From an uncultured Ruminococcus sp. (GTDB taxonomy: Bacteria; Bacillota; Clostridia; Oscillospirales; Ruminococcaceae), in NCBI GenBank assembly GCA_945868475.1, contig CAMBLM010000008.1:1-64000 (forward strand): a stretch of 64,000 nucleotides of DNA. Reading direction: 5' to 3'. The notes under the pieces are model-generated. The model saw only the letters and a program-made list of their open reading frames with translations, ran no database searches and was not told the DNA's origin. A program made the translations under genes and the position numbers. Positions 1 to 64,000 of the stretch are shown here, one piece after another; position 1 is the stretch's first letter, and every line of letters starts with the position of its first letter.

Positions 1-1
1 G

Positions 2-949
2 CTTGATATTTACACGGTGAGCTTACAGATTTTTCAGCCGAGCGGAAGCGGTGCGCCATCCTCTGCCAATGAAAATTCAGTCTGCATAAGCGGTGAGGGC
101 AGCGACCTGAACTCGGCAATATCCGCCTGCGAGGTCAAATCGGGCAATAAAGTTTTTCTCGGACATCTCAAATCGGTGATATTCGGCAGTGGGATAACCT
201 CGCCTGCAGATGAGCTGAACACTCTTATCGGTCTGCGCTCGGATTTTGGCACACTGCCGCTCTCCTGCCCTGTTTTTTTCAGTGATTCGCCTTATGAGAT
301 CGCTTCGCTCACCTCGGAAAGAGGATTATATTCTGCGAAACGGCTGACCGACCTTATCGGGAGCAATGCCAATTTCGGGAGAACATTTTATGCTCCTGTT
401 TCCGACATTCTCAATGCAGAGCTTCACCCGATGGGCTGTGCTGTTCTGCCCGAAGTGTACGCTGATGGCAGCGATTCTGATTTTTACGGTGCGGCGGTAA
501 TAAAAAGAGGCTTGTCCGATATAAAGCTGACCGATGAACAGCTCAAAGGCTTTCTTATTTTTTCTGATAATTTTCAATGCAAGAGCAGGTTAGTTGTCAG
601 CACAAACAGCGACATTCCCGTTGAGATAACGGATTCAAAAAGCTGTGTTACCGCGAAAAATTCGGACGGAAAGCTTTTGATCGAAGCAAAAATAAAGCTT
701 AGGCTGAAATTTCCCGAAAACTGTCCCGATCTGCACAAGGCTGCCAATGAAGTATGTACTAATGTGCGTGACAACTGCATTTCGGCCTATTCCGAAACGG
801 CTTGGCAGAACGGTGCTGACATTTTCGGTATATATTCTGAGGTTAGGCGAAGCTGTCCCGAGCTGCTCGAAAATACCGGCGAACAAGAATTTGCCGAGCT
901 GCTGAAAAACAGTATCCTCACGGTAAAAGTCAGCGCATTATCAGCCTGA
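2..949 (+). CDS. Ger(x)C-family spore germination protein (5' end missing)
   Basis: The reading frame is open to the left edge, so the N-terminus, including any lipoprotein signal, lies outside the window. The visible part matches the Ger(x)C (GerAC) pattern: a 'Y-T-V-S-L-Q-I-F' strand, then an 'ISGEG..LNSAI' segment and 'VFLGHLKSVIFG', as in GerAC-type germinant receptor C-subunits. The C-terminal part has the strand-rich 'GAAVIKRG' and 'LLIEAKIKLRLKF' stretches of the family. GerAC proteins sit on the inner spore membrane beside GerA/GerB subunits and are needed for the germinant response. The last 20 bases overlap the convergent spmB gene. The family call is by pattern only; subunit partners would be upstream of the window. 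Confidence 0.72.
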   Translation, partial: LDIYTVSLQIFQPSGSGAPSSANENSVCISGEGSDLNSAISACEVKSGNKVFLGHLKSVIFGSGITSPADELNTLIGLRSDFGTLPLSCPVFFSDSPYEIASLTSERGLYSAKRLTDLIGSNANFGRTFYAPVSDILNAELHPMGCAVLPEVYADGSDSDFYGAAVIKRGLSDIKLTDEQLKGFLIFSDNFQCKSRLVVSTNSDIPVEITDSKSCVTAKNSDGKLLIEAKIKLRLKFPENCPDLHKAANEVCTNVRDNCISAYSETAWQNGADIFGIYSEVRRSCPELLENTGEQEFAELLKNSILTVKVSALSA

Positions 950-1451
950 CCGTGAGTGCGCTGAAAATGAATCCCGCAAAATCGGCTGTCAGCGAGGAAA
1001 CGAGCGAATGACGTGTATTCTTCACGTTCGTTGCGCCATAATAAACGGCAAGCGTATAAAAGGTCGTTTCGGTCGAGCCTAAGATAACGCTTGCGACCCT
1101 GCCTGCAAAGCTGTCGGGATGGACGCTTTCGAGAATGGTTTCATAAACCGCGAGTGCGCCGCTTCCCGACACGGGACGCATTACCGCAAGCGGCAAACAT
1201 TCGCTTGGAAAACCTAAAAAATCGGTCAGCGGTTTCAGTAATGCCGCTATCATCTCCATTCCGCCAGAAGCTTTGAACATTCCTATCGCTGTTATCATTG
1301 CTATCAGTGACGGCAGGATCCCTATACCGACCGAGAGATTTTCCTTTGCACCCTCAATGAATTCATCAAAGACGTTCACCTTATGCAGCAAGCCATACAA
1401 TACTATCAGACCAATAAATATCGGAATGAGGAGCTCTGTGAATTTAAACAT
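930..1451 (-). CDS. spmB: Spore maturation protein B
   Basis: 173 residues, mostly hydrophobic, with the nucleoside-transporter gate-like segments 'GILPSLIAMITAIGMFKASGG' and 'LAVMRPVSGSGALAVYE', both typical of SpmB. SpmB acts with SpmA during spore core dehydration, giving heat resistance; the proteins are thought to be membrane-embedded in the forespore or mother cell. Its start overlaps the end of spmA by 8 bases, so the two are translationally coupled. The 3' end overlaps the GerAC-like gene on the other strand by 20 bases. Length is normal for the family. Confidence 0.9.
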   Translation of the reverse strand: MFKFTELLIPIFIGLIVLYGLLHKVNVFDEFIEGAKENLSVGIGILPSLIAMITAIGMFKASGGMEMIAALLKPLTDFLGFPSECLPLAVMRPVSGSGALAVYETILESVHPDSFAGRVASVILGSTETTFYTLAVYYGATNVKNTRHSLVSSLTADFAGFIFSALTVRLIMR

Positions 1452-2061
1452 CCGGTGACTTCCTTTCCGATTTTTTATGTGTCAGGCCCGAAATCCCGTC
1501 GAGCGTGATCGCGGAGATAAGCCCTGCCGCAAGTGCGATGACCGATGTTATGATAACGCACGGAAAGATTTCCATTGGTGCAGCAGAACCGTGTTTTGAA
1601 CGAAGCGAAGCCGCTGTTGTCGGGAGCAAGGTTATCGATGCCGTGTTCAGAACGGAAAAAACTATCATATTTCGGGTAGCTGTACCGTTGGCATTCTCCT
1701 CCGTTTCAAGTGCTTTCATAGCCTCGATACCGAGCGGAGTAGCCGCATTGCCCAATCCGAGCATATTCGCCGTCACGTTAAGGCAGATTGCGTGGAAAGC
1801 CTTTCCGTTAAGGTCAAGATCTTTAAAGATAAGCTTCGCAAAGGGACGGAACGCCGCTGCAAGCTTATCGGTCAGATGGGATTCCTCGGCGACCTTCATA
1901 AGTCCACCCCACATACACATTCCGCCGATGAGATAGAGAAAAAGCTCGACCGCTTCAACGCAGGAATTTATCGCCGCGTCCGAAACCTCTGCGCTTTTTC
2001 CGGTCACAATACCGCATGCTACAGAAAAAAGTATCATCACCGTAAATATCACATTCATCAT
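1444..2061 (-). CDS. spmA: Spore maturation protein A
   Basis: 205 residues with several membrane segments and the SpmA signature 'NVTANMLGLGNAATPLGIEA', plus 'LYLIGGMCMWGGLMKVAE' in the first half. It works with SpmB in spore maturation. The ATG at 2061 is preceded by GGGGAG about eight bases upstream. A second ATG follows directly. A palindromic TACTAA element begins only 22 bases upstream of the start codon, so it lies in the 5' leader or promoter of this pair. Confidence 0.9.
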   Translation of the reverse strand: MMNVIFTVMILFSVACGIVTGKSAEVSDAAINSCVEAVELFLYLIGGMCMWGGLMKVAEESHLTDKLAAAFRPFAKLIFKDLDLNGKAFHAICLNVTANMLGLGNAATPLGIEAMKALETEENANGTATRNMIVFSVLNTASITLLPTTAASLRSKHGSAAPMEIFPCVIITSVIALAAGLISAITLDGISGLTHKKSERKSPDV

Positions 2062-2083
2062 AGACCTATCTCCCCTTTCCTTA

Positions 2084-2199
2084 TACTAAACACCATTTAA
2101 AATTCGAAAAAAATCAAGTCGATGATCTCGCGGCTGTTTTTAACAGATTTATATTGGATTTCGGCGCAGATTTTTCCTGTATTTTATTGGTTTTTAGTA
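2084..2199. mobile_element. TACTAA-type palindromic element, copy 1
   Basis: 116 bp that starts TACTAAACACCAT and ends ATTGGTTTTTAGTA, so the ends are inverted repeats. It is flanked by TTA on both sides (2081-2083 and 2200-2202), read as a target duplication. It lies just upstream of spmA and between spmA and the abrB promoter. It has no coding capacity. Confidence 0.75.
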
Positions 2200-2369
2200 T
2201 TAAACATTGGCGGAATAAATTTGTTTACCGATTGGTAAAACTGTATTTTATTGTCAGCTTATACATAATTTATATGAAATGCTGTGAAATTTAGTAATAA
2301 TTCGTATAAGAAACAGCATCATTGTCTACTTCGTTTATTTGGAGTTAATAATCATTCTATAAATCTTAT

Positions 2370-2398
2370 TTGACAAAAAATAGAATAAAGTATATAAT
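2370..2398 (+). promoter_or_regulatory. Sigma-A type promoter of abrB-like gene
   Basis: TTGACA at 2370-2375 and TATAAT at 2393-2398 are separated by 17 bases. Both hexamers match consensus exactly. It faces the AbrB-like gene, with a predicted leader of about 200 nt. Confidence 0.8.
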
Positions 2399-2530
2399 TT
2401 ACTATGAAGAAAACTATGGAAACAGTTGATCGGATAGTTCCGCATATTCAGTAACAGTTTTACTAACAGTCTTAAAACGGCACTTTGCATTGATCGGCTG
2501 CCCCATTGACACAATCAAAGAAAAGGAAGC

Positions 2531-2555
2531 GGTTTGAAAATACTATTTTCAAACC
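2531..2555. promoter_or_regulatory. Perfect 25-bp palindrome in the abrB leader
   Basis: GGTTTGAAAATA, one central base, then its exact reverse complement TATTTTCAAACC. The missing loop makes it a better DNA operator than an RNA hairpin. It lies 54 bases before the start codon and downstream of the promoter, so a bound repressor could block elongation. The binding protein is unknown. Confidence 0.5.
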
Positions 2556-2609
2556 TAAGTTATGTTTTGAGAAATGCTTCCCAAAACGCAGAAAGGAAAG
2601 GTTATTACT

Positions 2610-2849
2610 ATGAAAGCAACAGGAATTACCCGTAAAATCGATGAACTCGGAAGAATCGTTCTTCCTATCGAACTCCGCAGAGGTCTTGATATCGGCGAAA
2701 AGGACGCCCTCGAGATCTATGTTGAGGAAGATTCCATCATCCTCAGAAAATTCAAGAAGAACTGCATTTTCTGCGGCAATGAAGACAACATCATCGACTT
2801 CAAGGGCAAGAATATTTGCAGCGAATGTATTGCACAGCTCAAAAAATGA
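2610..2849 (+). CDS. AbrB/SpoVT-type transition-state regulator with Cys4 tail
   Basis: 79 residues. Residues 1-48 are a clear AbrB swapped-hairpin DNA-binding domain ('TGITRKIDELGRIVLPIELRR', then 'IGEKDALEIYVEEDSIILRK'). The tail differs from Bacillus AbrB: it carries C-x2-C, a 15-residue gap and C-x2-C (CIFC and CSEC), a likely small metal-binding knuckle. AbrB proteins repress stationary-phase and sporulation genes as tetramers. The ATG at 2610 follows GAAAGGAAAGG; an upstream in-frame ATG at 2574 has no ribosome site. It precedes an HD-GYP gene by 66 bases with no terminator seen, so they may be cotranscribed. Confidence 0.88.
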   Translation: MKATGITRKIDELGRIVLPIELRRGLDIGEKDALEIYVEEDSIILRKFKKNCIFCGNEDNIIDFKGKNICSECIAQLKK

Positions 2850-2915
2850 TCCCATAAATTATTATGACAAGCTCACTCGGTTTATTACTTAAAATTTTTT
2901 CATCAAGATAGTGAG

Positions 2916-4025
2916 GTGTTTATTCTGATTTTCGTCAACACCAAGGATATCCTGCCCGGAATGTGCCTTGCAAGAAGCGTAAACTTCTATGACATAGCGT
3001 CAAAGAAGGCTCACACTATCGAAGCAGGACACATACTTTCCGATATGGCGATCACCCGGCTGAAAGCTGCCGAGATCAACGGGATATATGTTGATACATA
3101 CAAAAGCAAGATCAGAGTTATTTCATCGATCAACCAGGAGATACGCGCCGAAGCTATTTCGGGCATTCACCAGCTTGCCGATAATTTCATGGACAGCAAG
3201 AAAGGCGTATCGAAAAAAGATGTTGAGGAGATAAGCGAAACAACGCAGAAGCTCATCAACAGCCTTTCTTCAAACAAAGATATCCTTGTCAACATTGCCG
3301 ACATTAAAATGTATGACGACTACACCTACCATCACAGCCTGAGCGTTGCGATAATGGCTATCGCCATCGGTCTTGAACTCGGATTCAATAATTTTATGCT
3401 CAACGAACTCGGAACGGCGGGACTTATGCACGATATCGGCAAAGTTTCCGTTCCCGTTGAGATAATCACAAAACCCGGAAGGCTCACTCCCGAGGAGTTC
3501 GAGATAGTTAAGATGCACCCTGTTTACGCGGCACTGCATCTCAAAGAACGAAATATCGTCAGCGACAATATTTACAAGGGCATTATCCAGCACCACGAAA
3601 AAATAGACGGCTCGGGTTATCCTTACCACCTAAAAGGCAAGGAGATACACCCTTATGCAAGGATACTTGCGGTAGCCGATGTTTATGATGCACTCACTTC
3701 AAACAGACCCTACAGAGTGCCTAATCCGCCGAACGAAGCTATCGAATACATTATGGCAGGAATGGGAACGCAGTTCGATGAAAATATTCTCCGTGCGTTT
3801 CTGCGAAAAGTCGCACCATTCCCCACAGGTTCGATCGTTCAGCTTTCCAACGGCGAAAAAGGCTGCGTTATCAAAAATCACCCGAACAATCCGCTTCGTC
3901 CCATTGTTTCGATACTTGATTCAAACAAGTGCTACGATCTTGCGGATCAGCCTGAGCTGTTCAATATTGTTATAACGGGAATTGTTGATAATTCGCCCGA
4001 AAGCAACCAGATTATTAACATGTAA
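2916..4025 (+). CDS. HD-GYP domain protein (probable cyclic-di-GMP phosphodiesterase)
   Basis: About 369 residues. An N-terminal DUF3391-like stretch ('VNTKDILPGMCLARSV') is followed by a full HD-GYP domain: 'YHHSLSVA', 'LMHDIGKVSVP', 'MHPVYAA', 'HHEKIDGSGYP' and 'ILAVADVYDALTSNRPYR'. All metal and GYP residues appear present. HD-GYP enzymes hydrolyse cyclic-di-GMP to pGpG or GMP. No membrane segment is seen, so it is cytoplasmic. The start is uncertain: GTG at 2916 overlaps the best ribosome site (GAGGTG, 2913-2918), so a rare CTG at 2925 would be better spaced. The gene ends in a strong terminator shared with the convergent AraC gene. Confidence 0.85.
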   Translation: MFILIFVNTKDILPGMCLARSVNFYDIASKKAHTIEAGHILSDMAITRLKAAEINGIYVDTYKSKIRVISSINQEIRAEAISGIHQLADNFMDSKKGVSKKDVEEISETTQKLINSLSSNKDILVNIADIKMYDDYTYHHSLSVAIMAIAIGLELGFNNFMLNELGTAGLMHDIGKVSVPVEIITKPGRLTPEEFEIVKMHPVYAALHLKERNIVSDNIYKGIIQHHEKIDGSGYPYHLKGKEIHPYARILAVADVYDALTSNRPYRVPNPPNEAIEYIMAGMGTQFDENILRAFLRKVAPFPTGSIVQLSNGEKGCVIKNHPNNPLRPIVSILDSNKCYDLADQPELFNIVITGIVDNSPESNQIINM

Positions 4026-4065
4026 AAACTCCTTATTCCGCCAAAACGAAATAAGGAGTTTTTTT
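4025..4065. terminator. Bidirectional terminator, HD-GYP gene and araC-like gene
   Basis: A 13-bp stem (AAAACTCCTTATT with its complement) is followed by seven T on the plus strand. The minus strand also ends in a T run. The araC-like stop codon at 4064-4066 lies in the T tract. Confidence 0.85.
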
Positions 4066-4849
4066 ACAATATTTTTCGGTACTCTGTTGGCGTCTTGCCG
4101 ACATTATCCTTGAACTGGCGCATAAAATTGAACTCGTTTGAATATCCGCAGCGCTCCCCAATCTCCCTGACAGTGAGATTGGTGGACGAAAGCAGACGCT
4201 TTGCTCGGTCGAGCCTGCCTTTTATAGCATCGCTCATAACACTTACGCCGAAAAGGCGCTTGTAAAGATGCTGAAATCCGGAACGGCTCATGCCAAGCTC
4301 TTCCGCCATCTCATCCACGCTTGGAACGCTTTCTGGCATTGTGAATATCTTTGTGCGAAGCTGCGTAAGGCGGTAATTTTTTTCCTTGAATGATTCACCG
4401 CCCGATGCGGAATATGCCGCCTTGCTGCGGCTCAGTTTCAGAAGGAGCAGCTCGATATAGCACCGTTCTATCTCATTATGATGCATTTCCGCAGAATAAT
4501 GCTCGAACGCAAGAATGTGCATTATCTTTGAAAGTTCCTCGATCTCGCCTGCGTAGACTATTTTGTTAAGCGGCAGACCGAGTTTTTCAAGCTCCTCCTT
4601 GTCCCCTTTTTCCATATCGAAATACATCCAGTCGTCGCAGTATCGTTCCTCGGCGGCACGATATGTACAGGGCGTTTCGGGCGTGAAAAAAACAAACGAA
4701 TTCTTTTGAGCAAAGCACGGAACACCGTTTATAACAAAGTTTGCTGGTTCTTTTATGAGCAGAAAAAGGCAGCAGCCAACGCCGTTAGGTCTGTCCATAA
4801 CGAAATCCGAATCATGCGAATAGTTATATCCTATCGAGCCTATCTTCAA
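4064..4849 (-). CDS. AraC-family transcriptional regulator
   Basis: 261 residues from the proposed TTG start. The N-terminal half is a cupin-like sensor ('GYNYSHDSDFVMDRP', 'KNSFVFFTPETP'). Residues from about 165 form two helix-turn-helix units ('SVDEMAEELGMSRSGFQHLYKRLFG' region and 'TVREIGERCGYSNEFNFMRQFK' region) ending in 'GKTPTEYRKIL'. It lies just downstream of, and on the same strand as, the GH43-GH27-GH43-GH5 operon, and is a plausible sugar-responsive regulator of it; that link is inferred. The frame can extend to TTG 4882, but a terminator occupies 4866-4910, and TTG 4849 has GGTGAT upstream, so the shorter start is preferred. Confidence 0.82.
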   Translation of the reverse strand: MKIGSIGYNYSHDSDFVMDRPNGVGCCLFLLIKEPANFVINGVPCFAQKNSFVFFTPETPCTYRAAEERYCDDWMYFDMEKGDKEELEKLGLPLNKIVYAGEIEELSKIMHILAFEHYSAEMHHNEIERCYIELLLLKLSRSKAAYSASGGESFKEKNYRLTQLRTKIFTMPESVPSVDEMAEELGMSRSGFQHLYKRLFGVSVMSDAIKGRLDRAKRLLSSTNLTVREIGERCGYSNEFNFMRQFKDNVGKTPTEYRKIL

Positions 4850-4865
4850 ATTTATCACCGACTTT

Positions 4866-4910
4866 ATAAAAAAATAAGGCAATGCAGCCTTGAACTACTG
4901 CATTGCCTTA
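4866..4910 (-). terminator. Terminator between the GH5 end and araC-like gene
   Basis: A perfect 13-bp stem (TAAGGCAATGCAG) with a 10-base loop, followed on the minus strand by TTATTTTTTTAT. It should end transcripts arriving from the glycosidase operon. Confidence 0.85.
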
Positions 4911-4968
4911 ATTATAACACAAACTGAACTTTTGTGCAACTATAAGTTACAAATCGTGCCTTATTTTA

Positions 4969-5246
4969 TACTAAACCAATTAAAAACTATACAAAAAATC
5001 GGGCATAATCTTGTAGCTGTTTCAACAGCTTTATATGGATCATGCGACGATTTTTTGTCTATAGTTTTTTTGGTGTTTAGAACCTGTCTTCATAAGAAAT
5101 GTGTGCGGATTTTCGAGCATAATTTTGTTGCAGAGTAGGCAAAAATCCGCAGGCGGGCTTTCGCCCGGCAAGGATTTTTAACGCAGTCTGCGGCAAAATT
5201 TGCCGAAAAGACGTGCGCATATGCTTGTGAAGACGGGTTCTTAGTA
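4969..5246. mobile_element. TACTAA-type palindromic element, copy 2, interrupted
   Basis: Its left part spans 4969-5079 (TACTAAACCAATT to TTGGTGTTTA) and its last three bases (GTA) are at 5244-5246. A 161-bp element of another family plus a TTA duplication interrupts it. The outer flanks are TTA at 4966-4968 and TTA at 5247-5249. The right-hand TTA is also the stop codon of the minus-strand GH5 gene. Subterminal CTATAG and ACAAAAAATC motifs are shared with other copies. Confidence 0.75.
5080..5240. mobile_element. 161-bp GAACC element, copy A
   Basis: Begins GAACCTGTCTTCATAAG and ends CTTGTGAAGACGGGTTC, imperfect terminal inverted repeats (15 of 17). It is flanked by TTA at 5077-5079 and 5241-5243. 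No base difference is seen from 14800-14960. It lies inside the right end of a TACTAA element. It has no transposase gene; the longest open stretch is about 18 codons. Confidence 0.82.
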
Positions 5247-6416
5247 TTATTTGCTTTCGGCATTATCTTTGAGCGAACGGATAAGCTCTCTGTCGGACTC
5301 ATAGATTATCTCGCACTTTATCCTTGAATAGAAGTTCTGGTTTACGTCCCAGAGAACAGGAATGAAACCATATTCATTCATCATATCATACATTATTCCA
5401 AGGCACTCGGTGGAATCGGTATGCTCTGCATTTTCAGCAAAGCGGTCTTTGCTGTAGATAGATGTACATTCGCCGACAAAGACCTGAATGCCCTTATCTG
5501 TGAAAGCCTTTTTGAGAAGCTCACACTGCGCTCTGCTGTAGTCGAGCCATTCCTTGCCGCCGATCTTGTTCGTCCAGTACATTGCGTTGTCGATATAGTG
5601 AACGGAAACCATGATCCTGTCGGAAACGGTATCTTTCGGGATAACGAATCTGCTGTCGGTCGTGAGATCGATATTTGTCCAGTAGCCCGAAACGATCAAC
5701 ATTCTGTTCTTGTTGTTGCCGCCTGTTTTGCGGACAGTATCAACGAAGATCTGATTCATTTCGTTCACATATTCAAACTTTTCATCATCGGTGAAATTGT
5801 CGCTCTCACGGACAGTTCCGAGGTTTTCATTATAGCCCTCAAAAATAAGATAGTCGGAGAAGTTTTTATAGTGTTCTGCGATCTGCTTCCAGATCTTCTG
5901 CATAATTTTAAGTGCTTCGTCTTTGCTGTAATTCTTGATGATATATTCATCATAGTGATGAACGTTTATAACAACATAAAGGTCGGCACTGCGGGCATAT
6001 TCGATTATCTCGTCAACTCTCTTGAACCAGCTCTCGTTGATAGTGAACTTGCCGTCCTCAGCCATCATATTTCCCCAGTAAACAGGGATACGAACTGTGT
6101 CGAAGCCCTCGCTCTTCATTCCTGCGATGCACTCCTGCGTAGTAGAAATTGCACCCCAGCAAGTTTCATAGTTCTTCGGCGTATTTTCGCCGATAACGGA
6201 AGCTCCCGAGCATTTGCGTGTATCTGCAGCCCAGTAGGCTTCCATTGTGTTGCCGAGGTTGATGCCCATTCCCATATCCTTTGCAAACTCTGCGGAAGTC
6301 ATATCCTTGCGCATTTCGCCGCTGTCCGAACCTGTATCGGCTGATTTTGCACACGCTGAAAATGCAAGGCAGACCATAACTATAAGTGCCATAAATACGC
6401 TTGTTATTTTTTTCAT
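5247..6416 (-). CDS. GH5 family endoglucanase-like lipoprotein
   Basis: 389 residues. A lipoprotein signal is present (basic start, hydrophobic run, lipobox FSAC near residue 21), so the enzyme is tethered outside the membrane. The GH5 core begins 'GMGINLGNTMEA' and has 'GFDTVRIPVYWGNMM', 'VINVHHYDEYI', the acid/base motif 'FEGYNENLG' and nucleophile motif 'VFVGECTS'. GH5 enzymes cut beta-1,4 glucans, mannans or xyloglucan; the exact substrate cannot be told. It is the last gene of the glycosidase operon, 16 bases after the GH43 gene, with GGAGGGTG before the ATG. A close paralogue lies at 61045-62232. Its TAA stop is the target duplication of a TACTAA element. Confidence 0.88.
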   Translation of the reverse strand: MKKITSVFMALIVMVCLAFSACAKSADTGSDSGEMRKDMTSAEFAKDMGMGINLGNTMEAYWAADTRKCSGASVIGENTPKNYETCWGAISTTQECIAGMKSEGFDTVRIPVYWGNMMAEDGKFTINESWFKRVDEIIEYARSADLYVVINVHHYDEYIIKNYSKDEALKIMQKIWKQIAEHYKNFSDYLIFEGYNENLGTVRESDNFTDDEKFEYVNEMNQIFVDTVRKTGGNNKNRMLIVSGYWTNIDLTTDSRFVIPKDTVSDRIMVSVHYIDNAMYWTNKIGGKEWLDYSRAQCELLKKAFTDKGIQVFVGECTSIYSKDRFAENAEHTDSTECLGIMYDMMNEYGFIPVLWDVNQNFYSRIKCEIIYESDRELIRSLKDNAESK

Positions 6417-6432
6417 TTTACACCCTCCGAAA

Positions 6433-7776
6433 TCACTTTGTAAATACGAATTCTTTTAACTCAAAAAGACATCTGTTCTTAAAATATTCGCCTGTCCAAC
6501 CGGTGTAATCAGTCGTTACCCTGAAGAATACAGAATGTTTTCCTGTTACGTTTTTCACAACTGCGGAAACAACTCCGCTGTCCTTTCCGATATCGGCACA
6601 GCCTATTTCCTCGCCGTTTTCTCCGTCGATAAGAATATGAACTTTACAATCACAGCCGCAGCCGTTGACTTTCATATTCAGCTCCATAGTTTTGCTGCCG
6701 AAATCTTCGCCGAAATCGAAATATTTATAGCCGATGACAGTTTCGCCCGTTATATTCGTTATAACACGTTCAAAAACGTTTTTCTCCGTGACGAATGCAC
6801 CGCCCTTTAAAACGCAGGCAATGTCCGCAGGAGTTATCTTATAAGGCGAAAGCGAATCTTCAAAGCCGAGCGAGGTCATTTCAACCGTAGGTATCGTTCC
6901 GTCGGGGAGAATCCTGATCTTCTCAACGCAGCCTCGGCGCGACATTATAGTTCCGTTCGTCATACGGTGATAGAAAATATACCACTGACCTTTTATGCAT
7001 ACGATCGAACCGTGATCGTTTCCGCCCGGATAATCAACGCCGTTGTCTACGATATATCCGCGGTATGTGAAAGGTCCAACGGGCGAATCGGACGTTGCAT
7101 AAGCAAGTCTGCTGCCCTGCTTCGGCGAATAGATCATATAGTAGGTTTTTCCGACCTTTCGCATTGAAGCCGCTTCAAAAAAGAGAGTTTCTTCCGAGTC
7201 AAAGCCGTTTTCATTTGTGACTTTATTCGGGATAAAATGCTCAACAGCATTTGAAACTTCATACATATTATCGCTGTTAAGCTCCGCAAGGAATGAACGA
7301 TCAAATCCGCAGTAAATGTAAGCTTTTCCGTCATCATCAACGAAAACGGACGGATCGATGAACCAGCCGTTGCAGCATACCTCATCGGAAACGGTGTAAA
7401 CATAGTCGGAAAGATACTTGAACGGACCTTCGGGGCGGTCGCTCACGCCAACACAGCCGATGCGGTTTATGATGTAAGCGTAAAGATAATATTTTCCGTC
7501 CTTTTCAACAACATCGGGCGCAAAAAGGCGTCTGTCCGGGTTGCCGTCGGAGATATCGGACTTGTGATCGCGTGTGTCTTTTACGCGGAAAATATCGCCG
7601 TGGCAAGTCCAGTTGTTCGGGTCGTCAACGGGTGCGCTCCAGCATTTGAGAACATAGTCGCAGAATGTGTCCGAACCTGCTGTATCGTGCGAACCGTAGA
7701 CATAAATTCGGTCGCCGAATACCCTTGGTTCGCCATCGGGGATATATTCCCATAAAGGAAGATATGGATTAGGCAT
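6433..7776 (-). CDS. GH43 family glycosidase with C-terminal beta-sandwich
   Basis: 447 residues, no signal peptide, so probably cytoplasmic. The first 310 residues fit a five-bladed GH43 propeller: 'YIPDGEPRVFGDRIYVYGSHD' region near residue 12, 'WFIDPSVFVDDDGKAYIY' with the second Asp, and 'FFEAASMRKVGKTYYMIYS' with the catalytic Glu. Residues from about 340 look like a CBM6-type beta-sandwich. GH43 enzymes act as arabinofuranosidases, xylosidases or galactosidases on side chains and oligosaccharides. Its ribosome site is buried in an unusually long hairpin (7782-7832). Confidence 0.85.
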   Translation of the reverse strand: MPNPYLPLWEYIPDGEPRVFGDRIYVYGSHDTAGSDTFCDYVLKCWSAPVDDPNNWTCHGDIFRVKDTRDHKSDISDGNPDRRLFAPDVVEKDGKYYLYAYIINRIGCVGVSDRPEGPFKYLSDYVYTVSDEVCCNGWFIDPSVFVDDDGKAYIYCGFDRSFLAELNSDNMYEVSNAVEHFIPNKVTNENGFDSEETLFFEAASMRKVGKTYYMIYSPKQGSRLAYATSDSPVGPFTYRGYIVDNGVDYPGGNDHGSIVCIKGQWYIFYHRMTNGTIMSRRGCVEKIRILPDGTIPTVEMTSLGFEDSLSPYKITPADIACVLKGGAFVTEKNVFERVITNITGETVIGYKYFDFGEDFGSKTMELNMKVNGCGCDCKVHILIDGENGEEIGCADIGKDSGVVSAVVKNVTGKHSVFFRVTTDYTGWTGEYFKNRCLFELKEFVFTK

Positions 7777-7781
7777 AAATT

Positions 7782-7832
7782 AAAACCTCCGTTTTTTACT
7801 GTTTTAATTGTACAGCAAAAAGCGGAGGTTTT
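7782..7832 (-). promoter_or_regulatory. 21-bp intercistronic hairpin covering the GH43 ribosome site
   Basis: Arms 7782-7802 and 7812-7832 pair over 21 positions with one mismatch and one wobble, around a 9-base loop. The 3' arm contains the GGAGG ribosome site (7786-7790) of the GH43 gene. It may act as terminator, RNA stabiliser for upstream genes, or translation gate. Confidence 0.75.
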
Positions 7833-7864
7833 CAATATCCTATTGTATTATTTTAACTGACTTT

Positions 7865-9136
7865 TTATGCTTTTTCAAAATAGAAAGCCTTTGCGCCGTG
7901 CTTAGGGAGCTTTACATCGAAGCTGCCCTCTGCGCTCACGCTCTCGCCGCTCCAGAGTTCCCTGCCGCTGACCTTTCCGTATATTTCAGCCGCTTCAAGG
8001 TCAACATTCATCACGCCGTCATTATCTCCGGCATTGAAAACAGCTGCATAATATCCGCCCTCGGAGCTGAAAGCCGTCCAGAGGATATACTCGTTTCCGT
8101 CAGCATTTCTGCGATAGACAGGACGGGAATGACGTGAATTATGATGCATTCTGATAATGTCCTCATTTGTGAGAAGGCTCATCGTGAATTCATCAAAGCC
8201 AGTCATTTCGCCGCCTATAATAAGCGGTGAGCGGAAGATGCTCCAAAGCGTCATCATCGTTACCTGCTCGGCTTCGGTAAACTTAGTGCGGATAGACTTG
8301 TCATAATCCTGAAGAATAGGTCCTATCGGGAGCATATCGGCATCGGGCCAATGTCCTGCACCCGTGTGTATGCACCATTTTTCAGCGCGTTCAAACATCG
8401 CATAAAGCAGTTCCCACTTGTCCCAGAAATCGTCGGTGATACGCCACATATTCGCTGTCTGCTTATAAAGCTCAGCTTTTTCGATGAGCGCAGGTCCGGG
8501 AGAAAGGCTCAGTATCATATCTCTGCCGCAGTTATGAAGAGCATCGGAGAGCATAACAAGTTCGGCTTCTTCATGCGGAAGTTCGCGCGCGATGTCGTCA
8601 ACCTTTACAAAGTCAACGCCCCATTTCTTGTACAGCTCAAAAATGCTGTTGTAATATTCCTGCGCACCGTCCTTTGTCGGGTCAACGCCGTACATATCTG
8701 TGTTCCAGTGACAAATGCTGTCAGTCTTTGCGATCTGACGAGCCGTAATGTCAGTTCCCTTTATGCGCGTGTTTCGATGGACCGCCTGACGCGGAATTCC
8801 TCGCATAATATGTATGCCGAATTTAAGTCCGAGCGAATGAACATATTCCGCAAGCGGTGCAAAACCCTTTCCGCCCTTCGCCGACGGGAAGCGTTCCTCA
8901 GCAGGGATAAGGCGTGAATATTCGTCCATACAAAGTTCAGTAAATGGCTGATATTCGTGGTTTGGTGCTGTCGGGTTGCTCCACTGGATATCAACAACGA
9001 CATACTCCCAACCGTACTGTTTAAGATGCTTCGCCATAAATTCAGCGTTCTTGCGAACGGTTTCTTCATTGACAGCCGCACCGTAGCAGTCCCAGCTGTT
9101 CCAGCCCATAGGTGCTGTAAGCAAATTCTTATTCAT
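7865..9136 (-). CDS. GH27 family alpha-galactosidase-like enzyme
   Basis: 423 residues, no signal peptide. The start 'APMGWNSWDCYG' is diagnostic for GH27/GH36 clan D. The nucleophile Asp lies in 'VDFVKVDDIA' and the acid/base Asp in 'MWRITDDFWD'. A C-terminal beta-domain ends the protein. Retaining enzymes of this family remove alpha-galactose or beta-L-arabinopyranose from galactomannan, arabinogalactan or oligosaccharides. It starts 13 bases after the upstream GH43 gene with AGGAG before the ATG. Cytoplasmic location suggests it works on imported oligosaccharides. Confidence 0.88.
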   Translation of the reverse strand: MNKNLLTAPMGWNSWDCYGAAVNEETVRKNAEFMAKHLKQYGWEYVVVDIQWSNPTAPNHEYQPFTELCMDEYSRLIPAEERFPSAKGGKGFAPLAEYVHSLGLKFGIHIMRGIPRQAVHRNTRIKGTDITARQIAKTDSICHWNTDMYGVDPTKDGAQEYYNSIFELYKKWGVDFVKVDDIARELPHEEAELVMLSDALHNCGRDMILSLSPGPALIEKAELYKQTANMWRITDDFWDKWELLYAMFERAEKWCIHTGAGHWPDADMLPIGPILQDYDKSIRTKFTEAEQVTMMTLWSIFRSPLIIGGEMTGFDEFTMSLLTNEDIIRMHHNSRHSRPVYRRNADGNEYILWTAFSSEGGYYAAVFNAGDNDGVMNVDLEAAEIYGKVSGRELWSGESVSAEGSFDVKLPKHGAKAFYFEKA

Positions 9137-9149
9137 ATAGAAACTCCTT

Positions 9150-10625
9150 TTATCTGTATTTTACATCAAGCTCAGTGAACTCAGCCGTGTTGTTTCCGAT
9201 AGCATAAAGTCCGAGAACAACGCCTGTAAATCCGCCCGAAACTTCGCTCGAAAGGTACTTTGACTGACCGCCGCCGAGATGTGTTCTCTTTCCACCGTCA
9301 TTGACATAAAAGTTATAGAAAACGCTTTCCGAAACAATTTCAAGCTTTGCCGACGCACCCGAAAGCTTGACTGTGTTCTGAATGTGCTTCACGCCGCCGA
9401 TGTTGAGTTTCAGGACAGCTTCAAAACCGCCCTCGCAGGATCTTATCGCAGCATCGTAATGTTCGTTTTCGCACATATAAACCGAAACGCCGGCTTCGCC
9501 CTTGTCAATGCTGACATTGACGCTGTAATCCATATCAAAATCGCGCTGACGGAGTGCGATAAACGTCGGAGAATCGACTTCTTCAAGGGTGATATCAGTT
9601 CCTTTGAGAACTGCCTTGTCGGAAAGGCTGTAGTTCTCAAAATGAGGGTGACGGAGATAGCACCAGTCGATGTTCCAATCGGTATTTTCAAAGGTGTAAA
9701 GCTTCTTTTCGGTCTGCTCAAAATCGCCGCTTATCTCATACCCGAAATCGGTAGTTCCGTCATTGCCTGCTGTGAACCAGCCGTCCTTATCGAAAGCAAC
9801 AGGTGTGAGGAATATCTCACGTCCGAGGTGGTGATACGGCTGCCAGATATGTATCTGTCTGAATCCGAGTGTGAGGATATGCCAGTTGCCGTTTTTATCA
9901 CGGATAAGGTCGCCGTGACCGATACCCTGAATGATGAAAGGTGCTTTGTTTCTGTTGGTGAGAACAGGATTGTGAGCGTAATTTTCAAACTTGCCCCAGA
10001 CGGAATCGGAGCGTGAATACGTTACCATGTGACCGTATTCCGTACCGCCCTCGGCAGCCATAAGATAGTATTTTCCGTCTATCTTGTACATATGCGGACT
10101 TTCGAGATAACGTCCGCCCGAGCCTTTCCATATACATTTGCTCGGCGAAAGCTTCTTGCCTGTTGCAATGTCGATCTGGCACTGGATAACTCCGCCCACG
10201 CCATCATCGTCCTGACCGTTGCTGAGGAAGTACACCTTTCCGTCATCATCGAAAAGGAGCGACGGGTCGATGCCCGACTGGTCAACAAAGATAGGCTCAG
10301 ACCATTCGCCGTATATATCATCGGTGTAGACATAGAAATTCTGGTGGGTCGTATCGTTTGTCGTCACCATATAGAATCTGCCGTTGTTGTATCTTATCGT
10401 AGGTGCGAAAACGCCGCCCGAGCTGTTGATCTTTTCGAGCATTACCTGACTTTTTCGTGTAAGAACATGTCCTATCTGCTTCCAGTTGATAAGGTCATTA
10501 CTCTCAAAGAACGGCACTCCGGGGAAATACTGGAATGAGCTTGAAACGAGATAATATTTTCCGTTTGCCTCACATACGGACGGGTCGGGATAAAAGCCTT
10601 TGATTATCGGATTTGTGTACTTCAT
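9150..10625 (-). CDS. GH43 family beta-xylosidase-like enzyme
   Basis: 491 residues from the ATG at 10625, which follows TTTTTAGGAGAAAG; the frame extends further upstream but without a ribosome site. The GH43 catalytic triad is visible: Asp in 'GFYPDPSVCEANGKYYL', Asp in 'SGIDPSLLFDDDGK', and Glu in 'RYLESPHMYKIDG'. The last 180 residues are a DUF1349/GH43_C2-like sandwich, the layout of beta-xylosidase/arabinosidase subfamilies (GH43_11/12). It lacks a signal peptide. It is the first gene of the glycosidase operon and has its own consensus promoter at 10692-10720. Confidence 0.88.
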   Translation of the reverse strand: MKYTNPIIKGFYPDPSVCEANGKYYLVSSSFQYFPGVPFFESNDLINWKQIGHVLTRKSQVMLEKINSSGGVFAPTIRYNNGRFYMVTTNDTTHQNFYVYTDDIYGEWSEPIFVDQSGIDPSLLFDDDGKVYFLSNGQDDDGVGGVIQCQIDIATGKKLSPSKCIWKGSGGRYLESPHMYKIDGKYYLMAAEGGTEYGHMVTYSRSDSVWGKFENYAHNPVLTNRNKAPFIIQGIGHGDLIRDKNGNWHILTLGFRQIHIWQPYHHLGREIFLTPVAFDKDGWFTAGNDGTTDFGYEISGDFEQTEKKLYTFENTDWNIDWCYLRHPHFENYSLSDKAVLKGTDITLEEVDSPTFIALRQRDFDMDYSVNVSIDKGEAGVSVYMCENEHYDAAIRSCEGGFEAVLKLNIGGVKHIQNTVKLSGASAKLEIVSESVFYNFYVNDGGKRTHLGGGQSKYLSSEVSGGFTGVVLGLYAIGNNTAEFTELDVKYR

Positions 10626-10649
10626 AATACTTTCTCCTAAAAAGCTTCT

Positions 10650-10694
10650 TATATAAAAATAAGACATTACCGTCTTTATCAGTAATGTCTTATT
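10650..10694 (-). terminator. Terminator of bioY operon, overlapping the next promoter
   Basis: A perfect 13-bp stem (AATAAGACATTAC; arms 10658-10670 and 10682-10694) followed on the minus strand by a T-rich run. Its first arm begins inside the -10 box of the glycosidase promoter, so transcripts begun there would lack most of that arm. Confidence 0.8.
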
Positions 10695-10720
10695 ATACCA
10701 TATCAATAAATTTATGTCAA
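10692..10720 (-). promoter_or_regulatory. Promoter of the glycosidase operon
   Basis: TTGACA (10720-10715) and TATAAT (10697-10692) on the minus strand, exactly 17 bases apart. Predicted start is near 10686, about 60 bases before the GH43 ATG. Confidence 0.85.
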
Positions 10721-10755
10721 TGATGCAAAGTGTTCTTGGCACTGATGTTTTGTGC

Positions 10756-11133
10756 TTATTGATCTCTGCCGCAAATGCTGTACCACTGGCAGTCACCGCA
10801 GACCTCGGAAAGTTTTTTCGCTCCGATTATGTTATCGTGAACAAGCTTTGAAAACTCTTTCCAGTGAAGTTCCGTTCCGCTTTTTATTCCGCAGCGTTCA
10901 AGAACAGCACTGTCATATCCTGCGACTTTTCCGAGAGAGCTGCAAACTCCCCTGTCATTGTGGGGGCAGGCTTTGCAGACCTCATCTGCGCAGTCAACTA
11001 TTTTCACGACAGGGTCTTTTTCGAGCATTGATTTCTTTTCAGCCATATTTGCCGTAAAGGAATCGCTGTAACCTTTCCCCTCAAAAAAGCTCATACAAAG
11101 TCCGTGGTGCGCTCTTACGTTAAAACTTGACAT
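10756..11133 (-). CDS. DUF1284 Cys-rich protein
   Basis: 125 residues from the ATG at 11133, chosen because 'VRAHHGLCMSFFEGKGYS' near the N-terminus is the conserved start of DUF1284. It contains at least eight Cys in pairs ('CADEVCKACPHN', 'GVCSSL', 'CGDCQWYSICG'), suggesting an iron-sulfur cluster or bound metal. The function is not known. It overlaps the end of bioY by 14 bases, so it is expected to be coupled to biotin uptake control. No strong ribosome site precedes it, consistent with translational coupling. Confidence 0.8.
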   Translation of the reverse strand: MSSFNVRAHHGLCMSFFEGKGYSDSFTANMAEKKSMLEKDPVVKIVDCADEVCKACPHNDRGVCSSLGKVAGYDSAVLERCGIKSGTELHWKEFSKLVHDNIIGAKKLSEVCGDCQWYSICGRDQ

Positions 11134-11698
11134 ATTTTTTGAGCTGCTTTGTAAGAACAACAGCGAGTGCGATCTTGATGCAGTCAGGAATGATGAACGG
11201 GAATACGCACCAGCCGAGTGCTGTCATAAGTCCGATAGGTGCGGTATTCTTTGCATAAACGATCATGAACCAAGCTGTTCCGAAAGCATAGCAAACAAGA
11301 AGTCCGATAACCATTGCGATTATCATTATCGGGAGCTTTTCACCGAATGCTGTTGTCATTGCCCAGTAAACAAGCCCCGAAAGCAGGAATCCCACTATGT
11401 AGCCGCCCGTTGTACCCAAAAGAACGCCTATACCGCTGCTGAAGCCTGCAAAAACAGGAACTCCGACTGCACCGAGAAGAATATAGACGAGAACCGAGAT
11501 AGTTCCCTTTTTGCCGCCGAGAAGTCCGACTGCCATAAACACGCCGAATGTCTGGAGTGTGAACGGAACAGTCGTCGGAATGGATATCCACGAACAAACA
11601 GCGATAATTACCGCCATAAGAGCCGTGAAAACGAGTTCCTTGGTTGTTATTTTGCTTTTGGTGACCTCTGCACCAACATTTTCTGTTATATCTGCCAT
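11120..11698 (-). CDS. bioY: BioY biotin transporter (ECF S component)
   Basis: 192 residues with about six membrane segments and the BioY signatures 'PFTLQTFGVFMAVGLLGGKKG' region and 'GYIVGFLLSG'. BioY binds biotin and works alone or with the shared EcfAA'T energising module, which is not in the window. The ATG at 11698 has GAGGAGG upstream with a long 11-base spacer. The promoter and two BirA-type boxes upstream imply biotin repression. It is followed by the overlapping DUF1284 gene. Confidence 0.92.
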   Translation of the reverse strand: MADITENVGAEVTKSKITTKELVFTALMAVIIAVCSWISIPTTVPFTLQTFGVFMAVGLLGGKKGTISVLVYILLGAVGVPVFAGFSSGIGVLLGTTGGYIVGFLLSGLVYWAMTTAFGEKLPIMIIAMVIGLLVCYAFGTAWFMIVYAKNTAPIGLMTALGWCVFPFIIPDCIKIALAVVLTKQLKKYVKF

Positions 11699-11725
11699 AC
11701 AGATACAAACCTCCTCAAATCCCAA

Positions 11726-11757
11726 TTGTCTACCAATCAGTTTATTTTAGTTTACAA
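11726..11757 (-). promoter_or_regulatory. BirA-type biotin operator, proximal
   Basis: TTGTCTACC, 14 bases, then AGTTTACAA: the inverted halves and 14-base spacing of Firmicute BirA boxes. It lies just downstream of the bioY -10 box, at the transcription start. Confidence 0.8.
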
Positions 11758-11762
11758 CGGTT

Positions 11763-11791
11763 ATTATACGATATTTTCGACGAATTGTCAA
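11763..11791 (-). promoter_or_regulatory. bioY promoter
   Basis: On the minus strand TTGACA (11791-11786) and TATAAT (11768-11763), 17 bases apart. The -35 overlaps the distal BirA box. Confidence 0.85.
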
Positions 11792-11816
11792 CCATTCTTA
11801 GTGCAAAAGTAGACAA
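11785..11816 (-). promoter_or_regulatory. BirA-type biotin operator, distal
   Basis: TTGTCAACC, 14 bases, then AGTAGACAA. Same architecture as the proximal box, 59 bases away centre to centre, and overlapping the -35 hexamer. Confidence 0.78.
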
Positions 11817-11851
11817 TCCAGCGACTTTTAACACTAATTTAAAAATGTCTA

Positions 11852-11880
11852 TTGAAAATAACGCTTTTATATGTTATAAT
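11852..11880 (+). promoter_or_regulatory. Promoter of DUF308 gene
   Basis: TTGAAA (11852-11857) and TATAAT (11875-11880), spacer 17. The start codon follows 31 bases later. Confidence 0.8.
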
Positions 11881-11911
11881 GTATCCAAATTCAACAAAGG
11901 AGCAGCACTAT

Positions 11912-12496
11912 ATGAAAACAAAAACAAACAAATTGGCACTTTTCGTTGCACCTGTTCTGACTATCATTGTCGGAATAATCCTTATTGCAAATTCAGTTCA
12001 GGCTACCGTTGTGATATGCCGTGTTATCGGTATTATCCTGCTTATGAGCGGACTTTTCTTCACAGGGGCTTCCCTGCTCAATATGAATTCACCCGTTCAG
12101 AAATTTAACCTCGTTCCCGGTCTTATCCAGCTTCTTCTCGGACTTTATATCATGATACGCCCTGACAGGATAGTTGGCTTCATTACTATTATAATAGGTG
12201 TTGTTGTTCTCGTCCAGAGCTTTGGTATACTTGAACACGGACTTGAAACGAAATACCTCGGCTACAAAATATGGTGGGTAACAGCACTTCTTGCGGTAGT
12301 TATGGCTGTACTCGGTATCGTCATCATTGTAAATCCGTTCGGAGCAGTTTCCGTTGCAATGAAGTTCACCGGCTTCGTACTTATCGTTCAGGGCGTTACG
12401 GATGCAATAACACGCTACAGAGCAGACAAGATCATTGAAAAGCTCAAAAAACAGGCAAACGGCGATTATATCGATGCCGATTATACTATTAAATAA
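11912..12496 (+). CDS. HdeD/DUF308-type membrane protein
   Basis: 194 residues, about six hydrophobic segments in repeated pairs with short loops ('GIILIANSVQA', 'GLYIMIRPDRIVG', 'GIVIIVNPFGA'), the duplicated pattern of DUF308 (HdeD-like) proteins. The C-terminus is hydrophilic and faces the cytoplasm. In enterobacteria HdeD is linked to acid stress; no role is proved in Firmicutes. The ATG at 11912 follows AAAGGAG. It is transcribed alone between its promoter and a bidirectional terminator, divergent from bioY. Confidence 0.82.
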   Translation: MKTKTNKLALFVAPVLTIIVGIILIANSVQATVVICRVIGIILLMSGLFFTGASLLNMNSPVQKFNLVPGLIQLLLGLYIMIRPDRIVGFITIIIGVVVLVQSFGILEHGLETKYLGYKIWWVTALLAVVMAVLGIVIIVNPFGAVSVAMKFTGFVLIVQGVTDAITRYRADKIIEKLKKQANGDYIDADYTIK

Positions 12497-12500
12497 ACAA

Positions 12501-12542
12501 ACAGCCTTTGCAAACCAAAATGTAACGGTTTGCAAAGGCTGT
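12501..12542. terminator. Bidirectional terminator-like hairpin
   Basis: A perfect 16-bp stem ACAGCCTTTGCAAACC with a 10-base loop between the DUF308 gene and the convergent thioesterase. T tracts are short on both sides. Confidence 0.75.
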
Positions 12543-12547
12543 AAATT

Positions 12548-13015
12548 TTAGAACATTTCCTTTCTGCGCTGTTTGCGTATCTCGGCACGTTTTTCGGCGA
12601 GTGCCCATTCAGCTTTTTCTTCCTCCGTTTCAAGCTTCAAACGCGGAACTTCAACGGGCTTTTCATTCTCGTCAATTGCGATGATTATAACATAAGCCGT
12701 ATTGATGAGCGTTCTGCTCGAATCGAGATGCTCAACGTAAGTTTCAACGCAGACTTCCATTGAAGTTCTGCCGACGTAGGTTATCCTTCCGCAGAGGATA
12801 ACAGTATCGTTGAGATGTGCAGGCGCTCTGAATGTGAGAGTATCAACGACAGCGGTCGTGACATTTCTTCCCGAATGGCGGCGGGCAACAACTGACGCAA
12901 CAATGTCTATCCATTCCATTAATCTTCCGCCGAAAAGACGGTTGTAGCCGTTCATATCCTTTTGTGTGAGGATCTGGACCTGCTCCGCATACGAATCTTT
13001 AACTGATTTTTCCAT
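12548..13015 (-). CDS. Hotdog-fold acyl-CoA thioesterase
   Basis: 155 residues from the ATG at 13015, preceded by AAAGGAAG. The hotdog helix region 'QKDMNGYNRLFGGRLMEWID' and the strand 'NTTAVVDTLTFRAP'-like segment fit the acyl-CoA hydrolase (YkhA/YciA) group, with the catalytic Asp expected in the helix motif 'EWIDIVA'. These enzymes release CoA from acyl-CoAs in the cytoplasm. A charged tail follows ('EEEKAEWALAEKRAEIRKQ'). It diverges from the gene at 13045, leaving only 29 bases between start codons. Confidence 0.85.
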   Translation of the reverse strand: MEKSVKDSYAEQVQILTQKDMNGYNRLFGGRLMEWIDIVASVVARRHSGRNVTTAVVDTLTFRAPAHLNDTVILCGRITYVGRTSMEVCVETYVEHLDSSRTLINTAYVIIIAIDENEKPVEVPRLKLETEEEKAEWALAEKRAEIRKQRRKEMF

Positions 13016-13044
13016 AAAACAACTTCCTTTAATTTGGTGATATT

Positions 13045-13836
13045 TTGGACAGAGAAAAATATTTTTATGCTCTTTCAAAGGTTCTTGACGGTGAACACAA
13101 AAGAGCAGGAATAGGAACTTACTGCGAAAAAACCGTTCATTCCGTTTTAAAAAATTACTTTGAACCGTTCGAGGACAGTCACGAGCAAAAGGTCGGCGGC
13201 TTCGTTGCCGATATCGTCGGCGAAAACGGCATTATCGAGATACAGACCGCAGGATTTGACAGGCTGAGGAAAAAGCTTGCCGCATTTCTTGAAGTCAGCG
13301 ATGTGACCGTTGTTTATCCGATACCGCTCAACAAGTGGCTCATACCGATAGACCCCGAAACGGGCAGGCTCGGCAGGAAGCGCAAGTCCCCCAAAAAGGG
13401 TTCGCCATACGATATTTTCCCCGAGCTTTACAAAATTAAACCGTTTTTACCGAATAAACGGCTGCATTTCTGCATTGTAATGCTCGATGTTGAAGAATAC
13501 CGTCAGCCGCCCGAAACCACAGGCTTAAAGCGAGGTCGGCGCAGAGGCAGCACACGCTATGACAGGATCCCAATTGCGCTTTGTGACGAGCTGCATTTCG
13601 ACAAGCTTTCCGACTGGTTTTACTTCGTACCGAACGGGCTGGAAAGCGAATATACTTCGCGCGATTTTGCCGAAAAAGCACTGGTGCATACGTCCACCGC
13701 ACAGCTTGTGCTGAATATCCTCACTGCACTCGGAGTTACCGAACGCATCGGCAAGCAGGGGCGAAGCTATCTTTACCGAACGGTCATTCACACAGACGAA
13801 GAAATCTTTCCGCCTCACGCTTCAGACGGGCAGTAG
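13045..13836 (+). CDS. Uncharacterised protein with PD-(D/E)XK-like motif
   Basis: 263 residues, no membrane segment. A helical start ('EHKRAGIGTYCEKTVHSVLK') leads to 'KVGGFVADIVGENGIIEIQTAGF', whose Asp, spacing and E-x-Q resemble the core of PD-(D/E)XK nuclease folds. It continues with a basic loop ('GRKRKSPKKGSP') and ends with a winged-helix-like region ('TSTAQLVLNILTALGVTERIGKQGRS'-like). I do not know its function; a nuclease or DNA-binding role is only inferred from the motif. TTG at 13045 is used with GGTGAT close upstream (short spacer). Its 3' end overlaps the convergent maf gene by 53 bases. Confidence 0.62.
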   Translation: MDREKYFYALSKVLDGEHKRAGIGTYCEKTVHSVLKNYFEPFEDSHEQKVGGFVADIVGENGIIEIQTAGFDRLRKKLAAFLEVSDVTVVYPIPLNKWLIPIDPETGRLGRKRKSPKKGSPYDIFPELYKIKPFLPNKRLHFCIVMLDVEEYRQPPETTGLKRGRRRGSTRYDRIPIALCDELHFDKLSDWFYFVPNGLESEYTSRDFAEKALVHTSTAQLVLNILTALGVTERIGKQGRSYLYRTVIHTDEEIFPPHASDGQ

Positions 13837-14350
13837 GCAGACCGACAACATTGAAATAGTCGCCGTGTATCTGTCTTGCGGGCAGAAAGCCTTTATCCTG
13901 AATACCGTAAGCGCCTGCCTTATCCATCGGCGAACCTGTCCGAATATAGCTTTCTATTTCTTCATCGGAAAGCGGATAGAACTCCACCTCGGTCGTTTCG
14001 GAGAAGCTCAGGCTTCTTCCTTTGTAAAATAAGCATACGCCCGTTATGACCTTATGAGTCTTGCCCGAAAGCTCGGTGAGCATACGCTTTGCATCGGCTT
14101 CATCATGCGGCTTTCCATAGACCCTGCCGTTAAAAACAACTATCGTATCACAGCCGATAACAAGCGAATCTGCGTGTTCTTTTGCGATATAAGCTGCTTT
14201 TTTTACAGCGAGAAATTCCGCACTCTGCTCGGCAGGTATCTCCTCGGGCAGCGTTTCGTCCACATCGGACGGAATACATTCAAATTTGTCAAAAACGCTC
14301 GCAAGGAGTTCTTTTCTTCTCGGCGATGCGGAAGCAAGGATAACATTCAT
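13784..14350 (-). CDS. maf: Maf-type nucleoside triphosphate pyrophosphatase
   Basis: 188 residues. The Maf hallmarks are clear: 'LASASPRRKELL' at the N-terminus, 'GCDTIVVFNGRVYGKP', and 'YIRTGSPMDKAGAYGIQ'. Maf proteins hydrolyse dTTP/UTP or modified nucleotides to monophosphates, cleaning the nucleotide pool. The ATG at 14350 has AAAGGAA upstream; an upstream extension lacks a ribosome site. It starts 34 bases from the divergent GNAT gene. Confidence 0.9.
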   Translation of the reverse strand: MNVILASASPRRKELLASVFDKFECIPSDVDETLPEEIPAEQSAEFLAVKKAAYIAKEHADSLVIGCDTIVVFNGRVYGKPHDEADAKRMLTELSGKTHKVITGVCLFYKGRSLSFSETTEVEFYPLSDEEIESYIRTGSPMDKAGAYGIQDKGFLPARQIHGDYFNVVGLPTARLKREAERFLRLCE

Positions 14351-14384
14351 TTTTATATTCCTTTCCAAAAGAGGTAATTTTACT

Positions 14385-14858
14385 ATGATAATTAAAGCTT
14401 ATGAAAAGCTTCCCGAAGAAGCGCATTATATCCGTCAGACGGTTTTCGTTGAGGAACAGGGATTCAGGGAAGAATTCGATACTCTTGACAATACAGCCGT
14501 TCACGCTGTCGGTTTTATTGACGGCTCTCCTGTTGCAACGGGAAGAATTTTTCCTGCAGAGGAGAACGGCGCATACTATCTCGGCAGGCTTGCCGTACTG
14601 AAAAATTTCCGCAAAAACGGAACAGGCAGCAAAATGCTTGTTTTTCTTGAAAGCGAAGCCGCAAAACGGGGCGCATCAAAGATAATTCTCCACGCCCAGA
14701 TACAAGCGCAGCCGTTCTACGAAAAGAACAGCTACATTGCAGAGGGTGAACCGTTTCTTGAAGGATCAGCGCCCCATATCACGATGATGAAAAAGCTTAG
14801 AACCTGTCTTCATAAGAAATGTGTGCGGATTTTCGAGCATAATTTTGTTGCAGAGTAG
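14385..14858 (+). CDS. GNAT family acetyltransferase with element-derived C-terminus
   Basis: 157 residues from the ATG at 14385, preceded by GAGGT. The GNAT core is present: 'IRQTVFVEEQGF' near the start, 'LGRLAVLKNFRKNGTGSKML' (acetyl-CoA loop R-x2-G-x-G type) and 'ILHAQIQAQPFYEKNSY'. The substrate is unknown. The last 18 residues come from the 161-bp element inserted at 14800. Removing the element and one TTA copy gives CTT-AGA-TAA, so the parent protein would have ended at '...MMKKLR'. Confidence 0.83.
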   Translation: MIIKAYEKLPEEAHYIRQTVFVEEQGFREEFDTLDNTAVHAVGFIDGSPVATGRIFPAEENGAYYLGRLAVLKNFRKNGTGSKMLVFLESEAAKRGASKIILHAQIQAQPFYEKNSYIAEGEPFLEGSAPHITMMKKLRTCLHKKCVRIFEHNFVAE

Positions 14859-14960
14859 GCAAAAATCCGCAGGCGGGCTTTCGCCCGGCAAGGATTTTTA
14901 ACGCAGTCTGCGGCAAAATTTGCCGAAAAGACGTGCGCATATGCTTGTGAAGACGGGTTC
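14800..14960. mobile_element. 161-bp GAACC element, copy B
   Basis: Same sequence as 5080-5240, with terminal repeats GAACCTGTCTTCATAAG and CTTGTGAAGACGGGTTC and TTA on each side (14797-14799, 14961-14963). It entered the end of the GNAT gene. Confidence 0.85.
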
Positions 14961-14986
14961 TTAGATAAAAATTTTAGAGGTTCCCT

Positions 14987-15565
14987 TTAGAAATTGATAA
15001 CGCCGAGATGTTCGAGGAGAATTTTTACGCCCATAAGTACGAGAATGATCCCTCCGACAAGCTCGGCTTTGCTTTTGTATTTGCTGCCGAATTTGTTTCC
15101 GATAACAACACCGATTATTGAAAGAACAAATGTCGTTGTTCCGATTATTGATATCGCCGACCAGATGTTTACATTGAGGAATGCAAATGTTATTCCTACG
15201 GCGAGTGCATCAATGCTCGTTGCGACTGCAAGGATAAACAGTTCCTTTATGTCGAGCTTGTCTTCTTCCTGCTTATCGACCTCGTTCCATTCCTTTATAG
15301 CCTCAACGACCATTTTTCCGCCGATGAAACCAAGGAGAAGGAACGCTATCCAGTGGTCTATCCTTGTGATGTACTTTTCAAAACCTATTCCGAGAAAATA
15401 GCCGATCAGCGGCATAATTGCCTGAAATCCGCCGAAGAACAATGCTATGATGCCTGCGTGTTTAAAATCGATCTTTCCGCGCATATTCAGTCCCTTGCAT
15501 ACCGAAACTGCAAACGCGTCCATAGAAAGTCCCACGCCGATAAGAAACAGCTCAACAAAACCCAT
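14987..15565 (-). CDS. mntP: Manganese efflux pump MntP
   Basis: 192 residues with six membrane segments. The two MntP repeats carry 'GLSMDAFAVSVCKGL' and 'VATSIDALAVGITFA', whose Asp residues are needed for export. MntP removes excess Mn(II) from the cytoplasm. The ATG at 15565 has AGAGGAG upstream. A yybP-ykoY riboswitch and terminator sit in its leader, giving Mn-dependent expression. Confidence 0.95.
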   Translation of the reverse strand: MGFVELFLIGVGLSMDAFAVSVCKGLNMRGKIDFKHAGIIALFFGGFQAIMPLIGYFLGIGFEKYITRIDHWIAFLLLGFIGGKMVVEAIKEWNEVDKQEEDKLDIKELFILAVATSIDALAVGITFAFLNVNIWSAISIIGTTTFVLSIIGVVIGNKFGSKYKSKAELVGGIILVLMGVKILLEHLGVINF

Positions 15566-15586
15566 AACAATACTCCTCTTATAAAT

Positions 15587-15619
15587 AAAAAAACTTATGT
15601 CCGCCTGCGGTACATAAGT
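15587..15619 (-). terminator. Riboswitch-linked terminator before mntP
   Basis: An 11-bp stem (ACTTATGTCCG type arms around a GC-rich centre) followed by seven T on the minus strand, 22 bases before the mntP start. Its arm ACTTATGT is repeated in the 3' end of the aptamer, so the two can compete for pairing. Confidence 0.82.
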
Positions 15620-15658
15620 CGATAAAAAGGGTACTCATATACAGCAAACAAACGCTAT

Positions 15659-15780
15659 ACATAAGTCTTGTCAAGGAAAAAATTCCCCGTCCGAACCGGG
15701 CATTTACGCCGGTATGTCGATCCGAACACGCTGGCTGCAGCCTCCCAGATGCATTTCGCCGCGTTGACTACTCCCCTATG
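15659..15780 (-). ncRNA. yybP-ykoY manganese riboswitch aptamer
   Basis: On the minus strand the segment begins CATAGGGGAGTAG, the conserved 5' block of yybP-ykoY, and ends CAAGACTTATG, the conserved 3' CAAGAC block. CATAG and TTATG close stem P1. Internal GC-rich arms fit the two side stems. The class senses Mn(II) and usually turns expression on. The downstream gene is mntP, as expected. Confidence 0.85.
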
Positions 15781-15788
15781 AAGATCAA

Positions 15789-15960
15789 GGTCGCATCTAA
15801 AAACCATAGTGCCTCAGATGCGCAGTCAGATTTGTCGTCAGATCGTATAGAAATTTCGCAGGCATACTGTCGTATGTCAAGAAATTTATGTGCAAGATGA
15901 CGTAAAATCTGCAAGCAGATGAGGTGCTAAGGCTTTAGCCGGTGGTTTTTAGATGTGACC
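15789..15960. mobile_element. 172-bp GGTC element in the mntP leader
   Basis: Terminal inverted repeats GGTCGCATCTAAAAACCA and TGGTTTTTAGATGTGACC match at 17 of 18. It is flanked by TCAA on both sides (15785-15788 and 15961-15964). The inside folds into a long imperfect hairpin. It lies between the mntP promoter and the riboswitch aptamer. Confidence 0.78.
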
Positions 15961-15963
15961 TCA

Positions 15964-15999
15964 AGTCAAAGGCAGTTAACTTTTCAACTGCCTTTGACT
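15964..15999. other. Hairpin at the mntP transcription start
   Basis: A perfect 14-bp stem AGTCAAAGGCAGTT with an 8-base loop. It lies directly downstream of the mntP -10 box on the minus strand. No good T run follows on either side, so it may be an operator or a 5' RNA stem. Confidence 0.55.
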
Positions 16000-16028
16000 A
16001 TTTTACAATATTCGCCGATGCTTGTCAA
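16000..16028 (-). promoter_or_regulatory. mntP promoter
   Basis: Minus strand TTGACA (16028-16023) and TAAAAT (16005-16000) with a 17-base spacer. It gives a leader of about 430 nt because of the 172-bp insertion. Confidence 0.75.
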
Positions 16029-16095
16029 GTCATTTTATGCTAAAATTTTATTTTTATGCTAAATTTCAGCTTTTCTGTATGCAAAACAGAAGAGA

Positions 16096-17433
16096 TCATT
16101 CCTCAACAGCACGTTTTTTCATTGCAGGGTGATTCATAAGTCTGATTATGAGCGGTATGACCATAAGCACCCACACAATCGGCTCGGAAAGGATTATTCC
16201 CATATATCCTATTCTCGGTGCAAGCAGAATAACGACTCCGACCTTGCCGATAAGCTCGATAGCGCTTGAAACGATCGGCGTTTTATGCACACCAAATCCC
16301 TGCAGGGCATTTCGGAATATCGAGATCACCGCCGTCACGCAGTAAAGTATGCAGTTCACGCGAAGATAAAGCGTTGCCGTATCAATGATCTCGGGAACAT
16401 CTGTCGAAGTGATGAATCGGAGCAGCGGCGGTGCAAAGCTGTATATGAACACGATAAGAAGTGCGCACCATATCCACGAATAAAGCACTGAGAGGAACAC
16501 GCCCCTGCGTATCCTCCCGTATTTTTCCGCACCGTAATTCTGTGCGCAGTAAGCCGCCATTGTCATGCCAAAAACAGCGAACGGCATCATAAAGAAGCTT
16601 GTCAGCTTTCGTGCAGCCGTATGCGCAACGATGATATTCGTGCCGAAAGTATTGATAGAGCTTTGGAGTGCAACCGTACCGAACGCAACGAAACTGTTCA
16701 TGAAGCCCATTGAAAGTCCGCTGCCCATAAGGTCTTTCACCATATCTGCCGAGAGTGCAAAGTCTTCTGCCTTTACACGTAGCATTTTATACTTTTTGAA
16801 CATATAAACAAAACAAAGAACAGCAGAAATTATCTGCGATATTATCGTAGCATAAGCCGCACCCTCAACGCCCATATTCACCTTTGCGATGAAGATATAG
16901 TCAAGTGCAACGTTCAGCACAGACGAGATTATAAGAAAAATAAGCGGAGTTATCGTGTCGCCTACAGCTCTCAGAACGCTCGCACAGACATTGTACGCCA
17001 TTGAAGCTGTCATACCGAGGAGAATTATCCTTGCATAAGCATACGCATTTTCATAATGTTCGGACGGAATATTGAGCGCAGAGAATATCTGCGGAAGAAA
17101 TACAACGCTCAAAACCGTAAGCACAATTGAAACCGCCACGCCGAGCATAAGTGTATGCGCAACTGCACTGCGGAGCTTTTTTTCATCCTTTGCACCGAAG
17201 CTCTGAGCCGTCACAACCGCAAATCCGTTCGTCAATCCGATGAGAAAACCGACGATAAGGTCGTTGAGCGTTGAAGTTGAGCCGACAGCCGCAAGCGCAT
17301 TGTTTCCGAGCGTATTTCCGACTATGAAAACATCTGCGAAGCTGTACAGAAGCTGAAAAATATTGCCAATTGCAAGCGGTATCGCAAACGTGATTATAAG
17401 TTTTCCTATCTTTCCCTGAGTTAAATCTTTCAT
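16096..17433 (-). CDS. MATE family efflux transporter
   Basis: 445 residues, twelve predicted membrane segments. The N-lobe start 'GKIGKLIITFAIPLAIGNIFQLLY' and 'AVGSTSTLNDLIVGFLIGLTNGF' region are typical of the DinF/NorM-like MATE superfamily. MATE proteins export drugs or metabolites in exchange for Na+ or H+. The ATG at 17433 follows AGGTGAT. It is divergent from pflB; substrate cannot be inferred. Confidence 0.9.
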   Translation of the reverse strand: MKDLTQGKIGKLIITFAIPLAIGNIFQLLYSFADVFIVGNTLGNNALAAVGSTSTLNDLIVGFLIGLTNGFAVVTAQSFGAKDEKKLRSAVAHTLMLGVAVSIVLTVLSVVFLPQIFSALNIPSEHYENAYAYARIILLGMTASMAYNVCASVLRAVGDTITPLIFLIISSVLNVALDYIFIAKVNMGVEGAAYATIISQIISAVLCFVYMFKKYKMLRVKAEDFALSADMVKDLMGSGLSMGFMNSFVAFGTVALQSSINTFGTNIIVAHTAARKLTSFFMMPFAVFGMTMAAYCAQNYGAEKYGRIRRGVFLSVLYSWIWCALLIVFIYSFAPPLLRFITSTDVPEIIDTATLYLRVNCILYCVTAVISIFRNALQGFGVHKTPIVSSAIELIGKVGVVILLAPRIGYMGIILSEPIVWVLMVIPLIIRLMNHPAMKKRAVEE

Positions 17434-17845
17434 AAACGATCACCTATGTATATTTTGTCATTGATTTTGAAAACGATTTGATTTTATCACAGTCAAAATC
17501 TCATTTATTGCAGATAAATAGGCTTTTTTGTAAAAACTTTTTGGCTTATACGTTTTCGCATAAGATATGGTTTAAACCGTTAAAACAAAGCTTTGCGCAT
17601 ATACTATATTTAATATAATTATACTTTTTATGTGTATTTCCAAACTGTCATTCTGACGTTTCTGCGCGGAAATGACGCTTTTTTAAAGTGATATATATAA
17701 ATTTATATGTATTATATATCAAAAAACAGTTGAAATTTATAAAAAATGTGTTATAATATACTTGTAAACAAAAAGAATCGGCAAAGATCAGTAAACAAAA
17801 TACGGTTTTTGACCGACGAATTTAAATAACAGGAGGAAAAAACAC
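17434..17845. other. Divergent intergenic region, MATE gene and pflB
   Basis: 412 bp, AT-rich. It holds the pflB promoter (17730-17757), a short hairpin at 17545-17564 (CTTATACG and CGCATAAG around TTTT), and a direct repeat GTAAACAAAA at 17765 and 17792 in the pflB leader. No promoter for the MATE gene could be named with confidence. Confidence 0.6.
17730..17757 (+). promoter_or_regulatory. pflB promoter
   Basis: TTGAAA (17730-17735) and TATAAT (17752-17757), spacer 16. The leader is about 80 nt and ends in AGGAGG. Confidence 0.75.
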
Positions 17846-20140
17846 ATGGTTAATTTTGATCAGTGGAATGGCTTTGAAGGCAGACTCTGGAAAGAACAGA
17901 TCGATGTCAGAGATTTCATTCAGAAGAACTACACACCTTATGACGGCGATGAATCTTTCCTTGCAGGTCCTACAGAAGCTACAAACAAGCTTTGGGGCAA
18001 GCTCCAGGAACTTATGATCGAACAGCGTAACAAGGGCGGCGTTCTCGACTGCGAAACAGAAGTTGTAACAGGTCTTACAGCTTACGGTCCCGGATACATC
18101 GATGAGTCTATGAAGGATCTCGAAAAGGTAGTTGGTCTTCAGACCGATAAGCCTCTCAAGAGAGCATTCATGCCTTACGGCGGTATCAAGATGGCTCAGC
18201 AGGCTGCTGAAAGCTATGGCTACAAGATCAACCCTAAGTACGATCAGATCTTTAACGAATATCACAAGACACATAACCAGGGCGTTTTCGATGCTTATAC
18301 ACCTGAGATCAGAGCTGCAAGAAACAGCCACATCATCACAGGTCTTCCTGATACATACGGCCGTGGACGTATCGTAGGCGACTACAGAAGAGTTGCTCTT
18401 TACGGTGTCGATCACCTCATCAAGATGAAGGAAGCTGACAAGGCTAATACCGGCGACGGCACAATGACCGATGACGTTATCCGTCTCAGAGAAGAGATCA
18501 CAGATCAGATCAACGCTCTCAAGGGCATGAAGAAGATGGCTGAAATTTACGGCTACGATATCTCCCAGCCTGCAAAGAACGCTAAGGAAGCTGTTCAGTG
18601 GCTCTACTTCGGCTACCTCGCTGCTATCAAGACACAGAACGGCGCTGCAATGTCCGTTGGCCGTGTATCCACATTCCTTGACATTTACATTGAAAGAGAT
18701 ATCAAGGCCGGAATCCTCACAGAATCCGAAGCACAGGAACTCATCGACCACATGGTTATGAAGTTCAGAATGGTTAAGTTCGCAAGAATTCCTTCCTACA
18801 ATGAACTCTTCTCCGGTGACCCTGTATGGGCTACACTTGAAGTTGCAGGTATCGGCATGGACGGACGTTCAATGGTTACAAAGAACGACTTCCGTTTCCT
18901 CCATACTCTCGAAAACATGGGACCTTCCCCTGAGCCGAACCTCACAGTTCTTTATTCTTCCGCTCTCCCTGCAGCATTCAAGAAGTACGCTGCTAAGATC
19001 TCTATCGACACAAGCTCGATCCAGTACGAGAACGATGATGTTATGAAGCCTGTATGGGGCGATGACTACTCCATCTGCTGCTGCGTATCCGCTACACAGA
19101 CTGGTAAGGAGATCCAGTTCTTCGGTGCTCGTGCAAACCTCGCTAAGGCTCTTCTCTACGCTATCAACGGCGGTGTTGATGAAAAGCTCGGCGTTCAGGT
19201 CGGACCCGCTTACCAGGGTATCACATCCGAATACCTTGATTACAATGAGGTTATCAAGAAGTACACAGTAATGCTCGATTGGCTTGCTGGTCTCTATGTA
19301 AATACTCTTAACCTTATCCACTATATGCACGATAAGTACTACTATGAAGCTGCTGAAATGGCTCTTATCGATACAGACGTAAGACGTACATTCGCAACAG
19401 GTATCGCAGGCTTCTCACACGTTATCGACTCCCTCTCCGCTATCAAGTATGCTAAGGTAAAGGTTGTTCGCAGCGATGTTGAGATCAAGAATAAGAAGGG
19501 TGAAGTTATCGGAGTTGCTAAGGATGTTGCTACTGACTTCGTTGTTGAAGGCGACTTCCCGAAGTACGGCAACGACGATGACAGAGCTGACGAGATCGGT
19601 GTATGGCTCCTTAAGACATTCCTTGATATGATCAAGAAGAGACACACATACAGAAATTCCGAGCCTACAACATCTATTCTTACTATCACATCCAACGTTG
19701 TTTACGGTAAGGCTACAGGTGCTCTTCCTGACGGACGTAAGGCAGGTGCTCCGTTTGCTCCGGGTGCTAACCCATCTTACGGCGCAGAGCAGAATGGTCT
19801 TGTTGCATCTCTTAACTCCACAGCTAAGATCCCATACGTTTGGGCTCTCGATGGTATTTCCAATACTCAGTCCATGAACCCTGAGGCTCTTGGCAACAAC
19901 AAGCCTGAAAGAATCGACAACCTCGTTGCTGTTATGGACGGTTACTTTGACCAGGGTGCTCACCACCTCAACGTAAACGTATTTGGCAGAGAGCTTCTCG
20001 AAAAGATCAAGGCTGATCCTAAGAACCCTGAATACGCTAACTTCACGATCCGTGTATCCGGTTACGCTGTACGTTTTGTAGACCTCACACCTGAACAGCA
20101 GGATGACGTTATCTCCAGAACATTCCACGCTACCAGATAA
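17846..20140 (+). CDS. pflB: Pyruvate formate-lyase (formate C-acetyltransferase)
   Basis: 764 residues, full length. PFL turns pyruvate and CoA into acetyl-CoA and formate under anaerobic conditions using a glycyl radical. The catalytic cysteine pair lies in '[12 protein letters not shown]', and the radical glycine in '[11 protein letters not shown]' about 25 residues from the C-terminus. A third Cys precedes the usual pair. Codon use is strongly biased towards a few codons, typical of high expression. AGGAGG precedes the ATG. A terminator follows, then the activase gene. Confidence 0.97.
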
Positions 20141-20170
20141 ATTATCGGCGTCAGTTCGTAAATAATATAG

Positions 20171-20203
20171 TGGCAGGCGAAGAAATTTGCCTGCCATTTT
20201 TTC
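20171..20203 (+). terminator. Terminator after pflB
   Basis: TGGCAGGC stem with a 10-base loop and six T. It lies between pflB and pflA, so read-through would set a lower activase level. Confidence 0.88.
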
Positions 20204-20258
20204 TAAAATAATCATATCAACGATTTGCCACTTTGAAAAAGAAAGGAATAGCCATATA

Positions 20259-20996
20259 ATGAATGAAATAAAAGGCATGGTACACTCGATCGAAAGCTTC
20301 GGCTCGGCTGACGGTCCGGGTGTAAGATATATTTTCTTCCTGAAGGGCTGCCCGATGCGCTGCAAATACTGTCATAATCCTGACACATGGGGTTCATCTG
20401 CACTTCTCGCTGAAATGACTCCGCAGGAGGCTTATGAAAAGGCTGCTCGTTACAAGACATATTGGAAAAGCGGCGGCGGTATAACAGTAAGCGGCGGCGA
20501 AGCACTGCTCCAGATCGATTTCGTGACCGAGCTTTTCAAGATCGCGAAGGAACACGGTGTAAATACCTGTCTTGACACTTCGGGACAGCCGTTTACGCGT
20601 TCCGAGCCGCAATTCTCCAAGTTCAAAGAGCTTATCAAGTACACCGACCTTTTCCTGCTTGATATAAAAGAGATCGACAATGATAAGCATAAGGAACTCA
20701 CAGGCTGCTCGAACGAAAGCATACTCGACTTCGCAAAGTTTCTCTCCGACGAGGGCAAACACATGTGGATCCGTTATGTTCTTGTCCCGACAGTTACCAA
20801 TGACAAGGCTGACCTTGAAAAGACAAGAGCTTTCATTGACACGCTGAAAACCGTTGACCGAGTTGAAGTTCTCCCCTATCACACTCTCGGCGTTTTCAAG
20901 TGGGAAAACCTCGGCATAAAGTATGGACTTGAGGGTGTTCCTACTCCTACTTCCGATGAGGTAAAAGAAGCAAAGGAAATTCTCGGCGCACTTTGA
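20259..20996 (+). CDS. pflA: Pyruvate formate-lyase activating enzyme (radical SAM)
   Basis: 245 residues from the ATG at 20259, which has GAAAGGAA upstream; a longer frame lacks a ribosome site. The radical SAM motif is 'CPMRCKYCHNP' and the SAM-binding 'GGGITVSGGEALLQ' follows. It makes the glycyl radical on PFL using a 4Fe-4S cluster and SAM. 'SFGSADGPGVRYIFFLKGC' at the start is typical for PFL activases. It lies directly downstream of its substrate gene. Confidence 0.96.
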   Translation: MNEIKGMVHSIESFGSADGPGVRYIFFLKGCPMRCKYCHNPDTWGSSALLAEMTPQEAYEKAARYKTYWKSGGGITVSGGEALLQIDFVTELFKIAKEHGVNTCLDTSGQPFTRSEPQFSKFKELIKYTDLFLLDIKEIDNDKHKELTGCSNESILDFAKFLSDEGKHMWIRYVLVPTVTNDKADLEKTRAFIDTLKTVDRVEVLPYHTLGVFKWENLGIKYGLEGVPTPTSDEVKEAKEILGAL

Positions 20997-21018
20997 TATA
21001 TTGATGTTTAATATTATG

Positions 21019-21058
21019 CACTCTATAGGCTTTATACGGCTTATAGAGTGCTTTTTCT
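21019..21058 (+). terminator. Terminator after pflA
   Basis: GCACTCTATA and TATAGAGTGC form a 10-bp stem followed by a T-rich run. Confidence 0.88.
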
Positions 21059-21171
21059 TACAAAAATACATTGGCAGATTTATGAATAACGCCTATTTTA
21101 TACATAGATGAAAAATTTTTCCGCTTTGGATTGTTTATATTACAGAATAACAATTCAAGGAGGGCAAATCA

Positions 21172-21837
21172 ATGAAAATCAAAAGCATCATAGCGTTATT
21201 AGCGGCTGTATCTTTTCTCACCGCCTGCGAAAAAGCTTCCAATGAAAACAAAACAGAAATACAGACTCACGATGCAAGTGTGTCCGCCGAAGAAATTTCA
21301 GACAACGAAAAAGCATCAGTACCGAGTGACTATGACGGAGCGGAATATTTGGATGCTGACGGGAATCCTATAACATTTGCCGACACGGAAGAATCAACAG
21401 TTGAAATAAGTGAGATCGATGATGAAATTCAGTATGAAGTTTGTTCAGTCAGACCGCAGTGTACGCCGTCTTTCGGAGTTGATTTTGAACTGCCGTATGA
21501 TTGGAGCTATGAATCCGTACAGACAGATGATGAACCCACAAACAGTATCTCCGTTTATCTTAAACCCAACTCCGAAGCAGACGGACGTATAACGCTTGAA
21601 TACACAAAAGGCGGCATCGGCTTTTGCGGCACGGGACTTCACCAAGAAGACTTTAACTTGAACGGTCATTCGGCTGTAAAAGGGACTTATGACGGTTCGG
21701 ACAGGTGGAATTTCATCTTGCTGAACGATGAATTTGAGGGCTGTACAGTTATAAACGATACAAATGATTGGTATGACGAATATGCAGACGAAATCGAATA
21801 TATTCTGTCAACCGTTGAGTTCATAAAATACGATTAA
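21172..21837 (+). CDS. Uncharacterised secreted lipoprotein
   Basis: 221 residues. An N-terminal basic start, a hydrophobic run and lipobox LTAC (Cys 19) mark it as a lipoprotein. An acidic, Ser/Glu-rich linker (residues 22-80) is followed by a compact domain with several Cys ('VCSVRPQC', 'GFCGTG', 'EGCTV'). I do not recognise the domain. Ribosome site AAGGAGG precedes the ATG at 21172. It stands alone between the pflA terminator and the pyr leader. Confidence 0.7.
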   Translation: MKIKSIIALLAAVSFLTACEKASNENKTEIQTHDASVSAEEISDNEKASVPSDYDGAEYLDADGNPITFADTEESTVEISEIDDEIQYEVCSVRPQCTPSFGVDFELPYDWSYESVQTDDEPTNSISVYLKPNSEADGRITLEYTKGGIGFCGTGLHQEDFNLNGHSAVKGTYDGSDRWNFILLNDEFEGCTVINDTNDWYDEYADEIEYILSTVEFIKYD

Positions 21838-21909
21838 TTGTCGTTTTTACCATTATTTTTTATACTTTACAGTAAAATATAAACAAAATGTAAAACAGAG
21901 AAATGTATG

Positions 21910-21938
21910 TTGACTTTTGCGCTGTTCCGTGATATAAT
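21910..21938 (+). promoter_or_regulatory. Promoter of the pyr operon
   Basis: TTGACT (21910-21915) and TATAAT (21933-21938), spacer 17, opening the PyrR-controlled leader. Confidence 0.82.
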
Positions 21939-21954
21939 TTTTATTAGTTAAAAC

Positions 21955-22113
21955 CGTTACCTTTAAGGGCAATCCGGAGAGATTGACAAGGCAAGTCGGT
22001 CATAAGCTTAATATTGAAACGGAACAAGTGTAATTACGCTATAACTGCAAGCTTTTCCGTGTAAAACAGAGTTTATCACTACCTGCCTGAATTTTCAGAC
22101 AGGTATTTTTTTG
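21955..22113 (+). ncRNA. PyrR-type attenuator leader
   Basis: The segment AATCCGGAGAGATTG at 21971-21985 matches the PyrR RNA-binding loop core (UCC-N-GAGAG). A middle region can act as antiterminator. It ends in the terminator ACCTGCCTGA/TCAGACAGGT with seven T at 22081-22113. PyrR bound to UMP/UTP would stabilise the anti-antiterminator and shut off the operon. Confidence 0.78.
22081..22113 (+). terminator. Attenuator terminator before pyrR
   Basis: Ten-position stem with one mismatch followed by seven T, 23 bases before the pyrR start codon. Confidence 0.85.
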
Positions 22114-22135
22114 TATAAAACCCGAGGTGCAGATA

Positions 22136-22672
22136 ATGGACAAGGAAAGACAGGAAAAAGCGGTCATTCTTGACGGCTCATCTATAATTCGTGCGCTTTC
22201 GCGTATTTCCTATGAAATATTGGAGCGCAACAAGGGTTCGGAGGATATCTGCATTATTGCGATAATGTCGGGTGGTCTGAACATTGCTTCAAAAATTGCT
22301 GCAAAGATAAACGAACTTGAGGGAACAGCCGTAAAGGTCGGTGCGCTCGACATCACTTCCTGCCGCGATGATGAACGCCACGCTCCCGACTGCGATAAGA
22401 CAGTTATTGATTTTGACGTTACGGGCAAGAAGATAATCCTTGTTGACGATGTTATCTTTACGGGACGAAGCGCCCGTGCTGCGATAGATGCACTTATGAA
22501 AAGAGGGCGTCCGCAGTCGATACAGCTTGCGGTTCTCATTGACAGAGGACACAGAGAGCTGCCGATACGCCCCGATTATGTCGGAAAAAATGTTCCGACC
22601 TCCCGTGATGAATCGGTCAAGGTCATTTTTGACGGCAAAGACGGAAAAGTTGTTATTTTCGGAGAAGTTTAA
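22136..22672 (+). CDS. pyrR: PyrR: pyr RNA-binding attenuator and uracil phosphoribosyltransferase
   Basis: 178 residues. The PRPP-binding loop 'IILVDDVIFTGRSARAAIDAL' is complete, and 'TSCRDDE' fits the PyrR hood. PyrR binds pyr leader RNA in the presence of UMP and may also have UPRT activity. The ATG at 22136 follows GAGGTG. It is the first gene after its own attenuator and leads directly to pyrC. Confidence 0.95.
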   Translation: MDKERQEKAVILDGSSIIRALSRISYEILERNKGSEDICIIAIMSGGLNIASKIAAKINELEGTAVKVGALDITSCRDDERHAPDCDKTVIDFDVTGKKIILVDDVIFTGRSARAAIDALMKRGRPQSIQLAVLIDRGHRELPIRPDYVGKNVPTSRDESVKVIFDGKDGKVVIFGEV

Positions 22673-22685
22673 AGGAGGAAAGCGC

Positions 22686-23945
22686 TTGAATCAGAGCATA
22701 CTATTTAAAAATGTAAGGATCGTTGACGCAGAAACAGACACGGTCGGTGATGTTCTCGTCAAGGACGGAATTATCGCAGAGATCGGAAATGTTTCCGCAA
22801 CTGCTGACAGAGTTATCGATGGCAGCGGAAAGCTTGTTGTTATGCCGTCGCTTTTCGATATGCACGTCCACTTCCGCGACCCCGGATTTACTCACAAGGA
22901 AGATGTTCTGACGGGTTGTGCGGCCGCACTCGCAGGCGGTGTTTCTGGCGTTGTTTGTATGCCGAACACTAAGCCTCCTATCGACAGCAAGGAAACTGTT
23001 GATTATATTGTGAACAAGGCTGAACCTACCGGCGTTTCGGTCTACCCTGCAGGCTGCGTTACAAAGGGTATGCTCGGAAAAGAGCTTTATGACCACTCCT
23101 CTATCGGAGTAAAAATCATCTCCGATGACGGACGTCCCGTTGAAAATGCGGAATTGCTCCGTCAGGCTATGCTTGAATCAAACAAGAACGGAATTCTCAT
23201 TGCTTCGCACTGTGAGGACCTTAACATTATCAACGGCGGCATCGTGAATGACGGTGAAGTTTCCGCAGAGCTTGGCTTAAAGGGAATGAACCGTGCTTCC
23301 GAGGACAGCATTACTGCGCGCGAGATCGCTGTTGCGATGAGCGCAGATGCGAGAATCCACATTTGTCACGTTTCAACGGTCGGAAGTCTTGACTTTATCC
23401 GTGAAGCAAAGGCAAGGGGCGTTAAAGTCACCTGTGAAACCTGCCCTCACTACTTTATGTACACGGACGAAAAGATACGCTCGCTTGACGCTGATTACAG
23501 AATGAATCCGCCGCTTCGCACCGAGGCTGACCGTGCGGCTGTTGAGAAAGCTGTGCTTGACGGAACGATCGACTGCATCGTTACCGACCACGCACCTCAC
23601 GCGGCTGAGGAAAAGGCTGATTTCTATAAAGCTCCGAACGGAGTTGTCGGACTTGAAACCTCGCTTGCGGCTATGCTCACGCATTTCTACCACACGGGAA
23701 AGCTCTCACTCAGCAGAATATCCGAGATGATGGCTGAAAAGCCGAGAAAGCTTCTCGGTCTGCCCGTTACCAAAGTCGAAAAGGGCGCAAAGGCTGACCT
23801 TATCCTCGTTGATACAGAAAAAGAATGGATAGTTGAACCCGAAAAGCTTCACTCAAAATCGCACAACACGGTTTTCAAGGGTGAAAAGTTCAAGGGACAG
23901 AACCTTATGACGATAACAGACGGAATTATCCGCTTTGAAAGATAA
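22686..23945 (+). CDS. pyrC: Dihydroorotase
   Basis: 419 residues. The amidohydrolase metal motif is 'DMHVHFRDPGFTHKED', with 'ETCPHYF' and 'IVTDHAPHA' further on. It closes carbamoyl aspartate to dihydroorotate (step 3 of pyrimidine synthesis). The TTG at 22686 is preceded by AAAGGAGG at the right distance and only 13 bases after the pyrR stop; longer in-frame starts lie inside pyrR. Confidence 0.95.
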   Translation: MNQSILFKNVRIVDAETDTVGDVLVKDGIIAEIGNVSATADRVIDGSGKLVVMPSLFDMHVHFRDPGFTHKEDVLTGCAAALAGGVSGVVCMPNTKPPIDSKETVDYIVNKAEPTGVSVYPAGCVTKGMLGKELYDHSSIGVKIISDDGRPVENAELLRQAMLESNKNGILIASHCEDLNIINGGIVNDGEVSAELGLKGMNRASEDSITAREIAVAMSADARIHICHVSTVGSLDFIREAKARGVKVTCETCPHYFMYTDEKIRSLDADYRMNPPLRTEADRAAVEKAVLDGTIDCIVTDHAPHAAEEKADFYKAPNGVVGLETSLAAMLTHFYHTGKLSLSRISEMMAEKPRKLLGLPVTKVEKGAKADLILVDTEKEWIVEPEKLHSKSHNTVFKGEKFKGQNLMTITDGIIRFER

Positions 23946-23960
23946 AAAGGAGTGTTGAAA

Positions 23961-24902
23961 ATGTCATTTGACAGACTTATTGCAAAGATCATCGAAACGG
24001 GCAACCCTACCGTTGTAGGACTTGACCCTAAGCTTGATTATGTTCCCGAATTCATCAAGAAAAAGGCTTTCGAGGAAAAGGGCGCTGACCTTAAAGGCGC
24101 GGCAAAGGCTATCCTTGAATTCAACAAGGCTATCATTGATGAAATTTATGACATCGTTCCTGCAATAAAGCCGCAGGCAGCTTACTACGAAATGTACGGC
24201 TGGCAGGGTGTTAAAACGCTTTACAAAACAATTGAATACGCACAGAGCAAAGGTATGTTTGTCATGGTTGACGGCAAGAGAAACGATATTGGTGCAACAA
24301 TGGAAGCTTACACGAACGCTTACCTCGGCAGCACGGAAGTTAACGGAGTAAAGTTTGAGGGTTTCGGTGCTGATGCACTCACGGTAAACGGTTATCTCGG
24401 AACGGACGGCATCGCGCCCCTTACAAAGGTTTGCGCAGAGAATGACAAGGGTATCTTTGTTCTTGTCAAGACCTCCAACAAGTCCTCGGGTGAGCTTCAG
24501 GACAGGATTCTTGACGACGGCAAGACCATTTACAACACAATGGGCGAAATGTGTGAAGAATGGGGCAAGGACACAATCGGCAAGTACGGTTACTCCGCAG
24601 TCGGCGCAGTTGTCGGCGCAACATATCCCGAGCAGCTTGCTGAGATGAGAGCAAAGCTTCCGCACACATTCTTCCTCGTTCCCGGCTACGGCGCACAAGG
24701 CGGCGGTGCAGAGGGCGTTGCAAAGGCTTTCGATGAAAAGGGTCTTGGTGCTATCGTAAACTCTTCAAGAGCTGTTATGACTGCTTACAAGAAAGAGGGC
24801 TGTGACGAAAAGGACTTCGCCAAGGCTGCAAGAAGAGAATGTATCCGCATGAGAGAGGACATCACCTCGTTCGTTACTGCACTAAATACTAAACACCAAT
24901 AA
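23961..24902 (+). CDS. pyrF: Orotidine-5'-phosphate decarboxylase, long type
   Basis: 313 residues, the longer PyrF type common in clostridia. 'VVGLDPKLDYVP' opens the barrel and the catalytic 'VDGKRNDIGAT' (Lys-Asp) is intact. It makes UMP from OMP. The ATG at 23961 has AAGGAG upstream. The last five residues (NTKHQ) and the TAA stop are encoded inside a TACTAA palindromic element, so the natural C-terminus has been replaced. Confidence 0.94.
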   Translation: MSFDRLIAKIIETGNPTVVGLDPKLDYVPEFIKKKAFEEKGADLKGAAKAILEFNKAIIDEIYDIVPAIKPQAAYYEMYGWQGVKTLYKTIEYAQSKGMFVMVDGKRNDIGATMEAYTNAYLGSTEVNGVKFEGFGADALTVNGYLGTDGIAPLTKVCAENDKGIFVLVKTSNKSSGELQDRILDDGKTIYNTMGEMCEEWGKDTIGKYGYSAVGAVVGATYPEQLAEMRAKLPHTFFLVPGYGAQGGGAEGVAKAFDEKGLGAIVNSSRAVMTAYKKEGCDEKDFAKAARRECIRMREDITSFVTALNTKHQ

Positions 24903-24986
24903 AACTATAGACAAAAAATCTGTGCAAAAACCATATATTAAAGTTTTTGCTTGATTTTTTGTATAGTTTTTAATTGGTCTTTAGTA
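24887..24986. mobile_element. TACTAA-type palindromic element, copy 3
   Basis: 100 bp from TACTAAACACCAATAAAACTA to TTAATTGGTCTTTAGTA-type end. It supplies the pyrF stop codon. The flanks are AAA and TCA, so the duplication is no longer visible. Subterminal motif CTATAGACAAAAAATC is present. Confidence 0.68.
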
Positions 24987-24999
24987 TCAAAAGTAAAAT

Positions 25000-25031
25000 A
25001 AGGTACTTCTGACCTTTTTTACAATAAGGTC
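25000..25031 (+). promoter_or_regulatory. Overlapping short hairpins before carA
   Basis: AAGGT, then ACCTT with a T run, then AAGGTC. The middle piece can pair with either neighbour: the first pairing looks like a weak terminator, the second an alternative. Stems are only 5-6 bp. Confidence 0.3.
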
Positions 25032-25072
25032 GGGAAATTCCGTTAATACATTATAAATCGGGAGGAAAAATA

Positions 25073-26185
25073 ATGTCTTTATTCAACACAGGTGATAAAG
25101 CGTACATTATGCTTGAAAACGGAAAGATCTTCGAGGGCTACTCTTTCGGAGCAAAGGGTACTTCTTTCGGAGAGATCGTTTTTACAACAAGCATGACCGC
25201 TTATCAGGAAACTCTCACAGACCCGAGCTACTTCGGTCAGATCGTTACACAGACATTTCCGCTCATCGGAAACTACGGTGTGAACGAAGAGGACGGAGAA
25301 TCCGAAAAGTCCTACGTCAACGGCTACATTGTAAGAGAATGGTGCAATTCCCCGTCCAACTTCAGAATGACGGGCGGCGTTGACGAATTTCTCGTAAAAA
25401 ACAACATCATCGGCATACACTCCATCGACACAAGATGCCTTACAAGGATCATCCGTGAACACGGCGTTATGAACGGTGTTATCACAACGGAAAATGTTTA
25501 CGAAAAGAAAGACGAGTTTCTCAAAAAAATCGCTGAATTCAAGATCGTGAATGCCGTTAAGTCGGTAACGATCCCAAACAAGAAGGAATATCCTGCCGAG
25601 AACTCGATCTGCAATGTTGTACTTTATGATTTCGGCTACAAGAGAAATATCCGCCGTGAGCTTATCAAGCGAGGCTGCAATGTTACCGTGGTTCCTGCTT
25701 CGACTACCGCGGAAGAAGTTATCGCAATGAAGCCTGACGGAATAATGCTTTCCAACGGCCCCGGAGATCCGGCTGAAAATGTTGAAGTTATCGCAGAGCT
25801 TAAAAAGCTCACAACTGCGAACATTCCGATCTTCGGAATTTGTCTTGGACACCAACTCATGGCTCTTGCGAACGGTGCTAAGACCGAAAAGCTCAAATAC
25901 GGACACAGAGGTGCAAATCAGCCTGTTATCGACCTTGATATGGACAAGACGTTCGTTACCTCCCAGAACCACGGATATGCTGTAATAAGCGACAGCGTTC
26001 CGTCCGAAGTCGGCACGGTTTCACATATCAATGCCAATGACAAGACCTGCGAGGGTGTTCGCTACACCGCTTTCCCCTGCTTCACAGTTCAGTTCCACCC
26101 CGAAGCTTGCGGAGGTCCTCTCGACACCGCTTATCTTTTCGATAAATTCATTGATTTAATTAAGAAAAACAAGGAGGACAAGTAA
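25073..26185 (+). CDS. carA: Carbamoyl-phosphate synthase small subunit
   Basis: 370 residues. The N-terminal CarA domain ('GDKAYIMLENGKIFEG') is followed by a class I glutamine amidotransferase: 'SNGPGDP', nucleophile Cys in 'FGICLGHQLMA', and His-Glu in 'QFHPEA'. It supplies ammonia to CarB. GGGAGG precedes the ATG. It lies in the pyr cluster, one base before carB. Confidence 0.96.
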   Translation: MSLFNTGDKAYIMLENGKIFEGYSFGAKGTSFGEIVFTTSMTAYQETLTDPSYFGQIVTQTFPLIGNYGVNEEDGESEKSYVNGYIVREWCNSPSNFRMTGGVDEFLVKNNIIGIHSIDTRCLTRIIREHGVMNGVITTENVYEKKDEFLKKIAEFKIVNAVKSVTIPNKKEYPAENSICNVVLYDFGYKRNIRRELIKRGCNVTVVPASTTAEEVIAMKPDGIMLSNGPGDPAENVEVIAELKKLTTANIPIFGICLGHQLMALANGAKTEKLKYGHRGANQPVIDLDMDKTFVTSQNHGYAVISDSVPSEVGTVSHINANDKTCEGVRYTAFPCFTVQFHPEACGGPLDTAYLFDKFIDLIKKNKEDK

Positions 26186-26186
26186 A

Positions 26187-29100
26187 ATGCCGCTTCGTAA
26201 TGATATAAAAAAGGTCCTCGTTATCGGTTCAGGTCCTATCGTTATCGGTCAGGCTGCCGAATTTGACTATGCAGGCACACAGGCTTGCCGCGCTCTTAAA
26301 CAAGAGGGTCTTGAAGTTATACTTATCAACTCCAACCCTGCTACGATCATGACCGATAAGGCAATGGCTGACAAGGTTTATATTGAACCGCTCACACTCG
26401 ATGTTGTAAAGAAGATCATTGAAATTGAAAAGCCGGACAGCGTTCTTTCCACACTCGGCGGACAGACGGGTCTTACACTTTCCATGCAGCTTGCAGAGGA
26501 GGGCTTCCTCGAATCCCACGGTGTAAAGCTCCTCGGTGCTAACCCCGAAACCATTCACAAAGCTGAGGACAGACAGGCATTCAAGGACACTATGGAAAAG
26601 ATCGGCGAGCCTTGCATCCCGTCCAAAGTTGTTGAAGATCTTGAAGACGCTGTTGATTTCTCAAACAATGTTATCGGCTACCCTGTAATTATCCGTCCTG
26701 CATTCACACTCGGCGGCACGGGCGGCGGTATCGCAAACAACGAAGAAGAGCTTCGTGATATTGCAACGAACGGACTTCGTCTTTCCCCTATCCACCAGAT
26801 ACTTGTTGAAAAATGTATCTCCGGTTGGAAAGAGATCGAGTTTGAAGTTATCCGTGACCGCAAGGACAATGTTATCACAGTCTGCTCGATGGAAAACTTC
26901 GACCCTGTCGGCGTTCACACGGGCGACTCTATCGTTATCGCACCTGCTGTAACACTCACTGATAAGGAATATCAGATGCTCCGTACAGCGGCTATCAACA
27001 TTATTTCCGAACTTAAAGTAGAGGGCGGCTGCAACTGCCAGTTCGCACTTCACCCTACTTCCTTTGAATATGCTGTAATCGAGGTAAACCCGAGAGTTTC
27101 ACGTTCTTCTGCACTTGCTTCCAAGGCAACAGGTTATCCTATCGCAAAGGTTGCGACGAAGATCGCTATCGGCTATACTCTTGACGAGATCATCAACGCT
27201 GTAACGGGCAAGACTTATGCCTGCTTTGAGCCTGCACTCGATTATGTTGTTGTAAAGTTCCCTAAGTGGCCTTTCGACAAGTTCGTTTACGCAAAGAGAA
27301 CACTCGGCACACAGATGATGGCAACGGGCGAAGTTATGGCTATCGGTACTTCGTTCGAGCAGGCTATGATGAAAGCTGTACGTTCTATCGAACTCGGAAT
27401 GGACAGCATGAACCTCAAAAAACTTGCAAACGTTCCTACAGAAGAGATCGAAAAGCTCCTTTACAATGTTGATGACGAGCGTTCATTCGTTGTATTTGAA
27501 GCTTTGAAGCGCGGAATTTCCGTTGATAAGATACATGAGATCACAAGGATCGACAACTGGTTCATCTCCAAGCTCAAAAACCTTGTTGAGCTTGAAAAAT
27601 ATCTTGCTGACGGCACACTCACCGATGATAAATATGACCTTGCAAAGCGTTATGGCTACCTTGACAGCACTATCGAGCGCATCAGCGGTCAGAAATGCCC
27701 GAAGCACCGTGACTTCGTTTACAAAATGGTTGACACCTGCGCAGGTGAATTCAAGGCTGAAACACCTTACTTCTACTCTACCTATGACGAAGAGAACGAA
27801 GCTCTCCAGTTCCTTGACAGAAAGAAGACCGACAAGAAAAAGATCATCGTTTTCGGTTCAGGTCCTATCAGAATCGGTCAGGGTATCGAATTCGACTACT
27901 GCTCCGTTCACTGCGTATGGGCGCTCAAAGAAATGGGTTATGAAGCTGTTATCTGCAACAACAACCCTGAAACTGTTTCCACCGACTTTGATACGGGTGA
28001 CAGACTTTACTTCGACCCGCTCACCAAGGAAGACGTTGCTTCTCTTATCGCAACCGAAAAGCCTGACGGCGTAGTTGTACAGTTCGGCGGTCAGACTGCT
28101 ATCAAACTCACAAAATATCTTGACGAAATGGGCGTAAACATTCTCGGTACTTCTGCTGACAGCATCGACGCAGCCGAAGACAGAGAGCGTTTCGACGAAC
28201 TCCTCAACAAGTGCGGTATCCCACGTCCTGCAGGTCACACTGTAATGAATGTTGATGAAGCTCTTGCAGCTGCTGAAAGCCTCGGCTACCCTGTTCTCAT
28301 GCGTCCGTCCTATGTTCTCGGCGGTCAGAATATGATAATTGCACACTCCGATCAGGATATCATCGAATATATGTCTATCATCACAAGAGGCGGACTTGAA
28401 AACCCTGTTCTCATCGATAAATATATGATGGGCAAGGAAGTCGAAGTTGACGCTATCTGCGACGGTACAGACTATCTTATCCCCGGTATCATGGAGCATA
28501 TCGAACGTGCAGGTATCCACTCGGGCGACTCTATCTCCGTTTACCCTGCAATGACGCTCACGAAGAAGATCCGCGAAACTATCATCGACTACACAAAAAA
28601 GCTTGCATTTGAGCTTAAAGTAATCGGTCTTGTAAACATTCAGTATGTTGTTTACAACAACGAAGTTTACGTTATAGAAGTAAACCCACGTTCTTCCAGA
28701 ACTGTTCCGTATATTTCAAAGGTAACGGGCGTTCCTATGGTCGATATCGCAACAAAGATAATGCTCGGTGAAACCCTCAAACAGCAGGGTTACGAGAGCG
28801 GCCTTTACAGAGAGGCTGAGTATATCGCTGTCAAAGTTCCTGTTTTCAGCTTTGCAAAGCTCCACGATGTTGATACGGCACTCGGACCTGAGATGAAGTC
28901 CACGGGTGAATGTCTTGGTATCGCTCACAACTTTGAAGACGCTCTTTACAAGGGACTTGTCGGTGCAGGCTATGACCTCACCAAGAAAACCGGCGGCGGC
29001 GTTCTCATTACCGTTCGTGATACTGACAAGCAGGAAATTCTCTACGTTGCCGAAAAGTTTGAGCGTCTTGGCTTCACGCTTTATGCAACGAGCGGAACTG

Positions 29101-29387
29101 CTTCGATACTCAACAGAAATATGATCGCAGCGAATGTTGTCCGCAAGGCTTCCGAAGAAGGTCCGAACGTTATGGATCTCCTCGACAGCGGCAAGATCGA
29201 CTACGTTATCTCGACCTCCGCAAAGGGCAGACTTCCTGCTCTCGACAGCGTAAAGATACGCCGTAAGACGGTTGAGCGTTCTATCTGCTGCCTTACAGCT
29301 ATCGACACTGCGAATGCTGTTGCTGATATTCTTGCAATGGGCAAGAACATTGACGACATCGAAATGGTAGATATCACAAAGATATAA
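26187..29387 (+). CDS. carB: Carbamoyl-phosphate synthase large subunit
   Basis: 1066 residues, full length. Two homologous ATP-grasp halves are visible: 'LVIGSGPIVIGQAAEFDYAG' near residue 11 and 'IVFGSGPIRIGQGIEFDYC' near residue 552, then an MGS-like regulatory domain. It makes carbamoyl phosphate for pyrimidine and arginine synthesis. AGGAGG precedes the ATG, one base after carA. Confidence 0.97.
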   Translation: MPLRNDIKKVLVIGSGPIVIGQAAEFDYAGTQACRALKQEGLEVILINSNPATIMTDKAMADKVYIEPLTLDVVKKIIEIEKPDSVLSTLGGQTGLTLSMQLAEEGFLESHGVKLLGANPETIHKAEDRQAFKDTMEKIGEPCIPSKVVEDLEDAVDFSNNVIGYPVIIRPAFTLGGTGGGIANNEEELRDIATNGLRLSPIHQILVEKCISGWKEIEFEVIRDRKDNVITVCSMENFDPVGVHTGDSIVIAPAVTLTDKEYQMLRTAAINIISELKVEGGCNCQFALHPTSFEYAVIEVNPRVSRSSALASKATGYPIAKVATKIAIGYTLDEIINAVTGKTYACFEPALDYVVVKFPKWPFDKFVYAKRTLGTQMMATGEVMAIGTSFEQAMMKAVRSIELGMDSMNLKKLANVPTEEIEKLLYNVDDERSFVVFEALKRGISVDKIHEITRIDNWFISKLKNLVELEKYLADGTLTDDKYDLAKRYGYLDSTIERISGQKCPKHRDFVYKMVDTCAGEFKAETPYFYSTYDEENEALQFLDRKKTDKKKIIVFGSGPIRIGQGIEFDYCSVHCVWALKEMGYEAVICNNNPETVSTDFDTGDRLYFDPLTKEDVASLIATEKPDGVVVQFGGQTAIKLTKYLDEMGVNILGTSADSIDAAEDRERFDELLNKCGIPRPAGHTVMNVDEALAAAESLGYPVLMRPSYVLGGQNMIIAHSDQDIIEYMSIITRGGLENPVLIDKYMMGKEVEVDAICDGTDYLIPGIMEHIERAGIHSGDSISVYPAMTLTKKIRETIIDYTKKLAFELKVIGLVNIQYVVYNNEVYVIEVNPRSSRTVPYISKVTGVPMVDIATKIMLGETLKQQGYESGLYREAEYIAVKVPVFSFAKLHDVDTALGPEMKSTGECLGIAHNFEDALYKGLVGAGYDLTKKTGGGVLITVRDTDKQEILYVAEKFERLGFTLYATSGTASILNRNMIAANVVRKASEEGPNVMDLLDSGKIDYVISTSAKGRLPALDSVKIRRKTVERSICCLTAIDTANAVADILAMGKNIDDIEMVDITKI

Positions 29388-29392
29388 GTGAG

Positions 29393-29441
29393 GGAACGCC
29401 CAGCGGCGAATTCGCGCCATCGCTTCACTTCGTTCCGCTTT
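29393..29441 (+). terminator. Possible terminator after carB
   Basis: GGAACG and CGTTCC enclose a GC-rich inner hairpin, followed by GCTTTTG. The structure is imperfect. A second small hairpin is at 29518-29541 (AGCCTG and CAGGCT). Confidence 0.4.
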
Positions 29442-29607
29442 TGTTCACAGCAAGGGTCAGTTTGTATCCGCGGAAGAAGGTTTGGCATATATCCGCTGAA
29501 TTATAATCAAAAACGCAGCCTGCCCATTAACGGACAGGCTCGTTTGGGATAAGAATGATTTTTCACACGAATCAACATAAGACCGACATAAACCGGAGGG
29601 AAAATTT

Positions 29608-30516
29608 ATGAGCTGGGACGAAAAGCTTGACTCGACTTTTTTTAGAGATCAGAACTTCGACATAAACGGCGAGCGTATGCGCGTTGCACTTCGCGGATTC
29701 AAAATTTCGCTTATCTATGAGCTTATCAGCAGCGCGGCGATGATGTATTTATCGTTTCTTATGGTTCTTTATAAGTCTGCATCCGTCATTTCCAACTCAA
29801 TTGCGGGAAATATTCTCGACACGATAAACGAAGCTATCATCGATACGGGAAAAAGCATTTCAAGTGTTGCTTACGAAACAAGCGGATGGCTTATAACATT
29901 TCCCCTTGCATTGCTGACGATCATCTTTTCGCTTCTCGGGAACACATTTCATATGAAATTTGCTCCGAAAGTAATGGCTGTCATCTATCCTGCGCATCTT
30001 ATACTCGGAATTCTCGCAGGATTTGGACTTTTTGACGATATGAACGGCTTCTGGGCGGTCATGCTCATGATTTACGCCCTTGCAGGCTTCTGGATAAATG
30101 ATTTTACGGCGCGTGGACTGAAAGAGCTTGATTATCTTGTAACTCAGGAGGGTTTTCCGACATTCAACCTTGCTATCTTCTATTTTCGACGCTCGCATTA
30201 TGCGAAAATGCGTGAAAAATGGCTTGCGGAACACCCCGAGCAAAAGGCAGCTCCGAAACTTGAAACCGAAGAAAAGCGACTGGAAATGCTTAATATAACG
30301 GCGGAAAAAGAACAGCTCGGCGTTATCCCGAACATTCGGGTAACGGCTGATTCTGCGGAAAAATGGCTCGAACAGAACAAGCTTGAAACCGACAAGAAGC
30401 AAAGCGACAGCGTTAAGGAAAACGCGATGGACGACCTTTCGACCGATGATCTCATTCTCCCGGATACAGATGAATATTACGCCAAAAGCATAGAGCCGAA
30501 AGTAAAAAGGCATTAA
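29608..30516 (+). CDS. Uncharacterised membrane protein within the pyr cluster
   Basis: 302 residues. Four or five membrane segments occupy residues 30-170 ('LISSAAMMYLSFLMVLY', 'WLITFPLALLTIIFSLLG', 'VIYPAHLILGILAGFG'), then a charged cytoplasmic tail of about 120 residues. I do not recognise a family. Ribosome site GGAGGG precedes the ATG. It separates carB from pyrK. Its TAA stop codon is the left target duplication of a TACTGA element. Confidence 0.72.
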   Translation: MSWDEKLDSTFFRDQNFDINGERMRVALRGFKISLIYELISSAAMMYLSFLMVLYKSASVISNSIAGNILDTINEAIIDTGKSISSVAYETSGWLITFPLALLTIIFSLLGNTFHMKFAPKVMAVIYPAHLILGILAGFGLFDDMNGFWAVMLMIYALAGFWINDFTARGLKELDYLVTQEGFPTFNLAIFYFRRSHYAKMREKWLAEHPEQKAAPKLETEEKRLEMLNITAEKEQLGVIPNIRVTADSAEKWLEQNKLETDKKQSDSVKENAMDDLSTDDLILPDTDEYYAKSIEPKVKRH

Positions 30517-30647
30517 TACTGATCTATAATGAATGTATAGACAAAAATCGTTGCAAGATCCATTTAAAGCTGTTTTCAACATCAACCTGTTTTCAACAGC
30601 TTCAGCTTTCGCTTGATTTTTGTACACATTCCGATCAGATATTAGTA
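30517..30647. mobile_element. TACTGA/TTAGTA palindromic element, copy 4
   Basis: 131 bp, from TACTGATCTATAATGAATG to GATCAGATATTAGTA. Flanks are TAA at 30514-30516 (the stop codon of the membrane protein) and TAA at 30648-30650. The right edge abuts the pyrK ribosome site GGAGG. It is a subfamily with GATC and AATGT in its ends. Confidence 0.75.
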
Positions 30648-30660
30648 TAAGGAGGTTATT

Positions 30661-31437
30661 ATGAAATACACACAAGGATGCTACCCTATCATATCCAAAA
30701 CAGCTCTTGCAAAAGAGATCTACGATATGACGATACTCTGCCCCGATGCTGCGCAGGCTGCACAGGCAGGTCAGTTCATTAACATAAAGGTTGACGGATT
30801 TATGCTCCGCCGTCCTATATCGATCTGCGGAATCGACAAGGAAAAAGGTACTCTCCGCATCGTTTTTGAAGTTCGCGGAAAAGGTACAAAGGAGCTTTCA
30901 CAGCTTGCAGAGGGCGACCTCATTGACATTATTGCTCCGCTTGGCGGAAACGGATTCAAGTTTGACGGATATAATAAGGCTGTCATTATCGGCGGCGGCA
31001 TAGGAAATCCTCCGATGCTCCCTATTGCTGAACACTTCGGCACAAATGCTAAGATAATAAGCGGTTTCAGAAACTCTTCCGCTGTTATTCTTCAGAATGA
31101 TTTTGCAAAAACAGGCGCACAGACTATCCTCTGCACCGATGACGGTTCGGCAGGAAGAAAGGGCTTCGTTACCGATGCTCTCAAAGAGGAGATCGCAAAG
31201 GAAAAACCCGACGTTATCTATGCCTGCGGTCCTTCCGTGATGCTCAAGAGAATTGTTGAGATCGCAAGAGAAAACGGCATCAGGACGCAGGTTTCGCTTG
31301 AAGAAAGAATGGGCTGCGGAATAGGTGCTTGCCTTGTCTGCGTTTGCAGAACTATCCGCGACGGCGAGGAATTCTATTCCCATGTCTGCAAGGACGGCCC
31401 TGTATTTGACGGCGAGGAGGTAAATTTCGATGAATAA
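30661..31437 (+). CDS. pyrK: Dihydroorotate dehydrogenase electron-transfer subunit
   Basis: 258 residues. FAD-binding 'MLRRPISICGID' and NAD-binding 'GGGIGNPPMLPIAEHFG' are followed by a 2Fe-2S cluster motif 'CGIGACLVCVC'. PyrK passes electrons from PyrD to NAD+. AGGAGG precedes the ATG. Its end overlaps pyrD by 8 bases. Confidence 0.95.
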   Translation: MKYTQGCYPIISKTALAKEIYDMTILCPDAAQAAQAGQFINIKVDGFMLRRPISICGIDKEKGTLRIVFEVRGKGTKELSQLAEGDLIDIIAPLGGNGFKFDGYNKAVIIGGGIGNPPMLPIAEHFGTNAKIISGFRNSSAVILQNDFAKTGAQTILCTDDGSAGRKGFVTDALKEEIAKEKPDVIYACGPSVMLKRIVEIARENGIRTQVSLEERMGCGIGACLVCVCRTIRDGEEFYSHVCKDGPVFDGEEVNFDE

Positions 31438-32341
31438 ATTAGCTGTAAATTTCGCAGGCGTTGACTTCAAAAACCCCGTTATCCCTGCATCGGGAACATT
31501 CGGCTACGGCAAGGAATACGAAGAATTCTTTGACCTTTCCAGGCTCGGCGGCATCAGTGTAAAAGGCACGACCGAAAAGCTCCGCACGGGAAATCTTCCC
31601 CCGAGAATCGCAGAAACACCGTCGGGTATGCTCAACAGCGTCGGACTTCAGAATCCCGGCGTTGACCACTTTATTGCACACGAACTCCCCTACCTTATGG
31701 GAAAAAATACAGTTATCATCGCAAATATGGCAGGCTCGACTGCCGACGGCTACCGTGAAGTTGCTGAAAAACTCGATCAGACCGACGTTCCGATGATCGA
31801 AGTAAACATCTCCTGCCCGAACGTCAAGGCAGGCGGTGCAGCATTCGGCGTAAGCTGTGAGGGTGCGGCTCAGATAACAAAGATAGTTCGCGCCGCAACA
31901 AAGAAGCCGATAATGATAAAGCTTTCCCCTAACGTTACGAACATTGCAGAAATCGCAAAGGCCGTCGAAGCCGAGGGCGCAGATGCAGTTTCGCTTATCA
32001 ATACGCTTCTCGGAATGAGAATAGATATCCGTACAAAGCGTCCTATTCTCCACAACAATGTCGGCGGACTTTCGGGTCCGGCTGTTTTCCCCGTTGCAGT
32101 AAGAATGGTATGGCAGGTCGCAAATGCCGTTAAAATTCCCGTATGCGGAATGGGCGGCATCTCCACTTGGGAGGACGCTGTTGAAATGATGATGGCAGGT
32201 GCTTCGACTGTTCAGGTAGGTGCTGCACTTTTCAACGATCCTCTTGCGGCTGTAAAGATCATCGATGGTCTTGAAAAATATGTTGAGGACAACCACCTCA
32301 ACAGCATCAATGACATTGTCGGTGCTGTTAAGCCATGGTAA
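31430..32341 (+). CDS. pyrD: Dihydroorotate dehydrogenase, catalytic subunit (class 1B)
   Basis: 303 residues. FMN barrel with 'PASGTFGYGKEY', catalytic Cys in 'VNISCPNVKAGG', and 'GGLSGPAVFPVAVRMVWQV'. Works as heterotetramer with PyrK to oxidise dihydroorotate to orotate with NAD+. Translationally coupled to pyrK by an 8-base overlap. The cluster lacks pyrB and pyrE within the window. Confidence 0.96.
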   Translation: MNKLAVNFAGVDFKNPVIPASGTFGYGKEYEEFFDLSRLGGISVKGTTEKLRTGNLPPRIAETPSGMLNSVGLQNPGVDHFIAHELPYLMGKNTVIIANMAGSTADGYREVAEKLDQTDVPMIEVNISCPNVKAGGAAFGVSCEGAAQITKIVRAATKKPIMIKLSPNVTNIAEIAKAVEAEGADAVSLINTLLGMRIDIRTKRPILHNNVGGLSGPAVFPVAVRMVWQVANAVKIPVCGMGGISTWEDAVEMMMAGASTVQVGAALFNDPLAAVKIIDGLEKYVEDNHLNSINDIVGAVKPW

Positions 32342-32364
32342 AATCGGAGGTCACCTCTTTATAA

Positions 32365-33303
32365 ATGGAAACTAAAAAAAGCATACTTGAAAATCCAAAG
32401 ATGGTACTTCCGTCGGCGATGCTCTGCTGCCTTTTGTGGGGCAGCGCGTTTCCGCTGGTGAAGATCGGATTTTCTTGGCTCAACATTTCGTCCGAGGATA
32501 TCCCGACAGAAATTCTTTATGCAGGACTACGCTTCACGCTCGCAGGAGTGATCGCAATTATCATCACAAGCCTTATAGGCGGAAAGTTTCTCCGTCCGAC
32601 ATTGAAAAGCCTGCCGAAAGTTTTCTCGCTCAGTATGTTCCAGACGATATTGCAGTATCTTTTCTTCTATATCGGACTTTCCAACACCTCGGGCGTTAAG
32701 GCTTCGGTAATCGAAGCGATGAACGTTTTCGTTGCGCTTATTGTTTCCTGCCTTATCTTCCGAATGGAAAAATTCACGGCAGCGAAAATCATCGGAAGCG
32801 TTATCGGATTTGCAGGAGTTGTTATAATCAATGTCAGCAAGGGCGACCTCGCAGGCGGACTCACGCTCAAAGGTGAGGGCTTCATACTTATCTCGACCGT
32901 AGCATATGCGTTCTCTTCCGTGCTGATGAAGCACTGGTCGAACGCAGAAAATCCGATGATGATGAGCGCATGGCAGTTTCTGCTCGGCGGAATAGTTATG
33001 TCGATACTTGGTTTTGCGCTTGGCGGCAGGATAAACGGCTTCGATTTAAGATCTGTTCTGCTCCTTATCTATCTTGCTTCGCTTTCCGCTATCGCATATT
33101 CGCTCTGGGCATCGCTCCTAAAATATTATCCCGTATCAAGGATCGCGGTTTACGGTTTTATGAACCCTGTTTTCGGATTCATTCTTTCGGCGTTCCTGCT
33201 CGGAGAATCAGAAGCGTTCGGTCTGAAAAGCATTGCGGCACTCGTGCTTGTGTGCCTTGGAATTTACATTGTCAATTACACAAAAAAATCGAATAAAGTA
33301 TAA
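32365..33303 (+). CDS. EamA/DMT family transporter
   Basis: 312 residues, ten membrane segments in two EamA repeats ('LCCLLWGSAFPLVKIGF' and 'AYAFSSVLMKHWS'). Members export or import small metabolites such as amino acids or nucleosides. The ATG at 32365 is 14 bases from the GGAGGT at 32346, and that ribosome site can pair with a nearby ACCTC. It follows pyrD by 23 bases and may be cotranscribed, but no pyrimidine role can be shown. Confidence 0.87.
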   Translation: METKKSILENPKMVLPSAMLCCLLWGSAFPLVKIGFSWLNISSEDIPTEILYAGLRFTLAGVIAIIITSLIGGKFLRPTLKSLPKVFSLSMFQTILQYLFFYIGLSNTSGVKASVIEAMNVFVALIVSCLIFRMEKFTAAKIIGSVIGFAGVVIINVSKGDLAGGLTLKGEGFILISTVAYAFSSVLMKHWSNAENPMMMSAWQFLLGGIVMSILGFALGGRINGFDLRSVLLLIYLASLSAIAYSLWASLLKYYPVSRIAVYGFMNPVFGFILSAFLLGESEAFGLKSIAALVLVCLGIYIVNYTKKSNKV

Positions 33304-33345
33304 AATAACCGCTGTTCAAAATAGAATTTGAACAGCGGTTATTTT
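33303..33345. terminator. Bidirectional terminator
   Basis: A near-perfect stem of about 18 bp (AAATAACCGCTGTTCAAA type arms) between the convergent EamA and AI-2E family genes, with T runs on both sides. Confidence 0.88.
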
Positions 33346-34478
33346 TCATCAAGCTTTTCCTTAATAATTCCGTAAAGTACAGAGGTTATAGGGACGGCTA
33401 AAAGGATTCCAACACAGCCGCCGAGCTTTGCACCGATAAGAATTGCGATAAGCACGGGCAGCGGCGGAAGTCCCATACTTTTTCCGACCACTTTCGGATA
33501 GATAAGGTTATTTTCAAGCTGCTGCAGAACGATTATGAATACCACGAACCATACTGCTGATATAGGTTTAACAAGGAAAAGCAGAAAGGCACACGGTATC
33601 GTTCCGATTATCGCACCGACAACGGGCAAAAGCGCAGTTATGCCTATGATAAAGCTTATCAGAAGCGCATAATCGAACCTGAACAGCTTCATTCCGACAT
33701 AACAAAGTCCTCCGAGTATCGCCGCTTCGGTGATCTGACCGCTGACAAAGCGTGAAAAGACCTCGTAAACGGTGTAATAAAGCTTCGCATAACGCTTGTA
33801 ACGCTGTTCGGACATTATTTTCTGCGAAATTTTGCGGACGATGCTCCGTAACTTATCCTTTGCGATGAGAATATAGATCGAGATCACTATCCCGATGAAA
33901 AAATCGGTCATAAATCCGACAAAACCTGCGGTTTTTCCGTAAAAATCAGCCGCTATCTCGGGCAGCTTCTCCCCTGCCTTTTCGATTATCAAACCGACCG
34001 CAGGAATTATCCCGAGTTTGTCATTTTCCGAAAGCTTGCTGTAAAAATATTTTATCCTGTCAAAATATATGTCGCTGTTTGAAACAAGAATTTTAACGCT
34101 GTCCAAAATTTGCGGAATAATGATCCCGACAGCCGCCGCAGTGATCGCAACGAGCATAATATATCCCAGCGTGACAGAAAGCACCCATCGTGCCTTGTGT
34201 TTTTCGCTTCTTGAGCTTGCAGTTATCCTTGCAATGCTGTTAAAAGCGGTATAGTGTCGCTTTGCCGAGCGTGATAAAATTTTATCCGAGAACTTTCCGC
34301 AGAGTTCGTATATTTTACAGACGGGACGGTTTATCACGAATGCCGCAGCCATTCCTATAATTATCGGACGGAAAACCTGAAATGCACCGCTGATAAGCCG
34401 AAAAGCGAGTTCGGGATTTACAGCCGCTGCAAGCAGCAGCGCTCCGCCGAATATCATGATTTTATACTTTCGCTCCAA
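33339..34478 (-). CDS. AI-2E family transporter-like membrane protein
   Basis: About 379 residues with eight membrane segments and a family-typical middle ('QLENNLIYPKVVGKSMGLPPL' near the end and 'GGLCYVGMKLFRFDYALL'). The family includes TqsA (AI-2 export) and Na+/H+ antiporter-like members; the substrate here is unknown. The start is TTG 34478 or ATG 34457; neither has an ideally spaced ribosome site. The stop lies in the shared terminator. Confidence 0.82.
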   Translation of the reverse strand: MERKYKIMIFGGALLLAAAVNPELAFRLISGAFQVFRPIIIGMAAAFVINRPVCKIYELCGKFSDKILSRSAKRHYTAFNSIARITASSRSEKHKARWVLSVTLGYIMLVAITAAAVGIIIPQILDSVKILVSNSDIYFDRIKYFYSKLSENDKLGIIPAVGLIIEKAGEKLPEIAADFYGKTAGFVGFMTDFFIGIVISIYILIAKDKLRSIVRKISQKIMSEQRYKRYAKLYYTVYEVFSRFVSGQITEAAILGGLCYVGMKLFRFDYALLISFIIGITALLPVVGAIIGTIPCAFLLFLVKPISAVWFVVFIIVLQQLENNLIYPKVVGKSMGLPPLPVLIAILIGAKLGGCVGILLAVPITSVLYGIIKEKLDEK

Positions 34479-34541
34479 CTCCGCACCGTCCTTTCAGCCT
34501 TCCCTACTCTATATTTTAGTCGGAAAACCGAAAAGGTATGC

Positions 34542-34571
34542 AAAAAGGGTATCGAAATTTCATCGATACCC
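34542..34571 (-). terminator. Terminator of the GH26-like gene
   Basis: GGGTATCG/CGATACCC stem followed by five T on the minus strand. Confidence 0.85.
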
Positions 34572-34582
34572 TCTTATATTTT

Positions 34583-36028
34583 TTACTTTTCAACAGGTGT
34601 GCAGAGAACACGAACCTTTGGGAGAGTTTTGAGTGTGTAGTAGTAGTTTGTATCCCAGTCGCTGCCCTGTGTGCTGTCGTTTTCGCCGCTTGCAGGAGGT
34701 GCAAAAAGCTTGATAGTCATATCAGCTGCACCGTCAAGGTGGTTCTCGAAGAATGCAGGCATAAGGTCGATAGTGCGAGCCTCGGGTGACTTGTAGAACC
34801 ACTTGCCGTTTATCTCGAGCATATAGTTGCCGTCATCTTCCTTATCGAAAACAACTTCGCAGAAGTGCGGATCACTGTCGAAATGTACGGGAATTGCAAT
34901 GCCGTCAGCATCCTCCGAGCCGCCCCAACGAAGTGTTACGGGAAGCTGTGCTTCGTCATTCTGTGTCATTTCGGGGCTGAAGAGCTTACTGTGAATGATC
35001 TCTTTGTATGTTTTCATAAGCGGCTGTTCGATGCCGACATCTTCATTGTTCGGATCCTGAATTTCAAGTCCGAGTCTGCCGCGGTCACGGAACTGATACA
35101 TTGTGAAGCCGCTGAACCAGTCAGGCTGTTCCTTTTCGAGAATATCGCAGAAATCACGAACCATTTTCGCCTGGTCGTAAGGGCCTGTAACGTCGCCGTC
35201 AGCGTTGAATTCAGCCATTGTCATCGGCTTGCCCACGCCGCCGTTGAGATACTTGAATCTTTCGTAGCTGAGCTTTGTGAGGTTGTAGGTATTCTCGACC
35301 TTGCTGCGTGAGTGAGATGTTCCGCCCGGCTCTGCAACATCGAAAGGCCAGCCCCAGTGGAGAGCCATATACTTATCAACAGACCATACATCAGCCTCGG
35401 GAACGCACTGAGCGAACTCCTTTTCCATTTCCATTTCTTCACCGTTTTCGGGGTGTTCGATACCGCCGATGCACATTACTGTCTTAACGTTCGGTGCATA
35501 TTCGTGAATGATCTTTGAGAAGTGAACGAAGAAGTCAGCTACCTGCTGATATGTTGCTCGTTTATTAAAGGAGAACCAGTTGCCTGTAGCTTCATGATTG
35601 ATTCGGAGGAACATTCTTCCGAATGTGCGAAGATCCTTCGCGATAGCGATGAGCTGCTCATCGGAAACATTAGGGTCAACTGTGAGTGTGAGGTTTACGT
35701 CCTGACCATGGCGGCGAACATCACGCATATATGTGAAAGGCTCGCCTGTTCTGTCGCCCTCAAGACCGCCCTTGTATGTGAAATAGTCATCGTAAGGATA
35801 GTCCCACTGGAAAGTTACGTTTGCATCCTTCATAACTTCGGAAATTCTTCCCGGAAATTCCTTGTCGAGCGGATAATAGCAATACATAAGCGAAACAGCT
35901 CTGTGAGGTCTGCCGAGCTTATTGATGATATAATCCTGATTTACATATTCTCCTCTTTCCGAACCGTCGCCGATATCAACTGCATACTTAGCAGCACCCA
36001 GATGAACGCCGTAAATTTTATCTGCCAT
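34583..36028 (-). CDS. GH26-like clan GH-A glycosidase
   Basis: 481 residues from the ATG at 36028 (GGAGGAG upstream). No signal peptide. The acid/base Glu is likely in 'LRINHEATGNWFSF', which resembles the 'HE-x-G-x-WF' motif of GH26, and the nucleophile in 'PMTMAEFNADGD'. A C-terminal beta-domain covers about residues 370-480. GH26 enzymes are mostly beta-mannanases. The exact family and substrate need a profile search. A LacI-type operator sits just after the promoter, implying sugar-controlled repression. Confidence 0.7.
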   Translation of the reverse strand: MADKIYGVHLGAAKYAVDIGDGSERGEYVNQDYIINKLGRPHRAVSLMYCYYPLDKEFPGRISEVMKDANVTFQWDYPYDDYFTYKGGLEGDRTGEPFTYMRDVRRHGQDVNLTLTVDPNVSDEQLIAIAKDLRTFGRMFLRINHEATGNWFSFNKRATYQQVADFFVHFSKIIHEYAPNVKTVMCIGGIEHPENGEEMEMEKEFAQCVPEADVWSVDKYMALHWGWPFDVAEPGGTSHSRSKVENTYNLTKLSYERFKYLNGGVGKPMTMAEFNADGDVTGPYDQAKMVRDFCDILEKEQPDWFSGFTMYQFRDRGRLGLEIQDPNNEDVGIEQPLMKTYKEIIHSKLFSPEMTQNDEAQLPVTLRWGGSEDADGIAIPVHFDSDPHFCEVVFDKEDDGNYMLEINGKWFYKSPEARTIDLMPAFFENHLDGAADMTIKLFAPPASGENDSTQGSDWDTNYYYTLKTLPKVRVLCTPVEK

Positions 36029-36066
36029 AACTTCTCCTCCGTATTTTATCATAATTTTCGGTATCG

Positions 36067-36082
36067 TTGAAAACGTTTTCAA
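36067..36082. promoter_or_regulatory. LacI/CcpA-type operator
   Basis: TTGAAAACGTTTTCAA is a perfect 16-bp palindrome with the central CG of LacI-family operators and fits the cre consensus. It lies about 7-22 bases downstream of the predicted start of the GH26-like gene. Confidence 0.75.
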
Positions 36083-36095
36083 CTTTATTATTTAT

Positions 36096-36124
36096 ATGAT
36101 ACAACATTTCTAAAAAAATTGCAA
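36096..36124 (-). promoter_or_regulatory. Promoter of the GH26-like gene
   Basis: Minus strand TTGCAA (36124-36119) and TATCAT (36101-36096), spacer 17. Confidence 0.6.
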
Positions 36125-36171
36125 GGGGTATATAAAATTTTACGTTTTGTACAAAAATACAAGACTGTTTT

Positions 36172-36208
36172 ATATAAAAATAAAGCCCCCGAACGATCAG
36201 GAGCTTTA
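36172..36208 (-). terminator. Terminator after rplA
   Basis: AAAGCTCC/GGGGCTTT-type stem with two mismatches followed by a T-rich run on the minus strand. Confidence 0.78.
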
Positions 36209-36225
36209 TCGTTATATCTTATAAA

Positions 36226-36921
36226 TTAAACACCGTACTTAGCAGTATTTACAGCAATACCAACGCCCATTGTTGAAGAAACAACGCAGGACTTGAAGTA
36301 TGTGCCCTTTGCAGCAGCAGGCTTAGCCTTTGCAACTGCTTCGAGAAGTGTGTTAAGGTTCTGGTCGAGCTTTTCAGGACCGAAAGAAGCCTTACCGATC
36401 GGGCAGTGGATAATGTTTGTCTTATCAAGACGGTATTCGATCTTACCAGCCTTAGCTTCTGTTACAGCCTTTGCAACATCAGGAGTAACTGTACCTGCCT
36501 TGGGGTTAGGCATGAGTCCGCGAGGACCGAGAACCTTACCGAGTCTACCAACAACGCCCATCATATCAGGGGAAGCGATAAGAACGTCGAAATCCATCCA
36601 GTTTTCCTTGAGGATCTTCTGTGCGAGGTCTTCAGCACCAACGTAATCAGCACCTGCAGCCTTTGCAGCTTCTTCCTTTTCAGGCTTGCAGAATACGCAA
36701 ACTCTTACCTTCTTACCTGTACCGTTAGGAAGTACAACTGCACCTCTAACCTGCTGGTCAGCGTGACGGGAGTCAACGCCCAGACGGATATGAACCTCAA
36801 TTGTTTCATCAAACTTAGCCTTTGCTGTCTTGCAAGCAAGGTCAAGTGCTTCAGCTGTTTCATAAAGCTTTGCGCTGTCAACAAGCTTTACACTTTCATT
36901 ATATTTTTTACCGTGTTTCAT
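36226..36921 (-). CDS. rplA: 50S ribosomal protein L1
   Basis: 231 residues. L1 motifs: '[19 protein letters not shown]' and '[18 protein letters not shown]'. It binds 23S rRNA at the E-site stalk and can repress its own mRNA. AGGAGG precedes the ATG. It is the last gene of the rpmG-secE-nusG-rplK-rplA operon and is closed by a terminator; rplJ-rplL do not follow. Confidence 0.97.
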
Positions 36922-37044
36922 TATTAATTTATCCTCCTTTAAGTGGTAATGCCCTTATCAAAAGGGCTGTCCCATAACAGATCGGGACGTGTAGCGGAAT
37001 GTTCCTCCCACCATAGCTGCGAAGAAAATTCAGTTAAAATTCAA
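36922..37044 (-). other. Structured spacer between rplK and rplA
   Basis: 123 nt with several short stems on the minus strand, including GTCCC/GGGAC and CCCTTTTGATAAGGG close to the rplA ribosome site. It may be a translational control site for L1. This is inferred from location and pairing only. Confidence 0.4.
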
Positions 37045-37470
37045 TTAGTCAACAACTTCTACGCCCATGGAACGTGCAGTACCTGCGATCATGCTCATAG
37101 CAGTTTCGATGGTTGCAGCGTTAAGGTCAGGCATCTTTGTTTCTGCGATCTTGCGGATCTGATCCTTAGTGATCTTACCAACCTTGGTCTTGTTAGGAAC
37201 TCCGGAACCGCTTTCAATACCGATTGCCTTCTTGATAAGAACGGCTGCGGGAGGAGTCTTAGTGATGAATGAGAAAGAACGGTCTGCATATACTGTGATA
37301 ACTACAGGAATGATAAGACCGATATCGTTCTTAGTTCTCTCGTTGAATTCCTTTGTGAATGCCATAATATTTACACCATGCTGACCGAGAGCAGGACCAA
37401 CAGGGGGAGCAGGAGTAGCCTTACCTGCAGCGATCTGAAGCTTAATTAAGCCAACAACTTTCTGTGCCAT
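37045..37470 (-). CDS. rplK: 50S ribosomal protein L11
   Basis: 141 residues. '[28 protein letters not shown]' region is the L11 signature (proline-rich hinge), and the C-terminal rRNA-binding helix is intact. L11 forms the GTPase-associated centre. GGAGGTG precedes the ATG. A small hairpin GGATCT/AGATCC at 37498-37515 lies in its upstream spacer. Confidence 0.97.
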
Positions 37471-37542
37471 ATTGAATGCACCTCCGTAATATAGAAGGAT
37501 CTGAAAAAAGATCCATACAGTTTATGTTTTTTCCTGACAAGA

Positions 37543-38079
37543 TCAATACTCGTCAGTTTTTACAACCTTTGAAATTTCAAGAGTTGCAAGAGTTTCTCTG
37601 CCGAACATCGATACCGATACATCAACAGTCATATCTTCGGTATTGACATTCTTAACTTCTCCGACAAAGCCTTCCATTGTACCCGATGTGATCTTGACTC
37701 TGTCGCCCTCCTTGATATTAACTTCAACGATAGTTTCGTTAGTATCAACGCCGAGTGCGGCAACTTCCTTATCGGAAAGCGGAACTGGCTTTGAAGCAGG
37801 TCCGACGAATCCCGTTACGCCTCGTACATTTCGTACAACGTACCATGAATCATCATTCAGAACCATTTTCACGAGAACATATCCCGGGAAAATCTTTCTG
37901 TCAACTTCGCGTTCCTTATTTGTTTCGGTAAGTTCCTTAACGTGTTCTGTCGGGATGCTTACCATTGGGATAAGGTCACGGAGATTACGGTTTTCGACAA
38001 CTTTATCGATAGTATCTTTTACCTTATTCTCATAACCGGAATAGGTGTGAATGACATACCATTTTGCTGTTTCTGACAT
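37543..38079 (-). CDS. nusG: Transcription elongation/termination factor NusG
   Basis: 178 residues from the ATG at 38079 (AAAGGAAG upstream). The NGN domain starts 'KWYVIHTYSGYENKV'; the KOW motif is 'EGDRVKITSGTMEGFVGEV'. NusG links RNA polymerase to pausing and translation. It lies between secE and rplK as in most bacteria. Confidence 0.97.
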   Translation of the reverse strand: MSETAKWYVIHTYSGYENKVKDTIDKVVENRNLRDLIPMVSIPTEHVKELTETNKEREVDRKIFPGYVLVKMVLNDDSWYVVRNVRGVTGFVGPASKPVPLSDKEVAALGVDTNETIVEVNIKEGDRVKITSGTMEGFVGEVKNVNTEDMTVDVSVSMFGRETLATLEISKVVKTDEY

Positions 38080-38106
38080 TCTTCTATCTTCCTTTCGCAA
38101 AAGCGC

Positions 38107-38418
38107 TTATATGCCAAGACTGAGCTTGAGCAAAGCGGCGAGTCCGCTGTCGATTCCCCAGATTACTATACCGCAGACGCACATTGCAACAAGAACGACC
38201 GCAGTATTGTTGATGACCTTCTTTTTGCTCGGCCATACAACCTTTTTGATCTCGCCTTTCAAATCCTTGAAGAACTTGGCAACGGGGTTCTGTTTTTTCT
38301 GACCCTTAGCCTTTGCCTTGGCATTATCCTTCACGATCTTGTCGGCTTTGGCTTCCGCCTGAGCAACGATGGATTTTTTGGACGGCGATTTAGCTTGATT
38401 TTTTTTGCTATCAGCCAT
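38107..38418 (-). CDS. secE: Preprotein translocase subunit SecE
   Basis: 103 residues. A Lys/Ala-rich N-terminal extension is followed by the SecE core 'FFKDLKGEIKKVVWPSKKKVINN' region and one membrane helix. It stabilises the SecYEG channel. ATG at 38418 follows AGAGGTG; 27 bases before nusG. Confidence 0.95.
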   Translation of the reverse strand: MADSKKNQAKSPSKKSIVAQAEAKADKIVKDNAKAKAKGQKKQNPVAKFFKDLKGEIKKVVWPSKKKVINNTAVVLVAMCVCGIVIWGIDSGLAALLKLSLGI

Positions 38419-38433
38419 TTTCACACCTCTTCC

Positions 38434-38583
38434 TTACTTGGTTTCTTTGTGAAGAGTATGCTTCTTGCAGAACTTACAATACTTATTCATTTCAAGTCTG
38501 TCCGGATCGTTCTTCTTGTTCTTCTTAGTATTGTAGTTGCGCTGCTTGCACTCTGTGCAGGCTAATGTTACCTTTACTCTCAT
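38434..38583 (-). CDS. rpmG: 50S ribosomal protein L33
   Basis: 49 residues, '[17 protein letters not shown]' and '[16 protein letters not shown]', the Cys4 zinc-binding L33 type. AGGAGG precedes the ATG at 38583; a longer frame upstream has no support. It heads the operon. Confidence 0.96.
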
Positions 38584-38769
38584 ATCGGCACCTCCTATTA
38601 AATGTCCTCTTTGTGAGAACGTTTCGATTTCGCAGGAACTTGTGTCCCTGTGCCTCCCTCTGTGGCAATTTCCGATACAAAGCATTTTGAACAGCTTTGT
38701 ACACTTTGTCGAGAGGTCATGTCCCATATTTTCGGGTACAAAAAATAGACCTCTGCAAGAGGTAGTTTT
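38584..38769 (-). other. Leader of the rpmG-secE-nusG operon
   Basis: About 180 nt between promoter and rpmG. The first stem ACCTC/GAGGT near 38742-38763 is followed by a run of six T, like an early terminator. A second stem ACAAAG/CTTTGT is at 38681-38704. A regulatory role is possible but not shown. Confidence 0.45.
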
Positions 38770-38799
38770 ATTCTACCACATTCAGAGGTCATTTGTCAA
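38770..38799 (-). promoter_or_regulatory. rpmG operon promoter
   Basis: Minus strand TTGACA (38799-38794) and TAGAAT (38775-38770), spacer 18. Confidence 0.72.
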
Positions 38800-38856
38800 G
38801 TGTTTTTTCGTAATTTTCAATAATTTTTTCTAATAATTTTCTACAGACAGAAAATC

Positions 38857-39561
38857 TCACTTTATTTCATGACATTCGGGAAGCTTTCTCGGCGAATCGG
38901 GTGAATATGCCCAGTGAACCGCATTTGTGATTATCCTTTGTATCTCCGGCATAAAATATATCGGGTATTCCTCATGTCCCGGCTGAAAATAAAATATCTT
39001 TCCATAGCCTCGTGTAAAGGTAACTCCGCTGCGGAACTTCTCTCCCCTGCCAAAAGCCCCCTCGAACACGACATCATCGGGCTTCGGGATATCGAACCAC
39101 TCGCTGTACATTTCTTCGTGGGGAATATTTATCACCGCTGGAACTCCGTCCGCTATCGGGTGTAAAGGCTTGACACATTGCAGCGTTTCACTGTCGTTGT
39201 TGCGCCAGTTGAGTGACATCGTCGTTCCCATAAGTGCTTTCATTATCTTGGAATAATGTGCCGAGTGAAGAGCGATAAATCCCATTCCGCCGAGGACAGC
39301 CTCTTGAATAAGCTTCACATTTTCATCGGTCATCTCTTCATGACGGGCATGCGCCCACCATATCAGAACATCGGTATTTTTAAGCATTTCCTCGGAAATA
39401 CCCTGGTTTTCCATATCAAGCGTTGCGCATCGTACCGTTATATCTTCATCAGTGTCAAGGAAATCAGCTATACAGCCGTGTATTCCTTTCGGATAGACTT
39501 TAGCTATCCCCTCATATTCACGCTCATGAACATATTCATTCCATACAGTTACTCTTATCAT
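38857..39561 (-). CDS. ThuA-like protein
   Basis: 234 residues. 'VLIWWAHARHEEMTDENVKLIQEAVLGG' region and 'FIALHSAHYSKIMKALMG' fit the ThuA (class I amidotransferase-like) fold. ThuA proteins act in trehalose or other sugar catabolism, often next to sugar isomerases or dehydrogenases. The start overlaps the upstream isomerase stop by four bases (ATGA), so the pair is coupled. Confidence 0.85.
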   Translation of the reverse strand: MIRVTVWNEYVHEREYEGIAKVYPKGIHGCIADFLDTDEDITVRCATLDMENQGISEEMLKNTDVLIWWAHARHEEMTDENVKLIQEAVLGGMGFIALHSAHYSKIMKALMGTTMSLNWRNNDSETLQCVKPLHPIADGVPAVINIPHEEMYSEWFDIPKPDDVVFEGAFGRGEKFRSGVTFTRGYGKIFYFQPGHEEYPIYFMPEIQRIITNAVHWAYSPDSPRKLPECHEIK

Positions 39562-40364
39562 TCAAGCATACCTCTTAAATTTTCCGCTGATTTTTTCATA
39601 AACATAAGCTGGTCATAAGCACCGAAATGTTCTATAGTAAAAATGCCGTCATAGCCGTCCTTCACAAGTTCTTTGACTATATGCGCAACCGCAGCACAGC
39701 CGTCACCCGTCGGGCAGGCGTACATTTCCGTTCCGTCAACGGCGCACTTCATTTCACAGCGTTCATCGGGAGTCATACTCCTGTCCTTGCAGTGAACGTG
39801 TACGATATATGGCCTCAAACGCTCAAAAGCATAGTTCTCCGACTCTGCACTGTACATAAAATTACCCGTATCGAAAGTTACCTTTAAATATGGTATCTCA
39901 TTTACGAAGTCCAACATTCGTTCCGAGGTCGATATCGGACTCAGAAAATCATCAAAGTCCTCAATAGTCGGAGTAAGTCCCTTTTCGTGAGCATATTCGC
40001 AGACCTTTTTCATCGCAAAGATCATTTTTTCGCGTTCATTTTCCATAACGGACTTATCATTCGCAGAATAAAATCCCGGAATAAGCATAATTTTCTCCGA
40101 GCCAAGCTCAGCTGCCCTGTCACAGTGGTAAAACGCTCCGCCGAGGTCGTCCGAATTTGCAAAATCATAAAACCCGTAAACTGACGAGATCTTCATGCCC
40201 GAATCGGAAAGAAGCACTGCTGTTTCATCATTTTTCAGGTCTGCAATATCGAATTCAAGATAGTTTATCCCTAAGCTTTTAGCGATATCAATAACTTCGG
40301 AAACTGTTTTGCCACTCTGCTGTGCGGCTTCGCAGATATGGTGATAAAAAACGGAAAGCTTCAT
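39558..40364 (-). CDS. Sugar phosphate isomerase/epimerase-like (xylose isomerase-like barrel)
   Basis: 268 residues. An AP-endonuclease-2-type barrel with metal ligands in 'PTIEDFDDF', 'VTFDTGNFMYS', 'IVHVHCKDR' and 'IFTIEHFGAY'. Such proteins isomerise or epimerise sugars or inositols. GGAGG precedes the ATG. It has its own promoter and is coupled to the ThuA-like gene; together they look like a small sugar-catabolic unit. Confidence 0.85.
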   Translation of the reverse strand: MKLSVFYHHICEAAQQSGKTVSEVIDIAKSLGINYLEFDIADLKNDETAVLLSDSGMKISSVYGFYDFANSDDLGGAFYHCDRAAELGSEKIMLIPGFYSANDKSVMENEREKMIFAMKKVCEYAHEKGLTPTIEDFDDFLSPISTSERMLDFVNEIPYLKVTFDTGNFMYSAESENYAFERLRPYIVHVHCKDRSMTPDERCEMKCAVDGTEMYACPTGDGCAAVAHIVKELVKDGYDGIFTIEHFGAYDQLMFMKKSAENLRGMLE

Positions 40365-40395
40365 TTTTGCAGACCTCCACGGTTAGAATATTTTT

Positions 40396-40424
40396 ATTAT
40401 ACCATATTAAATACATTTTTTCAA
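40396..40424 (-). promoter_or_regulatory. Promoter of the isomerase/ThuA pair
   Basis: Minus strand TTGAAA (40424-40419) and TATAAT (40401-40396), spacer 17. Confidence 0.78.
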
Positions 40425-40588
40425 CATAAAATTTTGCAAAAATCCACTTGACGGCGGCTTATGTTTATGATAAAGTATTCATTGTCAAAACGGCGTATCT
40501 GCGTTTGATAAAACTAACTTTTTCATAAATAACGTCAATTCTGTTATATAATACATCAGATCATACAATGATTTTGTATAATAATCGA

Positions 40589-40617
40589 TTGACAGAACCG
40601 CAAAAAAAAGTTATAAT
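40589..40617 (+). promoter_or_regulatory. feoA promoter
   Basis: TTGACA (40589-40594) and TATAAT (40612-40617), spacer 17, both consensus. Confidence 0.85.
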
Positions 40618-40651
40618 AGGCTTACTTATAAAAGTTATAGCCAACTAACTT
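40608..40651. promoter_or_regulatory. Possible iron-regulator dyad at feoA
   Basis: AAGTTA-N5-GGCT and AGCC-N3-TAACTT are imperfect inverted halves overlapping the -10 and start region. This resembles DtxR/IdeR half-site style, but is not a close consensus match. Confidence 0.4.
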
Positions 40652-40674
40652 ATGTTTATGAAAGAGGAAATTTT

Positions 40675-40923
40675 ATGACGCTTAACGAACTTGAAACGGG
40701 CGGAACTGCGGTGATAACAGCCGTAAGGGGCGATGGTGCTTTGCGCTGCCGCCTGCTCGATATGGGACTCATCCCGAAAACAAAGGTAATGATACGCAAA
40801 GTTGCACCTATGGGTGACCCTATTGAGCTTTTCCTGCGCGGATATGAACTTACAATACGCCTTGACGATGCAAAACTTATCGATATTATCCCCGAAACAA
40901 ACAATAAGGGGGTATCGGTATGA
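40675..40923 (+). CDS. feoA: Ferrous iron transport protein A
   Basis: 82 residues, a single SH3-like FeoA domain ('GALRCRLLDMGLIPKTKV', 'APMGDPIELFLRGYELTIR'). It assists FeoB in Fe(II) uptake. GAGG precedes the ATG. It overlaps feoB by four bases (ATGA). Confidence 0.94.
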   Translation: MTLNELETGGTAVITAVRGDGALRCRLLDMGLIPKTKVMIRKVAPMGDPIELFLRGYELTIRLDDAKLIDIIPETNNKGVSV

Positions 40924-42923
40924 TATTCGCACTTGCGGGAAACCAGAACTGCGGCAAGACAACGCTCTTCAACCAGCTCACGGGTTCAAATCAGCATGTC
41001 GGAAACTTTCCGGGCGTTACCGTTGACAGCAAATCAGGCAGCGTTCGCGGACTAAAAAACTGCGAGGTCGTCGATCTCCCCGGTATTTACTCGATCAGAC
41101 CTTACACGAATGAGGAAATAGTCACCCGTGATTTTCTCATTGAACAGAAGCCGAACGCGATAATCAACATTGTTGACGCAACGAATATCGAACGAAACCT
41201 TTATCTCACACTCCAGCTTCTCGAAATGAACATTCCGACAGTGCTTGCTCTGAATATGATGGACGAAGTGCGAAACAACGGTGGAACGATCGATGTTGAA
41301 AAACTTTCGGCAAATCTCGGTATTCCCGTTGTTGCGATAAGCGCAGCCAAGAACGAGGGCGTTGACGAACTTATACAGACCGTTTACGAAACAGCTGTAA
41401 AGAAGCTTCTACCGACAAAGAAAGACTTTTGCAGCGGCGCAGTCCACCGCTGTATCCACGCTGTCACGCATCTTATCGAAGACCACGCCGCTGCTGCGGA
41501 GATCTCTCCCCGTTTTGCTGCGACCAAACTTGTCGAGCAAGACCCTTACATAATCGAAAAGCTTCGCATAAACGAAAATGAGCGCGATATGATCGAACAC
41601 AGCGTTTCCGAAATGGAATCGGAAACAGGACTTGACCGTAATGCCGCTCTTGCCGATATGCGCTACACCTTTATCGAAAAAGCCTGCGCGGACACGGTCG
41701 TAAAATGTCACGAAAGCAAGGAACACGCACGGAGCGTAAAGATAGATAAAGTCCTCACGGGAAAATACCTCGCTATCCCCGTTTTCATCATCATTATGCT
41801 GCTCATCTTCTGGCTGACGTTCGATGTCATCGGCTCATTTTTGAGCGACCTTTTAAGCCTTGGCATAGATAAAGTAACAAGCGTTGTTGACACTGCTCTG
41901 ACGGCTTATGGACTTAATCCCGTTGTACACAGCCTTGTTATCGACGGTATTTTCTCGGGTGTTGGCAGCGTTCTCAGCTTCCTGCCGATAATCGTTGTGC
42001 TGTTCTTCTTCCTCTCGATGCTCGAGGACAGCGGATATATGGCACGCGTTGCGTTCGTTATGGATAAGCTTCTGAGAAAGATCGGTCTTTCGGGACGTTC
42101 GTTCGTACCGATGCTGATAGGCTTCGGATGCAGTGTTCCTGCGATAATGGCAACAAGAACGCTTTCCTCAGAGCGCGACCGCAAAATGACGATATACCTC
42201 ACCCCGTTTATGAGCTGCAGTGCCAAGCTGCCTATCTACGCAGTTTTCACACAGGCTTTCTTCGTTAAATACAAAGCACTTGTAATGATATCGCTTTATG
42301 TCGGCGGAATAATCGTAGGAATTCTCTGCGGACTTATTATGAACAAGACACTTTTCAGAGGAAATCCCGTTCCGTTCGTAATGGAGCTGCCAAACTACCG
42401 TCTGCCTTCGCCGAAAAGCGTTGGCATGCTGATGTGGGAAAAGGCAAAGGATTTCCTGCAGAAAGCATTCACCGTTATTTTCGTTGCGACCATTATAATT
42501 TGGTTCTTCCAGACATTCGACCTCAAATTCAATGTTGTTTCCGACAGTTCTGACAGCATTCTCGCCGCGATAGGAATGTTGATAGCACCGATACTCAAAC
42601 CGCTCGGCTTCGGCGACTGGAGAGTTTCGACTGCCCTTATTTCAGGCTTCACGGCAAAGGAATCGGTGGTTTCAACGCTTGCCGTTCTCACGGGTTCAAA
42701 CATTTCAAACCTCAGTGAAGTTCTCGGAACGGTATTTACGCCTCTCACTGCTGTAAGCTTTTTAGCCTTTACACTTCTTTACACACCATGCGTTGCCGCA
42801 ATTGCAGCGGCAAAACGCGAACTCGGAAGCGGTCGGGCAGCATTCGCGCTCTGTTTGTTCCAGTGCTGCATGGCTTGGGCCGTTTCGTTCGCGGTTTATA
42901 ACATAGGAAGTTTATTGGTATAA
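40920..42923 (+). CDS. feoB: Ferrous iron transporter FeoB
   Basis: 667 residues. N-terminal G domain: G1 'GNQNCGKTTLFNQLTG', G3 'DLPGIYS', G4 'LNMMD'; then the helical spacer and the C-terminal membrane part with Gate motifs ('GFGCSVPAIMATRTL', 'YTPCVAAIAAAKRELG'). It takes up Fe(II) under anaerobic conditions. Coupled to feoA and followed by a small Cys-rich partner. Confidence 0.96.
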   Translation: MIFALAGNQNCGKTTLFNQLTGSNQHVGNFPGVTVDSKSGSVRGLKNCEVVDLPGIYSIRPYTNEEIVTRDFLIEQKPNAIINIVDATNIERNLYLTLQLLEMNIPTVLALNMMDEVRNNGGTIDVEKLSANLGIPVVAISAAKNEGVDELIQTVYETAVKKLLPTKKDFCSGAVHRCIHAVTHLIEDHAAAAEISPRFAATKLVEQDPYIIEKLRINENERDMIEHSVSEMESETGLDRNAALADMRYTFIEKACADTVVKCHESKEHARSVKIDKVLTGKYLAIPVFIIIMLLIFWLTFDVIGSFLSDLLSLGIDKVTSVVDTALTAYGLNPVVHSLVIDGIFSGVGSVLSFLPIIVVLFFFLSMLEDSGYMARVAFVMDKLLRKIGLSGRSFVPMLIGFGCSVPAIMATRTLSSERDRKMTIYLTPFMSCSAKLPIYAVFTQAFFVKYKALVMISLYVGGIIVGILCGLIMNKTLFRGNPVPFVMELPNYRLPSPKSVGMLMWEKAKDFLQKAFTVIFVATIIIWFFQTFDLKFNVVSDSSDSILAAIGMLIAPILKPLGFGDWRVSTALISGFTAKESVVSTLAVLTGSNISNLSEVLGTVFTPLTAVSFLAFTLLYTPCVAAIAAAKRELGSGRAAFALCLFQCCMAWAVSFAVYNIGSLLV

Positions 42924-42993
42924 AGCCGCTCTGTAAAAGTATTTTACTTTACAGTGTATTTCAGATATTTTCTGTTTCACCAAAGGAGTTTAT

Positions 42994-43152
42994 ATGGGTC
43001 TTGCCGATTGGATAGCACTTGCACTGATAGGCTTTGCAGTCGTATGTGCTGTGATATATATGATAAAAAGCAGGAAAAGTGGAAAAGGCTGCTCGGGCTG
43101 CCCTTATTCGGGGAGCTGCGGTCAAAAATGCGATAAAAACAAGAAGGGATAA
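42994..43152 (+). CDS. FeoB-associated Cys-rich membrane protein
   Basis: 52 residues. One membrane helix (residues 4-24) and a Cys-rich tail 'GCSGCPYSGSCGQKC'. This is the pattern of FeoB-associated Cys-rich proteins (FeoC-like substitute), which are thought to help FeoB. AAAGGAG precedes the ATG at 42994. It lies 70 bases after feoB and two bases before queH. Confidence 0.82.
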   Translation: MGLADWIALALIGFAVVCAVIYMIKSRKSGKGCSGCPYSGSCGQKCDKNKKG

Positions 43153-43154
43153 CA

Positions 43155-43802
43155 ATGGCACAGAAACGAAATTACCAGCTTGAACTTGAACACATTTTAA
43201 ATAGTATAGACCCCGATTCTCCGCCGAAGCTTCTTCTTCAAAGCTGCTGTGCGCCTTGTTCAAGCTACGTTCTCGAATACCTCTCAAATTATTTTTCGAT
43301 AACGGTATTCTATTTTAACCCGAATATTTATCCCGAAGAGGAATTCTACAAGCGAAGTGCCGAGCAGAAACGTTTGCTCTCGCTTATTGATTTCAAAAAT
43401 CCCGTTGATTTCACCGAGATAGGCTATCAGTCCGAACGCTTTTATGCCGCCGTAAAGGGACTTGAACATATCAAGGAGGGCGGCGAACGCTGTTATTCCT
43501 GCTACAAGCTTCGTCTTGAACAGACTGCGGAACTTGCCAAAGAGCGCGGTTTTGACTTTTTCACGACAACGCTCTCGATAAGTCCATACAAAAATGCCGA
43601 TTGGCTCAATGAGATAGGCGAAGCACTTGCGCAGAAATACGGCGTCCGCTATCTTACATCGGATTTCAAGAAAAAGAACGGCTACAAACGCTCGACAGAG
43701 CTTTCGGAAAGCTTCGGAATGTACCGTCAGAACTACTGCGGCTGCGTTTTCTCGATGAAAGAACGTGAGGAAGCAATGAAAAACAAGGAACGAAATGAAT
43801 AA
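43155..43802 (+). CDS. queH: Epoxyqueuosine reductase QueH
   Basis: 215 residues. The DUF208/QueH motif 'LLLQSCCAPCSSYVLEYL' and later 'RCYSCYKLRLEQTA' and 'YRQNYCGC' provide the cluster and catalytic Cys residues. QueH reduces epoxyqueuosine to queuosine in tRNA without B12. The 3' end overlaps the next gene by 8 bases. Confidence 0.92.
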   Translation: MAQKRNYQLELEHILNSIDPDSPPKLLLQSCCAPCSSYVLEYLSNYFSITVFYFNPNIYPEEEFYKRSAEQKRLLSLIDFKNPVDFTEIGYQSERFYAAVKGLEHIKEGGERCYSCYKLRLEQTAELAKERGFDFFTTTLSISPYKNADWLNEIGEALAQKYGVRYLTSDFKKKNGYKRSTELSESFGMYRQNYCGCVFSMKEREEAMKNKERNE

Positions 43803-44760
43803 AACTATGGAAATAAAAGGATTTACTTATGGCTTTGATGCAAGAAAGGGTATGCTCACCGACCCACGCGCCATTGAATCAATGGAAAAACTCGCATCAC
43901 TCGGCACGAACTGGGTCTGCCTTGCAATGACTATCGAGCAGGATCATTTTTACTCGACGAAGTTTGGCTTCGACTATCGAAAGCACTCGACCGACAAGGA
44001 GCTGACCTTTGCAATAAACAAGCTCAGATCTCTCGGTCAGAAGATATGCCTTAAACCTATCCTCAACTGCGCCGACGGAACTTGGAGAGCAAACATCGGC
44101 TTCCCCGAGGCTGACTGGGGCGATGTTGACTATTGGAAAGAATGGTTCTCCTGCTATACGGCGTTCATATGCCACTATGCCGAGATCGCCGAAGATACAG
44201 GCTGTGAAATGCTCTGCATAGGCTGTGAAATGCTTGGAACGGAGCGCAAGGAAGAACATTGGCGTTCACTCATCGCAGAAGTTCGCAAAGTTTATCACGG
44301 CGAACTTGTTTACAACGCAAATCACGGCAAGGAACGCAACATCAAATGGTTCGATGCAGTTGATTATATAGGCACTTCGGCTTATTACCCAGTTTCAAAC
44401 GGTGCCGGAGCTTCGCTCGAAGATATGTGCAAGGCCTGGGAACACCACAAAAAAGACCTCGCGGCACTTTCCGCCGAGCTTGGCAAGAAGATAATATTTA
44501 TGGAAATAGGCTGCCGAAGCGCAAGCGGCTGTTCCTCAATGCCGTGGGATTTCACCCACCCCGATCTCCCCTACGATGAGGACGAGCAGGCGAATTTCTA
44601 TGAATCCGCTATGAAAACTATGTGGAACGAGGACTGGTTCTGCGGTTTCTTCTGGTGGGACTGGTACACATTCCTCCCAACGAAAGAAAAAGAGCTTGGT
44701 TTTTCAATTTACGGCAAGAAAACCGAGGATATCGTCAGAAAGATGTACACAAACGGCTGA
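43795..44760 (+). CDS. GH113-like beta-mannanase family enzyme
   Basis: 321 residues, no signal peptide. A clan GH-A barrel with acid/base Glu in 'LCIGCEMLGTE' and nucleophile in 'IIFMEIGCRSASG', the layout of GH113. Known members are beta-mannanases, but many are untested. AAGGAA precedes the ATG; it is coupled to queH. Cytoplasmic location suggests action on short imported oligosaccharides. With GH27 and GH26-like enzymes it points to mannan use. Confidence 0.75.
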   Translation: MNKTMEIKGFTYGFDARKGMLTDPRAIESMEKLASLGTNWVCLAMTIEQDHFYSTKFGFDYRKHSTDKELTFAINKLRSLGQKICLKPILNCADGTWRANIGFPEADWGDVDYWKEWFSCYTAFICHYAEIAEDTGCEMLCIGCEMLGTERKEEHWRSLIAEVRKVYHGELVYNANHGKERNIKWFDAVDYIGTSAYYPVSNGAGASLEDMCKAWEHHKKDLAALSAELGKKIIFMEIGCRSASGCSSMPWDFTHPDLPYDEDEQANFYESAMKTMWNEDWFCGFFWWDWYTFLPTKEKELGFSIYGKKTEDIVRKMYTNG

Positions 44761-45034
44761 TTTCTGCAAGTTTTGTTTAAGAATTATTCATTAATAAGCC
44801 TTTTCAAGCAATAAATCTCACTTTTTATGTTAAAAATGCCTAAATATCGTCAAAATGATATGTTAAATTCATCTTGTTTTAACCTTGACTTTTGCGGTTT
44901 AAAAAGGTATCATTTATATAGTGTAAAAGGTAACAGGGAAAAAATTGAATTAAGTGAGTCCCTGCGTACTTGCCGCACACCGCCGCGCGGCTTTGCATTA
45001 CACATCAAATATGGCGGAGAAAAGGGAGTTTATT
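44761..45034. other. Intergenic region upstream of livJ
   Basis: 274 bp. It holds the livJ promoter and a GC-rich leader of about 115 nt (CACACCGCCGCGCGGC). No terminator for the GH113-like gene was found. Confidence 0.5.
44885..44913 (+). promoter_or_regulatory. livJ promoter
   Basis: TTGACT (44885-44890) and TATCAT (44908-44913), spacer 17. Confidence 0.7.
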
Positions 45035-46270
45035 ATGAAATTTTCCAAGAAAATTCTTGCATTCAGCCTTGCTGCTTGCATGACAGTACCCTTCCTTGCA
45101 GGCTGTTCTAGCAAGGATACAACGACCGACAACAGCACAGCAGATGCTGCAAGCACTGCTGATTCCGGCGACTTTACCGGCACACTCGTTATTGGCGGTA
45201 TCGGCCCTGTAACAGGCGGCGCTGCAGTTTACGGAAACGCTGTAAAGAACGGCATCCAGCTCGCAGTTGACGAGATCAACGCAGCAGGCGGCGTAAACGG
45301 CATCAAGCTCGAACTCAACTTCCAGGACGATGAGCACAACGAAGAAAAGGCTGTTAACGCTTACAACACACTCAAGGATAAGGATATGAAGCTCCTTATC
45401 GGTACAGTTACATCTAACCCTTGCATCGCTGTTGCTGCTGAAACAGTTAAGGACAATATGTTCCAGCTCACACCTTCCGGTTCTGCTGTTGACTGCGTTG
45501 CTAACGACAATGCATTCCGCGTATGCTTCAACGATCCTAACCAGGGTGTTGCTTCCGCACAGTATATCGCTCAGAACAACGTTGCTTCCAAGGTCGCTGT
45601 AATTTACGACAGCTCCGACGTTTACTCCACAGGTATTTATGAAAAGTTCGCTGCTGAAGCTGCTAATCAGAACATTGATGTAGTTGCTGCAGAGGCATTC
45701 ACTTCCGATTCCAAGACTGACTTCTCCGTACAGATCCAGAAGGTTCAGGAATCCGGCGCAGAGCTCCTCTTCCTCCCTATCTACTATCAGGAAGCAGCTC
45801 TTATCCTCCAGCAGGCTTCTAAGGCAGGTCTTAATGTTAAGTACTTCGGATGCGACGGTCTTGACGGACTTATCGATCAGCTCGGTGATGATGTTGCAAT
45901 TGCTGAGGGCGTAATGCTCCTTACTCCTTTCGCTGCTGATGCAAAGGACGAAAAGACAGTTGCTTTCACAACAGCTTACAAGAACGCTTACAACAACGAA
46001 GTTCCGATCCAGTTCGCTGCTGACGGCTACGATGCTGTTTACGCTGTAAAGGCTGCTATGGAAAAGGCTGGCATCACAGATGCTTCCATCTCCGCTTCCG
46101 ATCTCTGCGACGCTCTCAAGGTTGCTATGACAGAGATCACAGTTGAAGGCGTTACAGGTACGATCACATGGACTGCTGACGGTGAACCTACAAAGGATCC
46201 TAAGGCTATGGAGATCGTTGTTACAGAAAACGAAGACGGCACAAAGACTGGTTCTTACGCTGCTCTTTAA
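45035..46270 (+). CDS. livJ: Branched-chain amino acid ABC transporter, binding lipoprotein
   Basis: 411 residues from the ATG at 45035, with GGGAG upstream. Signal with lipobox LAGC (about residue 24). The periplasmic-binding fold type I is clear: 'LVIGGIGPVTGGAAVYGNAV', 'IQLAVDEINAAGGVNG', 'NFQDDEHNEEKAVNAY'. Binds Leu/Ile/Val or related amino acids outside the cell and hands them to LivHM. Codon bias suggests strong expression. A terminator separates it from livH, giving a higher level of the binding protein. Confidence 0.93.
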   Translation: MKFSKKILAFSLAACMTVPFLAGCSSKDTTTDNSTADAASTADSGDFTGTLVIGGIGPVTGGAAVYGNAVKNGIQLAVDEINAAGGVNGIKLELNFQDDEHNEEKAVNAYNTLKDKDMKLLIGTVTSNPCIAVAAETVKDNMFQLTPSGSAVDCVANDNAFRVCFNDPNQGVASAQYIAQNNVASKVAVIYDSSDVYSTGIYEKFAAEAANQNIDVVAAEAFTSDSKTDFSVQIQKVQESGAELLFLPIYYQEAALILQQASKAGLNVKYFGCDGLDGLIDQLGDDVAIAEGVMLLTPFAADAKDEKTVAFTTAYKNAYNNEVPIQFAADGYDAVYAVKAAMEKAGITDASISASDLCDALKVAMTEITVEGVTGTITWTADGEPTKDPKAMEIVVTENEDGTKTGSYAAL

Positions 46271-46297
46271 TTAAGAAGTTAATTAATATTGCATCAT

Positions 46298-46330
46298 AAG
46301 GTCCGTATAAATTTTGTGCGGACCTTATTT
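46298..46330 (+). terminator. Terminator after livJ
   Basis: AAGGTCCG/CGGACCTT stem with ATTT tail. It probably gives partial read-through into livH. Confidence 0.75.
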
Positions 46331-46357
46331 GCAATTTTATGAGAAATATGTTATAAT
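46329..46357 (+). promoter_or_regulatory. livH promoter
   Basis: TTGCAA (46329-46334) and TATAAT (46352-46357), spacer 17, directly after the livJ terminator. Confidence 0.7.
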
Positions 46358-46363
46358 AGATAA

Positions 46364-46416
46364 GCTGCTGTAAATTAAAGCATCTTCAAAGGCGAAAATG
46401 CTTTAACTTGCAGCAG
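46364..46416 (+). other. Leader hairpin before livH
   Basis: GCTGC and GCAGC close a long stem whose inner part TTAAAGCAT/ATGCTTTAA is perfect. It starts at the predicted 5' end of the livH transcript and has no T run, so it looks like a protective or regulatory 5' stem. Confidence 0.6.
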
Positions 46417-46451
46417 AAATATAAAATATAGAGAAAGGAGCTGAAGCTCTT

Positions 46452-47333
46452 ATGATGAGTTTCATTTCTTACCTTGTAAACGGAATAAGCCTCGGAAGCA
46501 TCTACGCACTTATCGCTCTGGGCTACACAATGGTTTACGGAATTGCAAAAATGCTTAATTTCGCCCACGGTGATATCATTATGGTCGGAGGATTTACGAT
46601 CTTTACCGCAATGTCCACCGCTTGGTGTCCTGTATGGCTCTCAGTCATTATCGGCATCGTCGTCTGCACAGTCCTTGGCATAGTTATCGAAAAGGTCGCT
46701 TACAAGCCATTAAGAAGTGCTCCTCCGCTCGCTGTACTTATTACTGCTATCGGCGTTAGCTACTTGCTCCAGAACATTGCCCTGCTCATTTTCGGTTCGG
46801 CTTCGCAGAGCTTCACATCTGTTGTAAAGAACGTTGCTCCCGTTACTATTGGCGGCGTTACTATTTCAATGGAAACGATAATCTCTATCGTTGTTTCGCT
46901 CATTATCATGGTATGCCTTACACTCTTCATCAACAAGACAAAGGCAGGAAAGGCTATGCTTGCTGTTTCCGAAGATAAGGGCGCTGCACAGCTCATGGGC
47001 ATCAATGTAAATGCGACTATTTCGCTCACATTCGCAATCGGTTCTGCACTCGCAGGCGTTGCAAGCGTACTTCTCTGCTCGTCTTATCCTCAGATCAGCC
47101 CTTACACGGGTTCTATGCCTGGTATCAAAGCATTCGTTGCAGCCGTTTTCGGCGGTATCGGAAGTATTCCGGGCGCTATGATAGGCGGAATCCTTCTCGG
47201 CGTTATCGAGAACCTTTCAAAGGCATATATTTCTTCACAGCTTTCCGATGCTATCGTATTCCTTGTACTTATCGTTGTTCTCATCGTTAAGCCTACGGGA
47301 ATCATGGGCAAAAAGATAAACGAAAAGGTATAA
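46452..47333 (+). CDS. livH: Branched-chain amino acid ABC permease LivH
   Basis: 293 residues, eight membrane segments. 'LVNGISLGSIYALIALGYTMVYGI' and 'MLNFAHGDIIMVGGF' are LivH hallmarks. Forms the channel with LivM. AAAGGAG lies upstream. Confidence 0.95.
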   Translation: MMSFISYLVNGISLGSIYALIALGYTMVYGIAKMLNFAHGDIIMVGGFTIFTAMSTAWCPVWLSVIIGIVVCTVLGIVIEKVAYKPLRSAPPLAVLITAIGVSYLLQNIALLIFGSASQSFTSVVKNVAPVTIGGVTISMETIISIVVSLIIMVCLTLFINKTKAGKAMLAVSEDKGAAQLMGINVNATISLTFAIGSALAGVASVLLCSSYPQISPYTGSMPGIKAFVAAVFGGIGSIPGAMIGGILLGVIENLSKAYISSQLSDAIVFLVLIVVLIVKPTGIMGKKINEKV

Positions 47334-47345
47334 GGAGGCGCAGGT

Positions 47346-48419
47346 ATGAAAAAAACTACTTTAAACAACATTATAACCTGCGGAATGGTACTTGTACTTT
47401 TCATTGTATGCGGATTTCTTTCCTCGGCAGGTGTTCTCGGAAGCAAGCTGAGCGGCTTGCTCATTCCTATCGGAATTTACATAATCCTTTCAATTTCGCT
47501 TAACCTTACAGTTGGTATCCTTGGTGAACTTTCACTCGGTCACGCAGGTTTTATGTGTGTCGGCGCTTATGTCGGCGGTGTATTCTCCATTCTTGTTCAG
47601 GACGTTGTAACTGTTTCATGGCTCAGAATAACGCTCGCTATCATTGTTGGTGGAATCGCCGCTGCGATATTCGGTATTCTTATCGGTATTCCTGTTCTCC
47701 GTCTTCGCGGCGACTACCTTGCTATCGTTACACTTGGCTTCGGCGAAATCATCAAGAGCATCTCCAACAACATTTATCTTGTAAAAGATGTGAACGGACT
47801 TCACTTCTCGTTCGCTTCCCCCGTTTCGGGAACGGACGCTGCAACTGCCGTTGATATTTTCAAGGGCGCGCAGGGCATCAAAGCTCCGCAGGACACAACG
47901 CTCCTTATCGTTGTTATCGTTCTTATGATAAGCCTTATAGTTATAATGAACCTCGTTGATTCAAAGACAGGACGTGCTTGTATGGCTATCAGAGATAACT
48001 ACATCGCTGCACAGTCGGTCGGCATCAACGTTACAAAGTACAGACTCGTTGCTTTCGTTGTTTCCGCAGCTATCGCAGGCGTTGCAGGTGTTCTCTACTC
48101 ACATTCACTCGCAGTTCTTGCTCCTAAAAAGTTCGACTACAACCTTTCGATACTCATTCTCGTATTCGTTGTTCTCGGCGGACTTGGCAGCATGAGAGGT
48201 TCTATCATCGCAACTATCGTTCTCTATGCACTTCCCGAAATATTCCGTGAAGTCGGAGATTACCGTATGCTCATCTATGCTATCGTTCTTATCGCAATGA
48301 TGATCTTCAAGAATGCTCCTTATTTCAAGGATCTTTTTGAAAAGTTCAAGGCTCTCCCCGTTTTTGATAAGTTCAGATCTAAAAATAAAGTAAAGGCTGT
48401 CGGAGGTGAATCGAAATGA
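47346..48419 (+). CDS. livM: Branched-chain amino acid ABC permease LivM
   Basis: 357 residues. 'LSLGHAGFMCVGAYVGG' and 'LRLRGDYLAIVTLGFGEI' are LivM hallmarks. GGAGGCGCAGGT precedes the ATG. It overlaps livG by four bases. Confidence 0.95.
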   Translation: MKKTTLNNIITCGMVLVLFIVCGFLSSAGVLGSKLSGLLIPIGIYIILSISLNLTVGILGELSLGHAGFMCVGAYVGGVFSILVQDVVTVSWLRITLAIIVGGIAAAIFGILIGIPVLRLRGDYLAIVTLGFGEIIKSISNNIYLVKDVNGLHFSFASPVSGTDAATAVDIFKGAQGIKAPQDTTLLIVVIVLMISLIVIMNLVDSKTGRACMAIRDNYIAAQSVGINVTKYRLVAFVVSAAIAGVAGVLYSHSLAVLAPKKFDYNLSILILVFVVLGGLGSMRGSIIATIVLYALPEIFREVGDYRMLIYAIVLIAMMIFKNAPYFKDLFEKFKALPVFDKFRSKNKVKAVGGESK

Positions 48420-49186
48420 GTGAAGCAGCACCAATGCTCGAAATAAAAAATCTTGCGATCCAGTTCGGCGGTCTTAAAGCTGTTGACAACCTTAATCTTA
48501 CGATAAAAAAGAATCAGCTTTACGGTCTTATCGGTCCTAACGGCGCAGGAAAAACTACTGTATTCAATATGCTCACCGGTGTTTACAAGCCTACAGCAGG
48601 CACTATCTACCTTGACGGCGAAAACATCACGGGCAAATCCCCGGCACAGATCAATAAGCATGGCATTGCCCGTACTTTCCAGAATATCCGTCTTTTCAAA
48701 GATATGTCCGTTCTTGACAATGTTAAGGTAGGACTTCACAATCAGAAAAAATATACTGCGATCGAGGGCGTTCTCCGACTTCCGCGTTATTTCAGGGAAG
48801 AAAAGGAAATGGACGAAAAGGCTCTTGAACTGCTCAGGGTCTTTGAACTTGACAGCGAAAAGGACACGCTTTCTTCCAATCTTCCTTACGGTAAGCAGAG
48901 AAAGCTTGAAATTGCCCGTGCGCTTGCAACGAATCCTAAGCTTCTTCTTCTCGACGAGCCTGCCGCAGGTATGAACCCTAATGAAACAGCGGAGCTTATG
49001 GATAATATCCGCTTTATAATCGAAAAATTTGATATGACTGTCCTTCTTATTGAGCATGATATGAAGCTCGTTTCGGGAATATGCGAGGAAGTTACCGTTC
49101 TTAACTTCGGTCAGGAGCTTGCTCAGGGCATTACTACCAATGTTCTCAACGATCCGAAGGTCATCACCGCATATTTAGGAGAATAA
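48416..49186 (+). CDS. livG: Branched-chain amino acid ABC ATPase LivG
   Basis: 256 residues. Walker A 'GPNGAGKTT', a LivG-type 'ARTFQNIRLF' segment, Walker B 'LLLLDEPAAGMNP', and a His switch. The signature line is 'LPYGKQRKLEIARAL'. Powers transport by ATP hydrolysis in the cytoplasm with LivF. Confidence 0.95.
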   Translation: MSEAAPMLEIKNLAIQFGGLKAVDNLNLTIKKNQLYGLIGPNGAGKTTVFNMLTGVYKPTAGTIYLDGENITGKSPAQINKHGIARTFQNIRLFKDMSVLDNVKVGLHNQKKYTAIEGVLRLPRYFREEKEMDEKALELLRVFELDSEKDTLSSNLPYGKQRKLEIARALATNPKLLLLDEPAAGMNPNETAELMDNIRFIIEKFDMTVLLIEHDMKLVSGICEEVTVLNFGQELAQGITTNVLNDPKVITAYLGE

Positions 49187-49199
49187 GGAGGAAAACCCT

Positions 49200-49910
49200 A
49201 TGTCAATGCTTCACGTTGAAAACTTAGAGGTCTATTACGGCGCAATCCACGCAATAAAAGGCGTTTCCTTCGATGTTGAACAGGGCGAGATCATCGCTCT
49301 CATCGGTGCGAACGGCGCAGGAAAGACCACGATCCTTCACACGATAACAGGTCTTGTTCCCGCTCATTCGGGAAGTGTTACCTTTAACGGTGTAAACCTC
49401 AACAAAACACCTGCACACAAGATAGTCGGTCTTGGAATGGCACACGTTCCCGAGGGAAGACGTATTTTCCAGGAGCTTACCGTTTTTGAGAACCTTATGC
49501 TCGGTGCTTACACACGAACAGACAAGGCTGAGATAGAAGATACGCTTTCCACCGTTTTCAAGCGTTTTCCGCGACTTGAAGAACGCCGCACACAGATCGC
49601 AGGTACTCTTTCGGGCGGTGAACAGCAGATGCTCGCAATGGGCAGAGCGCTTATGTCCCACCCGTCGATCATTCTCATGGACGAACCTTCGATGGGTCTT
49701 TCTCCGCTCTATGTTTCGGAAATTTTCGATATCATTCAGTCGGTAAACAGCACAGGAACAACGGTCCTTCTCGTTGAACAGAACGCTAAAAAGGCGCTTT
49801 CCATCGCAAACAGAGCTTACGTTCTCGAAACGGGAAACATCACCCTTTCGGGCAATGCTAAAGACCTTATAAACGATGATTCCGTTAAAAAAGCTTATCT
49901 CGGCGAATAA
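49200..49910 (+). CDS. livF: Branched-chain amino acid ABC ATPase LivF
   Basis: 236 residues. Walker A 'GANGAGKTT', signature 'LSGGEQQMLAMGRAL', Walker B 'IILMDEPSMGLSP'. Second ATPase of the importer. GGAGG precedes the ATG. Confidence 0.95.
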   Translation: MSMLHVENLEVYYGAIHAIKGVSFDVEQGEIIALIGANGAGKTTILHTITGLVPAHSGSVTFNGVNLNKTPAHKIVGLGMAHVPEGRRIFQELTVFENLMLGAYTRTDKAEIEDTLSTVFKRFPRLEERRTQIAGTLSGGEQQMLAMGRALMSHPSIILMDEPSMGLSPLYVSEIFDIIQSVNSTGTTVLLVEQNAKKALSIANRAYVLETGNITLSGNAKDLINDDSVKKAYLGE

Positions 49911-49922
49911 GGAGGATATGAA

Positions 49923-50540
49923 ATGAACAATCTTGTCATCACCATTTCAAGAGAATTCGGCAGCGGCGGTCATAAGATCGGCACAATGTTAAGTGAAAAG
50001 CTCGGTATCCCCTATTACGACAAAGACCTTATCAAGCTTGCTTCCGAGCAGAGCGGCATCAATGAAAATCTTTTCGGACTTGCCGATGAAAAATCAAAGG
50101 GCAGCATTTTTAAGAAGCCGAAGGTCTACAGCGGTGATATCACTTCGCCCGACAGTCCGAACTTTACTTCGGAAGAAAACCTCTTCAACTATCAGGCAAA
50201 GGTCATAAAGGAACTGGCAGAGCAGAAATCCCCCTGCATCATCATCGGAAGATGCGCCGACTTCGTTCTTAAAGACAGAGAAAGAACTCTCCGCCTTTTT
50301 ATCTGGGCAGATAAAGAAAACTGCATAAAGAACACTATGGAAGTTCTCGGCTACGATCAGAAAGAGGCTGAAAAGCAGATCGAAAAGATCAACCGTGAAC
50401 GCAGTGCCTACTATAAAACTCATACGGGACGCGAATGGGACAATGCGCGCAACTATGATTTCTGCATCAACACAAGCGAACACGGCTTTGAGAAAAGCAC
50501 ACAGATCATTCTTGACTTTATTAATGTTATGTACAAATAA
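49923..50540 (+). CDS. Cytidylate kinase-like protein
   Basis: 205 residues. 'ITISREFGSGGHKIGTMLSEKLG' is the P-loop region of the cytidylate-kinase-like family (AAA_26), followed by 'YYDKDLI' and 'IIIGRCADFVL'. This family differs from true Cmk and its substrate is unknown. It follows livF by 12 bases with GGAGG, and is probably cotranscribed. Confidence 0.85.
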   Translation: MNNLVITISREFGSGGHKIGTMLSEKLGIPYYDKDLIKLASEQSGINENLFGLADEKSKGSIFKKPKVYSGDITSPDSPNFTSEENLFNYQAKVIKELAEQKSPCIIIGRCADFVLKDRERTLRLFIWADKENCIKNTMEVLGYDQKEAEKQIEKINRERSAYYKTHTGREWDNARNYDFCINTSEHGFEKSTQIILDFINVMYK

Positions 50541-50545
50541 TTTTA

Positions 50546-50575
50546 AAAAGCTGTCGTTTTCATACGGCAGCTTTT
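50546..50575 (+). terminator. Terminator of the liv operon
   Basis: AAAAGCTG and CAGCTTTT with inner CG pairs. The tail TTTTAT runs directly into the flank of a TACTAA element. Confidence 0.8.
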
Positions 50576-50576
50576 A

Positions 50577-50796
50577 TACTAATTTCAAATCGTTCTGTCT
50601 GCCATATCTGTCTATAGGCTGATTTGATACTAATCTCTGATCAACCTATAGACAAATCCTCGGCTACAATAAATCCACTCGGCGTCTAACTCCCTTGCAA
50701 GGCGGCAAGCCTTACTGCGGTTGTTATCCTTGATTGGATTTATTCTATCTGTCGGCTTTTTCTATAGAACGATCAAAGATTAGTATGAAATTAGTA
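50577..50796. mobile_element. 59-bp TACTAA element interrupted by an inner copy (outer copy, copy 5)
   Basis: The left part is 50577-50627 and the right part 50789-50796. TTA flanks are at 50574-50576 and 50797-50799. Removing the inner element and one TGA gives a 59-bp hairpin with perfect 15-bp ends TACTAATTTCAAATC. A diverged 59-bp relative is at 63844-63902. Confidence 0.8.
50628..50785. mobile_element. 158-bp inner TACTAA element (copy 6)
   Basis: From TACTAATCTCTGATC to GATCAAAGATTAGTA, with shared CTATAGA-AAA subterminal motif and an inner stem AATAAATCCA. TGA flanks at 50625-50627 and 50786-50788. It sits inside another copy. Confidence 0.8.
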
Positions 50797-50820
50797 TTAT
50801 ATAATTTGTGCTTTTTGCCA

Positions 50821-50849
50821 TTGACTTTTTGCAAAGAAAATGTTATAAT
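50821..50849 (+). promoter_or_regulatory. secD promoter
   Basis: TTGACT (50821-50826) and TATAAT (50844-50849), spacer 17. A stem TGTCGGA/TCCGACA follows in the leader at about 50863-50886. Confidence 0.8.
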
Positions 50850-50903
50850 TAAACGATAATTTGTGTCGGAGTGTTTTTATCCGACAATGTAGGAGGTTAA
50901 AAC

Positions 50904-52304
50904 GTGAGAAAGGTCAAAAAACCTGTCTTCTTCGTTGTATTACTGCTGATAGTGCTTTTCACTCTTTCCGTTTTCTTCGGATTCAGCACATATTACGGAG
51001 ATATGAAAACAGTCCACATCAAAGGATTGGATAATATCCGTTTCGGTATCGACATCAAGGGCGGCGTCGATGTTACATTCACCCCACCCGAGGACGTTGA
51101 AGCTACCGATGCGAATATGGACGCAGCAAAGGAAGTTATCGTACAGAGAATGGTAAACCTCGGTATCACCGACTATGAATGTTATATCGACTACGATAAC
51201 AGCCGTATAATCGTTAGATTCCCGTGGAAGGACGGCGAAACCGAATTCGACCCTGAGGCAGCGGTAAAGGAACTCGGCGAAACAGCAGAGCTTACATTCC
51301 GTGAGGGTCACGAAGTTGATGAACTCGGTGCTCCGGCAGGCATCACTGCTGAAAATGTTATCCTCGTCGGCTCTGACATTCAGGAAGCTTACAGAGCATA
51401 CAACAGTCAGGACAATCAGTACGTTGTAAGCCTTACGCTCACAGATTCGGGCAAGGAAAAGTTCGCCGAAGCAACAGCAAGGCTTTACAAGGAAAACGGC
51501 GTTATCTCTATCTGGATGGATGATACCTGTATCTCCTATCCGACAGTAAGCGCTGTTATCACGGACGGTCAGGCACAGATCAGCGGCAGCTTTGACGCTG
51601 AAAGCTCAAAGGCTCTCGCGGACAAGATCAACTCGGGCGCACTTCCGTTCAAGCTTGTAACAGCAAGCTTCTCCACAATATCCCCAAGCCTTGGTTCGGG
51701 CGCACTCCACGCAATGGTAATTGCAGGTATCATCGCATTTGCATTTATCGCAGTTTACATTATTGCTATCTACAGACTGCCCGGCGTTGTTGCGGTCATC
51801 GCTCTCGTGGGTCAGGTAGCAGGCACACTTGCATTCGTTTCGGGATACTTCGGATTTATGAACGGCTCTATCCTCACAATTCCGGGTATCGCAGGTATTA
51901 TCCTTGCAGTCGGAATGGGCGTTGATGCGAACGTTATCACTTCCGAGCGTATCAAGGAAGAGCTTTACAAGGGCAAAACGCTTGACGGTGCTATTGAATC
52001 GGGCTTCAAGTCTGCATTCTCCGCTATCCTCGATGGCAACGTAACAATGGTTCTCGTTGCTATCATACTTATGGGCGCATTCGGCACTCCCGACAGCGTA
52101 TTTGCAAAGGTTCTTCACTTCGCATTCTTTATGTTCGGCCCATCAACAGCAGGTACGATCTACTCGTTCGGCTTTACACTCGTTTCGGGCGTAATCCTCA
52201 ATCTTTTCTTCGGCGTATTCTGCTCAAGACTCATGCTCTCTTCCCTCTCAAAGTTCAAAGCTCTGAGAAATCCTGTTCTTTACGGAGGTAAGAAAAATGC
52301 ATAA
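50904..52304 (+). CDS. secD: Protein translocase subunit SecD
   Basis: 466 residues. 'IRFGIDIKGGVDVTF' and 'GIAGIILAVGMGVDANVITSERIKEEL' region are SecD hallmarks; six membrane segments. With SecF it pulls proteins out of the Sec channel using ion-motive force. GTG start with AGGAGG at good spacing. Overlaps secF by 8 bases. Confidence 0.95.
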   Translation: MRKVKKPVFFVVLLLIVLFTLSVFFGFSTYYGDMKTVHIKGLDNIRFGIDIKGGVDVTFTPPEDVEATDANMDAAKEVIVQRMVNLGITDYECYIDYDNSRIIVRFPWKDGETEFDPEAAVKELGETAELTFREGHEVDELGAPAGITAENVILVGSDIQEAYRAYNSQDNQYVVSLTLTDSGKEKFAEATARLYKENGVISIWMDDTCISYPTVSAVITDGQAQISGSFDAESSKALADKINSGALPFKLVTASFSTISPSLGSGALHAMVIAGIIAFAFIAVYIIAIYRLPGVVAVIALVGQVAGTLAFVSGYFGFMNGSILTIPGIAGIILAVGMGVDANVITSERIKEELYKGKTLDGAIESGFKSAFSAILDGNVTMVLVAIILMGAFGTPDSVFAKVLHFAFFMFGPSTAGTIYSFGFTLVSGVILNLFFGVFCSRLMLSSLSKFKALRNPVLYGGKKNA

Positions 52305-53259
52305 GACCTTTAATTTTGATTTTATCGGAAAAAGAAAGCTTTTCTTCACAATTTCCATTGTGCTGGTCGCATTCTCTATCCTCTCCACATTTATTTTCGG
52401 CGTTGACCTTGACATCCAGTTCAAGGGCGGTACAATCATCACCTACGTTTATGACGGTGATCTTGACTGTGACAGCTTCGTAAACGATGCTAAGGAAATT
52501 CTCGGCGGCGCAGGTGTTAAGTACACCACCGGTGTTGACTTCTCCACCGGCAAGAGCAACATTCAGCTCTCCCTTACATCCACTTCGGGACTTTCTTCCG
52601 ACAAGCAGTTCGAGCTTACAAATGCTCTCACTGAAAAGTACGCAACAAACAACATCGACCTTATTGAATCTTCGGACGTTTCACCGTCTTCCGGACGTGA
52701 ATTCTTCCTCAAGTGTATCGTTGCCGTAATCCTTTCTTCTATCGTGCTTATCATCTATATCGCTATCCGATTCAAGAAGATCGGCGGCTGGCTCGCAGGT
52801 ATTTGTGCTATCATCGCACTTCTTCACGACTGTATCATCGTTTACGGTACATTCATCGTCTGCGGTATGCCTATCAATGCAAACTTTATGGCAGTTGTTC
52901 TTACTATCCTCGGTTACTCGATCAATAATACGATCGTTATCTACGACAGAATCCGTGAGAACACCAAGCTTTACGGCAAGAAGAAGACAAGAGAAGAAAA
53001 CGTAAACCTCAGCATCAATCAGAGCCTTACACGTTCGATCAACACTTCATTGACGACCGTTGTTGCTATGCTTGCAGTTACCATCGTTGCTGCCGTTTAC
53101 GGCGTAACTTCCATCATCTCGTTCTCTCTCCCTGTTATGGTCGGTATGATCGCAGGCACATACTCTTCGGTATGCCTTGTATCCGTACTCTGGTCATTCT
53201 TTGAGGACAAGAAGGACGCTCGCAAGGGTGCTCCGAAGGCTGCTGCAAAGCAGGCATAA
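52297..53259 (+). CDS. secF: Protein translocase subunit SecF
   Basis: 320 residues. 'FNFDFIGKRKLFFTIS', 'DIQFKGGTIITY' and 'LGYSINNTIVIYDRIREN' are SecF hallmarks. Translationally coupled to secD. A strong terminator follows. Confidence 0.95.
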   Translation: MHKTFNFDFIGKRKLFFTISIVLVAFSILSTFIFGVDLDIQFKGGTIITYVYDGDLDCDSFVNDAKEILGGAGVKYTTGVDFSTGKSNIQLSLTSTSGLSSDKQFELTNALTEKYATNNIDLIESSDVSPSSGREFFLKCIVAVILSSIVLIIYIAIRFKKIGGWLAGICAIIALLHDCIIVYGTFIVCGMPINANFMAVVLTILGYSINNTIVIYDRIRENTKLYGKKKTREENVNLSINQSLTRSINTSLTTVVAMLAVTIVAAVYGVTSIISFSLPVMVGMIAGTYSSVCLVSVLWSFFEDKKDARKGAPKAAAKQA

Positions 53260-53271
53260 AAATAGTTCACC

Positions 53272-53305
53272 AAGAGCAGTTTCTGTCGAAGCTGCTCTTT
53301 TTTTA
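53272..53305 (+). terminator. Terminator after secF
   Basis: AAGAGCAG/CTGCTCTT stem with a long T run. Confidence 0.9.
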
Positions 53306-53314
53306 TATAAAGCC

Positions 53315-53343
53315 TTGACTTTACAGGCATTTTATTCTATAAT
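53315..53343 (+). promoter_or_regulatory. glyS promoter
   Basis: TTGACT (53315-53320) and TATAAT (53338-53343), spacer 17. Confidence 0.8.
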
Positions 53344-53413
53344 TATAAGTGATAGTTTTTAGGAAATACTTATTTTTCCAACGTGAAAAATAAAGATAAG
53401 GTGGTTTATAAAA

Positions 53414-54787
53414 ATGGCAGAAAAATCAATGGACAAGATCGTTGCGCTCTGTAAGGGCAGAGGCTTTGTTTACCCCGGCTCCGAAATTTACGGCGGTCTT
53501 GCAAACACTTGGGACTACGGTCCTCTCGGTGTTGAACTCAAGAATAACATCAAGAAAGCATGGTGGAAGAAATTCGTTCAGGAAAGCCCTTACAATGTAG
53601 GACTTGACTCCGCTATACTTATGAATCCTCAGACATGGGTAGCTTCGGGACACCTTGGCGGCTTCTCCGACCCTCTTATGGACTGCAAAGCCTGCAAAAC
53701 ACGTCACCGTGCAGACAAACTCATTGAAGATTTTGACGGCACAAACACAGGCGGCTGGTCTAACGAGCAGCTCGTTAATTATATCAAGGAAAAGGGCATC
53801 AAGTGTCCGGTCTGCGGCAAGCAGGATTTTACCGATATCCGTCAGTTCAACCTTATGTTCAAAACTTTCCAGGGCGTTACCGAAGACTCCAAGTCTGAAA
53901 TTTACCTCCGTCCTGAAACTGCACAGGGTATCTTTGTAAACTTCGCAAATATCCAGCGTACCACCCGTAAGAAAGTTCCTTTCGGCGTTGGCCAGATAGG
54001 TAAATCTTTCAGAAACGAGATCACACCCGGCAACTTCATCTTCCGTGTCCGTGAATTCGAGCAGATGGAGCTTGAATTCTTCTGCAAGCCAGGCACAGAC
54101 CTCGAATGGTTCAGCTTCTGGAGAAAATACTGCAAGGATTGGCTTCTCAGCCTCGGCATCAAGGAAGAAGATCTCCGTCTTCGTGACCACGATCCCGAAG
54201 AGCTTTGCTTCTACTCCAAGGCAACAACTGACTTCGAGTACAAGTTCCCATTCGGCTGGGGCGAACTTTGGGGCATCGCAGACAGAACCGACTACGACCT
54301 CACACAGCACCAGAACGAAAGCGGCAAGTCGCTCGAATACTTCGACCCTGATGACAATTCCAAGTACATTCCTTACGTTATCGAGCCGTCACTCGGCGTT
54401 GAGCGTCTTTTCCTCACTATCGTCTGCAACGCTTATGACGAGGAAACGATCGGCGAGGGCGATGTAAGAACGGTTATGCACCTCCACCCTGCCCTTGCAC
54501 CTGTAAAGGCAGCTGTTCTTCCGCTCACAAAGAAGCTCAAAGAACCTGCAATGGAAGTTTACTCGATGCTTGCTAAGAAGTTCAATGTCGAATACGACGA
54601 AGCAGGTCAGATCGGTAAGCGTTACCGCCGTCAGGACGAGATCGGTACTCCTTTCTGCATCACTTATGACTTTGATACACTCGAAAAGGACGGTTGTGTA
54701 ACAGTTCGTGACCGTGACACAATGGAGCAGGAACGTGTTAAGATCGAAGACCTCGTTGCTTACCTCGACAAGAAGCTTGAATTCTGA
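53414..54787 (+). CDS. glyS: Glycyl-tRNA synthetase (homodimeric type)
   Basis: 457 residues, class II. '[25 protein letters not shown]' motif, '[12 protein letters not shown]' and '[13 protein letters not shown]' identify the eukaryote-like alpha2 GlyRS. A Cys pair set ('[12 protein letters not shown]', 'CPVCGKQDF') lies in the insertion. AAGGTGG lies upstream. No T-box is seen in its short leader. Confidence 0.96.
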
Positions 54788-54806
54788 TTTTATACAATAA
54801 ATACAA

Positions 54807-54847
54807 AAAGCAGACGTATGAGAACAAAACATACGCCTGCTTTTTTC
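54807..54847 (+). terminator. Terminator after glyS
   Basis: AAAGCAG-CGTATG stem with one mismatch and six T. Confidence 0.9.
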
Positions 54848-54854
54848 ATATTTA

Positions 54855-54954
54855 TACTAAACACCAATTAAAAACTATACAAAAAATCGAGCATAATCTT
54901 GCATATATTGATTATGCGACGATTTTTTGTCTATAGTTTTATTGGTGTTTAGTA
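54855..54954. mobile_element. TACTAA-type palindromic element, copy 7
   Basis: 100 bp from TACTAAACACCAATTAAAA to TATTGGTGTTTAGTA. TTA flanks at 54852-54854 and 54955-54957. It is very close to copy 2 in sequence (both share GCATAATCTTG and GCGACGATTTTTTGTC). Confidence 0.82.
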
Positions 54955-54962
54955 TTACATAG

Positions 54963-54995
54963 AAAAAAAGCTCTGCGGACGAATGCAGAGCTTTT
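54963..54995 (-). terminator. Terminator of the XRE regulator gene
   Basis: AAAAGCTCTGC stem, then a run of seven T on the minus strand. Confidence 0.88.
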
Positions 54996-55001
54996 AATAT
55001 T

Positions 55002-55325
55002 TTATGCAATAGGATTTTTGGGTCTTCTTCCGCGCTTTGCTTTAGGCGCATTGAATTCTTCATCACGCTTCTTTGCAAGCTCATCAAAATTTGCTTTTTC
55101 CATAGCTTCCTTTGACCAGTTCTGAGTGCTGTCATCGGTAAGTCCCATAAGATAATCAATGCTTGTACCGTAAAAGATCGCGAGCTTTTCCATTATGACC
55201 AAAGATGGTTCAAGTTCACCTGTTTCATATCTTGAATATGTCTGCTGAGTGCAGCCAAGATAATTTGCAAGATTTTTCTGCATCAGATCCTTATCCTCTC
55301 TGATCGAACGTATTCTGAGTGTCAT
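55002..55325 (-). CDS. XRE family helix-turn-helix regulator
   Basis: 107 residues from the ATG at 55325. The Cro/C1-type HTH is 'KNLANYLGCTQQTYSRYETGELEP'-like at residues 16-40, then 'LAIFYGTSIDYLMG'. The C-terminus is basic and Lys/Arg-Pro rich ('KAKRGRRPKNP'), like an AT-hook. A GTG at 55337 is closer to AAGGAG, so the exact start is uncertain. Target unknown. Confidence 0.85.
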   Translation of the reverse strand: MTLRIRSIREDKDLMQKNLANYLGCTQQTYSRYETGELEPSLVIMEKLAIFYGTSIDYLMGLTDDSTQNWSKEAMEKANFDELAKKRDEEFNAPKAKRGRRPKNPIA

Positions 55326-55605
55326 AAAAACAACCACTGCTCCTTATATCTAAAATAAAAATAGTATTCTACTATTATTATCTCATATTCATGGAACTAA
55401 TCGTTTTATTACACTCAGTACGAATAATTTGTTAATAATTCCTTTAATATCAAAGTCATATATTAACAAATAAAGTTTGAAATAACTGCTCTGTTTGATT
55501 ACAGGTTCGTATTCTGTTCATTTATGTCTGTTTTGTTAATTAAGTTGGCCTCTTTTCAATAAAAAACTTGCTGTAGACCAAATATTTACAGCAAGTTTTC
55601 ATATT
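55326..55605. other. Intergenic region between PTS and XRE genes
   Basis: 280 bp, AT-rich. It contains a terminator for the PTS gene at 55562-55598. No other named site was found. Confidence 0.5.
55562..55598 (-). terminator. Terminator after the PTS gene
   Basis: Perfect 13-bp stem AAAACTTGCTGTA followed by T run on the minus strand. Confidence 0.88.
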
Positions 55606-57687
55606 TTATTCGATTTTATTTAATCTTAAAAGTTCATCGCCGAGCGAAGCTTTTCCCTCTCCGAGAAGCATTATTTCGCTGTATTCATCCGAGTTGCAGA
55701 CTACCAAAACCGCCGTAGTATCGTAACCCTCACCTGAAATTGCTTCATCATCAAACGTCAGGAGCGTGTCACCGACCCTGATCTTATCGCCGTCTTTGAC
55801 GTTCGCTTCAAAAAATCTTCCGCCGAGCTTTACCGTGTCGATACCAACATGGATAAGCACTTCCGCACCGCTTTCCGATACGATATTTACGGCGTGTTTG
55901 GTATCAAAAACGCTTTCTATCGTTCCATTGCAGGGCGAATATATCCGTCCGCAGTCCGACTTTATCGCAAAGCCTTTGCCGAGAGTTTCTGTCGAGAAAA
56001 CCTCGTCTTTGACCTGCGAAAGAGGTATGACTTCTCCGCTTGTGAATGCACACAGCGTTTCGGGATCGGCTGAAAATGCCTTTTCTTCACGCACAATAAC
56101 ATCGTCAAAGCTGTCCGAAAGCGGGTTTTCCATATAGTCTTCAAGCGCCGACTTTATGACTGAAACCTTTGGACCGAAAACTATCTGTATGCCGTTGCCC
56201 TTACGGATAACGCCCGATGCTCCGCTCGCTTTAAGAGTGCTTTCATCGGTGAGGTCGGTGTTTTTGACCGTCACACGAAGTCGTGTTGCACAGCAGTCAA
56301 GGTCGCTGATATTGTCCTTGCCGCCAAGTCCTTTGAGGAGAAGCTCGCTCGTTTTGTCGCCGTTTTTCTTATTATAATCCGCACGGGTATAAAGCTTAAC
56401 TTCGCCGCTGTCGGCTTCGCGTCCCGGCGTTTTAAGGTCAAGCTTTACTACCATAAAATAGAAAACAAAATAGTAAACAACAGCGTAGATAAGACCGATA
56501 ATAACTATCCATATCCAGTTCGTCTTTGCGTTGCCCTGCAAAATTCCGAACAGAGTAAGGTCAATTAATCCGCCCGAAAATGTCATTCCCACGCCGACAT
56601 TGAAAATGTGCATGAGCATATATGAAAGTCCTGCGAGAACGCAGTGAACGCCGTACATCAGCGGTGCTGCGAAAAGAAACGTGAATTCGAGCGGCTCGGT
56701 TATGCCAGTTATCATCGATGTAAGTGCCGCCGAAAGAAGCAGTCCTCCGACCGCTTTTTTCTTCTCAGGACGAGCGGCTCTGTACATTGCGAATGCCGCC
56801 GCAGGAAGTCCGAATATCATAAACGGGAATTTGCCAGTCATAAATCTTGTCGCAGAAACTGAAAAAGGCTCTGCCGAATTTGAAGCAAGCTCGGCGAAGA
56901 AAATGTTCTGCGCACCCGAAACAAGAGTGCCGTCAACGAGTACCGAACCACCAAGCTCCGTCTGCCAGAACGGCATATAGAAAACATGGTGAAGTCCGAA
57001 CGGTATCAGCGCGCGCTCAATTATTCCGTATATCCAAGTGCCTGCATAACCCGATTCAAGGACAAGCGTTCCGAGCCGTGAAATTCCCGTCTGAACAGGC
57101 TGCCAGATAAAGAACATCGCTGCTCCGACTATGAGATAGACAACGCTGCAAACGATAGGCACAAATCTTGTACCGCCAAAAAATGAAAGCACCTGCGGCA
57201 GTTCGATCTTATAAAATCTGTTGTGGAGTGCCGCAACGCCAAGTCCAACGATTATTCCGCCGAAAACGCCCATTTGGAGTGTCGTTATTCCGAGGACGCT
57301 CGCCGTTGAGTTCGCAGGAAGTGCTTCAGCACCGCCTCTTGCCGTGATGAGCGCAGAAATCGCCGTATTCATCACAAGGTAGGATATCGCGCCCGAAAGT
57401 GCGGCGACCTCCTTTTCCTTTTTCGCCATTCCTATAGCAACGCCCATTGCAAAAAGCAGCGCAAGGTTGTCAAAAACGACACTGCCCGTTTTGCTCATTA
57501 TTTCGAGTATCGTAAAAAGAACACCGCCCTCTTTTATCACAGAGGTCAGGTGATACGTTTCAAGCGTTGTTGGATTCGTGAATGAACTTCCTATGCCGAG
57601 CAGAAGTCCTGCGATCGGCAGCAATGCTATCGGGAGCATAAAAGAGCGTCCTACTCTCTGCAGGACACTGAATATCTTATCTTTCAT
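55606..57687 (-). CDS. Glucose-type PTS permease EIICBA
   Basis: 693 residues from the ATG at 57687, with AAAGGA upstream. EIIC is residues 1-400 ('RVGRSFMLPIALLPIAGLLLGIG', 'ITEPLEFTFLFAAPLMY'). EIIB has the phosphocysteine in 'LDCCATRLRVTV'. EIIA ends the chain with the phosphohistidine in 'VLIHVGIDTVKLGG'. It imports and phosphorylates glucose, N-acetylglucosamine or a similar sugar. The full fusion in one chain is the PtsG/NagE layout. No antiterminator site was seen. Confidence 0.92.
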   Translation of the reverse strand: MKDKIFSVLQRVGRSFMLPIALLPIAGLLLGIGSSFTNPTTLETYHLTSVIKEGGVLFTILEIMSKTGSVVFDNLALLFAMGVAIGMAKKEKEVAALSGAISYLVMNTAISALITARGGAEALPANSTASVLGITTLQMGVFGGIIVGLGVAALHNRFYKIELPQVLSFFGGTRFVPIVCSVVYLIVGAAMFFIWQPVQTGISRLGTLVLESGYAGTWIYGIIERALIPFGLHHVFYMPFWQTELGGSVLVDGTLVSGAQNIFFAELASNSAEPFSVSATRFMTGKFPFMIFGLPAAAFAMYRAARPEKKKAVGGLLLSAALTSMITGITEPLEFTFLFAAPLMYGVHCVLAGLSYMLMHIFNVGVGMTFSGGLIDLTLFGILQGNAKTNWIWIVIIGLIYAVVYYFVFYFMVVKLDLKTPGREADSGEVKLYTRADYNKKNGDKTSELLLKGLGGKDNISDLDCCATRLRVTVKNTDLTDESTLKASGASGVIRKGNGIQIVFGPKVSVIKSALEDYMENPLSDSFDDVIVREEKAFSADPETLCAFTSGEVIPLSQVKDEVFSTETLGKGFAIKSDCGRIYSPCNGTIESVFDTKHAVNIVSESGAEVLIHVGIDTVKLGGRFFEANVKDGDKIRVGDTLLTFDDEAISGEGYDTTAVLVVCNSDEYSEIMLLGEGKASLGDELLRLNKIE

Positions 57688-57775
57688 AAAGCTTATCCTT
57701 TCAGAAAAAATATCATAATTAGTATGACAATTTCCGAAAAGATAATTAATGTAAAATTTTGTATTTATAGAAAAA

Positions 57776-58342
57776 TTATCCGCGGTAAACAAAAACGGGG
57801 ATCGGATAACAGTTCGTTCTGTTGGAAAAATCCGCAGTCACAACTGTGAATTCCGAGCTTTCTATCGACTTTGCATATTCAAGCAGAGCGTCACGCTCCT
57901 CAAAGCCATTCTCCCTGCCGTAATAAATTATCATCGAAAGCAGGCCGCCCTCTTTGAGAAGCGAAAGGGATTTTTCGACCGCCTCAAGGCTTGAATCTTT
58001 TTCGGTGTGAACATTGTGGTCGCCGCCCGGAAGCCAGCCAAAGTTGAATGTTATGCAGGAAACACTTTCGGGCGAAACATATTTGTCCATATCGGTATGG
58101 CTTCCGAGGACAAGCTCCGCTCTGTCGGATAATCCACGCTCCGTAAGAAGCTGTGCGGTGCTGTCGATAGCTGACTGCTGGATATCGAACGAAATAACCT
58201 TTCCGCTTTCGCCAACCAGATCGCACAAAAACGCAGTATCGAAGCCTCGTCCTGCTGTTGCATCTATGCATACATCGCCGCTCTTTACGACCTGAGAAAT
58301 AACATTTTTTGAAATATCAAGTGCGCTTATCTGTTTTTTCAT
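57776..58342 (-). CDS. mnmM: Class I SAM methyltransferase, YtqB/MnmM-like
   Basis: 188 residues. SAM loop 'CIDATAGRGFDTAFLCDLVG', then 'TFNFGWLPGGDHNVHTEKDSSLEA', diagnostic of the YtqB family, now known in Bacillus as MnmM, which methylates the wobble uridine side chain of certain tRNAs. AGGAAAGGAATGG precedes the ATG. It is upstream of the PTS gene on the same strand (88 bases apart). Confidence 0.85.
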   Translation of the reverse strand: MKKQISALDISKNVISQVVKSGDVCIDATAGRGFDTAFLCDLVGESGKVISFDIQQSAIDSTAQLLTERGLSDRAELVLGSHTDMDKYVSPESVSCITFNFGWLPGGDHNVHTEKDSSLEAVEKSLSLLKEGGLLSMIIYYGRENGFEERDALLEYAKSIESSEFTVVTADFSNRTNCYPIPVFVYRG

Positions 58343-58432
58343 TCAAACCATTCCTTTCCTATAAATTGTACACTCTGAAAGAAATTTTGTCAAGCTTAAC
58401 GAAATTCCAAATAAGCTTTAACATAAAATCCT

Positions 58433-58461
58433 TTGACAGCATTGCTTTTTTATGATAAAAT
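58433..58461 (+). promoter_or_regulatory. pdxK promoter
   Basis: TTGACA (58433-58438) and TAAAAT (58456-58461), spacer 17. Confidence 0.7.
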
Positions 58462-58474
58462 TAAACTGAAATAT

Positions 58475-58567
58475 TGTGGTTCTCTAAAAACCGGAACAAA
58501 ATAATACTTCGTATTATTCGCAAAGTCGTAGAAAATTTGCCGTGAGGGAAGTTTTTAGAGGGTCCCT
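58475..58567. repeat. Palindromic leader element before pdxK
   Basis: GGTTCTCTAAAAAC at the left and GTTTTTAGAGGGTCC at the right pair over about 14 positions. An inner hairpin AATAATAC/GTATTATT is separate. It resembles the miniature elements in form, but no target duplication is visible. It lies in the 5' leader of the kinase gene. Confidence 0.5.
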
Positions 58568-58586
58568 ACTGTTAGGAAGTATTTTT

Positions 58587-59447
58587 ATGTATCATAACTC
58601 GGTAAAAGTTGCCGCTATACACGATCTTTCGGGTATCGGAAGATGCTCACTCACGGTCATTCTGCCGACCCTTTCGGCTCAGGGAATACAGGTCTGCCCC
58701 GTCCCGACGGCTATTCTTTCCGCACACACGGGCGGCTTCGGAGAAGTCGTAATGCGTGACCTCACCGATTATATTCTCCCCGCACTCGAACATTATAAAC
58801 AGCTCAACTACAAATTCGACTGCGTTTACAGCGGCTTTCTCGCTTCAAATGAGCAGATCGACCATTGTATGGACTTTTTTGAGCATTACAAGGATTCGCT
58901 CAAAGTCGTTGACCCCGTTATGGCTGACAACGGAAAGCCGTACAAAACCTGCTCCGCCGAACTGCAAAAAGGTATGGGCAGGCTCGTTGAAGTTGCTGAC
59001 ATCATCACTCCGAACATCACCGAAGCGGCTATTCTCCTCGGTGAAGAACCTTATCAGCCCGAGCTTACAGCACAGCAGGCAAAAAGCTTTCTTGTCCGTC
59101 TGAGCGAAAAGGGTCCGAAAATAGTCGTTATAACGAGCGTTTATTCAAACGGAACTTACTGCAACATCGGCTATGAACGTGAACACAGCAAATTCTGGCG
59201 CGTTCGTTACAAGCACATAAATGCAAACTACCCGGGAACGGGCGATATCTTCGCATCAGTCCTCACAGGTTCGATACTCCGCGGTGACAGCCTGCCTATC
59301 GCTATGAACCGTGCAACTGCTTTCCTTGAACTTGCGATAAAGACAACGAGCAGTTACTACACCGACACACGCGACGGAATTATGCTCGAAAGCTGCCTTG
59401 ATTACCTTATCAATGACCCCGTTTTGTGCGATTATGAGCAATTTTAA
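58587..59447 (+). CDS. pdxY: Pyridoxamine kinase
   Basis: 286 residues from the ATG at 58587 (TAGGAAG upstream). Ribokinase-like fold: 'VAAIHDLSGIGRCSLTVILPTLSAQG' start, 'VVDPVMADNGKPY' and 'NYPGTGDIFASVLTG', matching PdxK/PdxY. It phosphorylates pyridoxal or pyridoxamine for PLP salvage. Followed by trmL after 14 bases. The pdxK/pdxY distinction cannot be made from sequence alone. Confidence 0.88.
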   Translation: MYHNSVKVAAIHDLSGIGRCSLTVILPTLSAQGIQVCPVPTAILSAHTGGFGEVVMRDLTDYILPALEHYKQLNYKFDCVYSGFLASNEQIDHCMDFFEHYKDSLKVVDPVMADNGKPYKTCSAELQKGMGRLVEVADIITPNITEAAILLGEEPYQPELTAQQAKSFLVRLSEKGPKIVVITSVYSNGTYCNIGYEREHSKFWRVRYKHINANYPGTGDIFASVLTGSILRGDSLPIAMNRATAFLELAIKTTSSYYTDTRDGIMLESCLDYLINDPVLCDYEQF

Positions 59448-59461
59448 GGGGGACGAAGCTG

Positions 59462-59959
59462 ATGAATGATCTGAATATCGTACTTGTTGAGCCGCAGATT
59501 CCGCAGAATACAGGAAACATTTCACGCACCTGCGCTGTCACGGGCGCACGTCTGCATCTTGTAAAGCCGCTCGGCTTCGAGGTCACGGACAAGCAGCTAA
59601 AACGTGCAGGACTTGACTACTGGAACGAGCTTGACATCACTTATTACGAAAACCTTGACGATTTCTTCGCCCAAAACAGCGGCGGAAAATTCTTCTACTT
59701 CACCACAAAGGGAAAAAATATCCACAGCGACGTTTCCTACCCCGACAACTGCTATCTCGTTTTCGGTCGTGAGGATAAGGGACTTCCCGAGAAGCTTTTG
59801 TACGAAAATCCCGAAAGCTGTCTGCGAATACCGATGCGCCCTCGCCTGCGAAGCCTTAACCTTTCAAACTCTGTTGCTATCGCGGCTTATGAGGTACTTC
59901 GCCAATGGGATTATCCCGAACTTTCCACCGAGGGAAAGCTCACACAATATGAATGGTAA
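59462..59959 (+). CDS. trmL: tRNA (cytidine/uridine-2'-O)-methyltransferase TrmL
   Basis: 165 residues. SPOUT-fold: 'IVLVEPQIPQNTGNISRTCA', 'LVFGREDKGLP' and 'IPMRPRLRSLNLSNSVAIAAYE' (knot). It methylates the wobble ribose of tRNA-Leu. GGGGGA precedes the ATG. Operon with pdxY. Confidence 0.94.
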   Translation: MNDLNIVLVEPQIPQNTGNISRTCAVTGARLHLVKPLGFEVTDKQLKRAGLDYWNELDITYYENLDDFFAQNSGGKFFYFTTKGKNIHSDVSYPDNCYLVFGREDKGLPEKLLYENPESCLRIPMRPRLRSLNLSNSVAIAAYEVLRQWDYPELSTEGKLTQYEW

Positions 59960-59963
59960 CATC

Positions 59964-59994
59964 AGCGGCTTTTGAATTTCAGAAGCCGCTTTTA
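59964..59994 (+). terminator. Terminator after trmL
   Basis: AGCGGCTT/AAGCCGCT stem with TTTT. Confidence 0.85.
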
Positions 59995-60022
59995 CCGTTT
60001 ATATATCAAAAACGACCACCTA

Positions 60023-60049
60023 TCGGCAAACTGTTGAAACCTTTGCCGA
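60023..60049. promoter_or_regulatory. Inverted repeat operator at the lytTR promoter
   Basis: TCGGCAAA, 11 bases, TTTGCCGA, a perfect dyad overlapping the -35 box of the next gene. Likely a binding site for the encoded LytTR protein or another regulator. Confidence 0.65.
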
Positions 60050-60062
60050 GTGCTGATATACT
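60034..60062 (+). promoter_or_regulatory. Promoter of the LytTR/DUF3021 pair
   Basis: TTGAAA (60034-60039) and TATACT (60057-60062), spacer 17. Confidence 0.72.
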
Positions 60063-60088
60063 GTAGCTGTAATGAAGGAGGTGAGCAA

Positions 60089-60529
60089 ATGCAAATTGAG
60101 ATCAAGATCGACAGCGAATTCAAAGAACCAAAGGCGGTAATTTTCACCGATAAAGTGACCGATGAAATAACCGAGCTTGTTCGGCAGCTTTCCGATGAAA
60201 GATCAAGCATTATCGCAGGCTTCAAAGACGGCATGGCTGAATTGCTGGGGCATAATGATATTTTCCGCATCTACGCTTCAAACGGCAAAGTCTATGCAGA
60301 AACGGCTAACGACACATTCACTTTGCGCCTGCGTTTATACGAAGCGGAACAGCGGCTTGACAATCAGATTTTCGTCCGCATATCCAACTCGGAGATCATA
60401 AATCTGAAAAAGGTCACGAACTTTGATCTTAGCTTTGTCGGAACGATTTGCGTTAAGCTTTCAAACGGAACAATTACTTATGTATCTCGGCGCTATGTTG
60501 CCAAGATAAAACAGATTTTAGGAATATGA
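60089..60529 (+). CDS. LytTR-domain DNA-binding protein
   Basis: 146 residues from the ATG at 60089 (AAGGAGGTG upstream). The last 95 residues are a LytTR domain ('IFRIYASNGKVYAET', 'RISNSEIINLKKVTNFDLSF', 'YVSRRYVAKIKQIL'). No receiver domain, so it is a stand-alone LytTR regulator. It pairs with a DUF3021 membrane protein 10 bases downstream; such LytTR regulatory pairs usually have an inhibitory membrane partner that controls the DNA-binding protein. The dyad at its promoter suggests autoregulation. Confidence 0.85.
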   Translation: MQIEIKIDSEFKEPKAVIFTDKVTDEITELVRQLSDERSSIIAGFKDGMAELLGHNDIFRIYASNGKVYAETANDTFTLRLRLYEAEQRLDNQIFVRISNSEIINLKKVTNFDLSFVGTICVKLSNGTITYVSRRYVAKIKQILGI

Positions 60530-60539
60530 GGTGGTCAAA

Positions 60540-61004
60540 ATGAAAAAAAAGCTTATCCTGCGCGGACTTTTAGGATTGCCCGTCGGAATTTCCATAGGTT
60601 TTATAATCACGATAATAATATCGGTATTTATCGGTAATGGTAAGTTTTATGCAGTCACGCCCGAACTGGCGGCTGCAATGGGAAACGAGCTCAATGCTGT
60701 TATTCTACAGACTGTCCTTTGTGGAATAATGGGTATCGGTTTTGCAATGGCTTCTGTGATATGGGAAATTGATTCGTGGAGTCTTGCAAAGCAGAGCGCG
60801 GTATATTTTGTCATCATCAGTGCTGTAATGCTCCCTATTGCCTATGCCGCAAACTGGATGAAGCACTCCGCGGCAGGTGTTATCTCATACATCGGCATTT
60901 TCGCCGCAATATTCGTTATCGTTTGGCTCACGCAATATTTTTCGTGGAAAGTCAAGATAAAGAAAATCAATGCCCGTGTTGAAAAAAACAATTTTGGAAA
61001 ATAA
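60540..61004 (+). CDS. DUF3021 membrane protein
   Basis: 154 residues, four membrane segments ('LLGLPVGISIGFIITIIIS', 'AVYFVIISAVMLPIAYA', 'VISYIGIFAAIFVIVWL'). This is DUF3021, commonly next to LytTR genes and thought to be the inhibitor of its LytTR partner. GAGGTGG precedes the ATG at 60540. Confidence 0.84.
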   Translation: MKKKLILRGLLGLPVGISIGFIITIIISVFIGNGKFYAVTPELAAAMGNELNAVILQTVLCGIMGIGFAMASVIWEIDSWSLAKQSAVYFVIISAVMLPIAYAANWMKHSAAGVISYIGIFAAIFVIVWLTQYFSWKVKIKKINARVEKNNFGK

Positions 61005-61007
61005 AAT

Positions 61008-61041
61008 AAGCCTGAGAGGTTGATGCACTTCTCAGGCTTTG
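61008..61041. terminator. Bidirectional terminator
   Basis: AGCCTGAGA and TCTCAGGCT form the stem between convergent DUF3021 and GH5 genes, with T-rich flanks. Confidence 0.83.
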
Positions 61042-61044
61042 ATA

Positions 61045-62232
61045 TTATCTGTAATATTTCTTATTCATCTTCTCAATGACCTTGCTGTCGGAATCACGGG
61101 TGAGCTTGTATTCCGTGCGTGAGTAAAAATCATCGGGAGTGTCCCATATAACGGGAACGAAGCCGTATTCGCCGAGCTTGTCAAGAACGTGTTCAAGGCA
61201 CTTTGAGCTGTCCTTTGTTGCAGCATCGGCTGCAAAATTTTCACTCGGATAGAACGCTGTCGTTTCGCCGAGGAAAACAGGTATTCCCTTGTCGGTAAAT
61301 GCAGCTTTCAGCTTTTCACACTGGTCAACGATGTAATCTTCCCAACTCTTTCCGCCGATGTTGTGCGACCAGTAACAGCTGTTATCGACATAGTGAACGG
61401 AAACCATAAGCTTGTCGGGAACGGTATCGGTCGGCATTACAAAGCTGTCCGAGGTCGTGAGATCAATGTTCGTCCAGTAACCCGATGCGATAAGAACACG
61501 CTCTGCGTTGTTTCCGCCCGTTGCTCTTACAGCGTCAACGAACGCCTGATTGAGCTTGTTCGTCATTCTGTAACCGAGGACTTTCGGAAGCTCTTTCAGC
61601 TCGCCGTTTGAGTTGAACTGATTTCCGCCGAGGTACTCATTGAAGCCCTCGAAGATGAGCGTCATCGGATAGTCCTTGAAATACTCGGCTATCTGCGTCC
61701 AGAGGTGTGTGAAAATCTGCTCGCAGTCCTCAACGGTGTTTCTGCGGATAATGAACTCGTCAAAATGGTGGATATTTATGACCGCATAAAGGTTTGCATT
61801 TTGGCAGTAATCAACTATCTCCTTAACACGGGCAATATAATCAGGGTCAATATCCCAATTGCCGTCATTTTTCATCATATTGCCCCAGAAAACAGGAATT
61901 CGCACCGTGTTGAAGCCCGAATTTTTGATGCCGTCAATGATCTCCTGCGTTGTGATCTCCGCACCCCAGCACTGTTCATAGTCGGACGGGGTATTTTCGC
62001 CGATCTCGGGTATCCACTCGAATGTTATCTTCTCGCAGTCGGTAGCTTCATAGGCCTCCATTGTGTTTCCAAGATTAAGTCCGAGGCGCATATCCTCTGC
62101 GACCTGTTGTGCTGTCGGCGGTTCTGTCCATTCCTTTGCTCCCGGAGCTGCTGTACCCGAGCCTGAACAGCCTGCCGTTGCCAGTGTCATTGCCGAGCAA
62201 AGAAAAGCTGCAATTATCCTTTTAAATTTCAT
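61045..62232 (-). CDS. GH5 family endoglucanase-like lipoprotein (paralogue)
   Basis: 395 residues. Lipobox TAGC (about residue 22) after a hydrophobic signal. GH5 core: 'LGLNLGNTMEA', 'GFNTVRIPVFWGNMM', acid/base 'FEGFNEYLG', nucleophile 'VFLGETTA'. It is close to the GH5 gene at 5247-6416 along the full length but stands alone. AGCAGG lies upstream of the ATG. A TACTAA element is 19 bases upstream of the start codon. Substrate not certain. Confidence 0.88.
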   Translation of the reverse strand: MKFKRIIAAFLCSAMTLATAGCSGSGTAAPGAKEWTEPPTAQQVAEDMRLGLNLGNTMEAYEATDCEKITFEWIPEIGENTPSDYEQCWGAEITTQEIIDGIKNSGFNTVRIPVFWGNMMKNDGNWDIDPDYIARVKEIVDYCQNANLYAVINIHHFDEFIIRRNTVEDCEQIFTHLWTQIAEYFKDYPMTLIFEGFNEYLGGNQFNSNGELKELPKVLGYRMTNKLNQAFVDAVRATGGNNAERVLIASGYWTNIDLTTSDSFVMPTDTVPDKLMVSVHYVDNSCYWSHNIGGKSWEDYIVDQCEKLKAAFTDKGIPVFLGETTAFYPSENFAADAATKDSSKCLEHVLDKLGEYGFVPVIWDTPDDFYSRTEYKLTRDSDSKVIEKMNKKYYR

Positions 62233-62251
62233 ATTTGACCTGCTTTCTTGA

Positions 62252-62368
62252 TACTAAACACCAATAAAATACAGGAAAAAATCTGCGCCGAGATCCAATA
62301 TAAATCTGTTTTTAACAGATACAAGATTATCGGCTTGATTTTTTCCAAATTTTAAATTGTGTTTAGTA
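62252..62368. mobile_element. TACTAA-type palindromic element, copy 8
   Basis: 117 bp from TACTAAACACCAATAAAATA to AATTGTGTTTAGTA. Flanks are TGA and TAA, both TNA but not identical, suggesting an older insertion. It lies in the GH5 leader. Confidence 0.7.
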
Positions 62369-62470
62369 TAAATTCTTATGTAAACGTTATCATTATACCA
62401 TACATCGCAGTCCTGTTCAATTAACCTTTTCTATAAATTTGCGGTGTTTTATTTGTTTATACTGTTCAGA

Positions 62471-62500
62471 AAAAAACGCCCCCATTTTTCGGAAGCGTTT
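62471..62500 (-). terminator. Terminator of the unknown lipoprotein gene
   Basis: AAACGC/GCGTTT stem with inner CC/GG pairs and a T run on the minus strand. Confidence 0.82.
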
Positions 62501-62501
62501 A

Positions 62502-62524
62502 TACTGATCTCTAATGAATGTGTG
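62502..62524. repeat. Left-end relic of a TACTGA element (copy 9)
   Basis: TACTGATCTCTAATGAATGTG agrees with the start of the element at 30517, but no right end is found. It lies just after the stop codon of the lipoprotein gene. Confidence 0.6.
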
Positions 62525-62534
62525 AGTAATAACA

Positions 62535-63554
62535 TCAATAGCCTGATCTTGTAAGGAAAGCGATAGGCTCGCCGCTGTCGAAGGTCATCTCGGTCGAATA
62601 AAGTCTTATCGAGCCATCGGGGTTATCGACGAGGACATAATCTATGCTCCGTGCTTTTGCAAGGAATATCGTATCGGAATACCAGTCGAGCGAAACATGG
62701 TGTATTCCCGATTCGCTGTCGTACTGCTCATCGGCAAGTGCGGCGTATCCCCAACTATACTTTGAACGTTTGCTTGAAACTGTTTTCTTCGCCTTGTTAT
62801 ATGTCGGAAGTGAGGTAAAATCAAGGCTGCCTATCCCGAGAAGCTTTTCTGCACTTTCGGAAAGCTTGTCGGCAGGATAGTCAACAATGCTTGACGAAAG
62901 CTCATCATCATTGGAAAAATACGAGCAGAATTTGATAAGGTCGCTTATAAAGCGTTCCTTTTCCACTATTTTTTCGGCACAGCTTACATCAATTATGTTT
63001 TCATCGCTGCTTATCCAGCCAAACTCGGACGTGAAAGCATAGCACATTTTGACTGCGCCGCTTGCATCAAGGTTGGAAACATTGTCAGCGAGGACGGTTT
63101 TCTCTTCTGCGCCCTCTCTCTGGAATGAGATGAAGTATTTATCCCTTTGCTCTGACATTTTAATGTTCCAAACACTTTCGCCGATGGGAAAATCGTCTAC
63201 GGAACTGTTGGAAATGTTCAGCTTTACCTTATAAATAACGCTGTCGTCATCGGTCTGCGAATCGATCAGCTCCCAGCTTGAAAAGTTAACACCGTCAAGA
63301 AAGCTGTATGCGCTGTATGACTGCGAACCGCCAAGACGGGCGACGGTTTCCGTATCATGGGCAACAAGAGCATCCATAAACTCGGAAACTGTTTTCTCAC
63401 CCTCTGCGTTCGGATCTGTACCGCTGCCGCTGCTTTCAGCCGCAGAGTCAGCTTCGGGTTCATAATCGGTTTTATATGCTTCATAAAAACCTGAACACCC
63501 TCCGCCGATAAGTCCTATCGCGGCGAGTGTACATAATAATTTCTTTACGCTCAC
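62535..63554 (-). CDS. Uncharacterised lipoprotein
   Basis: 339 residues from GTG at 63554 (AGGAG upstream, 8-base spacer). Signal with lipobox GGGC near residue 20, then an acidic, Ser/Gly-rich linker. Two repeated alpha+beta regions follow ('KTVSEFMDALVAHDTETVARLGG' and a later 'VEKERFISDLIKFCSYF'), which is common in extracytoplasmic DUF domains. I do not recognise the family. It is transcribed alone. Confidence 0.7.
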   Translation of the reverse strand: MSVKKLLCTLAAIGLIGGGCSGFYEAYKTDYEPEADSAAESSGSGTDPNAEGEKTVSEFMDALVAHDTETVARLGGSQSYSAYSFLDGVNFSSWELIDSQTDDDSVIYKVKLNISNSSVDDFPIGESVWNIKMSEQRDKYFISFQREGAEEKTVLADNVSNLDASGAVKMCYAFTSEFGWISSDENIIDVSCAEKIVEKERFISDLIKFCSYFSNDDELSSSIVDYPADKLSESAEKLLGIGSLDFTSLPTYNKAKKTVSSKRSKYSWGYAALADEQYDSESGIHHVSLDWYSDTIFLAKARSIDYVLVDNPDGSIRLYSTEMTFDSGEPIAFLTRSGY

Positions 63555-63626
63555 AACTCGATCTCCTAAAGCAATCACTTCTTTTTAAGAAATGCCATCC
63601 GACATTTCCGTAATAATACTGAGTAA

Positions 63627-63662
63627 TACTAATTTTTTTAATCAAAGTGGGAAAAATTAGTA
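63627..63662. mobile_element. Minimal 36-bp TACTAA element (copy 10)
   Basis: TACTAATTTTT and AAAAATTAGTA are perfect 11-bp inverted ends around 14 bases. TAA flanks at 63624-63626 and 63663-63665. Smallest member seen. Confidence 0.7.
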
Positions 63663-63796
63663 TAAAGCCTGATTTCGTGGCTTGCATATTTTTTGCAATA
63701 AATTTATTATATCACAATCTCTAAAAAAATGGAAGCCAAAAGGAGAATTTTTTATAAATTGAACAAAATTTACACCTAATTATCACATAAGGAAAT

Positions 63797-63833
63797 GAAA
63801 AAGCTGCATTATTAGGTCAAAATAATGCAGCTT
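63797..63833 (-). terminator. Terminator of the gene at the right edge
   Basis: Perfect 13-bp stem AAGCTGCATTATT with a T-rich tail on the minus strand. Confidence 0.85.
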
Positions 63834-63843
63834 GGGGTAATTA

Positions 63844-63902
63844 TACTAATTTCAAATCGTTCTATCTGCCATATTTGTCTATGGTTCGATTTAAGATCAG
63901 TC
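63844..63902. repeat. Diverged 59-bp TACTAA element (copy 11)
   Basis: Same length and centre as the restored outer element of 50577-50796 (differences scattered), but the right end has decayed (GATCAGTC). TTA flanks the left side only. It lies between the stop codon of the edge gene and its terminator. Confidence 0.65.
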
Positions 63903-63906
63903 CTTG

Positions 63907-64000
63907 TTATTCTTCGTCCTCAAAAGTCGTAAGACCGTAAGAAAGGGTCATTATGCTGTCACCGAGGTGGACATTCTGGACAACGATGTTCTTATGCGAA
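63907..64000 (-). CDS. Unidentified protein, C-terminal end only
   Basis: The last about 31 codons of a minus-strand frame end at TAA (63909-63907): 'IVVQNVHLGDSIMTLSYG' and an acidic tail 'FEDEE'. The rest lies outside the window. Product unknown. It is followed by a diverged TACTAA element and a terminator, which supports a real gene end. Confidence 0.5.
   Translation of the reverse strand, partial: SHKNIVVQNVHLGDSIMTLSYGLTTFEDEE

Follow-up and report, generated by a model that had tools for sequence, protein, structure and literature searches.

How did two short, non-coding elements of different families come to lie one inside the other exactly at the stop codon of a glycosidase gene? The window analysed here is a stretch of 64,000 nucleotides (contig C8:1-64000) from a draft genome of 2.55 Mb in 31 contigs, and the locus in question lies at the 3' end of a gene for a GH5 glycosidase (Table 1).

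Two layers at the stop codon of the GH5 gene

A sequence-only reading of this stretch had proposed that a 161-bp GAACC element interrupts the right terminus of an element of the TACTAA family, with duplication of TTA, and that the outer TTA copy at 5247-5249 supplies the GH5 gene with its TAA stop. The split and its duplication were borne out by direct reading and by script, the second point was confirmed as well, and all the coordinates given proved exact to the base. The same reading had held that excision of the inner element on paper recreates an intact TACTAA end. This is what we observed, as the inner flanks of the GAACC copy, once joined, give ...GGTGTTTAGTA, and the outer element restored in this way, which is 114 bp long (4969-5079 plus 5244-5246) and palindromic, aligns over its full length and with few differences to two other copies (L015 and L017). 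The alignment also indicates that the outer copy is slightly decayed, because 2 bp of the left terminal repeat present in L015 and L017 are missing from it.

Table 1. Features of the composite locus and further copies of both families in the window
Feature	Position	Strand	Basis or remark
TTA, left outer target duplication	4966-4968	.	direct reading and script
TACTAA element, left 111 bp, from left terminus to inner insertion point	4969-5079	+	reading, script, alignment
TTA, left inner target duplication, also within the TACTAA terminus GTTTAGTA	5077-5079	.	
GAACC element, 161 bp, putative IS5-family-derived MITE	5080-5240	+	among 14 full copies, 11 identical
TTA, right inner target duplication	5241-5243	.	
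GTA, right end of the TACTAA element (3 bp)	5244-5246	+	reading, script, alignment
TTA, right outer duplication; read on the minus strand, stop codon TAA of the GH5 gene	5247-5249	.	
GH5 glycosidase gene, 389 aa	5247-6416	-	Pfam PF00150, E 6.8e-48
Terminator-like hairpin with T-tail, GH5 strand, beyond both elements	4875-4910	-	
Further single GAACC copy	14800-14960		
Further single TACTAA copies	2084-2199, 24887-24986, 54855-54954, 62252-62368		

The two families and the putative source of GAACC

All 14 full copies of GAACC in the genome are 161 bp long; 11 of them, including the one at the GH5 gene, are identical and the remaining three stand at 98.8-99.4%. An exact 3-bp T-N-A duplication brackets 13 of the 14 copies, within unrelated flanks (TTA in 7, TAA in 3, TGA in 2 and TCA in 1), while the exception (L044) adjoins an ISAs1-family IS and has lost the matching duplication on that side. 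That IS, at C2:250346-251599 (L137 2346-3599), lies between two GAACC copies and was considered as the parent of GAACC, but it has inverted ends of its own and was rejected. GAACC-related copies were noticed in another genus of the same family (G009, among the matches listed in relatives) and in unannotated human faecal contigs of the phage collection; a plasmid search gave no match. One human faecal contig filed as phage (MT835732.1, L324 2014-2120) carries an internally shortened GAACC copy with a TAA duplication, located in a hairpin loop. We also noticed hairpins of 39-42 bp, GAACCTGTTTTCA...TGAAAACAGGTTC, at L132 1863-1901, L135 1809-1849 and L136 1507-1548, which lack T-N-A flanks and look like either terminators or extremely short relatives of GAACC ends.

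Judged by its ends, GAACC is a MITE derived from the IS5 family, a link that is new here. In genome G219 (L180) lies an IS of 808 bp that is bounded by GAACCTGTCTTCACAAG and GAAATTGTCTTCACAAG; its two frames overlap and each matches NCBIfam IS5_3 (NF033580; 8.7e-26 and 6e-21), each half staying below the whole-protein cut-off. The left end of GAACC resembles one end of this IS and the right end the other, including the differing sub-terminal AAGAAA/AAGC. Since GAACC agrees with this IS at both ends, its mobilisation in trans by an IS5-family transposase appears most likely. Furthermore, in the sister lineage G145 the ends have altered to GTCCACATAG in the IS and equally in a 159-bp MITE, which is 71% identical to the present GAACC over its full length and lies inside that IS between copies of TCA; such joint alteration of IS and MITE ends is a good indication that the MITE is moved by the IS. 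In L181 the sister IS is bracketed by TTA. The L180 IS is flanked by AAA on both sides and not by T-N-A, which counts against this reading. Like IS and MITEs of the IS5 family, GAACC has both IS ends and 3-bp T-N-A duplications and is non-coding, short and multicopy; it differs in that its body beyond the ends is not IS sequence and in that its own genome retains no more than a broken relative of that IS.

The own genome yielded no intact IS5 source; the only relative of the 808-bp IS detected there is a broken remnant of an IS5-family transposase, with an in-frame stop, at 41175-41857 of contig C1 (L131 676-1358). Its pieces, near 41180-41858 on the minus strand, start after the end GAACTTGTCTTCACAAGA, which is itself flanked by TAA, and match PF13340, PF01609 and NCBIfam IS5_3; one of them, searched in 297 genomes of the family, was matched in 7, the own genome included. 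Two TACTAA elements, each with TTA duplications, cut this remnant, and the detected source relative of GAACC is thereby broken. When the joined flanks were aligned, both sites were found empty in the uninterrupted L180 IS, which shows that the TACTAA elements are inserted DNA. Nesting thus runs both ways, with TACTAA elements in an IS5 relative and an IS5-type MITE in a TACTAA element. On contig C12 of the own genome there is also an IS5-like element of 813 bp (L175 1473-2285) whose GAGCCTGTTGACACTA ends are each preceded by TTA and whose transposase is broken.

The end motif of the TACTAA family, TWATACTAAACACC, searched with one mismatch allowed, occurs 147 + 145 times in the 2.55 Mb as against 1 + 1 for the reversed control, amounting to 292 ends genome-wide (100 of these places were listed) or, counting two ends per copy, about 145 copies. 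A script applied to the examined loci returned 84 candidates, of which 53, mostly 100 bp long, have an exact duplication (24 TTA and 29 TAA), and the other 31, which lack a matching triplet, were set aside as they include spurious pairs and many are not elements. Lengths in the family are mostly 100 bp or 114-117 bp, and a 16-bp mini-hairpin in the loop sets the 116-bp class (e.g. window 2084-2199) apart from the 100-bp class. One 100-bp copy (54855-54954) folds end to end at -45.2 kcal/mol versus -12.0 for shuffles (z about -11). TACTAA elements have the traits of MITEs, being short and non-coding, with terminal inverted repeats, target duplication and many copies. ERIC is a palindromic intergenic MITE which duplicates TA and is not known to have a transposase; RUP is another TA-duplicating element. 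TACTAA resembles ERIC in its size of about 100-127 bp, its folding into nearly one long hairpin, its intergenic position and its many copies, but duplicates TTA/TAA where ERIC duplicates TA.

TACTAA elements would be moved by some transposase that duplicates TTA/TAA. Among 12 DDE_Tnp_1 loci of 5 genomes there was no IS-sized element with TACTAA ends, and 16 stretches around unpaired TACTAA ends contained neither an IS-sized element nor a transposase. A strict pattern for whole TACTAA elements gave 0 matches, the pattern being too strict, and the 119 stretches from all environments that TTATACTAAACACC matched in IMG/VR were judged to be due to chance. At the level of search results, no published description of the TACTAA or GAACC families was found in the literature.

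The stop codon and the GH5 transcript

It had been proposed that the first insertion kept the stop intact. The TAA is indeed preserved, but the preservation is passive. Because the inferred empty site carries the same GH5 stop and most homologues end at about this point, the kept stop is the passive result of a 3-bp TTA/TAA duplication. GH5 homologues whose 3' end lies on the contig mostly terminate within ~12 residues of this stop and have neither element there; L165 (64% identical) matches it to the residue, the tails of L158 and L194 are longer, and L160 and L161 run on. The duplication falls exactly on the stop of an ORF of at least 100 aa in 2 of the 53 TACTAA copies, or 3 of 54 with this locus, as against 37 of 482 intergenic TTA/TAA sites (7.7%) that are stops in the window. 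Enrichment of insertion at stop codons was therefore rejected, since stops simply offer TAA. For GAACC the duplication lies on a stop in 2 of 14 copies, in ORFs of only 150-153 aa. A 131-bp TACTAA-type element at window 30517-30647 has its TAA duplication exactly at the stop of ORF 29608-30516, and is a second stop-codon insertion in the window.

The place at the stop might also have been selected, the composite being kept as a stabilising or terminating 3' structure of the GH5 transcript. Downstream of the stop the GH5 strand folds into two long hairpins which are far more stable than shuffles (z -10.5) and lie between the stop and the terminator-like hairpin, and this would suit such a role. 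However, any palindromic MITE would fold in this way, the coincidence with a stop in 3 of 54 TACTAA duplications has to be set against the availability of stops given above, and GAACC copies are too young for conservation to show, so that we consider such a selected role very unlikely. The simplest view is that the composite is neutral for GH5 expression, any effect on it being conjectural.

Order of insertion and the terminal TAA site

Taken together, the locus is very probably the product of two nested insertions of non-autonomous MITEs at the GH5 stop, TACTAA first and GAACC second. In the first step, a palindromic TACTAA-family element of ~116 bp would have entered the TTA that served the GH5 gene as its TAA stop, and because 3 bp were duplicated, the end of the GH5 protein would have remained unaltered. 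Later, the 161-bp GAACC element, most likely supplied with an IS5-family transposase in trans, would have entered the TTA within the terminus GTTTAGTA of that TACTAA copy, duplicating TTA once more. We argue for two separate families arriving in this order because the duplications are nested, because GAACC copies are near-identical whereas TACTAA copies are diverged, and because single-element copies of each family are present elsewhere in the genome.

If, instead, the composite were one larger mobile unit with TACTAA ends that already carried GAACC on arrival at the GH5 stop, it would agree with the TACTAA-type ends still found on both sides and with the outer TTA duplication. The sequence-only reading, which took the locus for two families nested one in the other, had pointed out that the full composite at unrelated loci of relatives would speak for movement as one unit. 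We made this search, and the whole composite is covered by only 1 of 73 matching places in the genome, which is this locus, and by none among the matches listed in 40 relatives, while both junction sequences are absent from IMG/VR. With a single occurrence in the genome and none among those matches, the reading of sequential insertion holds; the left terminal repeat, short of 2 bp, also speaks against a mobile unit, which we regard as very unlikely. Least credible of all is an assembly error joining two repeats; that both elements are multicopy repeats in a draft of 31 contigs would allow it, but both duplications are exact, unique gene sequence flanks either side and the same terminal site is taken by other insertions in the same genome. 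No strain with the locus empty or singly occupied was found; in the nearest GH5 relative, at 83% identity, the contig runs out at residue 231 and the C-terminal part could not be located, and the phage collection holds the elements and lacks the locus.

The signature left when any element enters the TAA of a TACTAA terminus was observed at 14 places versus 1 for the control. Once four ends that belong to a different subfamily are discounted, 10 remain, this locus included. The outer arm resumes right after the duplication in 4 of the 10 (L345, L355, L357 and the present locus, L356); L351 continues into the middle of an outer element, L352 adjoins another element, an outer element is lacking at L348 and L358, and L346 and L347 are two signature hits in one place. 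TACTAA elements repeatedly nest in one another, and with at least three further cases besides this locus, nesting at the terminal TAA is recurrent; ours is the only GAACC case seen among them. Another 5 of the 53 TACTAA copies lie at the centre of another copy, the 16-bp mini-hairpin being itself a repeated target. By a rough estimate scaled from the window, if ~290 of ~19,000 intergenic TTA/TAA sites are such termini, 1-2 hits would be expected, so that the four observed would represent a mild excess and not proof of preference. A bolder and rather doubtful idea is that the hexamer TACTAA/TTAGTA acts as a self-renewing landing pad, where insertion at the internal TAA would leave the hexamer on one side and, on the other, TAA with what remains of the arm; the site would then be shared by unrelated families (IS5-type GAACC and TACTAA types), clusters would grow at old copies and not in genes, and TACTAA would also silence the transposase source of GAACC. 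The layering itself is real and is explained by the ordinary rules of such elements, and the site is not as special as a first look suggests.

Within one genome, short intergenic repeats of several families that insert into one another are described for the BOX, RUP and SPRITE elements of Streptococcus pneumoniae (PMC10969869). The nesting resembles that of TACTAA and GAACC, while the families, their ends and their duplications are unlike those seen here. In the present genome, one locus offers a clean two-layer relative date. What would be a young MITE burst can be traced to a source in the IS5 family, in a gut bacterium in whose genome one miniature family broke the detected transposase remnant of another, and the TACTAA family, with its ~145 copies and no mover found, is worth following.

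Follow-up and report, generated by a model that had tools for sequence, protein, structure and literature searches.

A 158-bp palindromic element inserted in what is very probably a 59-bp short form of the same MITE-type family in an uncultured Ruminococcus

The ERIC, RUP, and Correia/NEMIS elements are short noncoding palindromes of less than 200 bp with terminal inverted repeats (TIRs), a terminal TA, and long stem-loops. The target of RUP is TA, RUP copies are also found in transposase genes of insertion sequences (ISs), and the RUP ends match those of IS630-Spn1 (PMC2229807). The bcr1 repeats of the Bacillus cereus group are intergenic MITE-like elements of ~150 to 165 bp with a conserved stem-loop (PMC3446304, PMC2267715). 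A 3-bp duplication, exclusively of TNA, is made by the IS1031 group of the IS5 family, which includes ISLrh (PMC12016507), and the eukaryotic PIF/Harbinger MITEs duplicate 3 bp of the form TWA (PMC4482050).

The elements described here, which we refer to as the TACTAA family, resemble bcr1 in size, intergenic position, MITE character, and the presence of a stem-loop but belong to a different host group. With the ERIC, RUP, and Correia/NEMIS elements they share the short noncoding palindromic form, the TIRs, the terminal TA, and the stem-loops. As with RUP, an element is found within a transposase gene (see below); unlike RUP, these elements duplicate 3 bp of TNA, and no IS with such ends was found. 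The TNA duplication is shared with the IS1031 group, but the ends differ from those of ISLrh (GAACCTGTCTAGTATCT) and no coding copy was found. The PIF/Harbinger MITEs are similar in their 3-bp duplication but are eukaryotic.

The nested pair lies in a stretch of 64,000 nucleotides from an uncultured Ruminococcus sp. (GenBank assembly GCA_945868475.1, contig CAMBLM010000008.1), hereafter the window, where its neighbors are a cytidylate-kinase-like gene (PF13189) and secD/secF and where a terminator-like hairpin directly precedes it. The outer unit spans positions 50577 to 50796 and is bounded by its TTA target-site duplications at positions 50574 to 50576 on the left and 50797 to 50799 on the right, which have no strand assigned. 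Its left 51 bp (50577 to 50627, plus strand) comprise a 15-bp TIR, the center, and the first 7 bp of the right TIR, and the final 8 bp (AATTAGTA) follow on the same strand at positions 50789 to 50796. The right arm is interrupted by the inner unit, a palindromic element of 158 bp at positions 50628 to 50785 with the ends TACTAATCTCTGATC and GATCAAAGATTAGTA, assigned to the minus strand, which has the more stable, covarying fold. It is framed by unstranded TGA duplications at positions 50625 to 50627, within the outer right TIR, and 50786 to 50788, exactly as the initial annotation had it.

That annotation had also proposed that deleting the inner unit along with one TGA restores a perfect hairpin. 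The product is TACTAATTTCAAATCGTTCTGTCTGCCATATCTGTCTATAGGCTGATTTGAAATTAGTA, 59 bp long, with 15/15 inverted repeats at its ends and TTA on both sides. Among 1,971 deletion registers scanned around the junction, 4 gave the 15-bp repeat, all equivalent placements of one 161-bp deletion; the runner-up gave 13 bp and most registers 11 bp or less. A TA duplication of the IS630-like kind was rejected, as removal of 2 bp leaves GATTTGATATGAAATTAGTA, an imperfect arm, whereas 3 bp restores it in full and yields the 59 bp of the uninterrupted copies. An orthologous empty site was sought at secD, and none was readable: in G003 the genes are arranged differently, and in G004 the contig stops 88 bp upstream of secD.

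Relatives of the inner 158-mer are present in about 20 full or nearly full copies in the same genome and in dozens in two congeners, and the two-end pattern was detected in 102 stretches of the species-level genome collection. The titles among the matches listed are those of uncultured Ruminococcus, Oscillospiraceae, and, once, Clostridia metagenome-assembled genomes (MAGs). Altogether, 93 distinct elements were extracted from all loci; they range from 66 to 286 bp, with a peak at 157 to 159 bp, and carry 15-bp TIRs, as is typical of MITEs. The left end consists of the TIR, AAC, and CTATAGACAAA, and the right end, in reverse complement, of the TIR, GTT, and CTATAGACAAAG; the ends of the inner element are constant among its relatives. 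Identical 3-bp flanks of the TNA type are found in 71 of the 93 elements (TAA in 47, TTA in 14, TGA in 9, and TCA in 1, in left-to-right sense), and the excess of TAA over TTA indicates that insertion is polar. The remaining 22 lack matching flanks, mostly having two different TNA-like triplets, and are old or rearranged copies. Being short (59 to 286 bp), interspersed, present in dozens of copies per genome, and devoid of an internal transposase gene, these elements make up a nonautonomous MITE-type family, new but of a known kind, that belongs to uncultured Ruminococcus/Oscillospiraceae. Recent amplification is suggested by two genomes (G006 and G007) in which near-identical copies lie at the ends of contigs.

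No literature on such elements in Ruminococcus was found among open-license papers, nor an earlier description of the family in the papers and collections searched, and no Rfam family matched the elements above the gathering score. Viral contigs and plasmids yielded no elements. Four unannotated human fecal scaffolds labeled “UNVERIFIED Bacteriophage sp.” (L265 to L268; MT837484, MT836087, MT835604, and MT835593) carry the 158-bp element. Carriage by phage was considered and rejected: the two scaffolds with genes checked (L266 and L267) encode ordinary bacterial proteins, namely, EF-Ts, DNA polymerase I, and FecCD, so that these scaffolds are probably bacterial host DNA filed as phage. Separately, a 208-bp variant akin to the inner unit (L001:1308-1515 and two more; G000 C4, C9, and C10) has extra GCGCAGTGACCTTGTCC-like tandem repeats in one arm. 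The window also contains another probable element of 131 bp, from TACTGAT.. to ..ATTAGTA with TAA on both sides (30517 to 30647), and a minimal 36-bp inverted repeat, TACTAATTTTTT..AAAAATTAGTA, with TAA on both sides (63627 to 63662).

The latter lies 180 bp before the 59-bp stretch on the plus strand at positions 63844 to 63902, which had been put forward as a diverged relative. The length of this uninterrupted copy is indeed the same and 49 of the 59 positions are identical; however, TTA is present at the left side only (CTT at the right), and no duplication is seen because the right end has decayed (11/15 inverted-repeat match). It therefore speaks for the 59-bp form but not for a duplication, and as evidence it is weaker than first claimed. 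Further uninterrupted relatives exist in other genomes. Gapless 59-mers flanked by TAA on both sides were found in the uncultured Ruminococcus MAG CAMAIG01 (L175:1663-1721) and at L237:1219-1277; each matches the restored unit at 45 of 59 positions, and they share 55 of 59 with each other. A 59-bp copy of a different makeup, with the GTT type at both ends, 15/15 TIRs, and TTA on both sides, is present in the MAG JALFVE01 (G006, C3:13693-13751), which also has two 66-bp short forms, and a 60-bp form with TCA on both sides occurs in the same genome as the nested pair (C4:30958-31017); TCA, TTA, and TGA are the flanks of the 60- and 66-bp forms. No uninterrupted copy of the exact restored 59-base sequence was found, the matches being relatives. 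The earlier prediction that aligning the restored unit would reveal uninterrupted copies is thus borne out by relatives in other species, and the opposite outcome it had named, absence of the restored form everywhere combined with variable inner ends, was not observed.

In sequence, the short forms consist of both ends of the long element and lack the stretch between them, and the outer unit is therefore a short form of the family to which the inner unit belongs. The earlier wording of one copy inside another holds with respect to the family but not to the outer unit being a full copy.

Nesting is not confined to this site. Three further nested pairs in the same genome obey the same rule, and their restored outer units match uninterrupted copies of the respective class. 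At C24:1843-2118, a 174-bp unit is interrupted at TTA by a 99-bp element that belongs to a second class (TACTAAACACCAAT..), and the restored outer unit matches the 208-bp form over its full length. At C3:140713-140972, a 100-bp element interrupts a unit whose restored length is 157 bp (TAA; 92% identical without gaps to C3:109978), and at C7:80416-80673 the order is reversed, with a 158-bp element inside a unit of the 100-bp class, 97 bp long when restored (TAA; 91% identical to uninterrupted copies). Together with the 71 duplicated flanks, these pairs support the precise transposition and the TNA rule advanced in the initial annotation. Members of the 100-bp class show their TAA duplications in a single fixed orientation. 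One of them (TACTAAACACCAAT; L126:1095-1194, G000:C12) interrupts an open reading frame that stays in frame across the element with one TAA retained (..FFPRV-KRWRLPG..); a homologue of the interrupted gene was sought in congeners as an empty site, and none was found. Another (L129:1723-1822, G000:C1), also of 100 bp, lies within what is left of an IS5-type transposase gene.

The inner unit folds more stably as the minus strand (−66.4 kcal/mol, z = −9.2) than as the plus strand (−53.6 kcal/mol, z = −6.4), and the same strand is favored in all 58 full copies, by a mean margin of 15 kcal/mol. TIR positions 8 to 12 differ among copies, with 77 to 87% agreement between left and right within a copy versus 35 to 59% after shuffling. 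In an alignment of 25 diverse copies in the minus sense (A1), standard pairs make up 97.5% of the cells of a 55-pair structure; changes on both sides affect 29 of the 55 pairs, compared with a mean of 18 after shuffling (none of 500 shuffles reached 29), and the covariation score is 0.373 versus 0.141. Kinship alone can beat shuffles without any structure, but relatedness is retained in a slide control, in which shifting the partners lowers pairing to 30 to 40%. Where a pair is predicted from both strands, deviations from Watson-Crick pairing are G.U in 28 cases and A.C in 6, or about 5:1; for the union of pairs the ratio is 41:17, and the excess holds on thinning to 37, 28, 16, 12, and 7 sequences, with ratios of 32:5, 29:6, 25:6, 16:4, and 11:3, respectively. 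A one-sided constraint of this kind implies that RNA or single-stranded DNA is involved, unless mutation itself is strand biased.

A simple call of open reading frames places 27 of 81 elements between convergent genes and 52 in tandem settings, while 2 have divergent neighbors. Orientation relative to the neighboring genes shows no significant bias (31 versus 21 in tandem settings), so cotranscription with the neighbors does not explain the strand constraint. A function in mRNA through the neighboring genes was accordingly rejected, neither strand being preferred.

A second family, of 161-bp palindromes with GAACCTGTCTTCA ends, is represented in the window at positions 5080 to 5240 and 14800 to 14960, in both cases between TTA triplets, and elsewhere by copies at TAA and TGA. 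The core of the TACTAA-family minus strand, CCGCAG-GCGGGC-nnnn-GCCCGG-CAAGG, recurs in this family in the same strand sense, and the strand that bears it is far more stable than the other (−90.7 versus −61.3 kcal/mol). The core hairpin common to both families reads CCGCAGGCGGGC..GCCCGGCAAGG. In human fecal scaffolds, copies of the second family, mostly partial, are 99 to 100% identical, which suggests recent activity.

The 3-bp TNA duplication is that of the IS1031 group, and from this habit an IS1031-like (IS5-family) enzyme may move the TACTAA family. No matching TIR or linked IS5-type transposase was found: the PF01609 matches, which cover six genomes of the genus, end differently, none being of the TACTAA type; searches with PF13340 and PF13359 gave no suitable IS with TACTAA ends in any of 11 genomes, among them the ones that carry near-identical copies; and pairing TIRs by IS-size spacing detected none in G006 or G007, the genomes with recent copies. 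Because fragmented MAGs easily lose multicopy ISs, this absence is weak evidence. The second family shares the core, and its ends (GAACCTGTCT) resemble those of ISLrh, from the TNA-duplicating IS1031 group, more closely than do those of the TACTAA family; this resemblance, although indirect, is the best clue to the kind of enzyme behind the TACTAA family.

We consider it very likely that the locus contains two nonautonomous palindromic MITE-type elements of one family, a 158-bp member having inserted within an older 59-bp short form. The short form, made up of both family ends after loss of the middle, would have entered a TTA downstream of the cytidylate-kinase-like gene, just past its terminator-like hairpin and upstream of secD, and would then have read GATTTGAAATTAGTA at the future junction. 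Later, the right arm of this older unit would have been cut at TGA with a 3-bp stagger, and the 158-bp member would have inserted there. Both would most likely have been mobilized in trans by a DDE transposase that recognizes TACTAA....CTATAGACA ends and duplicates TNA; the enzyme type and the cut-and-paste chemistry are what we infer, whereas the anatomy, the duplications, the uninterrupted copies, the recurrence of nesting, and the covarying fold with its strand bias are directly observed. Quasi-palindromes are prone to mutation, and template switching can perfect them. A single complex palindrome could have arisen at a hairpin, either through slippage during replication or through a template switch; the TGA repeat and the 15-bp symmetry would then be coincidental, and the covariation of the two ends within each copy fits such a process, which could produce covariation without selection. 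Yet palindrome perfecting would erase the AAC/GTT asymmetry, which is kept in 25 of 25 aligned copies (giving G.U, U.U, and U.G in the minus strand), the 3-bp register is unique, and three other nested pairs exist; since the inner and outer units also occur separately elsewhere with TNA duplications of their own, this origin is already refuted and can be given almost no credence.

With two transposed elements as the preferred reading, the machinery allows more latitude. Mobility may instead depend on a different DDE enzyme that duplicates 3 bp, or on participation of one folded strand (RNA or single-stranded DNA), although this is rather unlikely: it is favored by the failure to find an IS5-type transposase with such ends, the fold constraint on one strand, the lack of orientation preference relative to neighboring genes, and the polarity of targeting, but the TNA habit of the IS1031 group, the simplicity of a double-strand staggered cut as the source of the duplications, and the ISLrh-like ends and TNA duplications of the second family with the same core point the other way. 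Covariation and strand bias, along with the scarcity of elements between divergent promoters and their abundance between convergent genes, would also suit elements that are retained chiefly because they function as RNA modules at the ends of genes (terminators, stabilizers, or RNase targets) and whose mobility is historical; given the balanced strands in tandem settings, the scattered, nested, and lineage-specific copies, and the lack of an Rfam family, we regard this as improbable. It is conceivable, although doubtful, that a folded single strand of fixed polarity (RNA or single-stranded DNA) is selected because the elements need it for their own spread. This suggestion builds on the core hairpin that two families, both duplicating TNA but unlike in their ends (TACTAA.. 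and GAACCTGTCT..), have in the same sense on the more stable strand, on stems that keep G.U over A.C (as measured in the TACTAA family), and on the unbiased orientation relative to host genes.

As a MITE, the family is ordinary in kind; its unusual parts are the strand-specific folding and the shared core, both of which go beyond the initial annotation. For this MITE-type family of Ruminococcus-like bacteria, uncultured and from the gut, the nested pair provides clean sequence proof of the 3-bp TNA duplication and of the exact insertion site. Through the covariation and the strand bias, it becomes testable whether bacterial MITEs are merely DNA recognized by its ends or require a folded strand as well, and the core hairpin common to two differently ended families offers a handle for such a test. 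If true, the folded-strand reading would mean that a structured nucleic acid takes part in moving MITEs that are otherwise of the DDE type.
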